The position numbers and the translations under genes were made by a program. Of a DNA stretch of 64,000 nucleotides, positions 1 through 64,000 are shown piece by piece (within the stretch, counting starts at the first letter, position 1; each line of letters begins with the position of its first letter). The stretch spans positions 248,001 through 312,000 of the forward strand of contig NZ_JACIEP010000004.1 in NCBI RefSeq assembly GCF_014196915.1, written 5' to 3'. Origin of the DNA: Dysgonomonas hofstadii (GTDB lineage: Bacteria; Bacteroidota; Bacteroidia; Bacteroidales; Dysgonomonadaceae). The notes below the pieces were generated by a model. That model made no database searches, was not told the origin of the DNA, and was given only the letters and a program-made list of their open reading frames with translations.

Positions 1-2
1 AG

Positions 3-368
3 CTTGACAATATCCGCTGGATAGTAGAAGATGCTCTGAAATTCTGCCGCCGTGAAGTGAAAAGAGGTAAGAAATACAACGGGATTATCCTCGATCCTCC
101 TGCTTACGGACGGGGCCCAGACGGGGAAAAATGGATTCTTGAAGAAAATATCGCGGAGATAATGGAGCTTTGTCACGATCTGCTTGAAGTCGAAGATGCT
201 TTTCTTATCCTTAACCTGTATTCTATGGGATTTTCAGCCATTATAGCCGAAAATCTTATCAAAAGCTATTTTCCTGATAACAAAAACTGCGAATATGGAG
301 AATTATTAATATCCGAACAATCCGGGAAACGCTTACCTCTCAGTATCTATGCCAGATTTAAAAGATAA
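3..368 (+). CDS. Class I SAM-dependent methyltransferase, C-terminal part (5' truncated by window edge)
   Basis: The frame is open from base 3 and stops at 366-368, so only the last 121 residues are present. The segment contains ILDPPAYGRG, the DPPxYG form of the catalytic motif IV of N6- or C5-nucleobase methyltransferases, followed by a helix/strand pattern and LILNLYSMGFSA, as in the COG1092/RlmI-like group. This suggests an RNA base methyltransferase. The substrate cannot be assigned because the SAM-binding motif and any N-terminal RNA-binding domain lie outside the window. A GTG at 57 is internal and is not the real start. Confidence 0.75.
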   Translation, partial: LDNIRWIVEDALKFCRREVKRGKKYNGIILDPPAYGRGPDGEKWILEENIAEIMELCHDLLEVEDAFLILNLYSMGFSAIIAENLIKSYFPDNKNCEYGELLISEQSGKRLPLSIYARFKR

Positions 369-619
369 AGATTTGGCGTTAAATTAACATAATAAAAATG
401 AAGAGCTTCCCGAAAAAATACTAACTTTCACCCGAATTTGTAAATAAGTAACAGAAAATATTCAGTGATATATTTCATATTATAATCGACTTTAACTATT
501 ATACTACAAATGTAATAAAAGGGTTTACGACCTTAAATCATAACAAAAGCATAAACAACCCGTTATAATTACAATAGACATTTACAAAACAAAATAAACT
601 AATTAAGCACATAATTATT

Positions 620-3274
620 ATGAAAAAAGGACTAACCATTGTCGGAGTTATATTGCTGGTTATCATTGTAGCTATGCTGGCAATTCCATTTTTGTTTAAG
701 GATAAGATAAAGACTGCGGTACTTGATGTAGCCAACGAACAACTGAATGCCAAAGTAGACATCGGGGACTTTGGTCTGAGTCTTTTCTCTAATTTTCCAA
801 ATGCTACATTATCACTTGAAAATACGACAGTTATAGGTATCGGGGATTTTGAGAATGATACGCTGGTACAGGCAAAATCGGGGAGTGTAACGATCGACCT
901 GTTCAGCCTGTTTGGAGACAATTATAAAATATCGAAGATTAGTCTCGATAAGGCATCAGTATTCGCTCACGCTTTGGCAGACGGCAGGGTGAACTGGGAT
1001 ATTATGAAAGCTGACTCCACCTCAACAGTAACGACAGAAGAAAGTCCTTCGGCGTTTAACCTGAACCTGAAGAAAATATCCATAAATGATTGTAATGTTA
1101 TCTATCAGGACGATTCGACTAAGATGAAGGTCATTCTGAATAAACTCAACGGAGAAGTATCAGGCGATTTTTCCGCCAGCGGAACAACTCTGAATATTGG
1201 TTCTACTATAGACGAGGTGTCATTCATAATGAGCGGTGTACCGTACCTGAATAAGGTAAAAGCTAAAGCTGATGCCAAATTGAACGCTAACTTCGATAAT
1301 ATGAAGTTCACCTTTACTGAAAGCAATTTGCAGATAAACGATCTGAAAGCTTCTATCGACGGTTGGTTTGCAATGATCGGCGAAGACTATGAAGGTATGG
1401 ATTTCGATCTGAAGCTGAATGCTCCGGATACTCAGTTTAAAGATATATTGTCACTTGTGCCTGCAATGTATACTGCAGACTTCAAAGATGTGAAAACATC
1501 AGGAACTGCTTCTCTTGATGCTTATATCAAAGGATTAATGCAAGATGAAACATATCCCGCTTTTGATGTGAAAATAGCAGTGAAAGATGCTATGTTCCAG
1601 TATCCGTCATTACCCAAATCGGTGAATGATATAAACGTCGATGTCGCAATCAATAGTAAAGGTGGTGATCTGGATAATATGATCGTTGATATCAGTAAAT
1701 TCGCGTTCAACCTGGGAGGTAATCCGTTTAGCGGAAATGTGAATATATCCACTCCGATGAGTGATATGAATGTGAAAGCATCTGCAAACGGGACTATCGA
1801 CCTGGGAATGATAAAAGATGTTTATCCGTTGGAAAAAGGGACTGAGCTAAATGGAAAACTCACAGCTAACATGAGTATTGCCACCCGTATATCGGCTATT
1901 GAAAAAGAACAATACGAAAGTATTTCGGCTTCGGGGACGCTCAATCTGAGCAATATGGTATATAAAGCAGAGGATATGCCCGAAGTGTTGATAAATAATG
2001 CATCTATGGAATTCACACCGCGTTATGTAAACCTGCCTGCTCTGGATGTGAAGATCGGCAAGAACGATATTTCTGCCAGCGGACGACTGGAAAATTTCAT
2101 AGCTTATGCGCTGAAAGACCAGACATTGAAGGGGCAGTTGAGCATCAAGTCAAATTATCTGAATGCGAATGACTTCATCAGTGAAGAGACCAGTACCGGA
2201 TCTGAGGAAACAGCATCGTCTTCTACCGAAGACATTATCATTCCTAAAAACATAGATTTCGCCCTGAATGCAGCATTAAATCAGGTTGTTTACAGCAAGA
2301 TCAATATAACCAATATGGCCGGGAATATGACTGTAAAAAACGGAATACTTACCCTGAATAATGTAAGCGCAAACGCACTGGGCGGCTCATGTAAAGTGAC
2401 AGGGTCATACGATACATCAGATCCGGTAAAACCAAAAGTAGATTTCAATCTGGCGTTGTCGAACGTGTCTTTTGCCGAAACATTCAAGTCGGTGGAATCT
2501 GTTCAAAAGTTTGCTCCTATCTTCGAAAACTTGGTGGGTACATATTCTATGAATCTGAACTTCAATACATCATTGGGACAAACAATTATGCAAACATTGG
2601 CCGGACTGGTTGCTAACGGAAGCCTCCAAACAAGTAATATTAAGATAGAAAATGTAGCTGCATTATCAGCACTGTCTTCTGCATTGAAGACAGATGCCTT
2701 GAACTCAATTTCACCGAAAGACATCAATCTGCCGTTCTCTATCAATAACGGACAAATAACCACCAAGCCGTTCAGCCTGAATCTGGGAGATGGTGGTGTT
2801 ATGAAGCTTGAAGGATCGACGGGACTGGACCAGTCTATCAACTACACAGGGAATGTAACACTTCCTAAATCTCTATCGAACAGTATTATCAACAATGTGC
2901 CTATCACTATTACGGGAACATTTACCAGTCCTAAGATCGGTGTAGATACAAAAGCACTTGTATCTGGTGCTGCGTCTTCTGCTATTAGTGATTTACTAGG
3001 CGGTGAAAAAGGTACAGATTTATCATCCACTATATCGGCCGAAAAGACCAAACAGATAGAGAAGATAAGGACAGAAGCTGATAATACAGCTAAGAAATTA
3101 GTGGAAGAAGCTGAAAAACAATCACAGTCTTTGGTTGAAAAGGCTGGAAGTAATACTTTGAAAAAGGTTGCCGCAGAAGCTGCCGGTAAGAAACTTGTTC
3201 AGGAAGCAGAAAAGCAAGCTCAGAATTTGAGGGATAAAGCAGAAGAACAAATAAAGAAGTTAGAGGCTGAATAA
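620..3274 (+). CDS. AsmA family protein
   Basis: An 884-residue protein with one N-terminal membrane anchor (residues about 5-27: GLTIVGVILLVIIVAMLAIP) followed by the typical AsmA opening (DKIKTAVLDVANEQLNAKVDIGDF). A long beta-rich periplasmic body follows. Residues about 500-770 resemble the AsmA-like C-terminal region, with repeated short strands and Asn/Ser-rich turns. The last 90 residues form an Ala/Glu/Lys-rich coiled coil (EAEKQSQSLVEKAG, EAEKQAQNLRDKAEEQ). AsmA-like proteins are thought to act as inner-membrane-anchored bridge proteins for lipid traffic to the outer membrane. That role is known for the family and is only inferred here. The gene is monocistronic, with a strong terminator 20 bases after its stop. 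Confidence 0.85.
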   Translation: MKKGLTIVGVILLVIIVAMLAIPFLFKDKIKTAVLDVANEQLNAKVDIGDFGLSLFSNFPNATLSLENTTVIGIGDFENDTLVQAKSGSVTIDLFSLFGDNYKISKISLDKASVFAHALADGRVNWDIMKADSTSTVTTEESPSAFNLNLKKISINDCNVIYQDDSTKMKVILNKLNGEVSGDFSASGTTLNIGSTIDEVSFIMSGVPYLNKVKAKADAKLNANFDNMKFTFTESNLQINDLKASIDGWFAMIGEDYEGMDFDLKLNAPDTQFKDILSLVPAMYTADFKDVKTSGTASLDAYIKGLMQDETYPAFDVKIAVKDAMFQYPSLPKSVNDINVDVAINSKGGDLDNMIVDISKFAFNLGGNPFSGNVNISTPMSDMNVKASANGTIDLGMIKDVYPLEKGTELNGKLTANMSIATRISAIEKEQYESISASGTLNLSNMVYKAEDMPEVLINNASMEFTPRYVNLPALDVKIGKNDISASGRLENFIAYALKDQTLKGQLSIKSNYLNANDFISEETSTGSEETASSSTEDIIIPKNIDFALNAALNQVVYSKINITNMAGNMTVKNGILTLNNVSANALGGSCKVTGSYDTSDPVKPKVDFNLALSNVSFAETFKSVESVQKFAPIFENLVGTYSMNLNFNTSLGQTIMQTLAGLVANGSLQTSNIKIENVAALSALSSALKTDALNSISPKDINLPFSINNGQITTKPFSLNLGDGGVMKLEGSTGLDQSINYTGNVTLPKSLSNSIINNVPITITGTFTSPKIGVDTKALVSGAASSAISDLLGGEKGTDLSSTISAEKTKQIEKIRTEADNTAKKLVEEAEKQSQSLVEKAGSNTLKKVAAEAAGKKLVQEAEKQAQNLRDKAEEQIKKLEAE

Positions 3275-3294
3275 GAATTATATAGCAAGTATAG

Positions 3295-3331
3295 AAAAGT
3301 GTTCCAATATCAGATTGGAACACTTTTTTTT
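3295..3331 (+). terminator. Rho-independent terminator after the AsmA-family gene
   Basis: A 14-bp perfect stem (AAAAGTGTTCCAAT, 3295-3308, with its complement at 3314-3327) encloses a 5-nt loop and runs into a run of T ending at 3331. It isolates the AsmA-family gene from the next one. Confidence 0.9.
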
Positions 3332-3429
3332 GTCCTTTATCTGATTTTCCGGATATACATTTATGGAATCTTCAAGTACAATACATCTATTTAACAAACG
3401 TAAGATTATTAACTTAATACAGATGGATC

Positions 3430-5208
3430 ATGAAAACATACAGATTAGGAGTACTCATAACGATTGCAGCGATATTGCTGTCTTGTGGAACAAACAAGCA
3501 GCCGAAAGACGAACGTACAGATGGCATCTTGAGCGAAACCAGAATACCAGAGACAGAATCCGTCGCAGAGAATGTGCCTCCTCCACCTCCTCTTAAAATG
3601 GAAGATAATAAATCAAGGCAAGAGGAAGTCCGGATAAGCGTTGCCGATATACAAGGGACGGATGATAAACACGGAATAGATATCGCTGAACTGCGGGAAT
3701 CTAAGATGATAGTGGTAGAGTCCGATGAAATGGTGGCTTATTCTATGGTGGTACCATCACCCCAATACGACAATCAACGAAATGAAGAATACAGTCAGTT
3801 TGCTGAGAATAAATTCCGGCTGGCGAAAGACGAACCGCTATCGACCTTCTCGGTAGATGTAGATGCCGCCTCGTACAGCAATATGCGCCGGTTTATCAAC
3901 CGTGGAGAACTGCCATATAAGGATGCGGTAAGGATAGAAGAACTTATCAATTACTTCTCTTACAATTATCCCGAGCCATCGGGTAATGATCCGGTACGGA
4001 TTACCACAGAAGTCGGTTCATGCCCATGGAACAACCAGAACCGTTTGGTAAGAATAGGGTTGAAAGCTCGTGACATGGCTTCTGATAATATGCCTGCGTC
4101 AAATTTTGTATTTCTTATCGATGTATCGGGCTCCATGTATGGCCCTACACGGCTTGATCTTGTGAAATCATCTTTAAAACTTCTGGTAAACAACCTCCGT
4201 GAAAAAGACCGTGTAGCCATAGTTGTATATTCCGGAGCGGCCGGAGAAGTACTGCCATCTACATCAGGAGCCGATAAGCAAAAAATAAAAGAAGCATTGG
4301 AAAGCCTTACTTCGGGAGGCTCTACAGCCGGAGGTGCTGGTATAAAATTAGCTTACAAAATTGCTAAACAGCATTTAATCAAAGGAGGAAACAACCGTAT
4401 TATTCTTTGCACCGATGGTGACTTTAACGTAGGAGTATCTAGTAATGAGGGACTGCAACAAATGGTAGAAGAAGAGCGTAAAAGCGGGGTGTTCCTTTCG
4501 ATCCTGGGCTATGGAATGGGTAACTACAAAGATAGTAAGATGCAAACGCTGGCTCAGGCCGGAAACGGGAATCATGCCTACATAGATAATTTACAGGAAG
4601 CAAATAAAGTATTGGTAAACGAATTCGGAGCCACCATGTATACCGTTGCAAAAGACGTGAAGCTGCAAATTGAGTTTAACCCGGAAAAAGTACAGGCTTA
4701 CAGGCTGGTTGGTTATGAAACACGTTTGCTGAATAAAGAAGATTTCAATGATGATACCAAAGACGCCGGTGAAATGGGAGCCGGACATACAGTGACGGCT
4801 TTCTATGAAGTAGTTCCGGTGGGAGTAAAGAGCAACCAGATAGGCAGTGTCGATGCATTGAAATATCAGGAAGAAGGAGTACGGCCGGACAAGACATTAA
4901 AGAAGTTATCAAAATATCCTGATCTGTTAACCGTTAAACTAAGATACAAACAGCCGGACAGTGATACCAGCAAGAAAATAGAAGTACCGCTTATAGATAA
5001 TAATAAAAATGATGTATCGGACGATTTCCGGTTTGCTTCGGCAGTGGCTATGTTCGGTCAGATATTGAAAAGCTCGCAATTCAAAGGCGAAGGGTCATAC
5101 GATATAGCAATTGCTTTAGCAAAATCCGGTTATGGAAACGACCAGCAAGGTTACCGCCGCGAATTTGTACGATTGATAGAAACAACTAAGGGCTTGGCTA
5201 AAAACTGA
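3430..5208 (+). CDS. von Willebrand factor type A domain lipoprotein (YfbK-like)
   Basis: A 592-residue lipoprotein. The signal peptide ends in the lipobox AILLSC with Cys19. A poorly conserved linker (about 20-130) leads to a YfbK-type N-terminal block (PLSTFSVDVDAASYSNMRRFI, about 136-157) and then a VWA domain with an intact MIDAS (DVSGS at about 229-233, downstream TDGDFNVG). The C-terminal about 180 residues match the DUF3520 region that follows VWA in this family. The family is widespread in Bacteroidetes and its biochemical role is not settled; the intact MIDAS suggests metal-dependent ligand binding at the cell envelope. It stands alone between two intergenic gaps. Confidence 0.85.
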   Translation: MKTYRLGVLITIAAILLSCGTNKQPKDERTDGILSETRIPETESVAENVPPPPPLKMEDNKSRQEEVRISVADIQGTDDKHGIDIAELRESKMIVVESDEMVAYSMVVPSPQYDNQRNEEYSQFAENKFRLAKDEPLSTFSVDVDAASYSNMRRFINRGELPYKDAVRIEELINYFSYNYPEPSGNDPVRITTEVGSCPWNNQNRLVRIGLKARDMASDNMPASNFVFLIDVSGSMYGPTRLDLVKSSLKLLVNNLREKDRVAIVVYSGAAGEVLPSTSGADKQKIKEALESLTSGGSTAGGAGIKLAYKIAKQHLIKGGNNRIILCTDGDFNVGVSSNEGLQQMVEEERKSGVFLSILGYGMGNYKDSKMQTLAQAGNGNHAYIDNLQEANKVLVNEFGATMYTVAKDVKLQIEFNPEKVQAYRLVGYETRLLNKEDFNDDTKDAGEMGAGHTVTAFYEVVPVGVKSNQIGSVDALKYQEEGVRPDKTLKKLSKYPDLLTVKLRYKQPDSDTSKKIEVPLIDNNKNDVSDDFRFASAVAMFGQILKSSQFKGEGSYDIAIALAKSGYGNDQQGYRREFVRLIETTKGLAKN

Positions 5209-5311
5209 TAAAGATTTATTTTGCACTTGTTGTTTTTATTAACTACCGTTTACTTAATAGATAAAGAAATATAATTTATATTATCATTACCTCGTATCTT
5301 TATGAAATAAT

Positions 5312-5319
5312 TACCTTTG
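5312..5319 (+). promoter_or_regulatory. Bacteroidetes -7 promoter element for the cupin gene
   Basis: TACCTTTG matches the Bacteroidetes primary-sigma -7 consensus TAnnTTTG exactly and lies 40 bases before the cupin ATG, giving a leader of about 34 nt. No clear TTTG -33 element is visible. Confidence 0.5.
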
Positions 5320-5359
5320 CCAAATATTCGCAATCTAACAATTCTTAAAAAATAATGAT

Positions 5360-5815
5360 ATGAAAATGATAGATTTAATATCAGAAAATGAAAATTTCAC
5401 CGCGGTTAATATTGGCAGACTGGATAACCTGATGGATTATTCTATCATTCATTTGAAAAGCCACAAAGAAGTAAAAGGCAAGGTATTTCTTAAAGATACA
5501 ACAAAATCAACAGGTACAGAAATCTCTTTTCAAATATTACAGCCTAAAGCAGAATTGGGATATTTTCATACTCACATTCAGAATGAGGAGACATACATTA
5601 TAATAAAAGGTACAGGTGAATTCCAGGTAGATGACCAGTGCTTTCCTATTGCCGAAGGAAGTGTTGTCAGAATTGCACCTGGAGGAAAGCGTAGTATGCG
5701 TAACTCTTCGGGTGAGCCGATGGTCTATATGGTGGTTCAGTCAAAAGCAGGTTCTTTAAGCCAGTATTCGATGGATGATGGCGAAAGAGTGGACTGCGAG
5801 CCTATATGGAAGTAA
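5360..5815 (+). CDS. Cupin domain protein
   Basis: A 151-residue single-domain cupin. Cupin motif 1 is visible as GYFHTHIQNEETYIIIKG (two His and one Glu metal ligands in the usual spacing). Motif 2 follows as EGSVVRIAPGGKRSMRNSSG, in which the last canonical histidine is replaced, so the metal site may be a three-residue one. Small cupins act as metal-dependent isomerases, dioxygenases or ligand-binding regulators, and nothing here selects one of these. The gene is monocistronic, with its own promoter about 40 bases upstream. It ends just before the promoter of the phenylalanine operon, with no strong terminator between them. Confidence 0.8.
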   Translation: MKMIDLISENENFTAVNIGRLDNLMDYSIIHLKSHKEVKGKVFLKDTTKSTGTEISFQILQPKAELGYFHTHIQNEETYIIIKGTGEFQVDDQCFPIAEGSVVRIAPGGKRSMRNSSGEPMVYMVVQSKAGSLSQYSMDDGERVDCEPIWK

Positions 5816-5861
5816 TGTATTGTCATAACTTATATTTTTCTTAAATAAAAAAGACAAATTG

Positions 5862-5891
5862 TTTGTATTATTCAAAAAAGTATTACATTTG
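5862..5891 (+). promoter_or_regulatory. Promoter of the phenylalanine operon (-33 TTTG, -7 TACATTTG)
   Basis: TTTG at 5862-5865 and TACATTTG at 5884-5891 are separated by 18 bases, a full match to the Bacteroidetes promoter layout (TTTG, about 19 bases, TAnnTTTG). The predicted start near 5898 leaves about 25 nt before the leader-peptide ATG and puts the whole attenuator inside the transcript. Confidence 0.7.
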
Positions 5892-5923
5892 TACCCATAT
5901 TTAGAAAACGACGATAGATTGAT

Positions 5924-5998
5924 ATGAATAATTTTTCATTTACATACTTTTTCTTTTTTTATTTTTACTTTAAAAGTAAGACAGGATTTTGTATGTAG
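5924..5998 (+). CDS. Phe/Tyr-rich leader peptide of the phenylalanine operon (24 aa)
   Basis: A 24-codon reading frame starting at ATG 5924 and ending at TAG 5996-5998. It holds nine Phe codons (residues 4, 6, 9-12, 14, 16, 22) and three Tyr codons (8, 13, 15), including the run YFFFFYFYF at residues 8-16. It begins about 25 nt after a consensus promoter. Its stop codon lies in the 5' arm of an antiterminator helix, and the first enzyme of the transcript is prephenate dehydratase. This is the arrangement of amino-acid leader peptides that measure charged tRNA-Phe. It has no useful Shine-Dalgarno, as is normal in Bacteroidetes. The reading frame and structures are seen directly; translation and the sensing role are inferred. 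Confidence 0.82.
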   Translation: MNNFSFTYFFFFYFYFKSKTGFCM

Positions 5999-6066
5999 AG
6001 GTTGTAAGAAAGAAATAAAACAATATGATATATAAAATCCTGTCTGATACGACAGGATTTTTTTTT
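5979..6066 (+). promoter_or_regulatory. Transcription attenuator (antiterminator/terminator pair) of the phenylalanine operon
   Basis: The terminator is an 11-bp perfect stem (AAAATCCTGTC at 6034-6044, GACAGGATTTT at 6051-6061, loop TGATAC), with nine T at 6058-6066. An exact copy of the 3' arm lies upstream at 5980-5990, inside the leader peptide. That copy can pair with 6034-6044, and the pairing extends to 18 bp (5979-5996 with 6028-6045, two G-U pairs), longer than the terminator it competes with. A ribosome stalled on the Phe run (5948-5971) leaves the antiterminator arm free. A ribosome reaching the stop codon at 5996-5998 covers it and lets the terminator form. Confidence 0.85.
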
Positions 6067-6081
6067 GATACTAAAATAAGG

Positions 6082-6924
6082 ATGAAGAAAGTAGCTATAC
6101 AAGGAGGTTTAGGAGCCTATCACGGCATTGCGGCAGAAAACTATTTCGGAGAAGAAGTGGAAATCGTTCCATGTATCACATTCCGTGATATATTTTCCGC
6201 CATTCAAAAGGAGCCCAACACAATAGGCATTATGGCTATTGAAAATACTATTGCAGGTAGTTTACTTGGCAATTACGAGTTATTGAAAAACAATAAACTA
6301 CCTATTGCCGGCGAATTTAAGCAGCGGATATCACATTGTCTGGCTGCACTTCCGGGAACATCTATACATGAGGTAAAGGAGGTAGAATCACATCCTATTG
6401 CCTTGATGCAGTGTACCAACTTCCTTGATACACTTCCCGGTGTAAGAATTATAGAGCATGAAGATACAGCTTTGGCTGCGAAAGATGTGGCAGACAAACA
6501 TTTAACGGCTACAGCAGCGATTTGTAGTACACGGGCAGCTGAAATTTACGGATTGGATATATTAGCGAGAGGAATTGAGACAAATAAGCACAATTTTACT
6601 CGCTTTCTTATTTTTGGCAATCGCTGGGTAGTAGATGAACTGCAAAAAGAAGAGGTGATAAACAAGTCGTCTATTGTATTCACATTACCTCATACCGAGG
6701 GTAGCCTGTCGAAAGTTCTTTCTGTCTTGTCGTTTTATGGGATAAGTCTTACAAAGATACAATCGTTACCAATAATCGGAAGGGAGTGGGAATACCAGTT
6801 TTATGTGGATCTGAAATTCTCAGATCTGGATAGGTATCATCAATCTTTGGATGCTATCCGCCCTTTGATAAGCGAATTGAAAACATTAGGTGAATACCCC
6901 GAAGGGAGACAGAGTGAAATTTAG
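6082..6924 (+). CDS. pheA: Prephenate dehydratase
   Basis: Converts prephenate to phenylpyruvate in phenylalanine synthesis. The 280-residue protein starts at ATG 6082 (MKKVAIQGGLGAYHGIAAENYF). An in-frame ATG at 6025 would put the start inside the attenuator and add 19 non-homologous residues, so I reject it. The catalytic domain shows GIMAIENTIAGS and the TRF motif (NFTRFLIFGNRW), which carries the catalytic threonine. A C-terminal ACT domain follows (GSLSKVLSVLSFYGISLTKI). The usual Phe-binding ESRP motif of this domain reads QSLP here, so allosteric feedback may differ from that of the enterobacterial enzyme. It is the first structural gene of a three-gene operon controlled by a Phe leader. 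The monofunctional dehydratase leaves chorismate mutase to the third gene. Confidence 0.93.
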   Translation: MKKVAIQGGLGAYHGIAAENYFGEEVEIVPCITFRDIFSAIQKEPNTIGIMAIENTIAGSLLGNYELLKNNKLPIAGEFKQRISHCLAALPGTSIHEVKEVESHPIALMQCTNFLDTLPGVRIIEHEDTALAAKDVADKHLTATAAICSTRAAEIYGLDILARGIETNKHNFTRFLIFGNRWVVDELQKEEVINKSSIVFTLPHTEGSLSKVLSVLSFYGISLTKIQSLPIIGREWEYQFYVDLKFSDLDRYHQSLDAIRPLISELKTLGEYPEGRQSEI

Positions 6925-6982
6925 TTATGTGTTTAAATTATAAGTAAATTAATTAAAGGCTAATGGCTACCAGCTAAAAAAT

Positions 6983-8152
6983 ATGAAAGCAATACAACCG
7001 GCAGACCGCCTAAATACAGTAAGCGAATACTATTTCTCGAAGAAGTTAAGAGAAGTAGCAGAAATGAACGCAGCAGGTAAAAATGTTATCAGTTTAGGGG
7101 TGGGAAGCCCCGATCTTCCACCTTCCGAAGAAACAATAAATACGCTGGGAGAAACTGCTAAAAACAGTAATGCACATGGCTACCAGGTTCATGTCGGAAT
7201 TCCGGAGCTGAGAAAATCTTTTGCCGCATTCTATAAACGATGGTATAATGTCGATCTTGATCCTGCAAAGGAGATACAGCCCTTGATTGGTTCAAAGGAA
7301 GGGATTCTGCATATTTCACTGGCGTTTCTCAATCCGGGCGATGGCGTATTGGTTCCTAACCCGGGCTATCCGACTTATACATCTGTCAGCAGGTTGGTAG
7401 GAGCTGAAATCTGTTCTTACGATCTGGATGAAAACAACAACTGGCAACCGGATTTCGAAGCTTTAGAAAAGATGGATCTATCCAAAGTGAAATTGATGTG
7501 GGTAAATTATCCGAATATGCCAACCGGAGCCAATGGTAGTATTGAGTTATTTGAAAAGCTTGTTGCTTTTGGTAAAAAACATGGAATAATTATCGCTCAT
7601 GATAATCCCTATAGCCTTATTCTGAACGAGAATCCGATAAGTATTTTGCAGGTGGAAGGGGCAAAGGATATTTGTATAGAACTCAATTCGATGAGCAAAT
7701 CTCACAATATGCCCGGATGGCGTATAGGACTTGTGGCTTCTAATGCACAATTTATCCAATGGATACTAAAAGTCCTGAGCAATATTGAAAGTGGCATATT
7801 AAAGCCTATGCAGCAGGCTGCTGTCACAGCTCTTGATAATTCAGACGAATGGCATAGGAGAAACAATATAGAATTATATGCAAATCGTCGCCGGTATGCT
7901 GAAGCTATTATAGACGAATTAGGTTGTACTTACGATAAAAATCAGGTGGGTATGTTTCTCTGGGGAAAAATTTCTGCCAATTATTCAAGTAGTGAAGAAT
8001 TGGCCGATAAAATATTATACAATGCCAATGTATTCCTGACTCCCGGATTTATTTTCGGCAGCAAAGGGGAAGGATATATCCGCATATCGCTTTGTTGTAA
8101 CGAAAATATGTTGAGAGAAGCTTTAGAAAGGATAAAAAAGATATCACAATAA
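6983..8152 (+). CDS. PLP-dependent aminotransferase of the aromatic amino acid operon
   Basis: A fold-type I aminotransferase of 389 residues. The PLP-lysine motif is clear (SMSKSHNMPGWRIG), along with the N-terminal VISLGVGSPDLPPSEE and substrate/PLP residues around NPGYPTYTS and VNYPNMPTGA. It lies 58 bases after the prephenate dehydratase and 14 bases before DAHP synthase-chorismate mutase. It therefore probably performs the last step of phenylalanine/tyrosine synthesis (phenylpyruvate or 4-hydroxyphenylpyruvate transamination), or possibly prephenate transamination. The fold and chemistry are well supported; the substrate rests on gene context. General automatic names such as aspartate or LL-diaminopimelate aminotransferase would be plausible but less specific. 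Confidence 0.85.
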   Translation: MKAIQPADRLNTVSEYYFSKKLREVAEMNAAGKNVISLGVGSPDLPPSEETINTLGETAKNSNAHGYQVHVGIPELRKSFAAFYKRWYNVDLDPAKEIQPLIGSKEGILHISLAFLNPGDGVLVPNPGYPTYTSVSRLVGAEICSYDLDENNNWQPDFEALEKMDLSKVKLMWVNYPNMPTGANGSIELFEKLVAFGKKHGIIIAHDNPYSLILNENPISILQVEGAKDICIELNSMSKSHNMPGWRIGLVASNAQFIQWILKVLSNIESGILKPMQQAAVTALDNSDEWHRRNNIELYANRRRYAEAIIDELGCTYDKNQVGMFLWGKISANYSSSEELADKILYNANVFLTPGFIFGSKGEGYIRISLCCNENMLREALERIKKISQ

Positions 8153-8166
8153 ATAATATTATAAAT

Positions 8167-9228
8167 ATGAAACTGGAATCGATTTTACTACCGGGCATCG
8201 ACCCGAAACGCCCGCTTGTAATAGCAGGACCATGCAGTGCTGAGACAGAAGAGCAGGTAATGAACACAGCCCGTCAATTGGCTGATAATGGGATAAAAAT
8301 ACTTCGTGCAGGTATCTGGAAACCGCGTACCAAACCCGGAGGATTTGAAGGGGTAGGGAGTGAAGGCCTTGCCTGGCTGAAAAAGGTTAAGCAGGAAACA
8401 GGAATGTATGTTTCTACTGAAGTAGCTACTCAAAAACATGTTTATGAAGCATTGAAATATGGTGTGGATCTGTTGTGGATCGGTGCACGTACTACTGCAA
8501 ACCCTTTTGCCGTACAGGAAATTGCGGAAGCATTGCAAGGTGTGGATATTCCTGTATTAGTGAAAAATCCGGTGAATCCTGATCTTGAATTGTGGATCGG
8601 AGCTTTGGAGCGTTTGAGCAATGTCGGATTAACTAAGTTGGGAGCGATACACAGAGGTTTTAGTTCATACGATAAAAAAATATACCGCAATCTCCCTCAA
8701 TGGCATATCCCTATCGAGCTAAAACGCCGTTACCCTGATTTGCCGATTATTTGCGATCCGAGTCATATAGGCGGGAAACGCGATCTTATTCAGCCACTAT
8801 CACAGCAGGCAATGGACCTGAACTATGAAGGTCTGATTATAGAAACACATTGTAATCCGGACGAGGCTTGGAGTGATGCATCACAACAGGTAACTCCTGC
8901 CCGTCTGAAAGAAATTCTGGCTGCCCTTATAATACGTGATGCTAAGCAGTCTACGGAAGATCTTTCTGATCTTCGCCGTCAGATAGACGAAATAGACGAT
9001 CAATTACTCGAACTATTGGCTAAGCGTATGCGTGTGTCGTGCGAAATAGGTACATTTAAGAAGGAGCATAATATGACTATTGTTCAGACTGACCGGTATG
9101 ATGAAATATTAAGTAAGCGTATTTCCCAGGCTGAAGGAATGGATATGAATCCTGAGTTTATGCGTGTTGTTTTGGAAGCTATACACGATGAATCTGTAAG
9201 GCAACAGATCGTGATAATGAATAAATAA
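8167..9228 (+). CDS. Bifunctional DAHP synthase / chorismate mutase
   Basis: A 353-residue fusion. Residues 1-255 form a type I-beta (KDO8P-synthase-like) 3-deoxy-7-phosphoheptulonate synthase: LVIAGPCSAETEEQV, GIKILRAGIWKPRTKPGGFEG and the metal-site region PIICDPSHIGGKRDL. Residues about 263-353 form an AroQ-type chorismate mutase (LRRQIDEIDDQLLELLAKRM, then SCEIGTFKK and VLEAIHDESVRQQ). One protein thus performs the entry step of the shikimate pathway and the branch-point step to prephenate. The mutase domain is C-terminal, as in Porphyromonas and Bacteroides, opposite to the Bacillus order. It is the last gene of the attenuated operon, followed at once by a bidirectional terminator. The tyrA gene that I recall following in Bacteroides is not here. 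Confidence 0.93.
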   Translation: MKLESILLPGIDPKRPLVIAGPCSAETEEQVMNTARQLADNGIKILRAGIWKPRTKPGGFEGVGSEGLAWLKKVKQETGMYVSTEVATQKHVYEALKYGVDLLWIGARTTANPFAVQEIAEALQGVDIPVLVKNPVNPDLELWIGALERLSNVGLTKLGAIHRGFSSYDKKIYRNLPQWHIPIELKRRYPDLPIICDPSHIGGKRDLIQPLSQQAMDLNYEGLIIETHCNPDEAWSDASQQVTPARLKEILAALIIRDAKQSTEDLSDLRRQIDEIDDQLLELLAKRMRVSCEIGTFKKEHNMTIVQTDRYDEILSKRISQAEGMDMNPEFMRVVLEAIHDESVRQQIVIMNK

Positions 9229-9243
9229 ACAGAAAGTCGTTAC

Positions 9244-9277
9244 AAAAAAGGTTGAAGTATTATCTTCAACCTTTTTT
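9244..9277. terminator. Bidirectional Rho-independent terminator between convergent genes
   Basis: The 14-bp stem AAAAAAGGTTGAAG (9244-9257) with its complement at 9264-9277 has a T tract on either strand. It ends the phenylalanine operon on the plus strand and the small lipoprotein gene on the minus strand, whose stop codon is at 9279. Confidence 0.88.
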
Positions 9278-9278
9278 G

Positions 9279-9668
9279 CTATTTTTTGATCCACAATTCT
9301 GTTATTTCAAAATCCAGTCCGTTTAGCGGATTGTATGTGAGTGCTGCGGGATTGGTGTAATAAACGGTTCCGGAAAATGTTATAATTAAACCATCTATCT
9401 GGTATTCTTCGGGTAATGTGCACGCATTGTAACAATTATCTTTATCTTCCAGATATACGGATAAAACAGTATTCGTTTCTTTATCCTTATAGAGAACGAC
9501 CATTCCCAGCCTTTTATCGATCATCTCTTTTGGCTCGTTATCTGTTATGCATTTTAGCGATTCTTTAAGTTCAACCTTTGTAAATCCTTCTACAATGTCA
9601 TTATCACTGCAAGATGTAAAGTTGAATATCGCTAAAAGACAAAAAATAAAGAATAATGCGTTTCTCAT
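9279..9668 (-). CDS. Small lipoprotein of unknown function
   Basis: A 129-residue predicted lipoprotein. The signal peptide ends FNFTSC with the lipid-bearing cysteine at about residue 20, followed by SDNDIVEGF. The mature part of about 110 residues has no motif I recognise. It is acidic/amphipathic with two cysteines close together (DNCYNACTLPEEYQ), which could form a disulfide. The sequence GTVYYTNPAALTYNPLNGLDFEITELWIKK suggests a beta-rich C-terminus. It is a single gene, convergent with the phenylalanine operon and separated from the upstream M13 peptidase gene by a terminator. Envelope location is supported; function is unknown. Confidence 0.7.
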   Translation of the reverse strand: MRNALFFIFCLLAIFNFTSCSDNDIVEGFTKVELKESLKCITDNEPKEMIDKRLGMVVLYKDKETNTVLSVYLEDKDNCYNACTLPEEYQIDGLIITFSGTVYYTNPAALTYNPLNGLDFEITELWIKK

Positions 9669-9744
9669 CTCAATAAACAGTTTTGTGTTTTTTAGGCTTT
9701 ATCTATGTATAATAGATGCATTTAACTTAAAAAATGTTGCATGA

Positions 9745-9781
9745 TAAAAAATAAAATCTGCCCGGAATGGACAGATTTTAT
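9745..9781 (-). terminator. Rho-independent terminator of the ABC-F/SGNH/M13 group
   Basis: On the minus strand a 10-bp stem (ATAAAATCTG with CAGATTTTAT, arms 9772-9781 and 9751-9760) is followed by a T-rich tail. It lies 24 bases after the M13 peptidase stop. Confidence 0.8.
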
Positions 9782-9804
9782 GCAAATGTATATTTATTCT
9801 TTTC

Positions 9805-11850
9805 TTACCAGATATCAGCGCGTTTTTCTTTAGGTAGATACAGAGAATCTTTTTCTGTTATGTTGAAAGCTTTATACCATCCGTCGATATGTGGTAATGC
9901 TCCATTTACACGCCATTTACCGAGTGAGTGAGGGTCAGTTTTTGTGCGGCGGAGTATTTCCTCGTCACGTATATGTCCGGCCCATACACCAGCGTAAGAT
10001 AAGAAGAAACGTTGCTCAGGAGTATATCCGTCTATCTTTTTACTTTTTTTGGCCTCTTCTGTTTTTTCGAATGCATTGAAAGATATTTGCAATCCTCCGA
10101 AGTCACCAATATTTTCACCCAGTGTAAATACTCCGTTGGCAAATGTTCCCGGAAGCACTTCTATAGCATTGAAATGATTTACCAATACCTGCGCTCTTTC
10201 ATTGAATTTCTTAGAATCATCGGCTGTCCACCAGTCGGCAAGATTTCCATCCTTATCGTACTTACTGCCCTGATCATCGAATCCGTGAGACATTTCATGT
10301 CCGATCACTACCCCAATAGCACCGTAGTTTACAGCATCGTCAGCATCCAGATAGAAGAATGGTGGTTGCAGGATTCCGGCAGGGAAACAGATCTCGTTAG
10401 TAGTTGGATTGTAATATGCATTTACCATTTGCGGAGGCATAAACCACTCCGATTTATCTACCGGGTTGTTTACTTTTTTCAGCATTTCATCGTAATGGAA
10501 CTCATTTGCACGAACAATGTTTGCCCAATAACTGTCTACTCTTTTGATAACAAGAGGAGAATAATCTCTCCATTTGTCAGGATAACCGATCTTTACATTG
10601 AACGCATTCAGCTTTTCCTGAGCTTTTAGTTTTGTTTCGTTACTCATCCATGTAAGGTTGGAGATGCGTTCTCCAAGCGTTACTTGTAGATTTTTAACCA
10701 GTTTCAGCATCCTTTCCTTGGCTTCGGCAGGGAAATATTTTTCCACATACATTTGCCCGACCGCTTCGCTCAATGACCCATCTACTGTATTTACCGTACG
10801 TTTCCAACGAGGTTGTATTACTTTACGGCCACTCAGTTGTTTACCGTAAAAATCGAAGTTTGCATCGACAAAGTCATCGCTTAATTCAGTTGCGGCACTG
10901 TTTATCACACACCATGAAAGATATGCTTTCGTATCATCCATACTTAGTGAATGGATAAGTTTTACGGCTGTAACAATAGGTTCTATCTGTGAAACATTCA
11001 GTTCTTTCAGGTCGCTTATACCTACGGCTTTGAAGAGTGCATCCCATTCGAATGGTGTAACTGATTTATTCAGGTCTTCAACCTTTATTTTATGATAATT
11101 CAATTCTGGTATTCTGGCTTTTTCTTTTGTAAAATGATCTTTAGCCAGAGATGTTTCTATTTTAAGAACGGCATCTGCCGCTTTTGTAGCATCTTCCTGA
11201 GAGTAACCCGCATTGGTAAATTGTTTTACGATCAGGTCATAATATCCCTTTCTCAGTTTTACAGAAGTAGAATCTTCTGCCAGATAATAATCACGCTCGC
11301 CTAACCCTAAACCACTTTGGTAAAGATGCACAATATTCATTGAGCTGTTTTTATCATCTGCTCCGACATATAATCCAAAGAAAGGATTATTGGCATATCT
11401 GCGTATTTTCCCCGTCAGCGTAATTATATCTGCCAGGGTAGATGCTTTTTTAATTTCATCCAGTTGTGGCTGTATTGGTTTTGCCCCGTCGGTATTAAGC
11501 TTCACACTATCCATTCCGATGGCATAGAGATCTCCAATTTTTTGACCGATAGAACCGTTTCCATGTTTAGTTTTTCCGAGTTCTTCTATCAGGCCTTTTA
11601 TCTGTTCCTGGTTGTTTTCGGCTAACTGGTCGAATGATCCGTACCGGGCATATTCATCCTTCATTGGATTGGCTCTTGCCCATCCGCCAGTAGCATACTG
11701 ATAAAAATCGTTACCCAAGACAGCTGTTGTATCCAGATTGGCAATGTCAAATTTTTTCACTTCCTGCGTTTTTTGATCGTTTGTTTTGTCTTTGCAGCTG
11801 ATAGAAGCAAAGGCGAGAACTGCGATTGGTAAATAGTAAATTGTTCTCAT
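9805..11850 (-). CDS. M13 family zinc metallopeptidase lipoprotein (neprilysin/PepO-like)
   Basis: An endopeptidase of 681 residues, full length for M13. The signal peptide ends in a lipobox (AFASISC, Cys at about 19), so it is a lipoprotein acting in the periplasm or on the surface. The M13 N-terminal domain begins NDFYQYATGGWARAN. The catalytic domain carries the zinc site HEMSH (about 514-518, in GVVIGHEMSHGFDDQG), the third zinc ligand in GENIGDFGGL (about 575) and the family-specific NAYYNPTTNEICFPAGILQPPF. All catalytic residues are present. It lies 22 bases downstream of the SGNH hydrolase gene and is probably cotranscribed with it. A role in peptide degradation or nutrition is likely but not specified by the sequence. 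Confidence 0.92.
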   Translation of the reverse strand: MRTIYYLPIAVLAFASISCKDKTNDQKTQEVKKFDIANLDTTAVLGNDFYQYATGGWARANPMKDEYARYGSFDQLAENNQEQIKGLIEELGKTKHGNGSIGQKIGDLYAIGMDSVKLNTDGAKPIQPQLDEIKKASTLADIITLTGKIRRYANNPFFGLYVGADDKNSSMNIVHLYQSGLGLGERDYYLAEDSTSVKLRKGYYDLIVKQFTNAGYSQEDATKAADAVLKIETSLAKDHFTKEKARIPELNYHKIKVEDLNKSVTPFEWDALFKAVGISDLKELNVSQIEPIVTAVKLIHSLSMDDTKAYLSWCVINSAATELSDDFVDANFDFYGKQLSGRKVIQPRWKRTVNTVDGSLSEAVGQMYVEKYFPAEAKERMLKLVKNLQVTLGERISNLTWMSNETKLKAQEKLNAFNVKIGYPDKWRDYSPLVIKRVDSYWANIVRANEFHYDEMLKKVNNPVDKSEWFMPPQMVNAYYNPTTNEICFPAGILQPPFFYLDADDAVNYGAIGVVIGHEMSHGFDDQGSKYDKDGNLADWWTADDSKKFNERAQVLVNHFNAIEVLPGTFANGVFTLGENIGDFGGLQISFNAFEKTEEAKKSKKIDGYTPEQRFFLSYAGVWAGHIRDEEILRRTKTDPHSLGKWRVNGALPHIDGWYKAFNITEKDSLYLPKEKRADIW

Positions 11851-11872
11851 GTGTTGATATATTTTAAGTGAA

Positions 11873-12541
11873 TTAGTTTTCTATATATGTGCGTATCTGT
11901 TCTACCCAAACTTTATATCCTTCCTCATTCAGGTGTAAGCCGTCGGTGTGATATTGTTCATTCATTTTACGTTTTCCTGAGAGGAAGGCCGGATATAGGT
12001 TTATAAATGTGATATTCTCTTTTTTGCAGAATTTTTGAATTTCCTTATTCAGTTTCTCTATCTGTTTTTCTTTTCCCAGCATTCTTTTGTATTGGTTATT
12101 GTCATTGTTGATTGGCAACAGACTTTGTACGTATATCCGGGTGTCGGGTGATCCTGCCTTTACCTGATAAACAATCGATTTGATACCTGTCAGTATTTTG
12201 TCATTATCCCTACCAAGCGATATGTCGTTTGTTCCTGCCATCATAAAAAACTTTTCGGGACGGGCTTCGATTACTTCATATAATCTGTTGAGCATCCCCA
12301 GTGTATTATCTCCGGCAATACCTCTGTTAGCCGGATTTTGAGAAGGAAAATATTCATTCCATTTTCCGGCTTGCGTCAGGCTGTTGCCGAAGAATACAAT
12401 TTGTCCTTTTTTCAAAGGATTAGCTTTAAAATGTGCCATCCTGTCGATGTAAGTCTTATTTTCCAGAATATTCTCAATGATTTCCTGGCTCATTATATTC
12501 ATTGAAAATATTAACAAAGACATTAATAAAATAGTTCTCAT
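11873..12541 (-). CDS. SGNH/GDSL-family hydrolase, secreted
   Basis: A 222-residue protein with a signal peptide (MRTILLMSLLIFSMNIMSQ) and the full set of SGNH blocks. Block I is GNSLTQ with nucleophile Ser54, block II is Gly in AGDNTLGML, block III is AGTND, and block V is DGLHL with Asp200 and His203. Such enzymes are esterases, lipases or carbohydrate acetylesterases (the platelet-activating-factor acetylhydrolase-like group is closest by eye). The substrate is unknown. Its stop codon is 22 bases before the M13 peptidase start and its start is only 2 bases after the ABC-F stop, so all three probably share a transcript. Confidence 0.85.
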   Translation of the reverse strand: MRTILLMSLLIFSMNIMSQEIIENILENKTYIDRMAHFKANPLKKGQIVFFGNSLTQAGKWNEYFPSQNPANRGIAGDNTLGMLNRLYEVIEARPEKFFMMAGTNDISLGRDNDKILTGIKSIVYQVKAGSPDTRIYVQSLLPINNDNNQYKRMLGKEKQIEKLNKEIQKFCKKENITFINLYPAFLSGKRKMNEQYHTDGLHLNEEGYKVWVEQIRTYIEN

Positions 12542-12543
12542 GA

Positions 12544-14487
12544 TTAATTATTTAGGTTATCCAGTTCCATAGTTAATTCCTCCCAACGGGCCATATTGCC
12601 TTCTACTTCCTTTATCAATTTGCTGTGTTTCTCGAACAAACCGGCATCGCTAGCTCCTTCGGGAGTTGCCATTTTAGTTTCTATATAGGATTTTTCTTTT
12701 TCCTTCTCTTCTATTTCTTTCTCAATATCAGATATTTGCTTTTCCAGACGTTTTATCTGGCGGTTCAGTTCTTTGCGTTCTTCGTAAGATAATTTACTGT
12801 CGGAAGAAGTTTCGGTATTTTTTGCAGATTCTGACTTTGATGTAGTATTTGAGGTTGAAACTTCAAGCTCGCGCAGGCTGTCCATCTTCTTATTTTGAAG
12901 GAACTCGTAAATGCCACCGAGATGTTCTTTCACCTGCTGATTACCGAATTCATATACTTTATCTACAAGGCCGTTAAGAAAATCACGGTCATGGGATACA
13001 ATAATCGCCGTGCCATCAAAATCCTTTATCGCTTTTTTCAGTACATCTTTCGACCTCATATCGAGGTGGTTTGTTGGCTCATCGAGAATAAGCAGATTGA
13101 CAGGTTCCAGCAACAGACGTATCATAGCCAAACGGCTGCGCTCACCTCCAGAAAGCACTTTTACTTTCTTATCTGAAGCCTCTCCTCCAAACATAAATGC
13201 CCCGAGTATATCCCGTATTTTAGTACGGATATCACCTACAGCGACATAGTCGATGGTTTCAAATACTGTAAGGTTTTCATTCAGCATCTGTGCCTGGTTC
13301 TGGGCGAAGTATCCTATTTTTACATTATGTCCCAATTCCAGTTTCCCTTTGAAGTCGATCTCACCCATGATACATTTCACAAGGGTAGATTTACCTTCAC
13401 CGTTCTTCCCGACAAAAGCCACTTTGTCACCCCTGTTGATAGTCAGTGTCACATCTTTAAAAATAAGATGATCGCCGTAACTTTTCTCTACGTTTTCAGC
13501 TATTACAGGATAAGAACCTGATCGTGGGGCAGGAGGGAACTTCAGATTAAGTGCTGAATTATCTTCATCGTCGACTTCAATCCGTTCGATCCTGTCGAGC
13601 TGTTTGATGCGGGATTGTACCTGCACGGCTTTTGTCGCTTTATAGCGGAACCGTTCTATAAATTCCTCGGTCTTTTGTATTTGTTTTTGCTGGTTCTCAA
13701 AGGCCCGCATCTGCTGTTCACGGTATTCTTTACGAAGCTCAACATATTTGGAGTAGGGGACTTTATAATCATAGATGCGCCCTAATGAGATTTCGATAGT
13801 CCGTTGGGTAACAGCATCGAGAAAAGCCCTGTCGTGTGAAACCAGCAATACCGCATTTGCCCTTGTAGACAGAAATGTTTCGAGCCATTGAATCGATTCT
13901 ATGTCCAGGTGGTTTGTTGGCTCATCGAGGAGTAAAACATCGGGACGTTGCAATAAGAGCTTTGCCAGTTCGATACGCATGCGCCACCCTCCACTGAATT
14001 CGCTTGTCGGACGACTGAAATCCGTTCGCTTGAATCCGAGGCCTATCAATGTTTTTTCTACTTCTGCCTGAAAATTACCGCCTCCCGACATCATAAACTG
14101 TTCTTGCAGATAGGTTGATTTTTCAATCAGGTTATGATATTCTTCCGACTCATAATCAGTCCTTTCGGCAAGTTGGGTGTTTAAGTATTCTATCTGCTTT
14201 TCCATTTCGCTGATGTGGGCAAATGCAAGCGAAGCTTCTTCCAATACGGTATTCCCGTCATTGAGAGTCATATGTTGGGGCAGATAACCTATGGTAATAT
14301 CTTTGGGTAAGGATACATTTCCACGGGTAGGTTGTTGCAGTCCTGCAAATATTTTCAACATAGTGGATTTGCCTGCACCGTTTTTCCCGACCAGCGCTAT
14401 TCTTTCTTTCTTGTTTAATACGAATGATATATCGTCGAAGAGGGTAAATCCTCCAAATTCAACTGTTAGTCCTTCTACAGAGATCAC
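12544..14487 (-). CDS. ABC-F family ATPase (Uup/YbiT-like ribosome-associated factor)
   Basis: A 647-residue soluble protein with two ABC domains and no membrane segment. ABC1 has Walker A GKNGAGKST, signature FSGGWRMRIELAKLLL and Walker B LLLDEPTNHLD. ABC2 has GKNGEGKST, LSGGERSRLAMIRLLL and LLILDEPTNHLD. The domains are joined by the P-site tRNA-interaction linker (about 240-320, rich in Arg/Lys/Gln). A C-terminal coiled coil (RKELNRQIKRLEKQISDIEKEIEEKEKEKS) marks the Uup/YheS-like subgroup. ABC-F proteins bind the ribosomal E site and rescue or tune elongation. A promoter with TACTTTTG lies 25 bases upstream. A second ABC-F gene (EttA type) lies at about 28 kb. Confidence 0.9.
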   Translation of the reverse strand: MISVEGLTVEFGGFTLFDDISFVLNKKERIALVGKNGAGKSTMLKIFAGLQQPTRGNVSLPKDITIGYLPQHMTLNDGNTVLEEASLAFAHISEMEKQIEYLNTQLAERTDYESEEYHNLIEKSTYLQEQFMMSGGGNFQAEVEKTLIGLGFKRTDFSRPTSEFSGGWRMRIELAKLLLQRPDVLLLDEPTNHLDIESIQWLETFLSTRANAVLLVSHDRAFLDAVTQRTIEISLGRIYDYKVPYSKYVELRKEYREQQMRAFENQQKQIQKTEEFIERFRYKATKAVQVQSRIKQLDRIERIEVDDEDNSALNLKFPPAPRSGSYPVIAENVEKSYGDHLIFKDVTLTINRGDKVAFVGKNGEGKSTLVKCIMGEIDFKGKLELGHNVKIGYFAQNQAQMLNENLTVFETIDYVAVGDIRTKIRDILGAFMFGGEASDKKVKVLSGGERSRLAMIRLLLEPVNLLILDEPTNHLDMRSKDVLKKAIKDFDGTAIIVSHDRDFLNGLVDKVYEFGNQQVKEHLGGIYEFLQNKKMDSLRELEVSTSNTTSKSESAKNTETSSDSKLSYEERKELNRQIKRLEKQISDIEKEIEEKEKEKSYIETKMATPEGASDAGLFEKHSKLIKEVEGNMARWEELTMELDNLNN

Positions 14488-14511
14488 TTTATAATTTTAT
14501 TAAAATACATG

Positions 14512-14519
14512 CAAAAGTA
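14512..14519 (-). promoter_or_regulatory. -7 promoter element of the ABC-F/SGNH/M13 group
   Basis: On the minus strand TACTTTTG fits TAnnTTTG exactly, 24 bases before the ABC-F start codon; the predicted leader is about 18 nt. Confidence 0.5.
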
Positions 14520-14591
14520 CTGAATTTTAGGAGAGAATGTTAATCCTGGTCTGATTTTATGTCTATATTTAGAGTTTATCATATTATATAC

Positions 14592-14936
14592 ATGAAAAAA
14601 GCTTCATTCTATCTCTTCTTTTTTCGAAGTACATTATTGATCAGCATTGCGGCTGCGATTGCTATTACCTTTGTTATAGGATCAACTTTTATGCAGATAG
14701 TGGTAGCAGGAAGTGACCCGGTTTTATCCGTTTTATCATCTGTATTAAAGATATGGTGTACAGCGGGGCTTGCCGCAAGCCTGTTGTATAAGGAGACTGT
14801 TAGAAAGAATGAATACTATTTTTTCTACAATGTGGGGATTTCGAAGATTGAGCTTATTATTGTATCGCTGATTCTGTATATTCTGTCATCTGTTATAATA
14901 TATATCCTATGCTCACTGATAATGAAATTCATATAA
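14592..14936 (+). CDS. Small hydrophobic membrane protein, partner of the adjacent ABC ATPase
   Basis: A 114-residue integral membrane protein with three to four predicted membrane helices (about 13-38, 45-68 and 85-112). I do not recognise a family. I place the start at ATG 14592 (MKKASFYLFF) rather than the in-frame ATG at 14559, because a possible -7 element, TATATTTA at 14564-14571, would put the transcript start beyond the upstream ATG. Its 3' end overlaps the following ABC ATPase gene by 28 bases, so translational coupling and a physical partnership are likely. It is much shorter than a normal ABC permease and would need to oligomerise. Confidence 0.65.
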   Translation: MKKASFYLFFFRSTLLISIAAAIAITFVIGSTFMQIVVAGSDPVLSVLSSVLKIWCTAGLAASLLYKETVRKNEYYFFYNVGISKIELIIVSLILYILSSVIIYILCSLIMKFI

Positions 14937-15565
14937 TCGAGGCTGATAGTATATCGAAAGCTTATCCTATTCAGCAGGTTTTATCGGGTGTTTATCTGAA
15001 AATGCAGACCGGAGATATTTGTGCTCTTTTCGGTCGTAATGGGACAGGGAAAACCACCTTGCAACGGATTATCTTCGGTTCGTTGCGGGCTGATTATAAA
15101 TTCATACGGATCGATGAACGGTATGAGAAGAACGCATATACCAAACCTGAGTTAATTTCATATCTTCCTGCTACTCATTTTATCTCTCCAGGAATGAAAA
15201 CCAGACAAGTCCTGAACTTATATGGAATACCTCCCGATGGAGATAATATTATCCTCAAATTATATAATAAAAGGATTTCTTCCATGTCGAGTGGTGAACG
15301 GCGGTACCTGGAAGTATATCTTATCTTGAAGAAAAAAGCACACTTTGCACTATTGGATGAACCTTTTAAATTCCTGTCCCCTTTGATGATAGAACAGACA
15401 GAGGAACTGATACAGATGGAAGCGAAGGAAAAAGGGATAATAGTGGCCGACCACAGATACCGTAATGTGCTGAACGTCGCTAACCGTATACTTCTGATGA
15501 AAGATCAATCATTGTATGAACTGAAAGATGAAGAGGAGTTGAGAGATAAAGGCTATATTATCTGA
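14909..15565 (+). CDS. ABC transporter ATP-binding protein
   Basis: A single 218-residue nucleotide-binding domain with all core motifs: Walker A GRNGTGKTT, Q-loop region ELISYLPATHF, signature MSSGERR, Walker B FALLDEPF and H-loop VADHRY. The Walker B ends DEPF rather than the common DEPT. The start overlaps the end of the preceding small membrane-protein gene, and no other permease is nearby, so the pair looks like a minimal two-gene ABC system. Substrate and direction are unknown; the layout resembles small exporters more than importers, since no binding protein is present. The 3' end overlaps the convergent CPBP protease gene by 13 bases. Confidence 0.85.
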   Translation: MLTDNEIHIIEADSISKAYPIQQVLSGVYLKMQTGDICALFGRNGTGKTTLQRIIFGSLRADYKFIRIDERYEKNAYTKPELISYLPATHFISPGMKTRQVLNLYGIPPDGDNIILKLYNKRISSMSSGERRYLEVYLILKKKAHFALLDEPFKFLSPLMIEQTEELIQMEAKEKGIIVADHRYRNVLNVANRILLMKDQSLYELKDEEELRDKGYII

Positions 15566-16518
15566 TCCTTTTCTATTGCTTCTACTTCTTCGGTTTTCTC
15601 TATCTTTTTATTCAGTACAGAGAAATTCCAGTTATATTTCTTATAGAAAAAAGCAACCAACAATATTGTAGCAATGGTAATTTCTATCAGCCCTCCTTCG
15701 GGATTCACCACTTTAGCCATAAAGATCGCCGGAGTCTGGAATACAGATGAAGAATGTGTAATAAACAGGCTAGCAAAAATGTTATTAGCTGCATGCACAC
15801 CCATTGCCATTTCTATACCATCATCGAGTATGCTGACCAAACCCAGCATTGCTCCCATCATACAATATTGAGGAATCATTATCCAGAACCCGAATTCTTT
15901 TACTTCGGGATTTGCCGCGTGCATCAGTCCGAATAGAATGGACGGGATCAGTAATACCAGCCAGCGGTTCTTTGTTAATGCTCCCACACCTTGCGCCATA
16001 TAACCACGGAAAGCCAGTTCTTCATATCCTGTCTGGACAGGTAAGAATAGTAGGGAGATAATCAACAGAGGGATAAAGGCCGATAAATTAAACTGAAATT
16101 CAAGGTCTTCGGGTGAGATGAAATATTGTATTCCCAACGAAACTAAAGACAAAATAAGCCAGAATGCAGCACCCCAAAAGAAATGCCCCCATCTCAACCT
16201 GTTCGTGCCGTTTATAGTTTCTTTCCATGTGCGTTTATGGAATGCTTTTATCATAAATACCAACACGAAGAAAGCAACCACAAAAGGAATGAGCATAAGA
16301 AAAAAGAGCAAATTGGGAGACATTCCCGATGCTATAAGCGCAGAAAAATCTGTACCGGATGCCGCTATATTCTCTCCACTTCCGGCGGAATGTACTATAA
16401 TGGCTATCAATAGGGGAAATGCACCAATAATATTAGCAGCAACAAAAGATACTACCAATACAACGATATATTTCCAGATTTGATTTCCTTTTCCTAAAGC
16501 TATTTCTAAATGTTTCAT
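15553..16518 (-). CDS. CPBP family intramembrane metalloprotease
   Basis: A 321-residue polytopic membrane protein with about eight hydrophobic helices. It carries the CPBP/ABI signature: the EExxxR motif in YEELAFRGYMAQG and the downstream FGLMHAANP with the conserved histidine, plus a third conserved HAANN segment (GVHAANNIFASL). These residues form the glutamate/histidine active site of Rce1-like proteases. The N- and C-terminal tails are cytoplasmic and charged (KKIEKTEEVEAIEKDQ). Substrates of bacterial members are mostly unknown. The gene follows the rhamnosidase gene on the same strand after 80 bases and ends convergently with the small ABC pair. Confidence 0.88.
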   Translation of the reverse strand: MKHLEIALGKGNQIWKYIVVLVVSFVAANIIGAFPLLIAIIVHSAGSGENIAASGTDFSALIASGMSPNLLFFLMLIPFVVAFFVLVFMIKAFHKRTWKETINGTNRLRWGHFFWGAAFWLILSLVSLGIQYFISPEDLEFQFNLSAFIPLLIISLLFLPVQTGYEELAFRGYMAQGVGALTKNRWLVLLIPSILFGLMHAANPEVKEFGFWIMIPQYCMMGAMLGLVSILDDGIEMAMGVHAANNIFASLFITHSSSVFQTPAIFMAKVVNPEGGLIEITIATILLVAFFYKKYNWNFSVLNKKIEKTEEVEAIEKDQII

Positions 16519-16598
16519 CTTATAATTCTACTTTTTGTTTATAAGTCGAAAAACAGATCAGAAAATCACATTATGGAAGAAATTATTTGACAAAACCA

Positions 16599-19244
16599 TT
16601 AATTCAGCTGAATATCAATATTGTGGCTGCCGCTTTCTATATTCACAGCTTTATTGTTTTTGCCAATTGTCTTATTATTGAGCATATAACTTTTTGCGTT
16701 TTCAGGTATAATAACCGAAGCAGTACAACCCGGAGGTAATGTTACTTTCATTATCAGGTTCTTGTCCCTTAATTCCCAGTCTACACCGATAGTACCGTAA
16801 GGGGATTCTTTAGTTGTCTTTGCCCAAGTAACACCCTCGGGAATTTGCGGTTCTATGAATACATGTTTATATCCCGGATTGTTTTCATCGGTACGCAGTC
16901 CACCTATGGCCTGATAAAACCATATTCCGATACCGTTATAGCAATTATGTATACGGCTACGCTCACCACTCCAGTATTCCCATGTTGTAGTCGCATTGTT
17001 GTCTATCATATGCAGGTAACCCGGATAGTCGCGTTTTTTTAGCATTTTATACATAAAATCGACTTCCTTATTCTCTATACACCATTTTGTTAAGATAGGT
17101 ACACCGACTAAGCCGACTGCTATATGATCATTATGATTTTTACTTGTCAGGTTAATTAACTGATTCCTGACTTGCGGATAAATATCGGAAGGAGTAACTC
17201 CAACCAGCATCGGATATGTCATATCCAGCTGCGATCCGGTAGAATACATGCTCTCTTCCTGTTTGTAGAATGTTGTATGTAATAGCTTGTTCAGGTTGTC
17301 TTTGCGCATCGCATATTCTTTTGCTTCATCGGGTTTGCCTAATATCATAGCTAATTTCTCCATAGTGGCAAAACAGTCGCTCACAAAACAGTTATTTACA
17401 AGATTGATTGATAGCTCGTTGCCCGAATCCACACCCATAGGGGCAAGCCAGTCTCCCAGGAACCAGTCCCTGTATTTGGTATCAGGCCAGCGTTTCAGTA
17501 ATCCGTCTACTGTGTATTTTTCCACATATTTCAGCCATTCTTTCATATATGGATAATATATTTCGATCAGTCGTGTATCACCGTAATTCAGATAGGTTTG
17601 CCATGGTGCCATCACCATAAATCCACACCAGTAGGGGCCACCTCCGCCTGCACCCGGATTCGGGCCTACATGCGGCAGGCTGCCGCCTTCACGCATCGAG
17701 TCTCCCCAAGTTTCCATCCAGTTGGTATATAATGGAGCCATATCATACATTGTTTGTATGGTTTCGGTTGATGAATTTCCATCACCGCCATAGCCTGCAC
17801 GTTCAAGGTGCGGACAGTCGACCATATAGCCCCCGAAAGCGAGGCATCGCATAGTATATTGTATCATATCATGTATGGCGTTCAGATCGGGATCGGAGCA
17901 TTCGAATGAGGAAGTCTCTTTATAATCTGTATGGATAAGATGCGCTTTTATATCTTCTTTGCGAGGTTCTATCGGGAGATTGTATATTTTGATATACCTG
18001 AAAGCGTGATGATTAAACTTGTTGCAAAATACTTCATTGTTCCGCCCTGCCGATATATAGGAATCGCTTTGTCCCTGATCGTGAAATGTCCCTTCCTTAT
18101 CAATATAATCGGTATACTCCATTTTTATTTCATGTCCGGAAGCGAGGATGGGCATACGCATCTCAAACCATCCGTTCAGATTTTTACCCATATCTACCAG
18201 CCATGTAGTATTATCCAGTTGGGTGATATTCACAGGTGCATATGTTTTCTGTATTTTATTTGGTTCAGACATCTCAGGAGTGGCCAAATGTTCCGGCACG
18301 GCGATTATTTCTACCGGATACCATTTCATATTATCCAGTGTAGCTTTTTTCAGGCTCCCGGGTATTTGTCTCATATCTATACGCTCGCCGGCAAATTGTA
18401 GAGCCTGCCATGTACCAGTGTCTGTATAACCTGTAGGAGCGCCTTTCCAGGACGAATCGGTTGTCAGCAATGTATTCCATTTGCCATTTTGAAGAATATC
18501 CAGTTGAGTCTTTACCAGAGGACCATCATAGGCTGCACCGAATGTTGTTTTTTTGTACCATCCTTTTCCAAGCCACAAAACCAGATCGTTTTCTCCTTCT
18601 TTTATATAAGGAGTTATATCGTAGGTTACTATCAGCGATCTTTTGTTCAACTGTGAAACGGCGGGAGATAAGACATCATCACTTACTTTTTCTCCGTTGA
18701 TATAAACTTCGTGATACCCCAGGGAGTTTACATGCAGAAAAGATATTGCTTTTTTATCTATAGTGAAACTTTTTCTTAGTATCGGACTGCCGATATTTCC
18801 GGCATCGGCTGATAATCCTATATAATGTCCTTGCATTGTATTGTTGAGTATACCAATACCAAAACGGGCTGTCTCGCTCCACCCTGATGCTTTCCCTTTG
18901 TCATCCCAAATACGTACACGCCAGTAACATAACGAACGGGAAGAAAGAGGCTTCCCATTATATGGTGTCATGACGGAGGTTGCGGATTTTGTTTTGCCGG
19001 AATTCCATAGATCAGCTTTGCCGTTTATTAATGACATGCTGTCGGATGCAACCTGTATTTCATAATACACCTGCCTCGCTCCAGCTCTGTCAATCTTAAT
19101 TTTCCAACTGAAATGGGGGATTACATTATTGATTGCAACGGGATTTTTAAGGTTTTCGCATTTCAGGTCAGTTACTGATATACATGCCTGTATATTTGAT
19201 AAATAAAAAAATAGAAACAGGACGAAAAGGTATGTCTTTTTCAT
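16599..19244 (-). CDS. Glycoside hydrolase family 78 alpha-L-rhamnosidase, secreted
   Basis: An 881-residue secreted enzyme with signal peptide MKKTYLFVLFLFFYLSNIQA. Domains in order: an N-terminal Fn3-like region (SVTDLKCENLKNPVAINNV, HFSWKI), a rhamnosidase N-terminal beta domain (SLGYHEVYINGEKVSDDVLSP), a concanavalin-like domain, the (alpha/alpha)6 catalytic barrel with the acidic motif DCPHLERAGYGGDG (about 474-487), and a C-terminal beta domain (WEYWSGERSRIHN to the end). In most GH78 enzymes the equivalent motif reads DCPxRxExxGWxGD, so the HLER variant marks a subgroup. It releases terminal L-rhamnose from plant or microbial glycans. No SusC/SusD pair is nearby, so this is an orphan glycosidase. 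Confidence 0.88.
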   Translation of the reverse strand: MKKTYLFVLFLFFYLSNIQACISVTDLKCENLKNPVAINNVIPHFSWKIKIDRAGARQVYYEIQVASDSMSLINGKADLWNSGKTKSATSVMTPYNGKPLSSRSLCYWRVRIWDDKGKASGWSETARFGIGILNNTMQGHYIGLSADAGNIGSPILRKSFTIDKKAISFLHVNSLGYHEVYINGEKVSDDVLSPAVSQLNKRSLIVTYDITPYIKEGENDLVLWLGKGWYKKTTFGAAYDGPLVKTQLDILQNGKWNTLLTTDSSWKGAPTGYTDTGTWQALQFAGERIDMRQIPGSLKKATLDNMKWYPVEIIAVPEHLATPEMSEPNKIQKTYAPVNITQLDNTTWLVDMGKNLNGWFEMRMPILASGHEIKMEYTDYIDKEGTFHDQGQSDSYISAGRNNEVFCNKFNHHAFRYIKIYNLPIEPRKEDIKAHLIHTDYKETSSFECSDPDLNAIHDMIQYTMRCLAFGGYMVDCPHLERAGYGGDGNSSTETIQTMYDMAPLYTNWMETWGDSMREGGSLPHVGPNPGAGGGGPYWCGFMVMAPWQTYLNYGDTRLIEIYYPYMKEWLKYVEKYTVDGLLKRWPDTKYRDWFLGDWLAPMGVDSGNELSINLVNNCFVSDCFATMEKLAMILGKPDEAKEYAMRKDNLNKLLHTTFYKQEESMYSTGSQLDMTYPMLVGVTPSDIYPQVRNQLINLTSKNHNDHIAVGLVGVPILTKWCIENKEVDFMYKMLKKRDYPGYLHMIDNNATTTWEYWSGERSRIHNCYNGIGIWFYQAIGGLRTDENNPGYKHVFIEPQIPEGVTWAKTTKESPYGTIGVDWELRDKNLIMKVTLPPGCTASVIIPENAKSYMLNNKTIGKNNKAVNIESGSHNIDIQLN

Positions 19245-19330
19245 GGCATATTCATTAATGATTCGAATCTGATAGTATGACGGTCATATGATATTTTACC
19301 ACTAAATCAATTTAGAAAATGATTTTAGTT

Positions 19331-19570
19331 GTTAAAACTTGACAAAGTTGACACATATTTCATTTTTTATTTTCTTCTGTCATCCCGAGGAACGAAGGAT
19401 CTTCTTTGTCAGATGCTCCGCTTCGCTCCGGCATAACAAGTAACAAAACCTGACAAACAACGTTCGTCAGAGCAAAGCGGAGCCAATTAGCTACTCTACA
19501 TTCCGATGAACGTTGTTTCTTACATGTTTTATTTCCGATATTCTTCATTAAAAAATCATCTTTACTGACT
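19331..19570 (-). repeat. Dispersed intergenic repeat, copy 1 (inverted relative to copy 2 at 55.7 kb)
   Basis: The reverse complement of 19444-19569 aligns without gaps to 55705-55830, with seven mismatches in 126 bases by eye. A second homologous block (19331-19360) matches 55857-55886. Between the blocks this copy carries about 83 extra bases, including CATCCCGAGGAACGAAGGAT, a phrase of a type I recall from intergenic repeats in many Bacteroidetes genomes. The core forms a hairpin whose outer arms (AACAACGTTC/GAACGTTGTT) are kept in both copies. The intergenic gap 19245-19712 holds only this repeat and the terminator next to it. Confidence 0.85.
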
Positions 19571-19659
19571 ACCAGTTACTGTCTACTAACTATTATTTCC
19601 TCATTGATAAAGTTCCTAAAGAAAAATGCAGATTCAGACTGCAGATTCACATAAATAAT

Positions 19660-19694
19660 AAAAAAAAGCGGTATTTCCTAGAAATACCGCTTTT
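19660..19694 (-). terminator. Rho-independent terminator of the DUF349 gene
   Basis: On the minus strand, AAAAGCGGTATTTC (19681-19694) pairs with 19664-19677 around a 3-nt loop and is followed by eight T. It lies about 20 bases after the DUF349 stop codon. Confidence 0.9.
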
Positions 19695-19712
19695 ACCGCT
19701 TATTATAGATTT

Positions 19713-21815
19713 TTATTGTTCCATTTCATTCAGGTTCTCATCGATCGCTTCTATTTTCTTGACGAGCAGTTCCATCTCGTTTTTCAGGTTCTCTATCTTA
19801 TTGTTGATGTCTTTCAATAATCCGCCGCCGCCTTTCGAGGATATAGACAAGAAGTTCATATTATTCTCGTAGGTCTGCAGGTCAGCTTTCACCTTATTGT
19901 ATTGATGCATCAGATGGTCTCTCTCGCGATATAATGCACGCTTAGGGTTATCCCCTTTCGATATGCTGTCTTTTATGTTTGACTTGAACGCTTCGAAGCG
20001 ACGCTCTGTTTTGTCTATTTTCAGACGATCATAATGAGTATCGACAGCTTTATGGAATTCCTTGTAGATCTTGTCTTTTTCCTTGAAAGGAACGAAACCT
20101 ATTTTGTGCCATTCATCAGCGAGTTCTCTCACTTGTGTGATAATCTCGGACGGTTCCTGTGTCTGGTCTATATCATTGATCTTTTCTATAATCTCTTTTT
20201 TTGCAGCCAGATTGTCAAGTTCTTCAGTTTTTTGAGACGATTCAGTCTTTTTCTTCTGCTCGAAGAAATAGTCGCAAGCTGTTACGAATTCTTTCCAGAT
20301 GGCATCGGAGTATTTACGCGGAACAGGGCCTATGGTCTTCCATTCTTTTTGTATGGCGATCAGTCTGTCCGTTGTTGCTCTCCATTCGATGCTGTCTTTC
20401 AGTGATTTAGCTTGTTCTACCAAAGAGCGTTTCTTTTCCAGGTTAATATCCATTTCTTCACGGACACCTTTGAAGAATTCGCTTTTCTTTTCGAAGAATG
20501 TATCGCACAAAGCTCTGAATTCTTCAAATATCTGGGTATTAACCTTTTTCGGAACGAAGCCGATTGTCTTCCATTTGGTCTGTAAATCAATGACTTCTTT
20601 GCTCTTTTCGTCCCATTCCTTGAACGATGTAAGCTTGTCGTAATCGATGCTTTTTAAGATATCGATTATTGCGGTTTTTTCTGCCAGATTTTCTTCTTCC
20701 TGTCCTTTAAGGCCTTCGAAGTGAGACTGGTATTTTTTATTTATCGCAGTCGATGCATCTTTGAAACGCGTCCAGATTTCTTCACGAAGTTCGCGGGCAA
20801 CCGGACCTATTTCACGCCATTGCTGATGAAAGTTTTGCAATTGATGGAAAGCTGATACGGAATCGGCTTCTTCCAGTAGTTTATCGACTGATTCAATGAT
20901 CGCGGTTTTTAACTCAAGGTTTTTCTTGAAATCATAATCACGGAATTCATTGTTTATTTTTATAAGATCGTAGAACTTCTCTGTATAGATCTGGTATGAT
21001 TTCCACAGTTCTTTAACTTTTGACTGAGGAACTGCTGTTATATCATTCCACTTTTGTTGAAGATCTTTAAAATCTTTGTATAGTTTATTGAAGTCTTCAG
21101 AACTTTCGGTCAGATTCTTGATAGATTCTATTATCTGAAGTTTCTTTTCATAATTTTCTTCTTTTTTACGTTCATCCTGAGCAGAATGGGCAGCACGTTT
21201 TTCCTTAATATCATTAAGGAAAGTTTTCAATACTTCTTCGCTCGGATCAGGAGTGGGAACGAAAGCTTCCGGATCGTTTCCTGCTTCGACAAAATCAGCT
21301 TTCTGGGCTTCAACATCAGCTGAGCGTAGTTTATAGAATGCCTGTTTCAGGCTTTCCGTTTCCGATCGTGCAGGTAATTCTTCCTGTAAAGTCAGATTTT
21401 TCAGCTTTTCGATAATTTCATCCTTTGACAGAGACTGGTGCTTTGTCACAGGAGACTCTGTAGGTACTTCCGGCTGTTTGGTTTCCTCCTCTATTGGTTC
21501 GGCCTCAGCTTTTTCTTCGACTGGTGCAGTTTCTTCAACTTTAGCTTCGGGTTCTGTCACTTCTTCCGCTATCTCTTCCGCTTTTGGTTCTTCTACTACA
21601 GTAGTCGGTTCTTCTGTTTCAACTTTTTCTGTATCCGCTTCTTCTTTCACTTCTGTTACTTCTACTGCAGGTTCTTCTCTTTCTTCTTTTTTTGCAGCAG
21701 GCGTTTCTTCTGTGACCGTTTCTTCAACGATCGCTTCCACAGGTTTTATTTCTTCAGCTTTGACTTCTTCAGAAGGTTTTTCCACAGGTAATCCGGGTTC
21801 TAGGTTCTCATTCAT
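19713..21815 (-). CDS. DUF349 repeat protein with acidic low-complexity N-terminus
   Basis: A 700-residue soluble protein starting at MNENLEPGLPVEKPS. An upstream in-frame ATG at 21857 is possible, but a -7-like TACCTTTA between the two suggests the downstream start. Residues about 15-130 are an extreme Glu/Val/Pro/Thr low-complexity tract (EEVKAEEIKPVEAIVEE and similar). The rest is an all-helical array of about five DUF349 repeats, each with a W-x-x-I/I-G-x-V/F-P signature (WREIGPVAREL, WKTIGFVPKK, WKTIGPVPRKYSD, WHKIGFVPFKEKD), and ends in a coiled coil. DUF349 proteins are of unknown function; bacterial members have been linked to stress and nucleic-acid phenotypes. The gene is monocistronic with its own terminator. 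Confidence 0.88.
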   Translation of the reverse strand: MNENLEPGLPVEKPSEEVKAEEIKPVEAIVEETVTEETPAAKKEEREEPAVEVTEVKEEADTEKVETEEPTTVVEEPKAEEIAEEVTEPEAKVEETAPVEEKAEAEPIEEETKQPEVPTESPVTKHQSLSKDEIIEKLKNLTLQEELPARSETESLKQAFYKLRSADVEAQKADFVEAGNDPEAFVPTPDPSEEVLKTFLNDIKEKRAAHSAQDERKKEENYEKKLQIIESIKNLTESSEDFNKLYKDFKDLQQKWNDITAVPQSKVKELWKSYQIYTEKFYDLIKINNEFRDYDFKKNLELKTAIIESVDKLLEEADSVSAFHQLQNFHQQWREIGPVARELREEIWTRFKDASTAINKKYQSHFEGLKGQEEENLAEKTAIIDILKSIDYDKLTSFKEWDEKSKEVIDLQTKWKTIGFVPKKVNTQIFEEFRALCDTFFEKKSEFFKGVREEMDINLEKKRSLVEQAKSLKDSIEWRATTDRLIAIQKEWKTIGPVPRKYSDAIWKEFVTACDYFFEQKKKTESSQKTEELDNLAAKKEIIEKINDIDQTQEPSEIITQVRELADEWHKIGFVPFKEKDKIYKEFHKAVDTHYDRLKIDKTERRFEAFKSNIKDSISKGDNPKRALYRERDHLMHQYNKVKADLQTYENNMNFLSISSKGGGGLLKDINNKIENLKNEMELLVKKIEAIDENLNEMEQ

Positions 21816-22005
21816 AAAGTTATTTTTTTGATAAAGGTAATACCTCATGTTTTTCACATGGCAAATTAATGATTTTTTTTTGTGATTTAGGGTATTAATA
21901 TGAAGTTTTTTGGATATTCAGCAAAAATAGCCAGATAATTATGAATATATACTATGAATTACGATTAATGTGAATCAATAGTTAAATTTAATCGTTCAAT
22001 TATTC

Positions 22006-25000
22006 TTATTGTTTACGTTTTTCTTTTTCCTTGCGTTCACGTTCCTGGGCTTTTTCTTTCTCGTCCCTTTCTTTTTCCCGTTGGCGCTGGCGTTCTTTTT
22101 GCAGGCGTTCTTTTTCTTTTCGCTCTTTTTCCCTGGCTTTTTCTTTCTCTTTACGTTCTTGTTCCTGTTGGTGGAGTCGCTCTTGCTGCTGGCGGATTCT
22201 TTCTTTACGTTCGTCCTCTTTGCGCTTACGTTCGTCCTCCCGGGCTTTTATAGTAGCTTTCTCGGCATCTTTTTTGGCTTGTTCTTCAAGTCTGAGTTGT
22301 TCTTTCTTTTGCTTTTCGGCAGTTTCGATAGAATCCTGTACTGCTTTTTCCACACGGGCGATAGAGTCAGCCCGGTTTTTTTCTGTCTTTCTGACAGAGT
22401 CCTGCGTAGCTTTAGCAAGTGCTTTAAGTTCTTTCTGACGTTGCTTTTCAAGTCTCTCTTCTTCTTTAAGGGCCTCTTTTTCTTCTTTTGTGAGGTTTTG
22501 ACGGTTCTTGTATTTATTGAACAATCCTCTGATGCCATCTACCGGATTACTTATAATCTCTTCTACCGATTTAATCGCATCGTCCACTTTTCCTAAAGCT
22601 TGACGCTGATCGTCAGTCAGCAGATCGTCCGCTGTTATCTGTTTATCGTTTACCGGTTGCTGAGTTTGCTTATCAGGTTGTCTTGTCTCGGTTACAACTT
22701 TTGGAACTGTTTTTATTTCAGGTGTTATTTTAGGTTCTTCCTCTTTGATCTCTTCTGTTTCTTTAATAGTTTGTTCTTCCTGTTGCGATTTTGTGACTTC
22801 AGCCACAAGATCTTCTATTTCACTGGTATTTAGGTTCCAATGTGTTATAAGTATAGGAAGCTGATCCTGATAATGTTCGGCAAAGAAGGTGGTGTATTGC
22901 TCCATGCCTAAGCGTGGGAGAACTTTCACATAATTGTCGGTAGAGATTGGAATGGCGACAATAGATGTGTCTATTTTATTAAACAGGCCGTCTTCTGTAA
23001 ATGCTTTATTCAGATATGAACGGATATTGGCAAATTTGTTGAAACCCTTGATTTGAAGAATATCATAAGGCGGATTGGTTTCGAAATTCAGATCGTATGT
23101 CTGGATCACATAGTTGGAAAAATTATAATCGGCCACTTCATACAGTAACTCATTGCGGTCTATGGTATTTGATCTGAACATCAGCAAGAGCAGGTATTCG
23201 GTATCCAGACTATCGGAAAATGCCAACGTGCGGCCATCTCCTCCGGTCATTGTGCTGTCTCCGGGATTAGCCAGGCTCCAATCGAAACCGGTAATAGGAG
23301 AACCGTCAGACAAAAGCGGTTGTCCGTCCTTTATTTTTTTCAGTATATCTTCAGCCAGAGGTGCTACTTCCGATTTCGGATATTTGTCTACAAGTTCAGT
23401 CAGATTGTCTGTCAGCCCTTTAGCATCTCTTATTTGTGCATACGACAAGGCATTAAGCATGATAAATTGCGGCATTAAGCCGGTTAACGGATAGCGCCTG
23501 TTTATTTCATCGTAATTTTTTCTTATCGTTTGCACATCAGCCTGCTGGTATGCATCGAAAGCCTGTGTATAGAGAGAATCCACCATGGCGGGCATATGCC
23601 TGAAATTCCATTCATAATCGGGATGGGATAACGTTTTTGCATATACCTTATCCGGAAATTCATTAAGCAGTTTATTGCGATAGGAGGCCATCATGCCACG
23701 GTTTTCCGCTTGCATATATATTAGAAAGAGCTGATAGTATATCTCCTCGAGATTAGGAGTATCAGGGAAGCGGCGAATATCGGTATTGAAAGCATCTATA
23801 GCGAGATTGTTATCTTCCAGCTTGTTTTTATAGATCAACCCCATATTGAACAGGGCATTCTCTATCAATGTGTTTGATTGATGTACCGCTTCTTCTGTAA
23901 AAGGAAGTTGTTGTAAATAATATTCGACAGAGAAAATATCGTTGCTGATGGATGCCGGTTTCAGGCTGTCACTTTCTTGTATTTTGGGTTTTTCTGCAAG
24001 GAGTGAATCGTTTTCGTTTATAATATCAGTTTCTGCAAAATCAGAAAATCCGCCTGTCTTATCCTTCCTTCGCCAGTCGTCTTCTAATTTGCGGGTACCC
24101 CATTGTTTTTGAAATGCGATCTTGCCTTGCGATACAGCTTGTTCATTATAGAAATAGAATGAATTGGCATCTCCCTGTTTTCCGGTAGTATTCACCAACG
24201 GCACATTTACGGCAGGTTTTTGCATTGCCGTTTCCATGTCGGCCCAACTCGAAATCCTCTCCTGTCGGTTTCCCTCTTGTTGCTGACGCTCTTCTTCTTT
24301 TTTACGCTCTTCTTCTTTCTTTTTTTCTTCTTCTATTTTGGCATGAATGATTATTAATCGTTCTTCTTCCGGTAACCGGGCGAGGTACTGAAGGCTATCT
24401 TGTTCATATACGGTTTTTACATGCACAACAAGTTCATCCAGCACATCGGAACGAAGTGCTACTTTCGGGTATTCGGGATGCGATTTTTTTAGTTGGGGTA
24501 ATGCTTCGGAATAGTTAGGCTGCGCCAAAACGAATTCCCGTTTATTAAAATACAGGTCACCGAGTGTAACCTGTGCCATGGCCTTGTCGTAGCCGTTACG
24601 GGTACTTCCTTTTATGGCTTTGCGATAGTTCTCAATGGCCTTGATTGTATCGGAATTTTGAAGATAAATATTTCCGATGCTCAAATATAGTTGGTCGAGA
24701 TATTCCTTGTTTTTCGAACTGTGAGCCATTTTCGATAGGTCGGCTATCGCTTTTCTGGTATCGTTCGATGCATTAAGTTGTAGTTGATTCAGCTTTGCAT
24801 TGAAACTGAATTTGTAAGGTGTGTTCATCCCTTGTACAGACGCGAAAGCTTTGTTTGCATTCGTCTTATCGCCGGTCTCTGCATATATCTGTCCCAGCAG
24901 ATACTTCATCCGAAGTCTCTGGTGTTTATCTTTTTCTTTTTTTATGGCGAATTCCAGATGTGGTATGGCGGCTTTGTAGTCATTAGTCCTGATCAGGTAG

Positions 25001-25665
25001 TTTGCTTTTACCGTTTCGTACAATCCTTTGTGCTTATCGGGCGGGCCGCCGGCCAGTTCCATTTTGTGAAGCACGTTTCCTGCTTCATATAGCCATCCCA
25101 TTTCAGTATATGCACGGGCTATCCACAGATTACATTCGGCTACTATGTCGGGTTGTGAACTGTAAATTTTTGTGATGTACAGAAAGGTCGTGATAGCTTT
25201 CAGGTAATTGGTCTCATGGAATTCCGCCTTGGCCAGCAATAGCCATACCTTGTCCATGAAAGGAGTAAATTCTTTCTGCTGTACCCAGGCCTGATAGCCG
25301 GCATCGTTGCGCCGCTTGGGGTCACGTCTGGGTTTAACTTTTATGGAATGAAGTTTTATAGCCTTGGTCGTCTTGTCTATAGTCGTAGTGAAACTGCCAC
25401 CGGGTAATTGCATAGCCGCTGAGTCGGAATTGTCAGGGAATACATAAAGCATTTCCGATAAATTGTCTTCTCTTGATTGTAAGCGGTTTTTCAGCGTTTC
25501 TTTATATGCTTCGTTTGCATTAAAATGAATATTGTAGCGAGTGTTGGTGGAATGGTAAAAACGTGTCAAAGCCGTATTCTTTTGGTTAGAACACGACGAT
25601 ATAAAGAAAAATAAGAGAACACTTGTAAGATAGATCAGTGTCCAATCCGCTTTATTTCGTAACAC
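22006..25665 (-). CDS. SprE/PorW-like TPR lipoprotein with very long charged coiled-coil tail
   Basis: A 1219-residue lipoprotein (lipobox ISSC, Cys at about 25). The start NQKNTALTRFYHSTNTRYNIHFNANEAYKE is characteristic of the SprE/PorW family of type IX secretion and gliding accessory lipoproteins. TPR-like helices fill about 130-400 (NYLKAITTFLYI, IKAIENYRKAI) and about 590-790. An acidic linker around 440-470 (EEEKKKEEERKKEEERQQQ) precedes the second block. The final 180 residues are almost only Glu/Lys/Arg/Gln (EERKRKEDERKERIRQQQ and so on), predicted as a single long helix. No other T9SS gene is in the window. The family assignment comes from sequence recall; a function in secretion is inferred and may not apply to species without T9SS. 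Confidence 0.75.
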   Translation of the reverse strand: MLRNKADWTLIYLTSVLLFFFISSCSNQKNTALTRFYHSTNTRYNIHFNANEAYKETLKNRLQSREDNLSEMLYVFPDNSDSAAMQLPGGSFTTTIDKTTKAIKLHSIKVKPRRDPKRRNDAGYQAWVQQKEFTPFMDKVWLLLAKAEFHETNYLKAITTFLYITKIYSSQPDIVAECNLWIARAYTEMGWLYEAGNVLHKMELAGGPPDKHKGLYETVKANYLIRTNDYKAAIPHLEFAIKKEKDKHQRLRMKYLLGQIYAETGDKTNANKAFASVQGMNTPYKFSFNAKLNQLQLNASNDTRKAIADLSKMAHSSKNKEYLDQLYLSIGNIYLQNSDTIKAIENYRKAIKGSTRNGYDKAMAQVTLGDLYFNKREFVLAQPNYSEALPQLKKSHPEYPKVALRSDVLDELVVHVKTVYEQDSLQYLARLPEEERLIIIHAKIEEEKKKEEERKKEEERQQQEGNRQERISSWADMETAMQKPAVNVPLVNTTGKQGDANSFYFYNEQAVSQGKIAFQKQWGTRKLEDDWRRKDKTGGFSDFAETDIINENDSLLAEKPKIQESDSLKPASISNDIFSVEYYLQQLPFTEEAVHQSNTLIENALFNMGLIYKNKLEDNNLAIDAFNTDIRRFPDTPNLEEIYYQLFLIYMQAENRGMMASYRNKLLNEFPDKVYAKTLSHPDYEWNFRHMPAMVDSLYTQAFDAYQQADVQTIRKNYDEINRRYPLTGLMPQFIMLNALSYAQIRDAKGLTDNLTELVDKYPKSEVAPLAEDILKKIKDGQPLLSDGSPITGFDWSLANPGDSTMTGGDGRTLAFSDSLDTEYLLLLMFRSNTIDRNELLYEVADYNFSNYVIQTYDLNFETNPPYDILQIKGFNKFANIRSYLNKAFTEDGLFNKIDTSIVAIPISTDNYVKVLPRLGMEQYTTFFAEHYQDQLPILITHWNLNTSEIEDLVAEVTKSQQEEQTIKETEEIKEEEPKITPEIKTVPKVVTETRQPDKQTQQPVNDKQITADDLLTDDQRQALGKVDDAIKSVEEIISNPVDGIRGLFNKYKNRQNLTKEEKEALKEEERLEKQRQKELKALAKATQDSVRKTEKNRADSIARVEKAVQDSIETAEKQKKEQLRLEEQAKKDAEKATIKAREDERKRKEDERKERIRQQQERLHQQEQERKEKEKAREKERKEKERLQKERQRQREKERDEKEKAQERERKEKEKRKQ

Positions 25666-25888
25666 GTATAGACAAACGGCTAAATTAAATATTATTATAT
25701 ATTTAAAAACACAAAAATAGGTATTTTATTGTTTGTCATAGCTTGTTATGCAGAAAATGCATTGGAAACTTTTGACGATCGGCTGATGTTTGTTTTATAT
25801 GTTTTACGAAAACGAAGCATATATAACAAATTGCTGAAAGATTGTTTGAAATTACTAATCAAAGATAGGGGTGATTTTATATTTTCAT

Positions 25889-25896
25889 TACATTTG
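25889..25896 (+). promoter_or_regulatory. -7 promoter element of the acyl-CoA synthetase/EttA genes
   Basis: TACATTTG is a perfect TAnnTTTG element 25 bases before the ATG at 25921, giving a leader of about 18 nt. The rest of the 255-base divergent gap (25666-25920) shows nothing I can name. Confidence 0.5.
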
Positions 25897-25920
25897 TATA
25901 TTATCAAGTAGAAGAGACAT

Positions 25921-27576
25921 ATGGAAAATAATAAATTTTTGACACTTATAAGGGACGGCATTTGCGAGAACTGGGATCGTCCTGCGTTGACCGATTATAA
26001 TGGGGAAACATATCTATATAAAGATTTTGCAAAAAAAATAGCTCAGTTGCATATCCTGTTTGCAGACATGGAAGTACAAAAAGGAGATAAAATAGCTATC
26101 AGTGGACGAAATTCTGCCAACTGGGCTGTAGGCTTTTTTGCTTCGCTTACCTATGGTGCTGTCATAACAACTGTTTTGCATGACTTTAGTGGAGAAAGCA
26201 TCCATTCATTGGTAAATCACTCTGAGGCTAAAGTCTTACTGGCAGATGAATATGTGTGGTCGAAACTAGATCCTATGCAAATGCCCGATGTGAAGACAAT
26301 TCTTTTAATAGACGATTTCTCGGTGCGAAAATCAAAACACCCTGAATTGCTGGAGTCTTGTTCCGATCTGGAACTAGCCTTTAATAAGAAATATCCAGAC
26401 GGGTTTGCAAAAGAGGATGTTGTTTTCCACGACGAATCGCCGGAAGAGCTGGCTGTGCTAAATTATACATCGGGAACGACAAGTAATCCAAAAGGTGTGA
26501 TGATCCCTTATCGCAGCCTTTGGTCGAATACACGTTTTGCCATCGATATGATTCCGTTTGTGAAAGCCGGAGATGGCATTGTATGTATGTTGCCGATGGC
26601 ACATATGTATGGTCTGGCATTCGAGGTACTACTTTCTATAGCAAAAGGATGTCATATCCATTATCTGACAAGGGTGCCATCCCCGCAGATTATAATGGAT
26701 GCGTTTGCAAAAGTAAATCCGACATTGGTACTTGCGGTGCCTTTAATTATTGAAAAGATAGTCCAGACCAGAGTATTCCCTGAGTTCAAGAAACAACCTG
26801 TTAAAACCTTACTGAAGATACCTTTCTTTAAGAAAAAAATATACAAAAAGGTGGCTGAAAAATTGATTCCGGTTTTCGGGAACAAACTGGTAGAAGTAGT
26901 TGTCGGAGGAGCGGCTTTGAATAAAGAAGTAGGAACTTTCCTCTCGGATATCAGATTTCCGTATACCGTTGGTTATGGAATGACTGAGTGTGGTCCGCTG
27001 ATTTCTTATGAATATTGGGAAACATACAAGCCAACTTCATGCGGACGACCAGTGGATCGTATGGAAGTGCGTATAGATTCATCCGATCCGGAGAGAGAAG
27101 CAGGTGAGATTATAACCAAAGGAGATAATGTGATGTCAGGCTACTATAAAAATCCTGAAGCAACGAAAGCTGCGTTTACGAAAGACGGCTGGCTGAGAAC
27201 AGGTGATTTGGGCGTGATGGATAAGGATAATTTTATCTTTATAAAAGGCCGTAGCAAGACGATGATACTTAGTGGATCGGGACAGAATATTTACCCTGAG
27301 GAAATTGAAGATTTTTATAATAATTCTCAATATGTGGGTGAATCACTTGTAATAGAGGAGAATGGCAAACTGATAGCCCTTATTTATCCGGATAGGGATT
27401 ATATGAACAAGCAAGGTATCAAAGAAAACGAATATTCTGCTATCTTTGTGTCCGAAATGAAAGCGATAAATAAGCGTTTACCGAAATATAGTCAGGTAGT
27501 TAATTTCAGATTGCAGGATCAGGAATTCGAAAAGACGCCGAAGCGAAGTATTAAACGTTTCCTTTATCAGAAATAG
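25921..27576 (+). CDS. AMP-binding long-chain acyl-CoA synthetase
   Basis: A 551-residue member of the adenylate-forming family, full length. The AMP-binding P-loop is LNYTSGTTSNPKGVMI, motif A5 is VGYGMTECGPLIS, the hinge motif is GWLRTGDLGVMDKDNFIFIKGRSK, and the C-terminal catalytic lysine lies in EKTPKRSIKRF. The enzyme activates a fatty acid as acyl-AMP and transfers it to CoA (or to ACP or another thiol in some relatives). The chain length cannot be read from the sequence. It is followed after 29 bases by EttA on the same strand, so the two may be cotranscribed although functionally unrelated. It has no membrane segments and is cytosolic or membrane-peripheral. Confidence 0.88.
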   Translation: MENNKFLTLIRDGICENWDRPALTDYNGETYLYKDFAKKIAQLHILFADMEVQKGDKIAISGRNSANWAVGFFASLTYGAVITTVLHDFSGESIHSLVNHSEAKVLLADEYVWSKLDPMQMPDVKTILLIDDFSVRKSKHPELLESCSDLELAFNKKYPDGFAKEDVVFHDESPEELAVLNYTSGTTSNPKGVMIPYRSLWSNTRFAIDMIPFVKAGDGIVCMLPMAHMYGLAFEVLLSIAKGCHIHYLTRVPSPQIIMDAFAKVNPTLVLAVPLIIEKIVQTRVFPEFKKQPVKTLLKIPFFKKKIYKKVAEKLIPVFGNKLVEVVVGGAALNKEVGTFLSDIRFPYTVGYGMTECGPLISYEYWETYKPTSCGRPVDRMEVRIDSSDPEREAGEIITKGDNVMSGYYKNPEATKAAFTKDGWLRTGDLGVMDKDNFIFIKGRSKTMILSGSGQNIYPEEIEDFYNNSQYVGESLVIEENGKLIALIYPDRDYMNKQGIKENEYSAIFVSEMKAINKRLPKYSQVVNFRLQDQEFEKTPKRSIKRFLYQK

Positions 27577-27605
27577 TCTTTACTTATAATTTATAACTAG
27601 ATAAC

Positions 27606-29291
27606 ATGTCTGACGATAAGAAAATTATTTTTTCGATGATGGGAGTGGGTAAACTTTACCCGCCACAAAAACAAGTTTTAAAGAATATTTACCTGTCTTT
27701 CTTCTATGGAGCAAAAATAGGAATTATCGGTCTCAACGGTTCCGGTAAATCTACATTGTTGAAGATTATAGCGGGTATAGATAAGGAATATCAGGGAGAG
27801 ATAATTTCTGACAAAGCATTTTCAGTGGGATATCTGGAACAGGACCCGAAACTCGATCCGACTAAAACCGTAAAGGAAATAGTACAGGAAGGGGTACAAC
27901 CTATAATGGATGTATTGAAAGAGTACGAAGAAATCAATGAAAAATTTGGTTTACCTGAGTATTACGAAGACTCAGATAAAATGGATGCTCTTTTTGCCCG
28001 TCAGGCAAAATTACAGGATAAAATAGATGCGACCGATGCATGGAATATTGATAACAAACTGGAACGTGCGATGGATGCCCTTCGCTGTCCGCCCGAAGAT
28101 CAGCTGGCTGAAAACCTGTCGGGAGGAGAAGCCCGTCGTGTAGCTCTTTGCCGATTGTTGTTGCAGGAACCGGATGTGTTGTTGCTCGATGAGCCTACCA
28201 ACCACCTCGACGCAGAATCTATCGACTGGCTGGAACAGCATCTCCAACAATATAAAGGAACAGTTATCTGTATTACCCACGACCGTTACTTCCTCGACCA
28301 TGTCGCAGGATGGATCTTGGAACTCGATCGTGGCGAAGGTATTCCATGGAAAGGTAATTATACTTCATGGTTGGAACAGAAGACCAAACGTATGGAGCAG
28401 GAAGAAAAGCAAGCCAGTAAACGCCGGAAAACCCTTGAACGTGAGTTGGAGTGGGTGCGTATGGCGCCTAAAGCCCGCCATGCTAAAGGTAAAGCCCGTT
28501 TGAACGATTATGAAAAGCTATTGAACGCAGACGAAAAAGAACGTGAAGAAAAGCTCGAAATATTTATTCCTAACGGTCCTCGTCTGGGTAATAAGGTGAT
28601 TGAGGCACATGGGGTAAGTAAGGCATTTGGGGATAAGTTACTGTTCGAAAATCTTGAATTTATGTTGCCGCCATCGGGTATTGTCGGTATTATCGGGCCG
28701 AATGGTGCCGGTAAAACCACATTATTTCGCCTGATACAGGGAATAGAGAAAGCCGATAAAGGTACTTTTGAAGTCGGTGAAACTGTAAAGATCGGATATG
28801 TAGACCAGTCGCATGCCGATATCGATCCTAATAAGTCTGTCTACCAGACTATTTCGGGAGGAAGTGAGTTTGTAAGGGTAGGGGGCAAAGATATCAATGC
28901 CCGTGCATACCTTTCACGATTCAACTTCTCGGGAGGTGATCAGGAAAAGCTGACGGGAGTCCTTTCTGGAGGTGAGCGTAACCGTCTTCACCTTGCCCTG
29001 ACATTGAAATCAGAAGCAAATGTACTCCTTCTCGACGAGCCGACGAATGATATCGATGTGAATACTTTACGTGCCCTAGAGGAAGGTTTGGAAAACTTTG
29101 CCGGTTGTGCGGTTGTTATATCTCATGACCGTTGGTTCCTTGACCGTATCTGTACGCATATACTGGCATTCGAAGGCAACTCCGAAGTGTTCTTCTTTGA
29201 AGGTAGTTACAGCGAATACGAAGAGAACAAGAAAATGCGCATGGGGAATGTAGAACCTAAACGTATCCGTTATAAGAAATTGATTAACTAA
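27606..29291 (+). CDS. ettA: Energy-dependent translational throttle protein EttA (ABC-F)
   Basis: A 561-residue protein, close to the length of E. coli EttA. Two ABC domains: Walker A GLNGSGKST with signature LSGGEARRVALCRLLL and Walker B LLLDEPTNHLD; then GPNGAGKTT, LSGGERNRLHLALTL and LLLDEPTNDID. The EttA arm domain is present in the first ABC domain (about 93-135, YEEINEKFGLPEYYED), as is the PtIM linker (about 240-300, including WVRMAPKARHAKGKARL). EttA binds the E site and gates the first peptide bond according to the ATP/ADP ratio. It differs from the ABC-F at 12.5 kb in having the arm and lacking the C-terminal coiled coil, so the two are not redundant copies. Confidence 0.93.
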   Translation: MSDDKKIIFSMMGVGKLYPPQKQVLKNIYLSFFYGAKIGIIGLNGSGKSTLLKIIAGIDKEYQGEIISDKAFSVGYLEQDPKLDPTKTVKEIVQEGVQPIMDVLKEYEEINEKFGLPEYYEDSDKMDALFARQAKLQDKIDATDAWNIDNKLERAMDALRCPPEDQLAENLSGGEARRVALCRLLLQEPDVLLLDEPTNHLDAESIDWLEQHLQQYKGTVICITHDRYFLDHVAGWILELDRGEGIPWKGNYTSWLEQKTKRMEQEEKQASKRRKTLERELEWVRMAPKARHAKGKARLNDYEKLLNADEKEREEKLEIFIPNGPRLGNKVIEAHGVSKAFGDKLLFENLEFMLPPSGIVGIIGPNGAGKTTLFRLIQGIEKADKGTFEVGETVKIGYVDQSHADIDPNKSVYQTISGGSEFVRVGGKDINARAYLSRFNFSGGDQEKLTGVLSGGERNRLHLALTLKSEANVLLLDEPTNDIDVNTLRALEEGLENFAGCAVVISHDRWFLDRICTHILAFEGNSEVFFFEGSYSEYEENKKMRMGNVEPKRIRYKKLIN

Positions 29292-29342
29292 AAAAACATA
29301 ACAGATGCAGCTATTTAACAGGTTGCACTGTCTTATAAGTAT

Positions 29343-29383
29343 AAAATCAGGAGTAAATAGCCTATATTTACTCTTGATTTTTT
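29343..29383 (+). terminator. Rho-independent terminator after ettA
   Basis: A 17-bp stem (29343-29359 with 29365-29381, one G-T pair) ends in a T run. It lies 51 bases after the ettA stop. Confidence 0.85.
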
Positions 29384-29453
29384 AGAGTGAAGATATTATT
29401 GTTTAGATAAGAGCAGGAAACGAGGCCGAAATTTCGGGCATGAATGATAACGA

Positions 29454-32024
29454 ATGAGTGGATCGCCACTATTTTATATAAGTACGAAATATAAGGGATT
29501 ATTTCTTTTTATATTCCTGTATATGCTGTGTAGCTCTGCGCTCGCTCAATCTCCGACGGTTGTTAAGGGGGTTGTGAGGGATGCCGTTACACGGGAAAAA
29601 TTACCGTTTGTCACAATTTCATTCGATAAAACCAGTGTCGGAACATTTTCTGATGAAGATGGAGAATTCAGGCTAAGCAACCGGGTAAATCGTGTGCGTG
29701 TTACAGCCTCATTGTTAGGGTATAAGCCCTATTCATTTATTGTGCATCCCAGAGTAACCACTACCGAGGAGATATATCTGGAGCCGATCGATACACAATT
29801 GAAAGAAGTGGTGGTGAGACCAGGGAAAGAGAAGTATTCGAAAAAAAACAATCCCGCAGTAGAACTTATCAAAAAAGTTATAGCCAATAAAGACAGTACC
29901 AATATCAAGGCTTTAAACTATTACCAGTACAAAGAGTACGAGCGGATGTTCTTTGCATTCAACGAGTTTAAACCTGACAGGGGAATGTTCAAAAAATTTG
30001 AGTTTATTCCCCAATACATGGATTCCTCACTGATAGATCACAAGCCCATATTACCTTTCTCTGTGCGTGAGCGTATTACTGATGTATTCTACCGTAAAGA
30101 CCCTAAATCGAATAAACGGATAGTAAAAGCCTATCAGATACAGGGTGTCGATCAGGAATTTGAAACAGAAGGGCTTGATGCTATCCTGAAAGAGACATTC
30201 AAGGATATATCCATATTCGATAATTCGGTGACGATGTTGTATAACGAATTTGTAAGTCCCTTGAGTTCGCATAGCGCTGTTAATTTCTATCGTTGGTACC
30301 TGTCCGATACAGTTACTATAGATAATGACAGGTATGTGAAGCTCGATTTCGCACCGTTTAATTCCCGGGATATCGGTTTTACAGGTAACCTGTATATATC
30401 TTTAGATAGTATGTATGCTGTAAAGAGGGCTGTGTTGCGGGCTCCCAAAAAAATGAATATAAATTTTGTGGAAGAACTTATCATTCAACACGATTTCTAT
30501 AAAAATAAAGAAGGCAAATGGGTTCCTCTGGAAGAAAGAACGGCTATCGATTTATCTATGCTCGATGCCTTGAAGTTATATATAGACAAGACTAAGCGCT
30601 ATGAAGATTTTGTCTCGAATCGCCCTATGGATCCTGTATTTATACTGAATGCGCCTGAAGTGTTCGAGAGAAATTATGATAAACGTCCGCCCGATTACTG
30701 GGCTAAAAATCGTCCTCTGCATTATCAGAAAGATTACAAGATGGACAGAATGATGGAAGACATCAAACAGATGAAAGGCTTCAGACTACTGTTAGGAGCA
30801 GGGAAAATAGTAGCGTCCAGCTATATCCCGACATCGGGTGACGAAGAAAAGAATAAACTCGACATCGGTACAGTTCCTACTTTTTACAGTTACAACAAAA
30901 CAGAAGGTAACCGTTTCCGCCTGACATTAGCTACGACCAAGAACTTTCACCCGAATCTTTATCTTTATGGATATGGGGCGTATGGTACTAAGGATAATAA
31001 GTTCAAATATTATGGAGAAGCGACATGGGCATTCAAGAAAGTATTAAATCATAAAGACGAGTTTCCCAAAAACAATCTTATTGTAGCCTATAAATACGAT
31101 ATGAATACGCTGGGACAACGATATACTCAGGCCGAGAGAGATAATATACTAATGTCTATCACACCGCGTAGTAATCAGAAGCTTACTTATAACAGGCAAA
31201 CGCAGATAGCATATGATAAGGAATTCTACAATGGATTTTCTTTCAAACTCTCCGGTCAGACTTTTGAAGAAAAACCGGCTGACAATCTTGTTTTTGAAAA
31301 GATAGATGAAAATGGTAATTTATATACTGTAGATAAGGTAAAAACATCGGAAGTTACGCTTGCTCTGCGTTATGCTCCTAATGAGAAATTCTTTCAGCAG
31401 CGCAGGAAAAGGCACTCTATCACTTCGCAGAAGTTTATAATGAATCTGACTCACACCATTGCTCTCGATGATTTTCTGGGAGGTCAGTTTCATTACAATA
31501 AAACATCATTCTCGGTAACAAAACACTTTTGGATAGCACCTTACGGTAAAGTAATGCTTATGGCCCAGGCCGAAAAGATATGGGGCGAAACGCCATTCCC
31601 GTTTCTGATTACACCGAGTGCAAACAACTCTTATACTATTCAGCGTGGAAGCTATTATCTGATAGAGTCGCTGGAGTTTGTTCACGATGCTCAGGTATCA
31701 TGGGAAGTATATTACCATATGGGTGGATGGTTGTTCAACCGTATCCCGTTACTTAAACTACTCAAATGGCGCGAAGTATTCGGATTCAGGGGGTTCATTG
31801 GCGAACTGAGCGACAGAAATAATCCGAGATATAACCACAATCTGCTAATATTCCCGAATGCGACTTTTACTACAACCAAAGGAAAGCCATATATGGAGTA
31901 TAATATTGGTATAGAGAATATCTTTAAATTTTTCCGTATCGACTATGTCCGCCGTGTAAACTATCTCAGTCATCCGGATGTAGATAAGGATGGATTTCGC
32001 ATATCGTTCGAAATGAATTTCTGA
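29454..32024 (+). CDS. DUF5686 outer-membrane protein with carboxypeptidase-like regulatory domain
   Basis: An 856-residue protein with a signal peptide (core LFLFIFLYMLCSSALAQ). Residues about 34-120 form a CarboxypepD_reg-like domain (VVKGVVRDAVTREKLPFVTI, VGTFSDEDGEFRL, LGYKPY). A DUF5686 region follows (NPAVELIKKVIANKDSTNIKALNYYQYKEYE), and the C-terminal 400 residues look like outer-membrane beta strands that end in an aromatic residue (GFRISFEMNF). The architecture is Bacteroidetes-specific. It resembles TonB-dependent proteins but has no plug domain, and its function is unknown. A paralogue lies at 53.3 kb. The next gene starts 11 bases after its stop, suggesting cotranscription with an ATP-grasp-like protein. 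Confidence 0.8.
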   Translation: MSGSPLFYISTKYKGLFLFIFLYMLCSSALAQSPTVVKGVVRDAVTREKLPFVTISFDKTSVGTFSDEDGEFRLSNRVNRVRVTASLLGYKPYSFIVHPRVTTTEEIYLEPIDTQLKEVVVRPGKEKYSKKNNPAVELIKKVIANKDSTNIKALNYYQYKEYERMFFAFNEFKPDRGMFKKFEFIPQYMDSSLIDHKPILPFSVRERITDVFYRKDPKSNKRIVKAYQIQGVDQEFETEGLDAILKETFKDISIFDNSVTMLYNEFVSPLSSHSAVNFYRWYLSDTVTIDNDRYVKLDFAPFNSRDIGFTGNLYISLDSMYAVKRAVLRAPKKMNINFVEELIIQHDFYKNKEGKWVPLEERTAIDLSMLDALKLYIDKTKRYEDFVSNRPMDPVFILNAPEVFERNYDKRPPDYWAKNRPLHYQKDYKMDRMMEDIKQMKGFRLLLGAGKIVASSYIPTSGDEEKNKLDIGTVPTFYSYNKTEGNRFRLTLATTKNFHPNLYLYGYGAYGTKDNKFKYYGEATWAFKKVLNHKDEFPKNNLIVAYKYDMNTLGQRYTQAERDNILMSITPRSNQKLTYNRQTQIAYDKEFYNGFSFKLSGQTFEEKPADNLVFEKIDENGNLYTVDKVKTSEVTLALRYAPNEKFFQQRRKRHSITSQKFIMNLTHTIALDDFLGGQFHYNKTSFSVTKHFWIAPYGKVMLMAQAEKIWGETPFPFLITPSANNSYTIQRGSYYLIESLEFVHDAQVSWEVYYHMGGWLFNRIPLLKLLKWREVFGFRGFIGELSDRNNPRYNHNLLIFPNATFTTTKGKPYMEYNIGIENIFKFFRIDYVRRVNYLSHPDVDKDGFRISFEMNF

Positions 32025-32035
32025 TAATTGAACCA

Positions 32036-33205
32036 GTGATACTATATTTTAATCCCGGTCATGAGACCGCTGTACATAATGCTTCTCCATTTTATATGCC
32101 TCCCGCTAATGTAGCTGCTATGCAGAAAGAACTGTCATTCCTGCCTGCATGGTATGGGCTCTCAGACGATTTTGTGCTGGCAGACATATATTACAAGTCT
32201 GTATATGACCTCTTTCCAGATTTGCCTAAAACAATACAAAAGAATGATATGGGCGAATATGGAAGCATGGAAGTCTCTTTATGGGGTATTTCTCCACAGG
32301 CGATACATTATTTTGAAGAACTGGAAAAAGAATATCAGATCGATTTGAATATACCCAAATGGAGGGATGAATATAGATATCTTAATAGCCGAGAGTCAGC
32401 CCGGGAAGTTCTTCATACATTAACCAAAGAAATAGGCGGAATATCAGAAAATATTATTCCCCGGTTCTATACAAGATTAGAAGATATCGTGAATCTTGTC
32501 GATATTTCTCACGATAAATTTCTGGTAAAAGCTCCATATTCATCATCAGGGAGGGGACTGTTGTGGTTGCCGCCGACAGGGTTGACCCGTACGGAAAAGC
32601 AAATACTGCATGGAATGCTGAAGAAACAGGGTAGTGTCTCTATAGAGAAAGTATTGGATAAGCAGGTCGATTTTGCGATGGAGTTCCTTTGTGATGGTAC
32701 AGGAAGAATTGAGTTTGCCGGATATTCACTGTTTTATACAAACAGCAAAGGGGCATACATCTCTAATTATGTGGGTGCGCAGCAGAATATAATACGACAA
32801 TTGACAGATACGATTTCTTTACCCTTGTTGGAGCAGGCAAAGGCCGCTTTACTGGAATTATTGCAGGATAAATGTGCAGGTCAGTATAAAGGTTGTGTCG
32901 GGGTGGATATGATGATTTATAAAGATGAAAACGGATATAAATTACATCCATGTGTTGAGATCAATATGCGTTACAATATGGGGTATCTTACACTCAGGTT
33001 ATTCGAAAATTATATCGATCCATCATCAGAAGGGCGGTTCTATATTGACTTCAGTGCTAAGGAAGGATATATTTATAAGACGCACCTGGATATGCAGAAA
33101 GAGAATCCGGCAAAGTTTTTTAATGGAAAGTTAAAAAGCGGATACTTGTCTCTTTGCCCTGTTGAAGAACATAGCAGGTACCGGGCATATGTTTTAATTG
33201 AGTAG
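32036..33205 (+). CDS. ATP-grasp-like protein of unknown function
   Basis: A 389-residue cytosolic protein starting at GTG (MILYFNPGHETAVHNASPF). I see an ATP-grasp-like pattern: FLVKAPYSSSGRGLLWL (about 160-176) resembles the ATP-binding strand-loop with its catalytic lysine and Ser/Gly-rich loop. DFAMEFLCDGTGRIEFAGYSLF resembles the central sheet, and CVEINMRYNMGYLTLRL carries the Glu-x-Asn metal-binding motif. If so, it would be a carboxylate-amine ligase or a peptide/metabolite ligase. The substrate is unknown, and automatic annotation would probably call it hypothetical. It starts 11 bases after the DUF5686 gene and ends 2 bases before the convergent SpoU methyltransferase. Confidence 0.6.
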   Translation: MILYFNPGHETAVHNASPFYMPPANVAAMQKELSFLPAWYGLSDDFVLADIYYKSVYDLFPDLPKTIQKNDMGEYGSMEVSLWGISPQAIHYFEELEKEYQIDLNIPKWRDEYRYLNSRESAREVLHTLTKEIGGISENIIPRFYTRLEDIVNLVDISHDKFLVKAPYSSSGRGLLWLPPTGLTRTEKQILHGMLKKQGSVSIEKVLDKQVDFAMEFLCDGTGRIEFAGYSLFYTNSKGAYISNYVGAQQNIIRQLTDTISLPLLEQAKAALLELLQDKCAGQYKGCVGVDMMIYKDENGYKLHPCVEINMRYNMGYLTLRLFENYIDPSSEGRFYIDFSAKEGYIYKTHLDMQKENPAKFFNGKLKSGYLSLCPVEEHSRYRAYVLIE

Positions 33206-33207
33206 TA

Positions 33208-33960
33208 TTACATACTTTTTCTCCGGAATTCTGCACAAACAATGGCTGTTGCTATGGCTACATTCAGCGATTCGGAAGTAGACCTGCCAATTGGATAGTT
33301 TGGTATATATAATTTATTAGATATTAGTTTTTCTATTTCGGGACGAATACCGTTGCCTTCATTTCCCATTACAATAATACCATTCGGGGTTAAGTCTTGT
33401 TCATACATATTTTCACCATCAAGCAAGGTGCCATAGACAGGGAAATGTTTGTTCTCTTTCAGAAAATCGGTCAGATCGAGATAATGGATATTTACACGCG
33501 CCAAAGCGCCCATTGTTGCCTGTACGACTTTTGGATTGAAAATGTCGGCCGTATCCTGTGAACAAAAGATATCCCTGATACCGTACCAATCTGCTAAACG
33601 GACGATTGTCCCCATATTACCCGGATCCTGTATGCCATCGAGAGCTAAAACCAGTTGCTCATTCAGATTGACTTCCGAATTGTTTTCAGGTTGATAAAAT
33701 ACAGCCAGTGCTTGTTGAGGGTTACGTAAAAAACTAGCCTGGGATAATTGATTGTCGTTGACCTCGATAACTTCTTCAACTGTTGATGCATCTATGATAC
33801 TCAGGTAATTGGCAGTGGCAACCAGTAACTGGCATTTTATATAAGGGAGCAAGTCGTTTACAAGCTTATTACCTTCGGCAACGAATGTCCCGTGTTCGGT
33901 ACGATACTTTTTCTCTTTAAGAGAGCGTATATATTTTAATTTATTCTTACTTAGGGTCAT
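33208..33960 (-). CDS. SpoU/TrmH family RNA 2'-O-methyltransferase
   Basis: A SPOUT methyltransferase of about 250 residues. A substrate-binding N-terminal domain (LSKNKLKYIRSLKEKKYRTEHGTFVAEGNKLV) precedes the knotted catalytic domain, with motif 1 ALDGIQDPGNMGTIVRLADW, motif 2 IIVMGNEGNGIRPE and motif 3 NYPIGRSTSESLNVAIATAIVCAEF. The enzyme methylates a ribose 2'-OH in rRNA or tRNA; the target (an RlmB-like rRNA site is most usual) is not determined. I prefer ATG 33960 (MTLSKNK) over the ATG at 33975, because homologues normally begin with the SKNK motif. It is transcribed divergently from TamL, with a TAGTTTTG promoter element at 34048-34055. Confidence 0.88.
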   Translation of the reverse strand: MTLSKNKLKYIRSLKEKKYRTEHGTFVAEGNKLVNDLLPYIKCQLLVATANYLSIIDASTVEEVIEVNDNQLSQASFLRNPQQALAVFYQPENNSEVNLNEQLVLALDGIQDPGNMGTIVRLADWYGIRDIFCSQDTADIFNPKVVQATMGALARVNIHYLDLTDFLKENKHFPVYGTLLDGENMYEQDLTPNGIIVMGNEGNGIRPEIEKLISNKLYIPNYPIGRSTSESLNVAIATAIVCAEFRRKSM

Positions 33961-34047
33961 AATCCATTCATACATTACTTCAAGCCTGCTTCCTTCAGGA
34001 TAAAGTATTTCAAACCTTATATATTTGCTTTTTACTCTTTTTCACAA

Positions 34048-34055
34048 CAAAACTA
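34048..34055 (-). promoter_or_regulatory. -7 promoter element of the SpoU methyltransferase
   Basis: Minus-strand TAGTTTTG matches TAnnTTTG and would start the transcript about 80 bases before the chosen ATG. No clear -33 element is visible. Confidence 0.4.
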
Positions 34056-34121
34056 CAAAAAGAAACAATTAAAACCCTAAATTTGTCATTCATTTCATAT
34101 TCGTGGTTAGTTTAGATCGGC

Positions 34122-36545
34122 TTGATGAGATATAGGTTATTGGTATTTGTCTGTATAATAGGTTGCTGCGCATTGTTCATACAGTCGTGTAGCACAACTA
34201 AATTTGTGCCTGAAGGAGAGTATCTGTTGACCAGTGCAACAGTAAAAAGCGATAAAAAAGTGATTCCTTCATACGAGATGGAAACATACATCAAGCAAAA
34301 GCCTAACTTCAAGACATTTGCTTTATTTAAATTGCCTTTGTTTATCTACAACTTATCGGGACAAGATACTACCAAATGGGTAAACCGCACATTGAAAAAT
34401 GCCGGAGATCCTCCTGTACTGTACGATAGTACAATGCTTCATCAGTCTGTGATAGATCTGAGGCGTATGATGACAAATAAGGGATACCTGAATGCAGAAG
34501 TAATACCTCAGGTAGAACTAAAGGACAAAAAGGCAAAGATTGTTTATGATATAAGGGCCGGAGCTCCTTACCGGATAAGTGACTACAAAATAGATGTAAA
34601 TGATAGTATAATATCCAATCCCGAACTATTTCTCAGGGCATCTCGGCAAGAAAGAGGGCAACAAGAACGCATTCCTGTCAATATAGATACATTGCTCCAA
34701 TGGAATACATTGGTAAAAAAGAATGGCATATTCGACCTCGATATGCTTGATCAGGAACGGGACAGGATATCTTCTATTTTCAGACGGACAGGTTACTATG
34801 CTTTCAATAAAGAATATATCGGTTTTGAAGCCGATACTACTTTGGGCAACAATAAGGTAGACCTCGATCTTTCCATATATCCGTTTGTATTGCGGTCGCC
34901 TGACGGACATGAAATAGAAACGCCCCACAGGCGGTATGTAGTAAAAGAAGTGAACCTTTATGTCGATTATAGTCCCCTCGAAGACGGAGATATCAGCCAA
35001 TACAGGGAAACAAGCGTATATGAGCAAGGCGGATATAAAATAAAATATGGTCCGAGAGGTGAATATATAAAGCCTAATGTAATATTAAATAACTGCTATA
35101 TTGCACCCGGTACATATTATAATGAGAATCTGACATCTCTGACATATAGTGCTCTTTCGCAACTTCAGATACTGAAAAACGTGAATATCAGTTATACGGA
35201 GTTCTGGGAAAACGATTCGACAAAGCTACGTTGTATAATAACCTGTGTTCCGGACAAAAAACAAGGTATTTCAGCTGAAGTAGAGGGTACCAATTCGGGA
35301 GGATATTTTGGAGTAGGTGGCGGTATCGGGTATTTACACCGTAATGCCTTTAAAGGATCGGAGCAATTTAATGTCCGTTTAAGAGGAGCATATGAAGCTA
35401 TAACCCCGAGTTTTACCAGTTTTACTAAAAATTACTTTGAAATAGGAGGGGAAGCCTCTCTTACTTTTCCCCGGTTTATGTTTCCTTTCCTGAAAAGTGA
35501 TTTTAAAAGAAGGATACACGCTTCTACACAGTTTAATAGTAGTTATACCTTTCAGCGTAGGCCTGGTTTTTTTACACGCACGGTGTTGTCTACCGGAGTA
35601 AAATATATATGGCAGGACAGGAGGTTATCTCTCAACAGGCATATTTTTGACCTCGTAGATGTAAGTTACGTTCATTTGCCTCAAAATTCGCTGGATACAG
35701 AATTTCTTAACAGTCTGTCGGCTACAGCACGGCGTTATAGCTTTAGCGATCACTTCATATTAAGTACAGGCTATACCTTCTCCCGTTCTAATGTGACCAG
35801 TCCTGCAAGACGGAATCTTAATCAACCTATATATTCGCTGAGAGCATCTGTAGAAACTGCCGGAAATCTTCTGGCTTTGGCCGCGAAGATCGCGAATGCC
35901 AGACCCGATTCGCTAGGTTCGAAACAGGTATTCGGAACCAACTTTGCCCAATATATACGGGGTACGCTCGACTATAGTAAGACATATCAGGTGGATGAAA
36001 AAAATGCTATAGCCTGGCATGTAGGCTTTGGACTGGCATATCCTTATGGAAATTATAAGCATATTCCGATACCTATACAAAAGAGATTCTTTTCAGGAGG
36101 AGCTAATGGAGTCAGAGGATGGGCTGTGCGTGAACTGGGACCGGGCTCATATTATTTTAGAGGAACGGGTATAGAGACCGAAAAAGATAATTTTTACAAT
36201 CATTCGGGAGATATTCGTTTGGATGCCAGTATTGAATACCGGAGTAAGATATTCTGGATCGTAGAACTGGGTGCGTTTGTTGATGTTGGAAATATCTGGA
36301 CTATAAAAGAATACGAAGGTCAGGAGGGTGGTGTCTTTAAATTCGACAGATTTTATAAGGAAATAGCTGCAGCCTGGGGATTAGGGCTACGTTTCGATTT
36401 TAATTATGTCCTGATTCGTCTCGATTGCGGATGGAAGGCTTATGATCCATCGAATGATCCTGATACACGGAAGTGGCCTATCGGAAAACCGTGGAAAATA
36501 AGAAAGAATACTGCCTGGCATATTGCAGTGGGATATCCATTCTGA
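34122..36545 (+). CDS. TamL-type BamA-family outer-membrane lipoprotein
   Basis: An 807-residue protein with a lipobox (FIQSC, Cys at about 23) and then STTKFVPEGEYLLTSATVKSDKK, the typical opening of Bacteroidetes TamL. The N-terminal half contains POTRA-like modules (YRISDYKIDVNDSI, and YNENLTSLTYSALSQLQILKNVNISY). The C-terminal half is an Omp85 barrel with the VRGW-type loop motif (SGGANGVRGWAVRELGPGSY) and ends in a C-terminal Phe (WHIAVGYPF), as expected for Bam-inserted proteins. TamL replaces TamA in Bacteroidetes and works with TamB in outer-membrane biogenesis. The tamB gene that often sits next to it is absent from this locus. The gene is monocistronic. Confidence 0.85.
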   Translation: MMRYRLLVFVCIIGCCALFIQSCSTTKFVPEGEYLLTSATVKSDKKVIPSYEMETYIKQKPNFKTFALFKLPLFIYNLSGQDTTKWVNRTLKNAGDPPVLYDSTMLHQSVIDLRRMMTNKGYLNAEVIPQVELKDKKAKIVYDIRAGAPYRISDYKIDVNDSIISNPELFLRASRQERGQQERIPVNIDTLLQWNTLVKKNGIFDLDMLDQERDRISSIFRRTGYYAFNKEYIGFEADTTLGNNKVDLDLSIYPFVLRSPDGHEIETPHRRYVVKEVNLYVDYSPLEDGDISQYRETSVYEQGGYKIKYGPRGEYIKPNVILNNCYIAPGTYYNENLTSLTYSALSQLQILKNVNISYTEFWENDSTKLRCIITCVPDKKQGISAEVEGTNSGGYFGVGGGIGYLHRNAFKGSEQFNVRLRGAYEAITPSFTSFTKNYFEIGGEASLTFPRFMFPFLKSDFKRRIHASTQFNSSYTFQRRPGFFTRTVLSTGVKYIWQDRRLSLNRHIFDLVDVSYVHLPQNSLDTEFLNSLSATARRYSFSDHFILSTGYTFSRSNVTSPARRNLNQPIYSLRASVETAGNLLALAAKIANARPDSLGSKQVFGTNFAQYIRGTLDYSKTYQVDEKNAIAWHVGFGLAYPYGNYKHIPIPIQKRFFSGGANGVRGWAVRELGPGSYYFRGTGIETEKDNFYNHSGDIRLDASIEYRSKIFWIVELGAFVDVGNIWTIKEYEGQEGGVFKFDRFYKEIAAAWGLGLRFDFNYVLIRLDCGWKAYDPSNDPDTRKWPIGKPWKIRKNTAWHIAVGYPF

Positions 36546-36568
36546 TGTAACGGCTGATTGATATAAAG

Positions 36569-36601
36569 AAAGCCCTCCAAACTTAATTGGAGGGCTTTTT
36601 T
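36569..36601 (+). terminator. Rho-independent terminator after tamL
   Basis: A 12-bp GC-rich stem (AAAGCCCTCCAA at 36569-36580, complement at 36587-36598) is followed by a T run. It may also terminate the convergent efflux operon on the minus strand, whose stop is 50 bases away. Confidence 0.9.
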
Positions 36602-36650
36602 GCTCTTTGTAAATCAGAGCTTTCTTATAAATGTGTTTATAGATTGTTTT

Positions 36651-38045
36651 TTACTCGGTACCACCTCCAAGAGCTTTGTAAAGATTTACAGAAGCTTGTA
36701 GTTGTTCGAGCTTATCGCTTACTTGATCTAACCTTGCCTGTAGCAGATTTTGCTGAGCAGTTATAACTTCAAGGTAATTAGCCTCACCTGCATTCAACAA
36801 TTCTTTTGTATCACTTACAGCCAGAGTGAGAGATTCTACCTGTCTGCTTCTTACATCATTCTTGCTCAAAGATGATTCATAGGTATAGATAATATCGGAA
36901 ACTTCTGTTGCTGCAGTAAGGATAGTTTTCTCGAATGTAAGCAATGCTGCCTGTTCTTCGGCTTTGGCTACCTTCAATTGTGTGATTAATTGCTTCTTGG
37001 CAAATATCGGTTGCATGATACTTCCGACTATGCTTGCGGCAAGATTTTCTGGTTTGAACAATGTACCGGCATAACCAAGAGACGCGCTGGTGATATTGAT
37101 AGAAGGGTAGAAGCTTGCACGTGCTGCATTCGTTAATTCGAAAGTTGAACGGAATGATAGTTCAGCTTGTACAACATCCGGACGTTTTGCTAACATCTGG
37201 ATAGGAAGCCCGTACTTTAATTCTGTTGGTACATCTTGTTCCTTGATTGTTGTTCGTAAGACAGAGCCTGGTTTACGGCCTAGCATAAGGCAGATACTGT
37301 TCTCTAACTGACGGATATTGCTTTCAAGATCGGGAATAGATACCTGTGCCGAATAAAGAGTCGCTTTCATTTGTTCGACCGCAGCCCTGTTTTGAAATCC
37401 GGCTTCTTTCAGGTCTTCCATTGCGTCTACACTTTCCTGCATCAATCCTATCATTTCTCTTGTAACACGTAGTTGTTCGTCGAGGGACAAGATTGTATAA
37501 TAGGTATTGGCAATATTAGCGATCAGAGAGGTTTGTACGAGATTTCTTCCTGCATAGCTATTAAGCATATCAGCAAATTTTGCTCGCGATTGGCGGTTGA
37601 GTTTTCCCCATACGTCTAATTCCCAGCTTGCTGTGATTCCCACCATATACTCTGTGTTACCGTATCCGAGTTCTTTCACCCTGCCATTTGGGCTCACACT
37701 ATATCTGTTATGTGTAGCGTTAGCTCCTAAAGCCAGGCTTGGAAAATATGCGGCACGGGCCATTCCTAACGCAGCTTCAGCTTGTTTGATGCGTTCGTTA
37801 GTTATTGCCATGTCGTAACTATTATTCAATCCTTCGTCAATAAGGGATTGTAGAATAGGATCGGAAAAATACTCACGCCATGGTATATTGGCAATAGACG
37901 TAGTGTCGGTAGGGTTCATGTCCCTGAACAATCCTTCGGCATCTACCTCAGGTGCTTTGTATTTGTTTACTACCTGACAGGATGAGAGTCCTATTGAGAG
38001 TATTACCCCCAATAGAACGATCCATTTTATATTGATTTTATTCAT
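36651..38045 (-). CDS. TolC-family outer-membrane efflux lipoprotein (OprM-like)
   Basis: The outer-membrane channel of an RND pump, 464 residues, full length. The lipobox LSSC (Cys at about 23) makes it a lipoprotein like OprM/CusC. Two outer-membrane factor repeats are seen: the first around WREYFSDPILQSLIDEGLNNSYDMAITNERIKQAEAALGMARAAYFP, the second around LPIQMLAKRPDVVQAELSFRSTFELTNAARASFYPSINI. It is the last gene of the marR-adaptor-pump-channel operon and begins 2 bases after the pump stop codon. The complete set means this pump has its own dedicated channel. Confidence 0.93.
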   Translation of the reverse strand: MNKINIKWIVLLGVILSIGLSSCQVVNKYKAPEVDAEGLFRDMNPTDTTSIANIPWREYFSDPILQSLIDEGLNNSYDMAITNERIKQAEAALGMARAAYFPSLALGANATHNRYSVSPNGRVKELGYGNTEYMVGITASWELDVWGKLNRQSRAKFADMLNSYAGRNLVQTSLIANIANTYYTILSLDEQLRVTREMIGLMQESVDAMEDLKEAGFQNRAAVEQMKATLYSAQVSIPDLESNIRQLENSICLMLGRKPGSVLRTTIKEQDVPTELKYGLPIQMLAKRPDVVQAELSFRSTFELTNAARASFYPSINITSASLGYAGTLFKPENLAASIVGSIMQPIFAKKQLITQLKVAKAEEQAALLTFEKTILTAATEVSDIIYTYESSLSKNDVRSRQVESLTLAVSDTKELLNAGEANYLEVITAQQNLLQARLDQVSDKLEQLQASVNLYKALGGGTE

Positions 38046-38047
38046 AA

Positions 38048-41000
38048 TTATTTTCCTTTATTTATTAACTCGTCATTAGAGTTTACCATTCCCGATTTAC
38101 TGAATTTATCCTGAATAGACTGGAATATGATGTAAAGTGAAGGAATAACCAATACTCCTATCATTGTACCTATAAACATACCTCCGATGGCACTGATACC
38201 GATAGAACGGTTACCGATGGCACCTGCTCCCGATGCAACAAACAATGGGAATAGTCCGGCGATAAAGGCAAATGATGTCATCAGGATCGGACGTAGACGG
38301 GCAACAGCTCCGTTTACGGCTGCTTCTACAATGCTCATGCCTTGTTGACGTCGCTGAACAGCATATTCCACAATAAGGATGGCATTCTTGGCCAACAACC
38401 CGATGAGCATGATCATCGATATCTGTACATAGATATTGTTTACAATACCCTGCGATACTCCGAATATCATCAGGAAGATGAATACGCCGGCCAAACCTAC
38501 AGGTAATGAGAAGATAACGGCAAGTGGTATGATATAACTTTCGTACAGCGCACATAATAACAGATAAACGAAGATAAGACAGATACCGAATATCAGGACA
38601 GTCTGGCTTCCGCTGGTTGCTTCTTCACGGGTCATACCTTCATATTCATAGCTGTAACCATCAGGGAAGATCGTTTTATCCTGGTACATCTCCTGTATCA
38701 CATTCAGTACATCTCCTGAACTATATCCGCTCAGCATATTAGGAACAATAGTTACGTCCATAGACTGGAACATATTGAAACGGTTAAGGGTAGGAGGAGC
38801 AGTTATATCTGTTATATGTATAAATTCTGTAACAGGAGCCATCTCGCCCGATGATGTTTGTACAAATATCCCGTTCAGGTCATCCAATGTCTTTCTGTAT
38901 TCAGGCGAAGCCTGAACCATTACACGGAATTGCTTTCCGTACAGGTTAAAGTTAGAAATATACGAGCTACCTACATTGATTTGTAGCGTTTGCATTACCT
39001 CACTCAACGTAAGTCCGGCAGCTTTTATCTTAGGAATATCTGCTTCCAGAAGCTTTTGAGGGAAATTAGGGTTGAAGTTGGTCATCGCCATCATAATCTC
39101 TTTACGCTGATTCAGCTTAGATACGAAATTTGTGGTGATATCGTAGAATTTATTAATATCTCCACCCATCCTGTCTTGTAGCTGTAATGATACGGTAGCA
39201 CCAAGACCAAACCCTTGCAGTGTAGGGAAGGCGGTAAAGAAGAATGTGGCATCTTTGATATGTTTCGTCCTTTCTGTCAGCATAGCTGTAATCTCGTCGG
39301 TAGAGTGTTTCCGGTCACCCCAAGAATCCATTTTTATGATTACAGTACCATATGAACTACCGATACCAGCCATGAAGCTAACTCCGGTAATATTCGTTAC
39401 TGTTTTTACTCCTTCAATACTATTTGCTATATCTATCACCTGGCTGACAACAGAGTCGGTTCTTTCTAATGATGCTCCGGCAGGCAGTGTTATAATACCG
39501 AATGCAGCACCACTATCCTCATTCGGAACGAAACCGGTAGGTAAGAATTTCATTAATCCGAATAAGATAACCGATGATACGAGTATTATTGCTACTGTGA
39601 TCCATCTGTGTCCGCGTCTGCCAAGGAAATGCAGTGATTTTTTGTATTTCTGCGTAGCACTGTTGAAAGTCATATTGAAGTAATAATAGAACTTCTGTAT
39701 GAAATTTTTCTTCTTATGTTCCTCATCATGTGCTTTTAGAAACAGGGCGCATAAGGCCGGACTCAATGTCAAAGCATTTACCGCCGAAATAAGAATGGAT
39801 ATTGCCAGCGTAAGTCCAAACTGTTTATAGAAAACACCTGTTGTACCCCCTATAAAGCTGACTGGAATAAACACGGCCGACATTACCAGTGTGATGGATA
39901 CGATAGCAGGCGCAATTTCTTTCATGGCTGTCATTGTCGCCACTTTCGGATCTTTCTCCCCGGCATCGAGCTGGGCATGGACGGCCTCGACGACGACTAT
40001 GGCGTCGTCCACCACAATACCAATGGCGAGTACCAAAGCAAACAATGTGAGCAAGTTGATGGAGAATCCGAACACCTGCAGGAAGAAGAACGTACCGATA
40101 ATAGCAACCGGAACAGCAACTGCCGGAATAATTGTAGAACGTATATCCTGCAGGAATACGAACACAACAATAAATACCAGAACAAAAGCTTCGAGCAATG
40201 TGTGAATTACCTTTTCGATAGAAGCGTTAAGGAATTCACTGGAGTCCATCATATAAGAGATCTTCACACCATCGGGGAAAGATTTCTCAGCTTCTTGTAA
40301 TACCGCTTTCACATTGTTGATAACTTCAGACGCATTTGATCCGGCAGTCTGACTGATTGACATAAATACGGCATCTTTTTTATCAGTCTGCGATACAACT
40401 GTATAGTTGAGGGCACCTAATTCGACATCAGCTACGTCTTTTACTCTCAATATCTGCCCGTCCTGAGAGCGGATAATAATATTAGCAAACTCCTCGGCCG
40501 TTTTTAGTCGTCCTGTAAATTTGAGGTTGAATTGGAATGACTGGCCGCTGTTTTGCCCTAATTCACCCGGTGCAGCTTCGATATTCTGGTCTGTTAAAGC
40601 TCCGATGATTTCTTGCGCAGAGATTTTGTATGAAGCCATTACATCTGGCTTTAGCCATATACGCATAGAATAGTCCCTGGCTCCGTAAACTCCGGCTTCA
40701 CCAACCCCATATACACGTTTTACCTGCGGTAAGATATTGATATTGGCGTAGTTCTGAAGGAACTTACCATCATAATCAGGGTTATCCGTTGTTAATGTAA
40801 AACCGAGTATCGTACTGTTCTGTTGTTTTGCCACAGTTACCCCGATCTGTGTTACTTCCTGAGGTAATAATGGTGTAGCCCGGGCTACGAGGTTCTGAAC
40901 ATTAACGGCTGCAATATCGGGATTTGTTCCATTTTTAAAGAATACTCTGATCTGGGCCATACCATTGTTCATAGCTGACGAAGTCATATATGTCATCCCT

Positions 41001-41218
41001 TCTACTCCGTTTATCTGTTCTTCGAGGGGGATTACAACACTGTTCATTACCACATCCGCGTTAGCACCCGGATAGGTAGCAGAAACCTGTACTGTCGGAG
41101 GCGCAATATCCGGATACTGCTCGATGGGCAGCGTAGCCAAACCGATAATACCCAATACAACGATGATGATTGAGATTACGGTAGACAATACGGGTCTTTC
41201 TATAAATGTTTTTAACAT
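38048..41218 (-). CDS. RND multidrug efflux pump, HAE1 family (AcrB-like)
   Basis: The inner-membrane proton-driven pump, 1056 residues, the usual length. Twelve membrane helices surround two large periplasmic loops. The proton-relay residues are intact: the Asp pair in TM4 (GIVVDDAIVVVEAV) and Lys in TM10 (MLIGLLAKNAILIVEYA). The N-terminus (MLKTFIERPVLSTVISIIIVVLGIIGLATLPIEQYPDIAPPTV) is typical of HAE1 hydrophobic/amphiphilic exporters, not of heavy-metal pumps. It follows the adaptor gene by 33 bases. Substrates (drugs, bile salts, detergents) are inferred from the family. Confidence 0.95.
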   Translation of the reverse strand: MLKTFIERPVLSTVISIIIVVLGIIGLATLPIEQYPDIAPPTVQVSATYPGANADVVMNSVVIPLEEQINGVEGMTYMTSSAMNNGMAQIRVFFKNGTNPDIAAVNVQNLVARATPLLPQEVTQIGVTVAKQQNSTILGFTLTTDNPDYDGKFLQNYANINILPQVKRVYGVGEAGVYGARDYSMRIWLKPDVMASYKISAQEIIGALTDQNIEAAPGELGQNSGQSFQFNLKFTGRLKTAEEFANIIIRSQDGQILRVKDVADVELGALNYTVVSQTDKKDAVFMSISQTAGSNASEVINNVKAVLQEAEKSFPDGVKISYMMDSSEFLNASIEKVIHTLLEAFVLVFIVVFVFLQDIRSTIIPAVAVPVAIIGTFFFLQVFGFSINLLTLFALVLAIGIVVDDAIVVVEAVHAQLDAGEKDPKVATMTAMKEIAPAIVSITLVMSAVFIPVSFIGGTTGVFYKQFGLTLAISILISAVNALTLSPALCALFLKAHDEEHKKKNFIQKFYYYFNMTFNSATQKYKKSLHFLGRRGHRWITVAIILVSSVILFGLMKFLPTGFVPNEDSGAAFGIITLPAGASLERTDSVVSQVIDIANSIEGVKTVTNITGVSFMAGIGSSYGTVIIKMDSWGDRKHSTDEITAMLTERTKHIKDATFFFTAFPTLQGFGLGATVSLQLQDRMGGDINKFYDITTNFVSKLNQRKEIMMAMTNFNPNFPQKLLEADIPKIKAAGLTLSEVMQTLQINVGSSYISNFNLYGKQFRVMVQASPEYRKTLDDLNGIFVQTSSGEMAPVTEFIHITDITAPPTLNRFNMFQSMDVTIVPNMLSGYSSGDVLNVIQEMYQDKTIFPDGYSYEYEGMTREEATSGSQTVLIFGICLIFVYLLLCALYESYIIPLAVIFSLPVGLAGVFIFLMIFGVSQGIVNNIYVQISMIMLIGLLAKNAILIVEYAVQRRQQGMSIVEAAVNGAVARLRPILMTSFAFIAGLFPLFVASGAGAIGNRSIGISAIGGMFIGTMIGVLVIPSLYIIFQSIQDKFSKSGMVNSNDELINKGK

Positions 41219-41251
41219 TATATTCTATATTTTTTGTTTAATAACTAAACC

Positions 41252-42364
41252 TTATTTTACTATAATTTTCTTACCGTTAGAAAGAGTGATAATACCATCT
41301 TCAACAATCCGGTCTCCGGCTTTAAGCCCATTTGTAACAACATAACTTTGTCCATCAGGTGTAGGTGTTACAGTAATCATAGTGCTAACAACAGAATCTC
41401 CTTGTACCTTGTATACAAGGAATTTATCTTGTCGTGTATATGTAGCTTTCTGAGGGATCAGCAATGCGTTATCAATATGTTTAGGAATAGAGATTTTGCC
41501 ACTGAATCCACTTTTCAGGATGCCTTGCTTGTTCGGAAAATCTGCCCGGAAATTTACTGTACCTGTTGTCACGTTGACTTGTCCGGTTACAGTTTTTATT
41601 TTTCCTTTTTCAGGATAAATGGTACCATCAGCCATAATAAGTGTAACTTCAGGAAGATTATTTATTTTTTCGGCCTGGGTCTTACCTTCAAGTCCGTCAA
41701 GCATACTTACCAACTCTTTTTCATTTATAGAGAAATAAACGAATACGTTGCTTGTGCTTGATACTGTAGTAAGTGTATTATTTGAGTTCACCAGGCTTCC
41801 CAAACGGTAAGGTATTGAACCTACAACTCCATCTACAGGACTTGATACATTCGTCCAGCCTAATGTCGCATTCGCATTAGCCAAAGTGGCTTTTGCTTGT
41901 GCCAGTGTAGCCAGGGCTGTCTGATATGAGTTCTCGTAAGTGTTTAATTGAGTTACGCTTACGATACCTTTATCTGCAAGTGGGCGAATCCTGTCGACAT
42001 TCAGTTTTGCAGTGTTCACCTGAGCCTGTGCACTTTCTATTGCTGCTTTAGCCGTATTTACGGTTTGCTCAGACGATGGTGAATTAATTTTAAACAGAAT
42101 CTGTCCTTTTCTCACAACAGAACCTTCATCTACATAAATAGCATCGATAAAACCATCGATACGTGGTCTTATCTCTATATCTTCCTGACCTTTGATAGTC
42201 ACTGGGTATACATTTTCCAATTGTACATCCTGCTCACTTAACACCTGCGTAGGATATTCCTGAGGTGAGGTGTCTTGCTGACCAAAAGGATTGGCGTTCT
42301 TGTTCCCACAAGAGGTCATAACCACAAGAGCTGTTGCTCCTAAAACAATCTTCTTTACATTCAT
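41252..42364 (-). CDS. RND efflux periplasmic adaptor lipoprotein (AcrA-like)
   Basis: A membrane fusion protein of 370 residues linking pump and channel. The lipobox MTSC (Cys at about 19) anchors it to the inner membrane. A lipoyl/barrel-sandwich half-motif (VRPRIDGFIDAIYVDEGSVVRKGQILFKI-like, about 65-95) is followed by an alpha-hairpin (SPSSEQTVNTAKAAIESAQAQVNTAKLNVDRI) and the second lipoyl half (TNVSSPVDGVVGSIPYRLGSLV). Beta-barrel and membrane-proximal domains complete it. It lies 15 bases after the marR stop and 33 before the pump, so all four genes are in one operon. Confidence 0.93.
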   Translation of the reverse strand: MNVKKIVLGATALVVMTSCGNKNANPFGQQDTSPQEYPTQVLSEQDVQLENVYPVTIKGQEDIEIRPRIDGFIDAIYVDEGSVVRKGQILFKINSPSSEQTVNTAKAAIESAQAQVNTAKLNVDRIRPLADKGIVSVTQLNTYENSYQTALATLAQAKATLANANATLGWTNVSSPVDGVVGSIPYRLGSLVNSNNTLTTVSSTSNVFVYFSINEKELVSMLDGLEGKTQAEKINNLPEVTLIMADGTIYPEKGKIKTVTGQVNVTTGTVNFRADFPNKQGILKSGFSGKISIPKHIDNALLIPQKATYTRQDKFLVYKVQGDSVVSTMITVTPTPDGQSYVVTNGLKAGDRIVEDGIITLSNGKKIIVK

Positions 42365-42379
42365 AAACTTAAAAATTAT

Positions 42380-42850
42380 TTAGTTGTTGTTTATTTTGCT
42401 TAATCTATCCATTTCGCCTAATAATATTTGAAGCTGGACTACCAGTGCATCTTTATCAATGTTCTTGAATAACAGTTCCTGGCCTTCTTTAACTTTTGTC
42501 ATGGCTTTGGAAAAGAGTTCGGCTCCGGCTTCTGTAACTTCTACAATCCGGGCTCTGGTGTCGATAACGCTTTCTCTCCGGCTTATCAATCCTTTCTTCT
42601 CTAAGTTCCGTAAAATAGTAGAGGTGGTCATGGGATCAATTTCTGTTTCCTGAGATAAAACAATTTGAGTAGCTTCCATGTTCTGACAAGACATATGATA
42701 TATAGCACCAAGTAATTCCAGCTGAGTTCCGGTGAGCCCGTATTCGTCTAGCAGTCTGAGCTTGCCTCTTTGCCAATACTTGGAAATCCTCCATATCAGA
42801 TAGCCTACATCTTCATAAGGATTGCCTAATTTGTTACATTTTACATCCAT
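42380..42850 (-). CDS. MarR family transcriptional regulator of the efflux operon
   Basis: A 156-residue winged-helix repressor. The recognition helix region is ATQIVLSQETEIDPMTTSTILRNLEKKGLISR and the wing is RESVIDTRARIVEVTEAGAELF, both typical of MarR. It is the first gene of the efflux operon. On its promoter the -7 element is immediately flanked by the palindrome ATAAGT-GT-ACTTAT, so autorepression with release by a pump substrate is the obvious model. The ligand cannot be predicted. Two further palindromes with the same AAGTG core lie upstream. Confidence 0.9.
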   Translation of the reverse strand: MDVKCNKLGNPYEDVGYLIWRISKYWQRGKLRLLDEYGLTGTQLELLGAIYHMSCQNMEATQIVLSQETEIDPMTTSTILRNLEKKGLISRRESVIDTRARIVEVTEAGAELFSKAMTKVKEGQELLFKNIDKDALVVQLQILLGEMDRLSKINNN

Positions 42851-42873
42851 TATTAATTTGTTTAATTTGGGTG

Positions 42874-42902
42874 CAAATATAATAAGTGTACTTATAATAA
42901 GT
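42874..42902 (-). promoter_or_regulatory. marR operon promoter overlapped by a putative MarR operator
   Basis: Minus-strand TATATTTG (42874-42881) is a perfect -7 element 24 bases before the marR start. Directly upstream, at 42882-42895, is the inverted repeat ATAAGT-GT-ACTTAT, with a further ATAAGT half-site at 42897-42902. A dimer bound here would sit between the -33 and -7 positions. The sequence is seen directly; the operator role is inferred. Confidence 0.6.
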
Positions 42903-42947
42903 AGATTTTATTTTCATTAAAAGTTAGCTTTTTAACTTTTTTTGCAT

Positions 42948-42975
42948 AAATAAGTGAACAGTCGTTCACTTATTT
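42948..42975. promoter_or_regulatory. Perfect 12-bp inverted repeat upstream of marR
   Basis: AAATAAGTGAAC (42948-42959) and its exact complement (42964-42975) are separated by AGTC. The length and layout fit a regulator operator. It shares the half-site AATAAGTG with the promoter-proximal site at 42881-42888. A third palindrome with this core, AAGTGT-TT-ACACTT, lies at 43051-43064. No other gene in the 427-base gap 42851-43277 accounts for these. Confidence 0.65.
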
Positions 42976-43213
42976 GCATTTGTTAATTTTTTTGTAAGAA
43001 AATCTTTGGTTTATACTCTTCTCCAGAGAATTATTAACCTGATAGTATGTAAGTGTTTACACTTTTTGTTGCTGCTTCACATTTTTTCGGGCTGTGATAT
43101 GAGACTAATTATTTAATTATTCCATTGTGATTATATTAATAAAAAGAAGACCACTCTCTTTTAATAAAAATACAAAGGAATAGCTTTTTTTATAAATATT
43201 GTTCTTTTTAATG

Positions 43214-43250
43214 AAAAAAAACAGTCGGATTTTTATAATCCGACTGTTTT
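43214..43250 (-). terminator. Rho-independent terminator of the phosphohexomutase gene
   Basis: A 14-bp perfect stem (43218-43231 with 43237-43250, core CAGTCGGATT) is followed on the minus strand by a run of T. It lies 28 bases after the stop codon. Confidence 0.9.
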
Positions 43251-43277
43251 CGTATATATGTGAATTTATTGATCCTT

Positions 43278-45023
43278 TTAAATTCCCAAATCTTTACAAA
43301 CCTGTTCTATTTTCTTCTCGGCTATGGCATCTACAGAATCATAATCTTCTCTCGATTTCAATTTGCCGTGGACTTCAATATAGAACTTGATCTTAGGTTC
43401 TGTTCCCGAAGGGCGGATAGATATTTTTGTGCCGTCTTCGGTAAAATATTGAAGAACATTGGATGTAGTAGGCATCTCAAGTATATATTCTTCGTTTAGA
43501 CTAAGATCTTTTGCTTTCAGCGAAACGTAATCTTTAATCAGGTTGACTTTAGATCCGGCTATTTCTTTTATTGGGTTTTCTCTGAAGTTTTTCATCATTT
43601 TTTCTATTTCTTCAGCTCCCGTACGACCTTCTTTATATACAGAAATTCCTTTTTCTTTAGAGAATCCGTATTCTATATAAATGTCTTGTAACAGTTGGAA
43701 TAGAGTTTTTCCATTGTCTTTAGCCCATGCTGCGATTTCGCCGAATAGTATGGCTGCAGAAACAGAGTCTTTGTCGCGAACGAAGTCTTCGGCCAGGAAT
43801 CCGTAGCTTTCTTCTCCACCTCCTATGTATTTACGTTTTCCTTCCAGTTCACGCATTACTGATGCTATCCATTTGAATCCGGTGTAGCATTCGAACATTT
43901 CCACCCCGTTTTTTTCTGATACGGTTTGCATCAGGGCGCTGGTAACGATCGTGCGTACGGTATATTCTTTACCGGTAAGTTGTCCTAATTGTTTTTTGCG
44001 CGTGATGATATAATATATAAGCATCAACATTGTCTGGTTTCCGTTCAGAAGAATAAATTCTCCCTTGTCGTTACGGATGGCAGCGCCAAAACGGTCGGCA
44101 TCAGGGTCTGTGGCAAATACAAGCTCTGCATTTGTCTCTTCACCTTTCTTCACAGCCATGGCCATTGCTGCAGGATCTTCGGGGTTTGGAGAAACTACAG
44201 TCGGGAATTCTCCGCTTATCACATCCTGCTCCGGTACATTTATTATATTAGTAAAGCCACAGGCCTTTAAAGCTTTTGGTATAATGGTAAATCCTGTTCC
44301 ATGTAGAGGGGTGTAAACAATACCGATGCTTCCGTGACGTTTTACGGCATCAGGAGTGAGCATTACCGTTTTAAGGTCAGTAATAAACTGATCGTCCATA
44401 TCTTTTGTCAATACTTCGATCAGATTCTTATTTCCCTTAAATTTGATGTCTTCTACTTTTACACGATTCACCTCGGCGATAATATTTTTATCATGAGGTG
44501 GCACTACTTGTGCTCCATCTTCCCAATATGCTTTATATCCGTTATATATTTTAGGGTTGTGTGAGGCAGTGATCATAATTCCGCTCTGGCCTCCCAATTT
44601 ACGAATGGCGTATGAAACTTCAGGTGTAGGTCTCAGGTCTTCGAACAGGTATGCTTTAATTCCATTTGCCGATAATATTTCTGCAGATATTTCAGCATAT
44701 TTCCGGCTGTTGTTGCGGCAGTCGTGACCAATTACTACTTTTATTTCTTTCAGAGAAGGGAATTCTTTCAGTAAATAGTTTGCTAATCCCTGGGTCGCAC
44801 CTCCTATAGTGTATATATTTACTCTGTTTGTGCCTACTCCCATAATTCCGCGAAGCCCTCCTGTCCCAAATTCCAGATCTTTATAAAATACTTCTATCAG
44901 TTCTGTTTTCTCTTCATTGTCAAGCAATGCTTGTACTTCTTTTCTTGTTTCAGCATCATAGTTGTCAGAAAGCCATACTTTGGCTTTGGCGGTCACTTGC
45001 ATCAGCAAATCATTGTTTTCCAT
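43278..45023 (-). CDS. Phospho-sugar mutase (phosphoglucomutase/phosphomannomutase)
   Basis: An alpha-D-phosphohexomutase of 581 residues interconverting hexose 1- and 6-phosphates in the cytosol. All four functional loops are intact: catalytic phosphoserine loop TASHNPKIYNGYK, metal-binding loop DPDADRFG, sugar-binding loop GGEESYG and phosphate-binding loop RPSGTEPKIKFY. The length and the extended N-terminus (AKVWLSDNYDAETRKEVQALL) place it in the long PGM2-like subgroup common in Bacteroidetes, with glucose 1-phosphate/6-phosphate as the likely main substrate. Monocistronic, with a TATTTTTG element at 45078-45085 (about 55 bases upstream) and a strong terminator. Confidence 0.92.
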   Translation of the reverse strand: MENNDLLMQVTAKAKVWLSDNYDAETRKEVQALLDNEEKTELIEVFYKDLEFGTGGLRGIMGVGTNRVNIYTIGGATQGLANYLLKEFPSLKEIKVVIGHDCRNNSRKYAEISAEILSANGIKAYLFEDLRPTPEVSYAIRKLGGQSGIMITASHNPKIYNGYKAYWEDGAQVVPPHDKNIIAEVNRVKVEDIKFKGNKNLIEVLTKDMDDQFITDLKTVMLTPDAVKRHGSIGIVYTPLHGTGFTIIPKALKACGFTNIINVPEQDVISGEFPTVVSPNPEDPAAMAMAVKKGEETNAELVFATDPDADRFGAAIRNDKGEFILLNGNQTMLMLIYYIITRKKQLGQLTGKEYTVRTIVTSALMQTVSEKNGVEMFECYTGFKWIASVMRELEGKRKYIGGGEESYGFLAEDFVRDKDSVSAAILFGEIAAWAKDNGKTLFQLLQDIYIEYGFSKEKGISVYKEGRTGAEEIEKMMKNFRENPIKEIAGSKVNLIKDYVSLKAKDLSLNEEYILEMPTTSNVLQYFTEDGTKISIRPSGTEPKIKFYIEVHGKLKSREDYDSVDAIAEKKIEQVCKDLGI

Positions 45024-45188
45024 TCCTTCTTTATTTTATTTTAGTTTCTTAGATAATTCAATTACGAAAGAGAAAAACAAAAATAATAAATTTTTGCGTT
45101 AAAATGGTTGCCAATTCTGTTTTTTAGATATGAAGTTATTTCTATCTTCTGTTATTTCGGCTCTGGGTGTGGTCAATAGTAGAAATAT

Positions 45189-45225
45189 AAAAAAAGATAA
45201 TACCAACACTTCGAATGCTGGTATT
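45189..45225 (-). terminator. Rho-independent terminator after rsgA
   Basis: The minus-strand stem AATACCA/TGGTATT (arms 45219-45225 and 45199-45205), with a partly paired extension, is followed by an A/T run rich in T (45190-45196). It lies 18 bases after the rsgA stop. Confidence 0.7.
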
Positions 45226-45242
45226 ATGCTTCTTCTGTTTTG

Positions 45243-46292
45243 CTAAAAATTCTCCTTTTTGTAGATTTTTATAATTTTTGACAGGGACTTCTCCCGAAGT
45301 TTTTTATCACGCTCTGAGGCTGAAAAATGCCATGCTTCTTTACGTAGCTTCAGGTAGCTTTCATAAACACAACTGTCCAGCAATCCATTTTCTACTGCTT
45401 CAATTACGGCGCATCCGGGTTCGTTGGTGTGTGTACAGTCCACATAATGACACGATTCCTCCAGATCCGAAATGTGCATGATGGATGATAAGGTGTCCGG
45501 ATCGACCGAAGTAATTCCGAATTCACGCATGCCCGGAGTATCTATCAATACTCCTGAGTGATCCATCAAGATCATTTCACGCCGGGTTGAAGTATGGCGG
45601 CCCTTTCCGGTAGAATCACTGATAGAAGATGTATCCAGTATCGTTTTCCCGCATAAGGCGTTTACAAGTGTACTCTTTCCAACTCCTGAAGAGCCTGTGA
45701 ATACAATAGTTTCACCTTCTTTGATGTAATTACGTAAGGTGTCTATCGTATCGGGAGTATGCATACTTGTTACGAAAACAGGCATTTTATCGGACAGGTG
45801 TTTCAACGAATCGGAAACCGATTTCTCATCGTAACCCAGATCGGCTTTTGTGAGAATAAGCACAGGCGTTATCCCTTCGTTAAGAATCTGAACCATAAAA
45901 CGCTCTATCCGGCGCACATTGAAATTATCATCCAGGCTTTGTACAATAAAAGCCTTGTCTACATGAACGGCTATTGCTTGCAGTTGTGCTACAGTACCAC
46001 TTTTCTTTCTATATAAAGCTTTTTTTCTGGGCAGGATATCGAATATTATACCGTTGTTATGATCTGTCGGTTGAAAAATAACCCAGTCTCCGGTACAGGG
46101 ATATTCTTCAGGAGATCTTCCATATAGCATATTTCCTGATAATTCACATTGAAACGTACCTTCTTCCGAAATTACTTCATAGCATGTCCTGTGTACAACT
46201 GATACACGGCCATGGGGAAAATGATTAAATTGTGATGATTGTTTTTGCTGGAATAATGTTGTATTCCATCCGTATAATGACAGATTATTCAT
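45243..46292 (-). CDS. rsgA: Ribosome small subunit-dependent GTPase RsgA
   Basis: A circularly permuted GTPase of 349 residues that assists late 30S maturation. An N-terminal OB-like domain (SGNMLYGRSPEEYPCTGDWVIF) precedes the G domain, with permuted motif order: G4 LTKAD, then G1 GSSGVGKSTLVNAL and G3 DTPGMREFG. The C-terminal zinc site is CHYVDCTHTNEPGCAV (three Cys and one His). All expected elements are present. A TATCTTTG promoter element sits at 46475-46482 on the minus strand, which would give an unusually long leader of about 176 nt. The gene is followed by its own terminator. Confidence 0.93.
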   Translation of the reverse strand: MNNLSLYGWNTTLFQQKQSSQFNHFPHGRVSVVHRTCYEVISEEGTFQCELSGNMLYGRSPEEYPCTGDWVIFQPTDHNNGIIFDILPRKKALYRKKSGTVAQLQAIAVHVDKAFIVQSLDDNFNVRRIERFMVQILNEGITPVLILTKADLGYDEKSVSDSLKHLSDKMPVFVTSMHTPDTIDTLRNYIKEGETIVFTGSSGVGKSTLVNALCGKTILDTSSISDSTGKGRHTSTRREMILMDHSGVLIDTPGMREFGITSVDPDTLSSIMHISDLEESCHYVDCTHTNEPGCAVIEAVENGLLDSCVYESYLKLRKEAWHFSASERDKKLREKSLSKIIKIYKKENF

Positions 46293-46474
46293 TGTCGTAA
46301 AAATTTAATGATTGAAATAATAGTAATTAGAATAGTATCCGTACAGTTTTAATCCCACATGAAAACAAGCTTATCTTAAATATATAAGCTGAGTTATGAA
46401 AAACAAAACTGACGGAATCAAGCAATTATTCCGCTCATTAAATAGTTGTAAATGAATATTTTTGTCATAGGCTG

Positions 46475-46482
46475 CAAAGATA
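46475..46482 (-). promoter_or_regulatory. -7 promoter element of rsgA
   Basis: Minus-strand TATCTTTG is a perfect TAnnTTTG element. The predicted start lies about 176 nt before the rsgA ATG. The leader contains a small hairpin (CGGAAT/ATTCCG around 46413-46433). Confidence 0.45.
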
Positions 46483-46526
46483 CAAAATATTCTTTAATAT
46501 ATAAAATTTTGTATAGAAAGGATCTC

Positions 46527-47021
46527 TTACAGTAACTGTAATGCTATTTCCGCACAGGCCTCGGCATCGGCTAATGCATTATGGTGGTGGGTAAGATTGT
46601 ATCCGCAATCTCCGGCAACAGTATGTAACTGATGATTGGGTAAATGTTTTAGCTGGCGTCTCGATTCGGCTAAAGTACAGTAGAAGATATAACCGGGATA
46701 ATCCATCTGATAGGTTTTGAATACTGCTTTCAGACAAGCTTCGTCGAAGCCTTTATTATGAGCGACCAGAGGCAGGCTGTCTATAAGAGGCTCTATTTGC
46801 TGCCATACTTTCGAAAATACCGGTTCGTTTACAGTGTCCTCATAGGTCAATCCATGTACACAGCTGTTGCCATAACGATAGTAGTTTGGCTCTGGCTGGA
46901 TAAGGCTATAGAAGCGGTCTGAGATTATACCATTTCTGACAACAACAAGCCCAACACTACAAATACTTGATGGTTGCTCGTTAGCTGTTTCAAAATCTAT
47001 GGCGGCAAAATCACGGAGCAT
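46527..47021 (-). CDS. DEDDh 3'-5' exonuclease (DNA polymerase III epsilon-like)
   Basis: A 164-residue single-domain exonuclease. Motif ExoI is FAAIDFETAN (Asp and Glu), ExoII is VAHNKGFDEACL (Asp) and ExoIII is HHNALADAEACAEIAL (His and Asp), so the DEDDh set is complete. It lacks the PHP and polymerase-binding extensions of a true replicative epsilon subunit and is more like the stand-alone exonucleases that trim DNA or RNA 3' ends. It is divergent from the TonB-dependent receptor. A TACTTTTG element at 47141-47148 would give a leader that begins with a short hairpin (CGACGAA/TTCGTCG). Confidence 0.88.
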   Translation of the reverse strand: MLRDFAAIDFETANEQPSSICSVGLVVVRNGIISDRFYSLIQPEPNYYRYGNSCVHGLTYEDTVNEPVFSKVWQQIEPLIDSLPLVAHNKGFDEACLKAVFKTYQMDYPGYIFYCTLAESRRQLKHLPNHQLHTVAGDCGYNLTHHHNALADAEACAEIALQLL

Positions 47022-47140
47022 TTATTTAGTTCAATTATATGATGTTTATGAGGATAGATGTAAAGATATAAAAGAAAGAAGATTTATACTATAAGTGATG
47101 TTGTAAAATATTTTTGTCGACGAAAAATATAGGTTCGTCG

Positions 47141-47148
47141 CAAAAGTA
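47141..47148 (-). promoter_or_regulatory. -7 promoter element of the DEDDh exonuclease
   Basis: Minus-strand TACTTTTG matches TAnnTTTG. Downstream, at 47118-47140, the inverted repeat CGACGAA/TTCGTCG could form a stem at the very 5' end of the message. Confidence 0.4.
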
Positions 47149-47248
47149 GTCAGTTTGGTCTCATAAAAAAATAAGGTTCGTTAAGCTCGTGTACATTCGC
47201 ATTATGAATAAGAAAAATAATAGTACAATTGAATTAATACACGAAATT

Positions 47249-49606
47249 ATGCAACAGAAAACTAACATTATTCTATTTTTTATTTGCCTGTTTTGTTTTA
47301 TAAACGTTTCGGCACAAGATAACCGTCCGCGACAGACTATTAAAGGTATAGTTATAGACAAAGCTTCAGGGGTTCCATTACCATCTGTAACTATCGGATT
47401 GCTGGATATGCCGCAGATGGGAACGATTACCGATGACAATGGACGATTCTCTTTAGCAGGGGTGCCGGTAGGACGCCACGATTTGCAGGCCACATCGGTG
47501 GGTTACGAAACTTCTGTTTTCCGTGAAATAATGGTGACCTCGGCCAAAGAGATCAATCTGGAAATACAACTTAAAGAAAACACACATGAATTGGGCGAGG
47601 TTGTGGTTGTTAGTCAGACCAACAAAGACCAACCGCTTAATAAGATGGCACTGTCCGGTGGCCGTATGCTTAGTGTGGAAGAAGCAAGGCGTTATGCCGG
47701 AGGGATGGACGATCCTGCCCGACTGGCCAGTTCATTTGCCGGGGTATCACCAAGTGCAGGCGATAATGGAATATCTATTCATGGGAATGCACCTCATCTG
47801 TTGCAATGGAGGCTGGAGGACGTGGAAATTCCGAATCCTAACCATTTCGCCGATATTTCTGTTTTGGGTGGAGGAGTGCTTTCGTCATTGAGCAGTAATA
47901 TATTAGGTAATTCTGATTTTTTTACAGGAGCTTTCCCTGCCGAATATGGTAATGCGGTATCAGGCGTATTCGATATGAAAATGAGGAATGGTAATAATCA
48001 AAAATACGAGCATACTTTTCAGGCCGGTATTTTAGGTCTTGATTTTGCATCGGAAGGACCTTTCAGTAAGAAGCATAATGCGTCTTATATATTTAACTAC
48101 CGTTATTCTACAACATCTTTATTGGGTAAACTCGGAGGGAGTGTAGATAATGGTTCTAAGATTGATTATCAGGATCTTAATTTTAAATTGAATTTTCCTA
48201 CAAAAAAGGCAGGAGTGTTCTCTGTGTGGGCTACAGCTCTGATAGATAAATATAAACAGAGTCCGGAAAAAGATATGGAAAAATGGGAAACTATTGACGA
48301 CCGGCAACTCTCTAAAGCAGACCAGACGGTGGCGGCAGTAGGTATTACTCATCGCTATTTCTTTGGCGACGATACACAATGGAAGACATCCCTGGCAACT
48401 ACTTATTCAAAATATAAGCTGAGTATGGATATTGAGGATTATTCCCGGAATATGACTCCTTATCTGGCTTCGAACAGTAAATCCACGAATCTGATATTTA
48501 AGACTTCGTTCAATAAGAAATTCAGTTCCCGTTTTACGAATATGACGGGTCTCACATATACCAAATTATTCTACAATATGGATATGGATATGTCAGCGCA
48601 TGAAGGATATCCTTTAGAGAATATTTCGAAAGGAGATGGAAATACAGATTTGATTTCCGCGTATAATTCTTCTTTGATCGGACTAAGTGATAAGGTGAGT
48701 TTAAGTGTAGGTGTAAATGCTCAGGTAATGACTCTGAATAAAGAATGGACTGTAGAGCCCCGGGCTGCATTACGTTGGCAGGCATCACAGAAAAGTGCTT
48801 TTGCTATAGCTTACGGATTATACAGCCGCATGGAGAAAATGGATGTTTATTTTGTAAAGACTAAAGGGACAGGCGAGACTGCAAACAAGAAACTGGGATT
48901 CACCAAGTCGCACAATTTCATGCTGACTTACGATTATAAGATCAGCGATGATATGCGTCTAAAGATAGAACCATTCGCCCAATTCCTGTTCGATGTACCT
49001 GTGATGGCAGACAGTTCGTATTCGGTGCTCAACCGTAAAGAGTTCTGGGTAGAAGACCCGTTGGTAAATAAAGGTAAGGGACGGAATATAGGTATAGACA
49101 TCACTTTCGAAAGATATCTGACTAAAGGTCTTTATTATATGATCACCGCATCTTTGTTCGATTCAAGATACTGCGGAGGCGATGGTGTGTGGCACAATAC
49201 CAGATATAACCGTAATTATATCGTGAACGGACTGATCGGAAAAGAATGGATGATAGGACGGAATAAGCAAAATGTGTTGAGTGTAAACCTCAAGCTAACA
49301 TTGCAGGGAGGAGATCGTTATGCTCCAATAGATGAGCAGGCAACAATGAATGATCCTGACAAGGAAGTGCAATATGATGAGACAAAAGCTTACTCCAAAC
49401 AACTTTCCCCAATGCTTCTTGGTAATTATTCCATTAGTTATAAGATGAATAAAAAGAAGGTGTCGCATGAATTTGCTATTCAGGGTATAAATGCGACAGG
49501 CTATAAAGAGTTTCACGGGCATGTTTATAATACAAAAAAGGATGTTATAGAGCCGTACAGGTCTTCAATGACTTTAACGAACGTGAGCTATAAAATCCAA
49601 TTTTGA
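47249..49606 (+). CDS. TonB-dependent outer-membrane receptor
   Basis: A 785-residue receptor. I start it at ATG 47249 (MQQKTNIILFFICLFCFINVSAQ), which gives a clean signal peptide; an in-frame ATG at 47189 adds a polar 20-residue prefix. A CarboxypepD_reg-like domain (IKGIVIDKASGVPLPSVTI, MGTITDDNGRFSLAGVPVG) is followed by a plug domain (ARYAGGMDDPARLASSFAGVSPSAGDNGISIHGNAP) and a 22-strand-type barrel ending LTNVSYKIQF. It is not SusC-like in length and has no SusD neighbour, so a siderophore, vitamin or peptide substrate is as likely as a glycan. The two-component genes start 89 bases downstream, with a 13-bp hairpin in between. Confidence 0.88.
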   Translation: MQQKTNIILFFICLFCFINVSAQDNRPRQTIKGIVIDKASGVPLPSVTIGLLDMPQMGTITDDNGRFSLAGVPVGRHDLQATSVGYETSVFREIMVTSAKEINLEIQLKENTHELGEVVVVSQTNKDQPLNKMALSGGRMLSVEEARRYAGGMDDPARLASSFAGVSPSAGDNGISIHGNAPHLLQWRLEDVEIPNPNHFADISVLGGGVLSSLSSNILGNSDFFTGAFPAEYGNAVSGVFDMKMRNGNNQKYEHTFQAGILGLDFASEGPFSKKHNASYIFNYRYSTTSLLGKLGGSVDNGSKIDYQDLNFKLNFPTKKAGVFSVWATALIDKYKQSPEKDMEKWETIDDRQLSKADQTVAAVGITHRYFFGDDTQWKTSLATTYSKYKLSMDIEDYSRNMTPYLASNSKSTNLIFKTSFNKKFSSRFTNMTGLTYTKLFYNMDMDMSAHEGYPLENISKGDGNTDLISAYNSSLIGLSDKVSLSVGVNAQVMTLNKEWTVEPRAALRWQASQKSAFAIAYGLYSRMEKMDVYFVKTKGTGETANKKLGFTKSHNFMLTYDYKISDDMRLKIEPFAQFLFDVPVMADSSYSVLNRKEFWVEDPLVNKGKGRNIGIDITFERYLTKGLYYMITASLFDSRYCGGDGVWHNTRYNRNYIVNGLIGKEWMIGRNKQNVLSVNLKLTLQGGDRYAPIDEQATMNDPDKEVQYDETKAYSKQLSPMLLGNYSISYKMNKKKVSHEFAIQGINATGYKEFHGHVYNTKKDVIEPYRSSMTLTNVSYKIQF

Positions 49607-49620
49607 TAATCAGGGTAGAA

Positions 49621-49664
49621 TAACTGCACACAGAACAAAAATTATTAATCACTGTGTGCAGTTA
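49621..49664 (+). repeat. Perfect 13-bp inverted repeat between receptor and kinase genes
   Basis: TAACTGCACACAG (49621-49633) and its exact complement (49652-49664) are separated by an 18-nt A/T-rich loop, between the receptor stop and the first kinase start. No T tract follows, so it is not a standard terminator. It could be an mRNA processing or stability hairpin or an operator. Confidence 0.75.
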
Positions 49665-49694
49665 TCGGAAATGTGTATCTTCGGCTAATTTTAA

Positions 49695-50744
49695 ATGTTT
49701 ATGGAACAACAATCCTTTATCCGCGATTTTTTATTATCACCACGGTTTAGAATCTGGAGATATTTATCTCTGTTTCTTTTCTTTATAATTATATCTGTAA
49801 ACCAATCGATAGTAAGATATCGCGAAATACTGACGGTGTTAGGGAATAAGGTTTATATAATAACGGCTTTGACAATATTAACATACACGGTTGTCTTTTA
49901 TATCACACTGCGTGTATTCGTCTCGAAGTATCTGTTGTCTGCCAAATACGTTCAGTTTGTAATCTCTATTTTTGTAACTGCCGCTATTTTCGAAATAATA
50001 CCTCTTACCACATTCGGTTTGTATATTGAAGATTACGACTATTTTTCAAGAATCAATATTGTAGATACTATATCTTCTTATATTATATATCTGCTATGTA
50101 TTTCGGGAGTAATCATTCCTGTATTTCTCAGAAACTGGATCATATCGAGACAGCGGGTCGATCAGTTGGAGAAAAAGCGTATGTTCTCGGAAGTAGAACA
50201 GCTTAAAGAACAGATAAACCCGTCATCTTTTTTTAAGACGTTGAACGAAACGAGCGTCTTGATAAAATCTGATCCCAACAAAGCATCGATGATGTTGATG
50301 AAATTGAGCCAGTTGCTTCGCTACCAATTATACGATTGCAACAGAGAGACTGTTTTGCTCAGATCCGAAATTTCTTTCCTGCAAAATTATCTTGAATTGG
50401 AGCGTTTGTATTCTTCGAAGTTTAATTATAAGATGACGGAGAATAATATAAATACTGTTTTTATAGCATCTTCCATCTTATTGCCATATGTGCAAAGTGT
50501 GGTTAATGTGATAGAGAACCAGGACGAACCTACGGTTCTTGATATTTATATTTCTAATGAGCAAACACATATTAATGTTGATCTGAAGTTAACAGGTATT
50601 TATGATGAATTTCTCTTAAATAACGAATTGTCGAAAGTGAAGGAGAGATTAGAAACCCTGTATAAAGATCATTTTCGGTTATCTGTTACTACTAGTGAAT
50701 CAGCTGATAATACGGCAATAAGTTTAGGACTGGATAAAGAATAA
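49695..50744 (+). CDS. Degenerate LytS/YehU-type histidine kinase (pseudokinase)
   Basis: A 349-residue membrane protein with four N-terminal hydrophobic helices (about 20-150) and a His_kinase (PF06580)-like domain. It aligns with the next gene from end to end: SPRFRIWRYLSLF against SPRYRIVRHLTLF at the start, and LLRYQLYDCNRETV against MLRYQMDESGREKV in the core. The phospho-acceptor motif NPHFLFN is NPSSFFK here (Ser177 in place of His). The N box VENAVKH reads VQSVVNV, and the glycine-rich G box is missing. It is therefore predicted to neither bind ATP nor autophosphorylate. It ends 3 bases before the intact kinase gene, so it is probably a partner or sensor subunit of that kinase. Confidence 0.85.
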   Translation: MFMEQQSFIRDFLLSPRFRIWRYLSLFLFFIIISVNQSIVRYREILTVLGNKVYIITALTILTYTVVFYITLRVFVSKYLLSAKYVQFVISIFVTAAIFEIIPLTTFGLYIEDYDYFSRINIVDTISSYIIYLLCISGVIIPVFLRNWIISRQRVDQLEKKRMFSEVEQLKEQINPSSFFKTLNETSVLIKSDPNKASMMLMKLSQLLRYQLYDCNRETVLLRSEISFLQNYLELERLYSSKFNYKMTENNINTVFIASSILLPYVQSVVNVIENQDEPTVLDIYISNEQTHINVDLKLTGIYDEFLLNNELSKVKERLETLYKDHFRLSVTTSESADNTAISLGLDKE

Positions 50745-50747
50745 GAT

Positions 50748-51815
50748 ATGCGTCAAAACAATCATAATATTTTAATAGAACTATTAGTTTCTCCTCGTTA
50801 CAGAATAGTAAGGCATCTCACTTTATTTATTTTTGTCCTGTTTGTAGCCATGAATTTTGTCGGATTTATGGAAGAGGATGGCGTGGAAATTTCTACACCT
50901 TTAATGTTTATAGGAATCACTTTTTTCATTATAGTCTTTATGGGAGGCAATTATTTAAATATTTATATATTAACTCCCAGATTCTTGCTGAAAAATAAAT
51001 TCCTTCAATACTTTTTGAGTTTATTCGGGTTGGTTATAATAATAATGGCTATTATCACTCTGATCCCATCGCTTATTATTGAGGTGGGAAATCAGCCATC
51101 TGCCAATCCTGATCCTGTAAAGGCAGTTGTGAGTGTTGTATCGTCAACCCTGTCTTTCCTGTTTTTCTTTGCAGGTTCTACCTCCTTTGTCTTATTCAAG
51201 CATTGGATTTTAGATATGCGGCGGGCTAAGGAACTGGAGTCGGCTACGATGCAGTTGGAACTGAAAATGTTGGAGAATCAGATCAATCCCCATTTCCTTT
51301 TCAATATGCTTAACAATGCCAATATTATGATAAAAAAAGATCCCGATATGGCGTTGCATATTATAAATAAACTGGAAGAAATGCTGCGTTACCAGATGGA
51401 TGAAAGCGGGCGGGAAAAAGTATCTCTGAAAGAAGAAATATTATTCCTTTCCGATTTTCTCGAATTGGAAAAAACGCGCAGGGATCGCTTTGATTATTCA
51501 ATATCAGTGGAAGGAAACCAGGATAATATTCAGATACCGCCTTTGTTATTTATCACGTTTGTAGAGAATGCAGTTAAGCATAATCTGGATGGATACGCGG
51601 CATCGTATGTAAACATATCATTTGAAATAACAAAAAAGAGTTTGGTGTTCATTTGCGAAAATTCTATACCGCAACAAGTTACAGTAAAAGAAACCGGAGG
51701 AATAGGCCTTGCAAATATTAAACGCAGATTGAATTTATTATATGACAATAACTATTCTCTGGAACAAACTAAGACAGATAGCATTTATACCATAAAACTA
51801 GAATTGAAATTATGA
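50748..51815 (+). CDS. LytS/YehU-type sensor histidine kinase
   Basis: A 355-residue inner-membrane kinase. Four hydrophobic helices (about 20-165) form a compact sensor with no extracytoplasmic domain. The His_kinase domain carries QINPHFLFNMLNN with phospho-accepting His182. A HATPase_c domain has N box FVENAVKHNLDG and G box GGIGLANIKRRL. All catalytic motifs lost from the upstream paralogue are intact here. Its stop codon overlaps the response regulator start in an ATGA overlap, implying translational coupling. The signal is unknown; the upstream TonB-dependent receptor may be regulated by, or part of, the same system. Confidence 0.92.
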   Translation: MRQNNHNILIELLVSPRYRIVRHLTLFIFVLFVAMNFVGFMEEDGVEISTPLMFIGITFFIIVFMGGNYLNIYILTPRFLLKNKFLQYFLSLFGLVIIIMAIITLIPSLIIEVGNQPSANPDPVKAVVSVVSSTLSFLFFFAGSTSFVLFKHWILDMRRAKELESATMQLELKMLENQINPHFLFNMLNNANIMIKKDPDMALHIINKLEEMLRYQMDESGREKVSLKEEILFLSDFLELEKTRRDRFDYSISVEGNQDNIQIPPLLFITFVENAVKHNLDGYAASYVNISFEITKKSLVFICENSIPQQVTVKETGGIGLANIKRRLNLLYDNNYSLEQTKTDSIYTIKLELKL

Positions 51816-52525
51816 AATGCATAATTGTAGACGATGAACCCATTGCCCGTGAAGGAATAAAATTGCTGGTGGAAGAAATCTCCCAGTTGGAGCTGATGAA
51901 CTGTTTTAACAATGCGGAAACGGCATCTGACTATATTGATAAGACCAGTGTCGATCTGATCTTTCTGGATATTAATATGCCCGGGATCAATGGTATAGAG
52001 TTTGCCCGTAGTATACCGAAGCATACACTGATTATTTTCACAACGGCTTATTCCCAATATGCGTTAGATAGTTACGAAGTCGATGCCATCGACTATCTGG
52101 TAAAACCCATCGACTCGGTAAAGTTCCGTAAGGCTGTCAATAAGGCGATCGTGTACCATTCTCTTTTGCTAAATGAGGACAAAAAGAATGTAGATTCTGT
52201 GGAGGATGATTATATCTTTGTCAAGTCCGATCGGAAATACTTTAAAGTAAATCTGGAAGATATTCTATTCATTGAAGGTCTGAAAGATTATGTCATTATT
52301 CAGATGGAGAGCCAACGTATTATCACCCGTATGAGCTTGAAGTCCATTTATGAATTGTTACCTGCAAGCATATTCTTCCGGATCAACAAATCATATATAG
52401 TCAATAAGAATCGTATCGAATCTTTCGACAATAACGATGTATTTATCAAAACATACGAAATTGCTATCGGCAACTCCTTCCGGGACGATTTTTTCAGGGA
52501 CTTTACTAATAATAAATCCCTTTGA
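51812..52525 (+). CDS. LytTR-family response regulator
   Basis: A 237-residue regulator. The receiver domain has the acidic pocket VDDEP (Asp7, Asp8), the phospho-acceptor Asp53 in IFLDINMPG, Thr in FTTAYSQYA and Lys in LVKPID. A C-terminal LytTR DNA-binding domain (about 135-235: DYIFVKSDRKYFKVNLEDILFIEGLKDYVII, ending FRINKSYIVNKNRIES) is complete. It is cotranscribed with the kinase by a 4-base overlap. LytTR proteins usually bind direct-repeat sites; no obvious site could be assigned here. The 3' end is convergent with the NDP kinase gene after 29 bases. Confidence 0.92.
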   Translation: MKCIIVDDEPIAREGIKLLVEEISQLELMNCFNNAETASDYIDKTSVDLIFLDINMPGINGIEFARSIPKHTLIIFTTAYSQYALDSYEVDAIDYLVKPIDSVKFRKAVNKAIVYHSLLLNEDKKNVDSVEDDYIFVKSDRKYFKVNLEDILFIEGLKDYVIIQMESQRIITRMSLKSIYELLPASIFFRINKSYIVNKNRIESFDNNDVFIKTYEIAIGNSFRDDFFRDFTNNKSL

Positions 52526-52554
52526 TATAATAATATACTGGTTTATATGTTAAA

Positions 52555-53022
52555 TTAAGAGTCTGTTTCACTTTTTGCATACATATAAGCTTGACCAGAA
52601 AATGAATATTCGAATAGCTCTTCCTCTTTAAAGAATCGTTTGATTTCAGATATAGCCGATTCAGCGGAATCGGAAGCATGAACAATATTTTCCTGAACAC
52701 TCATTGAGAAATCACCCCTGATAGTGCCCGGAAGCGCTTCACGTCCGTTTGTAGAGCCGATCATATTCCTCACTACTTTGGCGGCGTCTATGCCTTCCCA
52801 GCATTGCACGATCACAGGGCAGCTTTTCATTGAGTTTTTGATCTCTGCGAAGAAAGGTTTATCTTTCAGGTGAGCATAATGAATGTCAAGGATATCATCA
52901 TCCAGTTTCATCATTTTCATGCCTGCCAGTTGGAGACCTTTTTGTTCGAAGCGTTTGATTATTTCACCGATTAATCTTCTTTGTATAGCTGAAGGTTTTA
53001 ATATCAAGAGAGTTCTTTCCAT
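52555..53022 (-). CDS. ndk: Nucleoside diphosphate kinase
   Basis: Transfers the gamma-phosphate of ATP to NDPs through a phosphohistidine. The 155-residue protein begins at ATG 53022 (MERTLLILKPSAIQRRLIGEII); a TTG two codons upstream is not needed. Family features are LLILKPSAIQR, YAHLKDKPFF (replacing the more usual HYxEHxxKPFF), the nucleotide-binding region PGTIRGDFSMS and the active-site histidine in NIVHASDSAESA. It is slightly longer than the 140-residue bacterial norm because of a short C-terminal extension. It is convergent with the LytTR regulator gene. Confidence 0.93.
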   Translation of the reverse strand: MERTLLILKPSAIQRRLIGEIIKRFEQKGLQLAGMKMMKLDDDILDIHYAHLKDKPFFAEIKNSMKSCPVIVQCWEGIDAAKVVRNMIGSTNGREALPGTIRGDFSMSVQENIVHASDSAESAISEIKRFFKEEELFEYSFSGQAYMYAKSETDS

Positions 53023-53252
53023 ATTCAATAAGAAATAGTATTACTATTGCAAAGTTGGATAATAATCGGATGTTTCTTATGCTCTTATTGTCTGTAAAAA
53101 TGTTCCGATCTTCGTTATGCCCGTTTATCAAGGTAAAAAGGCGACAATTAGGACATTTTGTTAGACTACTAGGACGTGACAAATCGAACCAATCTTCAGA
53201 CCTTTGTAAAACCTGATTGGCAACATCTTTTATCCTTTCAGAAATCTAAAGA

Positions 53253-55634
53253 ATGAAATCGATAGTATATATATATTTGCTGTTACTGTTTTCAAATACA
53301 GTTGTAGCACAGACTATAGAGGGATTGATAACCGATACATCCGGAAAACCTTTGGATGCGGTAACTGTTATCATACCCTTATTAAATCAGGGATTAATCA
53401 CAAACGCAGAAGGGCGGTTTAAAGTAAAAGTCAATCCCGGGAATTATACATTAATATGCAGACATCCAGGTTATAAGGACGTGCAATTTACAATAGTCGC
53501 TGGCTCAGATAACCGGGTTGAAGAATTCGTTCTTAAAAAAGATACTCTACATACTGGTTTAAAAGATATCTCACAAACAAAATTAGCTGAAGCAATAATC
53601 AGGGAGAGTATCATAAAGGCTCCGTCTTATTTTGATGCGGTAAAATGGTATGAGTCTGAAAATTATCAGACCGGGATATTAACACTTAAAAATGTTCACT
53701 CTTTAATAGATAATGCAAGCTACAGGTTTGGTAAGGTTCATGTGTCTGAATTTAAGGATAAAGCGCTCTTTCAGGAGATCTATTATAAAACAGAATTCAT
53801 ATTCCCTGACTTTTATAAAACAACAGTTGATGGTATAAACGGTAGCATTCCCGGTAATTTCACGGATAAAGGGGCTATGGATATACAAAATGGTTCTATT
53901 TATGCGAACAGATTCGGAAACTTTATATCTCCTCTGAGTCATAATGCGTTCAGGTTCTATAAGTTCAGATATATTGGCTATTACAATAATGAAGGAAATG
54001 TATATCATAGAATACGGATAGAGCCAAAAGTAAAAGATCCGGAACTTCTGAGCGGAGATCTTTACATCGAAGAAAGCTCATGGAAAGTGTATTTTGCCGT
54101 GCTAAAGAGTGAATCTCAAGGACTGGAAACAACAACCTCAATCTCTTATCATGATTTCGGGGATGATATTTCATTGCCGGTTTCTTATTTCAGTGATGTG
54201 AAATTCAATTTGTTATTGTCCAAAGGAATAATACGCTACTACACAGCAGTAAAATATGATAATATATCAAGATCAGAGATTGAACTAGACCTGCCTGAAG
54301 ACGAAGAACCGGTGAAAAAACAAGTATTGACTAATGAATTAGCCAGTAAAAGAGAAGATGCATTCTGGGATAATCACAGATTGCAACCGTTAATAAAGGA
54401 TTCCACATATCAAATGATTAGTGTACCTGACAGAACTCATATAAATTTCTCTAAATTCTGGTTGGGCAAAGTAATGCTGGGTGATTATATAGCCGGAAAT
54501 GACACCACACGTTTTTCCCTGAAATATAATGGCGTGAAATATATATTCCGTGATTATAATTATGTGGATGGATTCTGGCTGGGAAATAAATTCGATCTGA
54601 AATACGATATAAATGGGAAAACAAATATAGAAGCTTATCCTTATATTTATTATGTGACCGGAAGAAACCGTATTCTGGGAGGGAGTGATATCACTTACAA
54701 TTACAACAGAAGACGAAGAGGGCAATTGGCTCTTAACTTTGGTTCCCGATCCGACGATTTCAATAATCTGTCGCTTACCCGTTACCAAAATTATTTTGCT
54801 TCGCTGGTATTCGGAGAAAACTACAATTTCTTTTACCAGCGTGATTTCATAAATGTCAGCAACAGTATCCATCTCAATAAAAAGATAAAGGTGGCCGCTT
54901 CTATCGGAGCAGAAAAAAGATCAGGATTATCGAATCATACCGATTTTAATATTTTGGGGCGTAATCGTATAAAAGATAATATTTTCCCGAATGACCGCTT
55001 CGACAGAACGTATTACTCGGTTGGTGTTTCGTACTCTCCCAATTCATACTATTCTATAACAGAGGCTCTGGATATGTATGAGAAGAAGGTTACTCCGGTT
55101 CTCAGTATTGAATATCAGGAGGCTTTTTCTTCATGGCAAACAAATAATTCCACATACAAAAAACTGAAAGGAGGTTTTTCTCATAACATAGAATTGGACT
55201 ATTTTAACTGGATCGACTATAAAGTAGAAGGAGGAGTATTCTTTGATAAAGGAGCCAATATGCACTTCACCGATTATCAGCATTTCGGAGCTTCGGATTT
55301 GTTACTCAATCTGAATTCGCTGTTTGATTCGTTTCTGTTGCTTGATAATTACGAATTACAAACAAACAGGTACTGGGTTAATCTGTTTCTTAACTATTCC
55401 GGAAAGTATGTTCTGATGAAGTATATCCCGTTTTTACAAGGAAAACCTTTTACTGAAAATATTCATCTGAAAACCTTGTTTACTCCTGATATTAAATCGT
55501 ATGTGGAAACCGGTTATTCTATTTCCTTCAACCGCCATTTCGGTATTGGCACATTTGTGTCATTCCATAATGCGAAGACTAAGAAGATTGGAATTCGGTT
55601 CTCACTAAACCTGAGAGCTTTCAAATTCACTTAA
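53253..55634 (+). CDS. DUF5686 outer-membrane protein with carboxypeptidase-like regulatory domain (second paralogue)
   Basis: A 793-residue protein with a signal peptide (MKSIVYIYLLLLFSNTVVAQ), then a CarboxypepD_reg-like domain (IEGLITDTSGKPLDAVTVII, NAEGRFKVKVNPGNYTLICRHPGYKD). The DUF5686 body follows (LAEAIIRESIIKAPSYFDAVKWYESENYQT), and the C-terminal half looks like an outer-membrane barrel. It is organised like the protein at 29.5 kb but is clearly divergent from it, so it is not a recent duplicate. The role is unknown. It stands upstream of the second intergenic repeat and the outer-membrane phospholipase; no operon partner is evident. Confidence 0.8.
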   Translation: MKSIVYIYLLLLFSNTVVAQTIEGLITDTSGKPLDAVTVIIPLLNQGLITNAEGRFKVKVNPGNYTLICRHPGYKDVQFTIVAGSDNRVEEFVLKKDTLHTGLKDISQTKLAEAIIRESIIKAPSYFDAVKWYESENYQTGILTLKNVHSLIDNASYRFGKVHVSEFKDKALFQEIYYKTEFIFPDFYKTTVDGINGSIPGNFTDKGAMDIQNGSIYANRFGNFISPLSHNAFRFYKFRYIGYYNNEGNVYHRIRIEPKVKDPELLSGDLYIEESSWKVYFAVLKSESQGLETTTSISYHDFGDDISLPVSYFSDVKFNLLLSKGIIRYYTAVKYDNISRSEIELDLPEDEEPVKKQVLTNELASKREDAFWDNHRLQPLIKDSTYQMISVPDRTHINFSKFWLGKVMLGDYIAGNDTTRFSLKYNGVKYIFRDYNYVDGFWLGNKFDLKYDINGKTNIEAYPYIYYVTGRNRILGGSDITYNYNRRRRGQLALNFGSRSDDFNNLSLTRYQNYFASLVFGENYNFFYQRDFINVSNSIHLNKKIKVAASIGAEKRSGLSNHTDFNILGRNRIKDNIFPNDRFDRTYYSVGVSYSPNSYYSITEALDMYEKKVTPVLSIEYQEAFSSWQTNNSTYKKLKGGFSHNIELDYFNWIDYKVEGGVFFDKGANMHFTDYQHFGASDLLLNLNSLFDSFLLLDNYELQTNRYWVNLFLNYSGKYVLMKYIPFLQGKPFTENIHLKTLFTPDIKSYVETGYSISFNRHFGIGTFVSFHNAKTKKIGIRFSLNLRAFKFT

Positions 55635-55704
55635 ATATGTGGACCGGTGATTAAACCTGTATTTTTTTTTGAAAACTTTATCAATGAATAAATAGTAGTC
55701 AGCA

Positions 55705-55890
55705 GTCAGTAAAGATGATTTTTTAATGAAGAATATCGAAAATAAAATATGTAAGAAACAACGTTCAGCGGAACGTAGAGTAGCTAATTGGCTCCGCTTT
55801 GCTCTGCCGAACGTTGTTTGTCCGGTTTTAGTAAAAAGCTAATAGCTAATAGCTAAAAATATGCGTCAACTTTGTCAACTTTTTAGGACT
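55705..55890 (+). repeat. Dispersed intergenic repeat, copy 2 (hairpin-forming)
   Basis: Bases 55705-55830 match the reverse complement of 19444-19569; 55857-55886 match the flank 19331-19360. The core folds into a long hairpin: arms 55756-55772 and 55803-55819 (17 positions, one mismatch, one G-T pair), loop 30 nt. In copy 1 the G-C pair 55768/55807 is replaced by T-A (19506/19467), a compensatory change. A 38-codon reading frame (55726-55842) crosses the element, but it is probably not a gene because six of the differences from copy 1 fall inside it and all six change an amino acid. Confidence 0.85.
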
Positions 55891-55916
55891 TTAACAATTG
55901 TACAAAACAATAAAGA

Positions 55917-56819
55917 ATGAAGATAGATTTTAAAAGAGTATTATTCATAATACTATGTATACTTTTCTTTGATAACACTACTGCTCAAAATAGGGAAATT
56001 AGTGATAGCCTGGATCTTGTGATCCAAAGGCATCTCGATAAGACTCCCTTTTACAAAAGGGATCAATTGAATATCGATGAAGAAGATATTGTTAAGTTTG
56101 TTGATGCCAGGCCGGCTTTCGGGGTGTATAGAGATACATATTTTACTACCGGAGTTCCCTTGAACCGCACTATAGATAAGAACACAGCAGATGTATTATT
56201 CCAGATAAGTGTCAGGCACAGGTTGACCAGAAGCCGTTTACCTTTCAATACTTTCCTTTATCTGACTTACACCCAGAAGTCGTTTTGGAACCTGTATGCG
56301 GAATCTGCTCCGTTCCGTGATACCAATTATAATCCGGCTCTGGGTCTGGGGAAATATATCATTCATAACAATACGCTTAAAGGAGCCACCTTTTTTCAGA
56401 TAGAACACGAATCGAACGGAAAAGATGGGGACGATTCAAGGAGCTGGAATATGATCAGTTTCTCGATGAGGTATTTTTTTAATCTGCAACTTGCCTTCGG
56501 TGGCAGAGCCTGGATTCCGATAGTTGATGGATCTAAAAATAAAGACTTGGTGGATTATCGGGGAATCGGTTGCCTGACAGCTGAATACATTACCAAAGAT
56601 CAGAAGTGGTGGTTGACAGCAGAGCTGAATCCGAGAAAAGGCTTCGGAAATATAAATACTGTGTTTACAGCCGGATTTAAAGTATCAAAGAATCAGAATC
56701 AATATATCTATGCACGGTTTTATAATGGAATAGGGGACAGCCTGCTGGATTATAACAGGTATGATATGAACATCCGTCTCGGTTTCTGTATTAAACCGGA
56801 TTTTGGAAGTATATTTTAA
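55917..56819 (+). CDS. Outer-membrane phospholipase A (OMPLA/PldA-like)
   Basis: A 300-residue outer-membrane beta-barrel lipase that hydrolyses phospholipids misplaced in the outer leaflet. The signal peptide is MKIDFKRVLFIILCILFFDNTTAQ. The active-site motif IEHESNGKDGDDSRSWN contains the catalytic His-x-Ser and the downstream Asn of the OMPLA triad (E. coli HDSNGRSDPTSRSWN). Barrel strands alternate hydrophobic residues with aromatic girdles and end YDMNIRLGFCI. The Bacteroidetes form lacks nothing essential by eye. It is followed after 19 bases by a small NifX-like protein gene on the same strand, possibly cotranscribed. Confidence 0.88.
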   Translation: MKIDFKRVLFIILCILFFDNTTAQNREISDSLDLVIQRHLDKTPFYKRDQLNIDEEDIVKFVDARPAFGVYRDTYFTTGVPLNRTIDKNTADVLFQISVRHRLTRSRLPFNTFLYLTYTQKSFWNLYAESAPFRDTNYNPALGLGKYIIHNNTLKGATFFQIEHESNGKDGDDSRSWNMISFSMRYFFNLQLAFGGRAWIPIVDGSKNKDLVDYRGIGCLTAEYITKDQKWWLTAELNPRKGFGNINTVFTAGFKVSKNQNQYIYARFYNGIGDSLLDYNRYDMNIRLGFCIKPDFGSIF

Positions 56820-56838
56820 TAATTAAATCTGATATGCC

Positions 56839-57132
56839 ATGAAAGTAGCCATTTTTGTTAAAGATGAAAAAATCAGTTCTATCAGTCCGGATGCTTTCTA
56901 TGTGTTGGTTTTCACTCTCAATGAGGACATTATCATTGGTTTGGAGATTGAAAATTTTTATAATAATAACATCGGTTACATCTCCGTATGGCTTTTAAAT
57001 AGAAAAGTAAATGTGGTCTTTATGGAATCTGCAGAAGATGGTATCAGATATTATTTCTCTCAGATGAACATCGAAGTCCGGTCATTCGATGATCTGAAGA
57101 AAAATCATATTTTCAGAGCTTTTTTAATGTAG
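56839..57132 (+). CDS. Small NifX/NifB-C-terminal-like protein
   Basis: A 97-residue protein with the strand/helix pattern of the dinitrogenase iron-molybdenum cofactor-binding family: MKVAIFVKDEKISSISPDAFYVLVFTL at the start, then VNVVFMESAEDGIRYYFSQMNIEVRSFDDL, matching the family's GVDVVIxxxIGxxAxxxLxxxGIxV. The glycine-rich stretch is weak (MESAEDGI), so cofactor binding is uncertain. No nif gene is in the window. Small stand-alone members of unknown function are common in anaerobes. The start follows the phospholipase stop by 19 bases; a functional link is not evident. Confidence 0.6.
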   Translation: MKVAIFVKDEKISSISPDAFYVLVFTLNEDIIIGLEIENFYNNNIGYISVWLLNRKVNVVFMESAEDGIRYYFSQMNIEVRSFDDLKKNHIFRAFLM

Positions 57133-57225
57133 TTGATTCTTTTTATAGGGGGGATTAGATCCCAGTTTCAGTTTATAACTAAAATCCACATATACTTGTA
57201 TATACGCTTAATTTATTCTCAGGAG

Positions 57226-58155
57226 CTACTGCTTCTTTATCGGGATTCGAGGAAACAGCTTGCGGAAACGAACCAGGGAGGTTTTTATATTGCTGCCTGC
57301 AATAATAAGTGTTACAGCCAGAATGATAAGTATAATCCCCGAAATGATACGTAGAGTGAGTGCTTCACCAAAGGCCATCACTCCGAAGAATACGGCTGTT
57401 ACAGGTTCCAGTGCGCCGAGTATAGCAGTCGGTGTAGAGCCTATATATTGAATTGCACTTGTCGTACAAAGAAATGATATAACTGTCGGGAAAATGGCTA
57501 ATGCCAGAAGATTAAACCATAAATACCATTTCTCCGGTATTATCAGGCTTATTCCGAAATCGACACGTACCAGAAATAGGGAAAGGCCGAACAGCAGAAC
57601 ATAAAAAGTAATGTTTAGTGTTGCAACGTCTTTTAGGAAAGGACGATTGACTCCTACAATATAGATGGCATACGATAAGGCTGAAGCCATAACCAACAAG
57701 GTTCCTGCGAGGCTTAGTGTGGAACCATCACCACTCTTGAAGAGCAAGCCAATCCCACTCAATGCCATTAGGATGCAAAATACAGTCAGCAAAGTTACTT
57801 TTTCACAAAAAACAACAACCATAATCAAAGCTACCATGATGGGGTAGACAAATAGCAGGGTTGATGCTATTCCGGCCTCCATAAAATTGTAACTTTGGAA
57901 AAGGGTAAGAGAAGAAAGAGAGACCAGAAGTCCCATAATAATCAATGGGAATATTTCCTTCCGTTTTATTTTAAAGTCACGTCCACGCGCCTTAATCATA
58001 ATTCCCAGGATGGGAATTGCTAAAAGATAGCGGAAAAACAATACGGAATCGGCATTCATTCCCGACTGGTATAACGGAAGTGCGAACAGGGGATTCATAC
58101 CGTATGTGGCAGCAGCTGTAGCAGCCAATAAATACCCTTTCGCTTTTCCGTTCAT
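57226..58155 (-). CDS. EamA/DMT-superfamily transporter
   Basis: A 309-residue permease with ten predicted membrane helices arranged as two EamA repeats, the first from GYLLAATAAATYGMNPLFALPLYQ and the second from LAGTLLVMASALSYAIYIVGVNRPFL. The signature GALEPVTAVFFGVMAFGEALTLRIISGIILIILAV is present near the end. DMT proteins export amino acids, metabolites or nucleotide sugars; this one cannot be placed further. A consensus -7 element TACTTTTG at 58183-58190 on the minus strand gives a leader of about 21 nt. The gene is monocistronic. Confidence 0.85.
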   Translation of the reverse strand: MNGKAKGYLLAATAAATYGMNPLFALPLYQSGMNADSVLFFRYLLAIPILGIMIKARGRDFKIKRKEIFPLIIMGLLVSLSSLTLFQSYNFMEAGIASTLLFVYPIMVALIMVVVFCEKVTLLTVFCILMALSGIGLLFKSGDGSTLSLAGTLLVMASALSYAIYIVGVNRPFLKDVATLNITFYVLLFGLSLFLVRVDFGISLIIPEKWYLWFNLLALAIFPTVISFLCTTSAIQYIGSTPTAILGALEPVTAVFFGVMAFGEALTLRIISGIILIILAVTLIIAGSNIKTSLVRFRKLFPRIPIKKQ

Positions 58156-58182
58156 ATCCTTAAATCATTAATTAAACGGATG

Positions 58183-58190
58183 CAAAAGTA
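58183..58190 (-). promoter_or_regulatory. -7 promoter element of the EamA transporter
   Basis: Minus-strand TACTTTTG, a perfect TAnnTTTG match, lies 27 bases before the start codon. Confidence 0.5.
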
Positions 58191-58280
58191 CAATAATATT
58201 AAGTATAGAAATATCCCGGAACAACTCTTTTTATCAAGCTTAGAGAATATAGCTATAAAAATTGAAGAGATTATAGTTTG

Positions 58281-58727
58281 TCAACCATTTTTATTAGTAA
58301 GAGTAATTCTTACCGCATTCATACCTTTTGGGCCGCGCTCCAATTCGAATGTTACCATATTTCCTTCTGTAATAGAGGCTGGCGCACTGCTAACATGGAA
58401 AAAATATTTGTCAGTACTTCCTGTATGTTTAATAAAGCCATATCCTTTATCCGGATTAAAATATTCTACTCTTCCATTCAATACAGGGTCTTCGATATCC
58501 TCTTTCTTCGGAGTAGATATTGCAATATCTTCTATATCGACTTTTTGCTTATTTGCACCATCAGGAGGGGTGCTTGTAATAACGCCATTTTCATCGACAT
58601 ACGCAATCATATCCTCAAAGGATGTATTACCCCCATTTGCTTTCCGCTCTTCTTTGCGCTTTAGCTTTTCTTGTCTTTTCTGTTCTTTTTTCTTTTCTAA
58701 TTCTCTTTTGTTAAATGATATAGCCAT
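58281..58727 (-). CDS. Cold-shock domain protein with charged N-terminal extension
   Basis: A 148-residue protein starting at ATG 58727 (MAISFNKRELEKKKEQKRQE). A TTG 20 codons upstream is an unlikely start. Residues 1-35 are very basic and helical (KKKEQKRQEKLKRKEERKA), then comes a conserved linker (SFEDMIAYVDENGVI). Residues about 82-148 form a CSD fold with RNP1-like KGYGFIKH and RNP2-like YFFHVS. It is an RNA/ssDNA-binding protein of a Bacteroidetes-specific architecture. It lies 63 bases downstream of the DEAD-box helicase gene on the same strand, so an RNA chaperone/helicase pair for cold or structure stress is likely. Confidence 0.88.
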   Translation of the reverse strand: MAISFNKRELEKKKEQKRQEKLKRKEERKANGGNTSFEDMIAYVDENGVITSTPPDGANKQKVDIEDIAISTPKKEDIEDPVLNGRVEYFNPDKGYGFIKHTGSTDKYFFHVSSAPASITEGNMVTFELERGPKGMNAVRITLTNKNG

Positions 58728-58790
58728 TGGCACTGTTGTGTTTTTAGTTTTTAATTTTTTTATATTCTTGCTAATTCCGAGTTTCAAAGT

Positions 58791-59915
58791 TTATGCAGGA
58801 ACTGCTGCGGTATTCAACTTTTTTCCTGTTAGTTTCTGTATGTCTTTGACCATCGGGTATTCTTCGCTGGAACAAAATGTGAGTGCTGTTCCGCTATGTC
58901 CGGCACGACCCGTGCGGCCGATGCGATGGACATAAGTCTCGGCTACATCGGGGAGGTCATAGTTGATAACCAGTTCCAGATTGACAATGTCTATGCCCCT
59001 TGCTGCAATGTCCGTAGCTATGATTACACGTGTTTTTCCCGATTTGAAATTGGTAAGGGCCCGTTGCCTTGCATTTTGGCTTTTGTTTCCGTGAATAGCT
59101 TCACATCCGATTCCTTTCTTATTCAAAACCCGTGCAATTTTATCAGCTCCGTGTTTTGTGCGGGAGAAGACGAGTACTGTTTTATCTTTTTCTTTACCCA
59201 GAATATCTATAAGGAGTTCACTCTTCTGAGGCTTTTCAACAAAATATAAACGTTGATCTATAATATCGACAACGGATGATACAGGGGCAACTTCTACTCT
59301 AACAGGTTTGTAGAGTATTGTTTTCGACAATGTTGATATTACATCGGGCATAGTCGCTGAGAAAAACAGCGTTTGTTTCCGCTTGGGTAACAATGGCAGT
59401 AAACGTTTGATGTCATGTATAAAACCCATATCAAGCATACGGTCGGCTTCGTCGAGGACAAAGTGGCGGATGTAATTGAGGGTGATATGTTTCTGAGAGA
59501 TCAAATCCAATAAACGTCCCGGAGTTGCAATCAGGATGTCGACTCCCTGCTTTAATCTATCTACCTGAGGTTTTTGATTTACCCCTCCGAATATTACAGC
59601 ATGGCGCAAACCTGTATATTTGGCATAATCACTGAAGCATTCTTCAATCTGGATAGCCAGTTCCCGTGTGGGGGTAAGGACCAATGCCTTTATTTCCCGT
59701 TTCTTATCAGCAGTTTTGTTTTGATATAGCTGTTGAATGATAGGTATTGCAAAAGCAGCGGTCTTGCCCGTTCCTGTTTGAGCCAGTCCTAGTAAATCAT
59801 TTTTGTTCAACGCTGAAGGTATAGCTTGTTCTTGTATTGGAGTAGGATTTTCGTATCCTTTTTCGTTAAGAGCCCTCAATACCGGCTCTATAATTCTTAG
59901 TTCTTTAAATGTCAT
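58791..59915 (-). CDS. DEAD-box RNA helicase (RhlE-like)
   Basis: A 374-residue helicase core, short for RhlE because the basic C-terminal tail is missing. Motifs in order: Q motif (YENPTPIQEQAIP), I AQTGTGKTAAF, Ia PTRELAIQ, II DEAD, III SAT, IV VLVFSRTKHGAD, V ATDIAARGIDI and VI HRIGRTGRAG. All are intact. It unwinds short RNA duplexes in ribosome assembly or mRNA decay. A TACCTTTG promoter element about 112-119 bases upstream gives a leader of about 105 nt. The downstream cold-shock-domain gene is probably cotranscribed. Confidence 0.93.
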   Translation of the reverse strand: MTFKELRIIEPVLRALNEKGYENPTPIQEQAIPSALNKNDLLGLAQTGTGKTAAFAIPIIQQLYQNKTADKKREIKALVLTPTRELAIQIEECFSDYAKYTGLRHAVIFGGVNQKPQVDRLKQGVDILIATPGRLLDLISQKHITLNYIRHFVLDEADRMLDMGFIHDIKRLLPLLPKRKQTLFFSATMPDVISTLSKTILYKPVRVEVAPVSSVVDIIDQRLYFVEKPQKSELLIDILGKEKDKTVLVFSRTKHGADKIARVLNKKGIGCEAIHGNKSQNARQRALTNFKSGKTRVIIATDIAARGIDIVNLELVINYDLPDVAETYVHRIGRTGRAGHSGTALTFCSSEEYPMVKDIQKLTGKKLNTAAVPA

Positions 59916-60026
59916 TAATTAAATAATAATCCGGCTGCTGTACCAGCAGTCATTTTAAGTTTATAAATTACAGATTGTGAGGGAAAAACTATTAAGGTAA
60001 GACCGACACTAAAATGTCTTAAAGCA

Positions 60027-60034
60027 CAAAGGTA
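60027..60034 (-). promoter_or_regulatory. -7 promoter element of the helicase/cold-shock pair
   Basis: Minus-strand TACCTTTG is a perfect match. The resulting leader of about 105 nt before the helicase ATG is longer than most in this window, as in cold-inducible messages. Confidence 0.5.
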
Positions 60035-60161
60035 GTTATTATTATTTAATTATCAGAAGGATCTGAGCGAAACATTATATTTGAGGATCTAGCAATTAAA
60101 TATTAGTTGAAAATAATTTCAATTTGGCTTTTAACTTTTTCTCGGAATTATATTTTATTTT

Positions 60162-60647
60162 TCAGAGAAAGAAGGAATGTTTCCTTTGTTGAAACAAGAA
60201 TGTTTGATCAATCATTTTCCCGCTTTCAACTTTGTAAAAACGCTGGTTGGTAGTAGCATTATCCAATCCGCCATACCTTTCAATATACGCCCCAAGCTTT
60301 ATATAGTCGAAGTTCTCAATAAAAACACTCTCTGGCAATTTTATCCTTCCCGAATACCATCCTGTTTTTATATTGCCGGTTGATTTTTCGCGTACAAATA
60401 CAGATAATCTTTCCACTTCTTCCGGATCAATATCTCCACCCATAAAGCAAATGCAAGTGACAGAGTTACCATATTTATCCAGTAAATGTTCGAGGACATA
60501 TTCATCAAATACTTCTCCTATATCCTGTTGCAGATAAAGGCTGTGGCAACCCTTGCATCTGTTAGGGCAGTTGGAGAGGTTGACTGCAAGTGTCACCTCT
60601 CCCGGTATTTCCTGAAAAACGATATTATAATTGCTGTACTTTAGCAT
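60162..60647 (-). CDS. nrdG: Anaerobic ribonucleotide reductase activating protein
   Basis: A radical-SAM activase of 161 residues that generates the glycyl radical on NrdD. The Fe-S cluster motif C-x3-C-x2-C is CPNRCKGC (Cys27, Cys31, Cys34), within VNLSNCPNRCKGCHSLYLQ. The SAM-binding GGD motif is ICFMGGDIDPEEV. Its first 23 bases overlap the end of nrdD, so the two are translationally coupled. It is under the same cobalamin riboswitch as nrdD. The length and motifs are normal for the family. Confidence 0.92.
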   Translation of the reverse strand: MLKYSNYNIVFQEIPGEVTLAVNLSNCPNRCKGCHSLYLQQDIGEVFDEYVLEHLLDKYGNSVTCICFMGGDIDPEEVERLSVFVREKSTGNIKTGWYSGRIKLPESVFIENFDYIKLGAYIERYGGLDNATTNQRFYKVESGKMIDQTFLFQQRKHSFFL

Positions 60648-62715
60648 AATGCCTTTGTTTAGCCTCCTTTTGCCTGCTTTGTGAAAAATTGCTTACGCGT
60701 TTCATATAACCTATAATCCGGGTCAGATAATCGAGATTTTGACTTTTACAGGAAGGACACTCTTTCAGGTTATGCTTACTAATATGTCCGCAATTATTAC
60801 AAACAGTATTCGGTATATTGAAAGTAAAATAATTGCAACCTTCCTTTGCTGCGACTTTCAGTAGGTGTATATATTGTTGTTTACTAAGGTGCTCATCCAG
60901 ATTCATATGTAACGCCGAACCACCGGTGAGTCTGTCGATATACCTTCGTCCGTGCAGCCTGAATTTATCTATAATATTCAAAGATTCATCTTCAACAATA
61001 TAGAAATAGCTATTATAACAGTCCCGCTTTACAATATATCCGGCTTCTTTATCCCATTTGGCATGTTTTACACCTACATTTTCTGCCGGAATCATTTCGC
61101 AGTTGAACATTACCTCTTTGCTGCGGTATCTTTTGTTAGCATCTTCAATGAGGCCTAGTACGTTACCCACAAATTCTTCATAGCGGGGATTGTCACTGAT
61201 TTCAATACCAAGCGATTCGGCGGCTTCTACCAATCCATTAACTCCTATAGTAAGATATTGGCGGCTCATATTGATATAGCCTGCATCAAACAGAGGCAAC
61301 ATACCTTTCGATTGCATATATTTCAGGTTTTCATTATATGCCATCTGTACCTTATGTACAAGATCAATCACCTCTTCGAGGAAAAACTGGTATGTCATTC
61401 CTTTCCTTGTAGCATGCTGGATACAACGGTTCAGGTTAATGGTCAATACACTCTTCGATCCTGTAGAGACGCCTCCCGCCCCTAGAGTATAGCTAAATCC
61501 ATTATCCTGGATTTCGTTACGGAGACGGCAGCAACTGCTGAGAGAGTCAGCATTGTCGCTAATATATGTAAAGAATGAGTGCCCTTCTGCGTACATTTCT
61601 GCTGTAAATTCACCATATTCCTTATCTTTTGGTTCTTCATTTTCTGTAAGTAGCGCCATTGTCTCTACCGGGAAAGTCAATACAGTGCGGGTACGCTCCT
61701 GATTAAACCATTTCATGAAAAGCTTTTGAAGCCAGTTGAGGGAATCCCAATGTGGTGCACTGCCATCAGGGAACACGAAGTTGCCGAAAAGACTCTCAAA
61801 GTAATATTTATCATAATAAGATATATTCCAGAAAACAGCCTGAAAGTTTCTTGCTCCGGTAGGCTGATTGATTGAATAGACGATTTGCTCAAAGTAGTCG
61901 TAGATCATTTTCTTCAATGTGCGCTGTTTGGTAGAAAGATCTACAACTCTATCCGCATTCAGATAGTAATCTTTCCCATATTCCAAACCTATAAAGTAAT
62001 TCATATACATCAGGAATTCGGGTGTGGCACATGCCCCGCTAAGCATACTGGATACCATAAATACCATATTAATGAATCCTCCGCAAAAAGATTTAAGATT
62101 GGTAGGAGCCTTTGAATTTCCACCAATAGAATTTGTTCCTCCAATCAACCATGGATACATGGTGATACTGGCACAGTAATTAGCCAGACTTGTTTCATCA
62201 TTTTTATAGATGTAGTGATTATTCAGTAATTGAATGTAACGGTCTGATAGTTCCTTGCCATACATTTCCTTCAAACGGTCGGTAAGCATTCTGCGATTGA
62301 GGCGGATAAAGTTTGATTTCGGTAATTCACCTATCAAGGTAGCCATATTCTTATTTTCAACATTTGCATTTGAGTCGTATTTGCTGCCTGATGCCGCATT
62401 TTGTGCATCGCAATACTCCATAAGAAAGTTCAGCTTATCCCTTACCTCCCTGTCTTCAAGGTGTTTTTGCCTGTAAAGCATAAAAGATTTGGCTACCATG
62501 TAATATCTTTCGGCCATCAGAGCGACTTCTACCTGATTTTGTATATCTTCAACGGTAGTACCGTTAGTAATACTTACACGGCTGAGTATATTTGTTATTA
62601 CATCTTCAGTGGCAAAGCTTCCGACTGACAGGAATGCTTTAGCTACGGCATTCTTGATTTTTTCAAGAGAAAAAGGTTCTCTTTTTCCATCCCGTTTAAC
62701 AATAAGTATCTCCAT
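60625..62715 (-). CDS. nrdD: Anaerobic (class III) ribonucleoside-triphosphate reductase
   Basis: An oxygen-sensitive glycyl-radical enzyme of 696 residues that makes dNTPs under anaerobiosis. An N-terminal ATP-cone (MEILIVKRDGKREPFSLEKI to about 90) gives allosteric control. The ten-stranded barrel holds the active-site region (GGFINMVFMVSSMLSGACATPEF). A C-terminal zinc site is CNNC...CPSC, and the glycyl-radical motif is RIIGYMKRVSNF near the end. The RIIGYM form differs from the common RVCGYL by losing the cysteine next to the glycine. Transcribed with nrdG from a promoter that carries a cobalamin riboswitch about 135 nt before the start codon. Confidence 0.94.
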   Translation of the reverse strand: MEILIVKRDGKREPFSLEKIKNAVAKAFLSVGSFATEDVITNILSRVSITNGTTVEDIQNQVEVALMAERYYMVAKSFMLYRQKHLEDREVRDKLNFLMEYCDAQNAASGSKYDSNANVENKNMATLIGELPKSNFIRLNRRMLTDRLKEMYGKELSDRYIQLLNNHYIYKNDETSLANYCASITMYPWLIGGTNSIGGNSKAPTNLKSFCGGFINMVFMVSSMLSGACATPEFLMYMNYFIGLEYGKDYYLNADRVVDLSTKQRTLKKMIYDYFEQIVYSINQPTGARNFQAVFWNISYYDKYYFESLFGNFVFPDGSAPHWDSLNWLQKLFMKWFNQERTRTVLTFPVETMALLTENEEPKDKEYGEFTAEMYAEGHSFFTYISDNADSLSSCCRLRNEIQDNGFSYTLGAGGVSTGSKSVLTINLNRCIQHATRKGMTYQFFLEEVIDLVHKVQMAYNENLKYMQSKGMLPLFDAGYINMSRQYLTIGVNGLVEAAESLGIEISDNPRYEEFVGNVLGLIEDANKRYRSKEVMFNCEMIPAENVGVKHAKWDKEAGYIVKRDCYNSYFYIVEDESLNIIDKFRLHGRRYIDRLTGGSALHMNLDEHLSKQQYIHLLKVAAKEGCNYFTFNIPNTVCNNCGHISKHNLKECPSCKSQNLDYLTRIIGYMKRVSNFSQSRQKEAKQRHYAKVQQL

Positions 62716-62849
62716 AAGTTGAATTATAAAATGATTTCAATTTATTGGGAGAATCGTTGCAGAAGCAGAAAGCAGGAAGGTTTTTTACATTTGTGAAGTA
62801 GCAATGTAAGTCATCCATCCTGTCGCTTTCACCCGAAGCTCCGGACTTT

Positions 62850-63020
62850 CCCTAAATACGGCAGGTCTTCTGACTTATTTCAGAGTTAGACGCCTTCCCA
62901 TCTTTTTTGTTTCTGACAGTGGCGCGAATGTCTAATTCTTTTACGAAATTTACAGCTACGGGGATAGTTCAGGACTTGCACCTGATTCCCTTTTATCCGA
63001 TTTTTGCCGGAACCGTATAT
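62850..63020 (-). ncRNA. Cobalamin (adenosylcobalamin-type) riboswitch upstream of nrdDG
   Basis: Read on the minus strand, all conserved blocks occur in order: GGTTCCGGC near the 5' end, AAAAGGGAATCAGGTGCAAG and TCCTGAACTATCCCCG (P3-P5 core), GTAGCTGTAAA, GCCACTGTC, GATGGGAAGGCG and the B12 box AAGTCAGAAGACCTGCC. The element lies between a TACCTTTG promoter (63026-63033) and nrdD. No terminator with a T tract follows in the about 135 nt before the start codon, so translational control is more likely than termination. The remainder of the 506-base gap 62716-63221 shows only a weak TTACATT/AATGTAA hairpin. Confidence 0.93.
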
Positions 63021-63025
63021 GAAAA

Positions 63026-63033
63026 CAAAGGTA
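63026..63033 (-). promoter_or_regulatory. -7 promoter element for the riboswitch-nrdDG transcript
   Basis: Minus-strand TACCTTTG is a perfect TAnnTTTG element placed so that transcription begins right at the 5' end of the riboswitch (about 63019). Confidence 0.6.
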
Positions 63034-63191
63034 TGTTATTTATTTAATATAATCGTAAAAAGTTTATGATAATAATTTTGTGTTTTCGAGTGATTTCTCT
63101 GAAAATATTTTCATTTAATTGATTATTAATTTATTAAGTTTTTATATTTGTTGAAAAGTTTTCCAAAATGAAAATTGTAATAATCTTTTGA

Positions 63192-63199
63192 TATCTTTG
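63192..63199 (+). promoter_or_regulatory. -7 promoter element of the DUF2284 gene
   Basis: TATCTTTG is a perfect TAnnTTTG element 23 bases before ATG 63222 (leader about 16 nt). It also lies downstream of the TTG at 63210 only by a few bases, which favours the ATG as the start. Confidence 0.5.
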
Positions 63200-63221
63200 G
63201 TGAAACTTTTTGTTAAACAAT

Positions 63222-63812
63222 ATGCTCTCTGTAAAGAATTATTTTTCATATATACCGATAGTAGATTATATTGCAGATTATAGGGATGTTGATAAATTTA
63301 TTGTTTTTTGCAAACAATGTAGCAAATATGGTAATTGTTGGGCTTGTCCTCCTTATGAATTTGACACAACCGACTATATATTGAAATATAACCGGGCTTA
63401 TATTATCGGAACGAAAATCAATCTGTCGTACGATATTCGTAAAGCATCTAAGGATGCAGAAGAAAGCAAATTGACAGGGGCTAATATTATAACTGATGTA
63501 CGGAAAGTATTGGATGAACAACTTTTAAAAATAGAAGCGGATATCCCGAATAGTAAAGCTTTTTTTGCCGGAACTTGCCACATATGTGAGCCGGAAGGGT
63601 GTATGCGCATTCAAAATGAACCTTGCCGTTATCCTGATAAAATCCGTCACTCACTGGAGTCTATAGGTTTTGATATTGGCAAAACAACTGAAGAATTGTT
63701 AAATATAAAACTGAAATGGAGTAATGATGGTTTTTTACCCGAATACCTGACATTAGTGAGCGGCTTATTTACAAATAGCAGAGTGGATAATCTGGAGGAT
63801 TATTTTACCTGA
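63222..63812 (+). CDS. DUF2284 predicted metal-binding protein
   Basis: A 196-residue cytosolic protein starting at ATG 63222 (MLSVKNYFSYIPIVDYIADY); a TTG at 63210 is an alternative four codons upstream. The DUF2284 Cys motif is clear: CKQCSKYGNCWACPPYEFD (four Cys). A second group is CHICEPEGCMRIQNEPCRYP (four Cys), characteristic of the family and probably a metal or Fe-S site. The function is unknown. It is transcribed divergently from the nrdDG riboswitch transcript, with about 190 bases between the starts, but nothing shows a shared regulator. Confidence 0.85.
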   Translation: MLSVKNYFSYIPIVDYIADYRDVDKFIVFCKQCSKYGNCWACPPYEFDTTDYILKYNRAYIIGTKINLSYDIRKASKDAEESKLTGANIITDVRKVLDEQLLKIEADIPNSKAFFAGTCHICEPEGCMRIQNEPCRYPDKIRHSLESIGFDIGKTTEELLNIKLKWSNDGFLPEYLTLVSGLFTNSRVDNLEDYFT

Positions 63813-63880
63813 AGATTTATGCCATTAACCATCTGTATTCTAGTATTATAGAATGGTTGTTCTGGGGAATTAAGGTTTTG

Positions 63881-63944
63881 AAGTCTTGTAAGGGGTGAAC
63901 TCATATTTGGTATTAATTTGTCGTTCAATTCCCTTACAAGACTT
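63881..63944. repeat. Long inverted repeat near the window end
   Basis: AAGTCTTGTAAGGG (63881-63894) and its exact complement (63931-63944) are separated by 36 bases that contain a further inner TGAAC/GTTCA pair. No T tract follows on either strand. It may be a large hairpin RNA, or part of an element that continues beyond the window. The flanks (63813-63880 and 63945-64000) hold no gene I can support. Confidence 0.7.
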
Positions 63945-64000
63945 ATTCCTGATTTTATATTTTATGTATTAATTCTCTCTTACAATCCGGAGATAGGTAT

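Follow-up and report, generated by a model that had tools for sequence, protein, structure and literature searches.

A putative ribosome-mediated attenuator with a mixed phenylalanine and tyrosine leader before the pheA operon of Dysgonomonas hofstadii and other Bacteroidia

The pheA operon and its leader

How is the pheA operon of Dysgonomonas hofstadii controlled, and does the short aromatic reading frame in front of it respond to phenylalanine only or to tyrosine as well? The locus lies in a window of 64,000 nucleotides, the whole stretch of DNA that was analyzed (contig NZ_JACIEP010000004.1, positions 248,001 to 312,000), and coordinates below refer to this window unless stated otherwise. 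Family searches identified three genes on the forward strand: pheA, encoding prephenate dehydratase (6082-6924; PF00800, E 2.1e-54), a class I/II aminotransferase gene (6983-8152; PF00155) and a gene for a DAHP synthase fused to chorismate mutase (8167-9228; PF00793 + PF01817). The last of these enzymes serves both the Phe and the Tyr routes. The start of pheA was placed at 6082 by comparison with relatives, and not at the in-frame ATG at 6025. The leader follows a cupin gene (5360-5815) and precedes the operon. On the basis of its sequence, conservation, covariation, model energetics and operon context, we consider it very probable that this leader acts as a ribosome-mediated transcription attenuator and that both charged tRNA-Phe and charged tRNA-Tyr are read.

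The promoter was read from the sequence (5862-5891, forward strand) as a −33-like TTTG at 5862-5865, a spacer of 18 nucleotides and a −7-like TACATTTG at 5884-5891, an arrangement that we take to be the Bacteroidetes consensus. Among leaders from near relatives, 77 of 78 have the motif TAnnTTTG at most 110 nt ahead of their start, as do 43 of 65 leaders from a wider set, versus 6 of 139 control segments. The leader frame (5924-5998, forward strand) encodes the peptide MNNFSFTYFFFFYFYFKSKTGFCM in 24 codons before the stop, nine for Phe and three for Tyr, and its aromatic core is kept in relatives. According to the fold model described below, the sensing codons would be Y8-F16 (YFFFFYFYF, 5945-5971).

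The same strand carries the segments of three helices. Segment 1, TTTACATAC (5939-5947), spans codons 6-8 (Phe6-Thr7-Tyr8) and is a protector arm pairing with 5991-5999, as indicated by the minimum-energy fold, by comparison of own with crossed pairings and by pair counts. Segment 2 (5979-5999), defined by the fold and by pair counts, combines the 5' arm of the antiterminator (5979-5996) with the partner of segment 1 and holds the leader stop codon at 5996-5998. Segment 3 (6028-6045) is the antiterminator 3' arm; its positions 6034-6044 double as the 5' arm of the terminator, as seen in pair counts and in one shared-arm alignment column. The intrinsic terminator (6034-6066) comprises an 11-bp stem (6034-6061) and nine T (6058-6066), with pairing that was followed over 78 sequences. 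The antiterminator, 5979-5996 with 6028-6045, has 18 pairs of which two are G-U, and a duplex energy of −22.5 kcal/mol; the 11 pairs of the terminator stem amount to −13.8 kcal/mol. A preliminary description of this DNA had named the promoter, the leader with its Phe and Tyr codons, both of these helices and a stop codon inside the antiterminator 5' arm, and each was recovered in the place given there. It had overlooked the third helix, 5939-5947 with 5991-5999, which is part of the minimum-energy fold and whose addition yields the classical attenuator set 1:2, 2:3 and 3:4. The fold of 5890-6070 was beaten or equalled by none of 200 dinucleotide shuffles (z −3.32).

The locus thus carries a leader frame rich in codons for the pathway products, a terminator before the first gene, a mutually exclusive antiterminator and a protector helix. 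In the proposed mechanism RNA polymerase would start just after 5891 and a ribosome would begin the leader peptide at 5924. If either charged tRNA were short, the ribosome would stall on 5945-5971 and cover segment 1, leaving segment 2 free to form the 18-bp antiterminator with segment 3; the terminator would be blocked and the genes for prephenate dehydratase, the aminotransferase and DAHP synthase/chorismate mutase would be transcribed. With both charged tRNAs plentiful, the ribosome would reach the stop at 5996-5998 and cover segment 2, so that the terminator of segments 3 and 4 would form and transcription would end near 6066. We infer that the leader is translated, that ribosomes stall on it, that termination takes place in the cell and that the outcome responds to Phe and Tyr.

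A scan of the whole window for short frames of biased composition followed by a terminator returned the Phe/Tyr leader and two other sites. One of these (24277-24357, forward strand) is antisense to a Glu/Lys-rich coding stretch and the other (48150, forward strand) lies inside an 805-aa frame; both were rejected as chance. Together with shuffled sequences, the scan ruled out a chance T-rich frame as the source of the leader. A covariance model built from the near leaders gave one strong match in the own genome (E 6.6e-15), with the next at 0.0665, and no second copy was found between these values.

Distribution of the leader and its tyrosine codons

The near set consisted of 80 named relatives, the best 80 of 552 confirmed matches, among which the pheA of the window was closest to a Dysgonomonas locus with 91% identity. 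Two loci (L033 and L070) were left out since they end at contig edges upstream, and 78 could be evaluated. A leader was scored when 6 of 10 codons were Phe or Tyr, a criterion reached by 16 of 690 shuffled upstream stretches and 2 of 69 opposite strands. With a threshold of at least 7 in 10 codons, a short frame was found within 600 nt before pheA in 57 of 69 loci versus 3 of 690 shuffles. By the first criterion 77 of the 78 near relatives have a Phe/Tyr leader ahead of pheA, and L071 is the exception; in L012 and L058 the leader sits more than 260 nt upstream of the gene. At the level of the genus, the covariance model matched 22 of 25 genomes at E <1e-10, the own genome included, and the three that it missed are 55-74% complete. 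One genus genome has a second, weaker match (G245:C250:17672-17802, E 3.7e-7).

Beyond the near set, an order-wide sample of 79 genomes contained 35 with pheA. Leaving out one whose sequence ends early (L144), 33 could be evaluated besides our own, one of them from the same genus, and 31 had the leader (absent in L175 and L177). A further sample of the order, 228 genomes of which 102 have pheA, added 60 loci new to the analysis; 59 were evaluable, L225 having 15 nt of upstream sequence, and 53 of these have a leader at most 400 nt upstream of pheA. A phylum-wide sample of 158 genomes, 138 with pheA, was used for the remainder of the class and for other classes, with all 34 genomes of the same class outside the order and 26 of 103 from other classes examined. 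The leader was present in 30 of the 34 and in 4 of the 26. All four belonged to six genomes picked for highest pheA similarity, versus none of 20 picked at about one per family, and they may reflect transfer. The pheA genes of these four (L117, L118, L119 and L120) are among the most similar outside the class.

These surveys show that the predicted leader is widely kept in the class Bacteroidia. The preliminary description had considered the element with respect to Bacteroidales; it is not confined to that order, as the other genomes of the class make clear. A pheA gene lacking the leader occurs in L071, L175, L177, four genomes of the class, 6 of the 59 further loci and 22 of the 26 genomes from other classes. 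In two loci with no leader (L097 and L106) another frame extends to the pheA start, and L218, L224 and L252 have a lone pheA and no leader.

Tyr codons occur in 141 of the 143 leaders of the near and wide sets, with a median content of 6 Phe and 4 Tyr in near leaders and 5 Phe and 4 Tyr in wide ones. Over the same 143 leaders TTY codons number 844 and TTR codons 38, an excess that fits selection on the predicted leader peptide. The core lacks Tyr only in L132, L133 and L147, of which L132 has a Tyr outside it.

Tyr codons in the core were compared with the genes that follow. In the near set DAHP synthase/chorismate mutase was found in 75 of 80 loci and tyrA lies downstream of the operon in at least 38 of 80. 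In the wide set downstream DNA was examined for 54 of 65 loci: the three with Tyr-free cores, which had been picked for their leaders, 17 others and a further 34. In these three, aminotransferase, DAHP synthase and tyrA were undetected within about 7 kb, and the other 51 all have a DAHP synthase gene downstream and Tyr in the core. Because the Tyr-free loci had been chosen by their leaders, a fixed rule was then applied to the 60 new loci, scoring whether the best 10-codon stretch contains Tyr and whether an aminotransferase, DAHP synthase or tyrA gene follows on the same strand. Among the 53 loci with a leader in this second set, all 50 operons have Tyr, and two of the three lone pheA genes do not (Fisher p 0.002, uncorrected for kinship). 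The third, L243, with the leader MYFDFVFGFLFCFPKS, has a single Tyr at codon 2 and was counted against the prediction. The two Tyr-free loci are L226 and L247, from the genera of L132 and L147, and for L247 no more than 2.3 kb of downstream DNA was available. The lone genes thus represent four families, of which three are Tyr-free. Two other genomes from one of these families (f48), L249 and L258, carry the operon and have Tyr. Pooling both sets, Tyr-free cores were found in 5 of 6 leaders of lone pheA genes versus 0 of 101 leaders of pheA-DAHP synthase operons.

This pattern bears on the sensor specificity in the preliminary description, which had proposed an attenuator sensing Phe. There is strong support for ribosome-mediated transcription attenuation of an operon for aromatic amino acids; a restriction to Phe appears unlikely. 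A sensor of Phe alone, in which Tyr codons would be neutral stand-ins that keep the run T-rich, would agree with Phe being the commoner residue in the leaders and with a first gene that serves only Phe. It is nevertheless improbable, since nearly every leader contains Tyr and the Tyr core tracks operon content, being universal in the multi-gene operons examined and missing in five leaders, all before a lone pheA. The Tyr codons instead appear to fit an operon whose DAHP synthase/chorismate mutase, and often tyrA, serve both amino acids. That Tyr codons go with operon content amounts to a natural experiment and suggests that it is the codons that are sensed.

The tyrA gene of the own genome (contig positions 243420-244202) stands some 10 kb upstream of pheA. 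No aromatic leader was found in the 400 nt before it, the best short frame having 3 Phe or Tyr in 10 codons.

Alternative helices and ribosome position

Covariation was counted on the 78 aligned leaders as cells with changes on both sides, and compared with 500 shuffles. The antiterminator had 82 such cells versus a shuffled mean of 33, the terminator 68 versus 14.3 (98.9% of cells paired) and the protector 42 versus 24 (78% paired), with none of the 500 shuffles as high for any helix; as shuffling leaves shared ancestry in place, these counts are not probabilities. When the partner was slid by one to three columns, at most 45, 22 and 13 cells were obtained for antiterminator, terminator and protector, respectively. 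Two stricter measures were not decisive. For the number of pairs with a double change, 49 (antiterminator), 16 (terminator) and 69 (protector) of 500 shuffles were as high, and for further pair types 343, 56 and 19, in the same order.

The clearest single covariation result is the shared-arm column. At columns 74, 172 and 188, which belong to segments 2, 3 and 4, the combinations GCG (36 leaders), ATA (30), ATG (7) and GTA (5) occur, and the middle base pairs with both of its alternative partners in all 78 sequences while the pair type changes. The protector is the weakest of the three helices, and termination at the stop is reached without it. Where GCA (Ala) stands in place of its Thr codon ACA, segment 2 has in most cases changed to match. 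As its pair counts were affected by a one-column alignment shift in the Paludibacter group, the comparison was redone per sequence: own protector segments pair at a mean of −6.2 kcal/mol versus −4.6 kcal/mol for crossed segments of different type. Of the twelve types of segment 1, two contradict compensation: ATATAT does not pair better with its own partner than with those of others, and for ACTTAC the partner pairs better with segment 1 of others. As located by a pattern anchor, the stop codon precedes the antiterminator arm in 57 of the 78 near leaders; in the window it lies inside the arm. The preliminary description had proposed, as a check on its reading, to ask whether relatives keep the Phe run and the hairpins. 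The outcome is in its favor, the former being kept as part of the Phe/Tyr leader in 77 of 78 near relatives and the latter with covarying helices.

To model the effect of ribosome position, everything between the leader start and a point 11 nt beyond the A-site codon was masked, and the rest of the RNA was folded. The transcript was cut at the terminator loop, and the antiterminator was scored by whether upstream sequence holds the 5' arm of the terminator. A ribosome on the aromatic codons then gave an antiterminator probability above 0.5 in 78 of 78 near leaders (median of the best codon 0.83), versus 1 of 78 with the ribosome at the stop (median 0.12). Footprints of 6-17 nt left this result at 78 of 78 on stalling versus 1 or 2 of 78 at the stop. 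In the wide set a terminator was found in 62 of 65 leaders, and the antiterminator formed in 59 of these 62 on stalling versus none at the stop. The shuffled-spacer control was not low (median 0.44 in both sets; above 0.5 in 13 of 78 near and 22 of 62 wide leaders), so the fold test distinguishes a stalled ribosome from one at the stop better than it distinguishes real leaders from shuffled ones. Without a ribosome the cut transcript favored the antiterminator in 55 of 78 leaders, the window included (1.00), and the role of the protector is therefore not clear-cut. In the model, the placement of codons and stop would let a stalled ribosome free segment 2 and a finished one mask it.

For the full-length leader RNA of the window at equilibrium, a ribosome stalled anywhere in codons 6-15 gave a terminator probability of 0.0, compared with 0.96 for one at the stop and 0.95 without a ribosome. 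Stalls at codons 8-15 led to the antiterminator and at F16 to a mixture. The preliminary description had held that reading to the stop codon is needed for termination; the model indeed forms the terminator at the stop, but the predicted flip comes earlier, around the last aromatic codon, from F16 to K17. At full-length equilibrium only 28 of the 78 near leaders switch. In the others the terminator wins, so the switch there must be kinetic and depend on co-transcriptional timing, a dependence that is usual for ribosome-mediated attenuators.

The indecisive outcome of the stricter covariation measures would suit constitutive hairpins, that is, an ordinary terminator or processing site next to an aromatic frame that is untranslated or has no regulatory role. 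We regard this as very unlikely, given that the shared-arm base of two exclusive helices changes and still keeps both pairs in every near leader, that TTY codons far outnumber TTR codons, and that in the fold model the sensing codons are placed where a stall frees segment 2 in 78 of 78 leaders. Direct binding of Phe or of uncharged tRNA, by an aptamer riboswitch or a T-box, would likewise agree with a 5' leader that is conserved and structured and lies ahead of a biosynthetic operon, yet it is hardly credible, as no Rfam riboswitch or T-box reached threshold at the window leader or in 17 relative loci and the conserved parts are the coding frame and the complementary arms, with a variable spacer.

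Relation to known attenuators

The mechanism of the proposed attenuator is that of the textbook. The leader resembles E. coli pheL-pheA (Rfam RF01859, Phe_leader), where a short Phe-rich leader and a terminator likewise precede the prephenate dehydratase gene. Under the same fold model pheL behaves similarly, its antiterminator probability being 0.8 for a ribosome at most of the Phe codons and falling to 0.0 at the stop. Unlike the window leader, pheL is without Tyr, and E. coli pheA differs in having a convergent tyrA next to it. At the window the RF01859 model scored 22.9 bits (E 0.098), below its gathering threshold of 55 bits; in the Rfam scan no family reached its gathering score at the window leader, and in the 17 relative loci only a tRNA did. 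The Bacteroides sRNA family BTnc201 was rejected as a match, with 18.6 bits at the window, far below threshold, and none of the 17 relatives' leaders matched. The sequence depth is enough for a ready-made RNA family.

Attenuators with codons for more than one amino acid include E. coli thrL (Thr/Ile) and the ilv leaders (Ile/Val/Leu). There, too, a single leader responds to more than one product of a branched pathway, as proposed for the window with Phe and Tyr. We know of no Phe/Tyr attenuator that has been described, and in the open-access papers searched, among the best matches listed, no description of a Phe/Tyr leader in Bacteroidia was recognized. The closest report, in its accessible part, concerns Flavobacterium psychrophilum, with a structured 5' element before pheA that also occurs in other Flavobacteriaceae and has no Rfam hit, and with clues to leader peptide attenuation before amino acid operons (PMC9723704). 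It involves the same gene in the same phylum as the window; the accessible description is without sequence, codons or structures. Identity of this element with the Phe/Tyr leader appears likely. For Bacteroides thetaiotaomicron, the accessible part of a study of 5' UTRs mentions leader-like short frames, with BT_4401, encoding a hypothetical protein, as the example, unlike the pheA of the window (PMC7366714). The theory of regulatory codons is treated in another paper (PMC1183508), and a comparative study of attenuation from 2010 (Mol Biol 44:128), which may list Bacteroidetes cases, is cited in the accessible text of PMC4833913. Since the search covered open-access papers, novelty is limited to the variant and its breadth and does not extend to attenuation in the phylum. 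The features that seem new are how widely the leader is spread, its use of two kinds of codon and the agreement of these codons with operon content.

Two further amino acid leaders were found in the own genome. The hisG gene is preceded by a His-rich leader, MKNNMHHHHFNYSPDGK, and a terminator of −23 kcal/mol (L179, reverse strand, leader from 738); 492 nt separate the terminator from the hisG start, with 47% G+C versus 40% for the locus. A Trp leader, MNFLLTNTFWWWHSQLKKS, with a terminator of −18 kcal/mol stands before trpB-trpE (L180:6-65), trpB as first gene being read from the sequence and not by family search. In the fold model the His leader gave an antiterminator probability of 0.5 at most on His codons versus 0.2 at the stop, a weak separation, and the Trp leader 0.5 throughout. 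No Thr- or Ile-rich leader was seen near the homoserine dehydrogenase gene in the stretch examined, which may end short of the gene start.

A wider reading appears reasonably likely to us: an attenuator ancestral to the class Bacteroidia would sense Phe and Tyr by one mixed-codon leader, the codon mix would be re-tuned to the controlled genes, with Tyr codons dropped where pheA stands apart from the operon, and, in view of the His and Trp leaders, ribosome-mediated attenuation with tight transcription-translation coupling would be general for amino acid synthesis in these bacteria. In this way a textbook form of regulation, familiar above all from enteric bacteria, would be extended to a class dominant in the gut. 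Bacteroidia start translation mostly without Shine-Dalgarno pairing. If the attenuator works, the ribosome trails the polymerase closely enough in these bacteria to steer termination. A regulatory RNA element of another kind, a cobalamin riboswitch, was detected elsewhere in the window (62843-63032, reverse strand, 102.9 bits).
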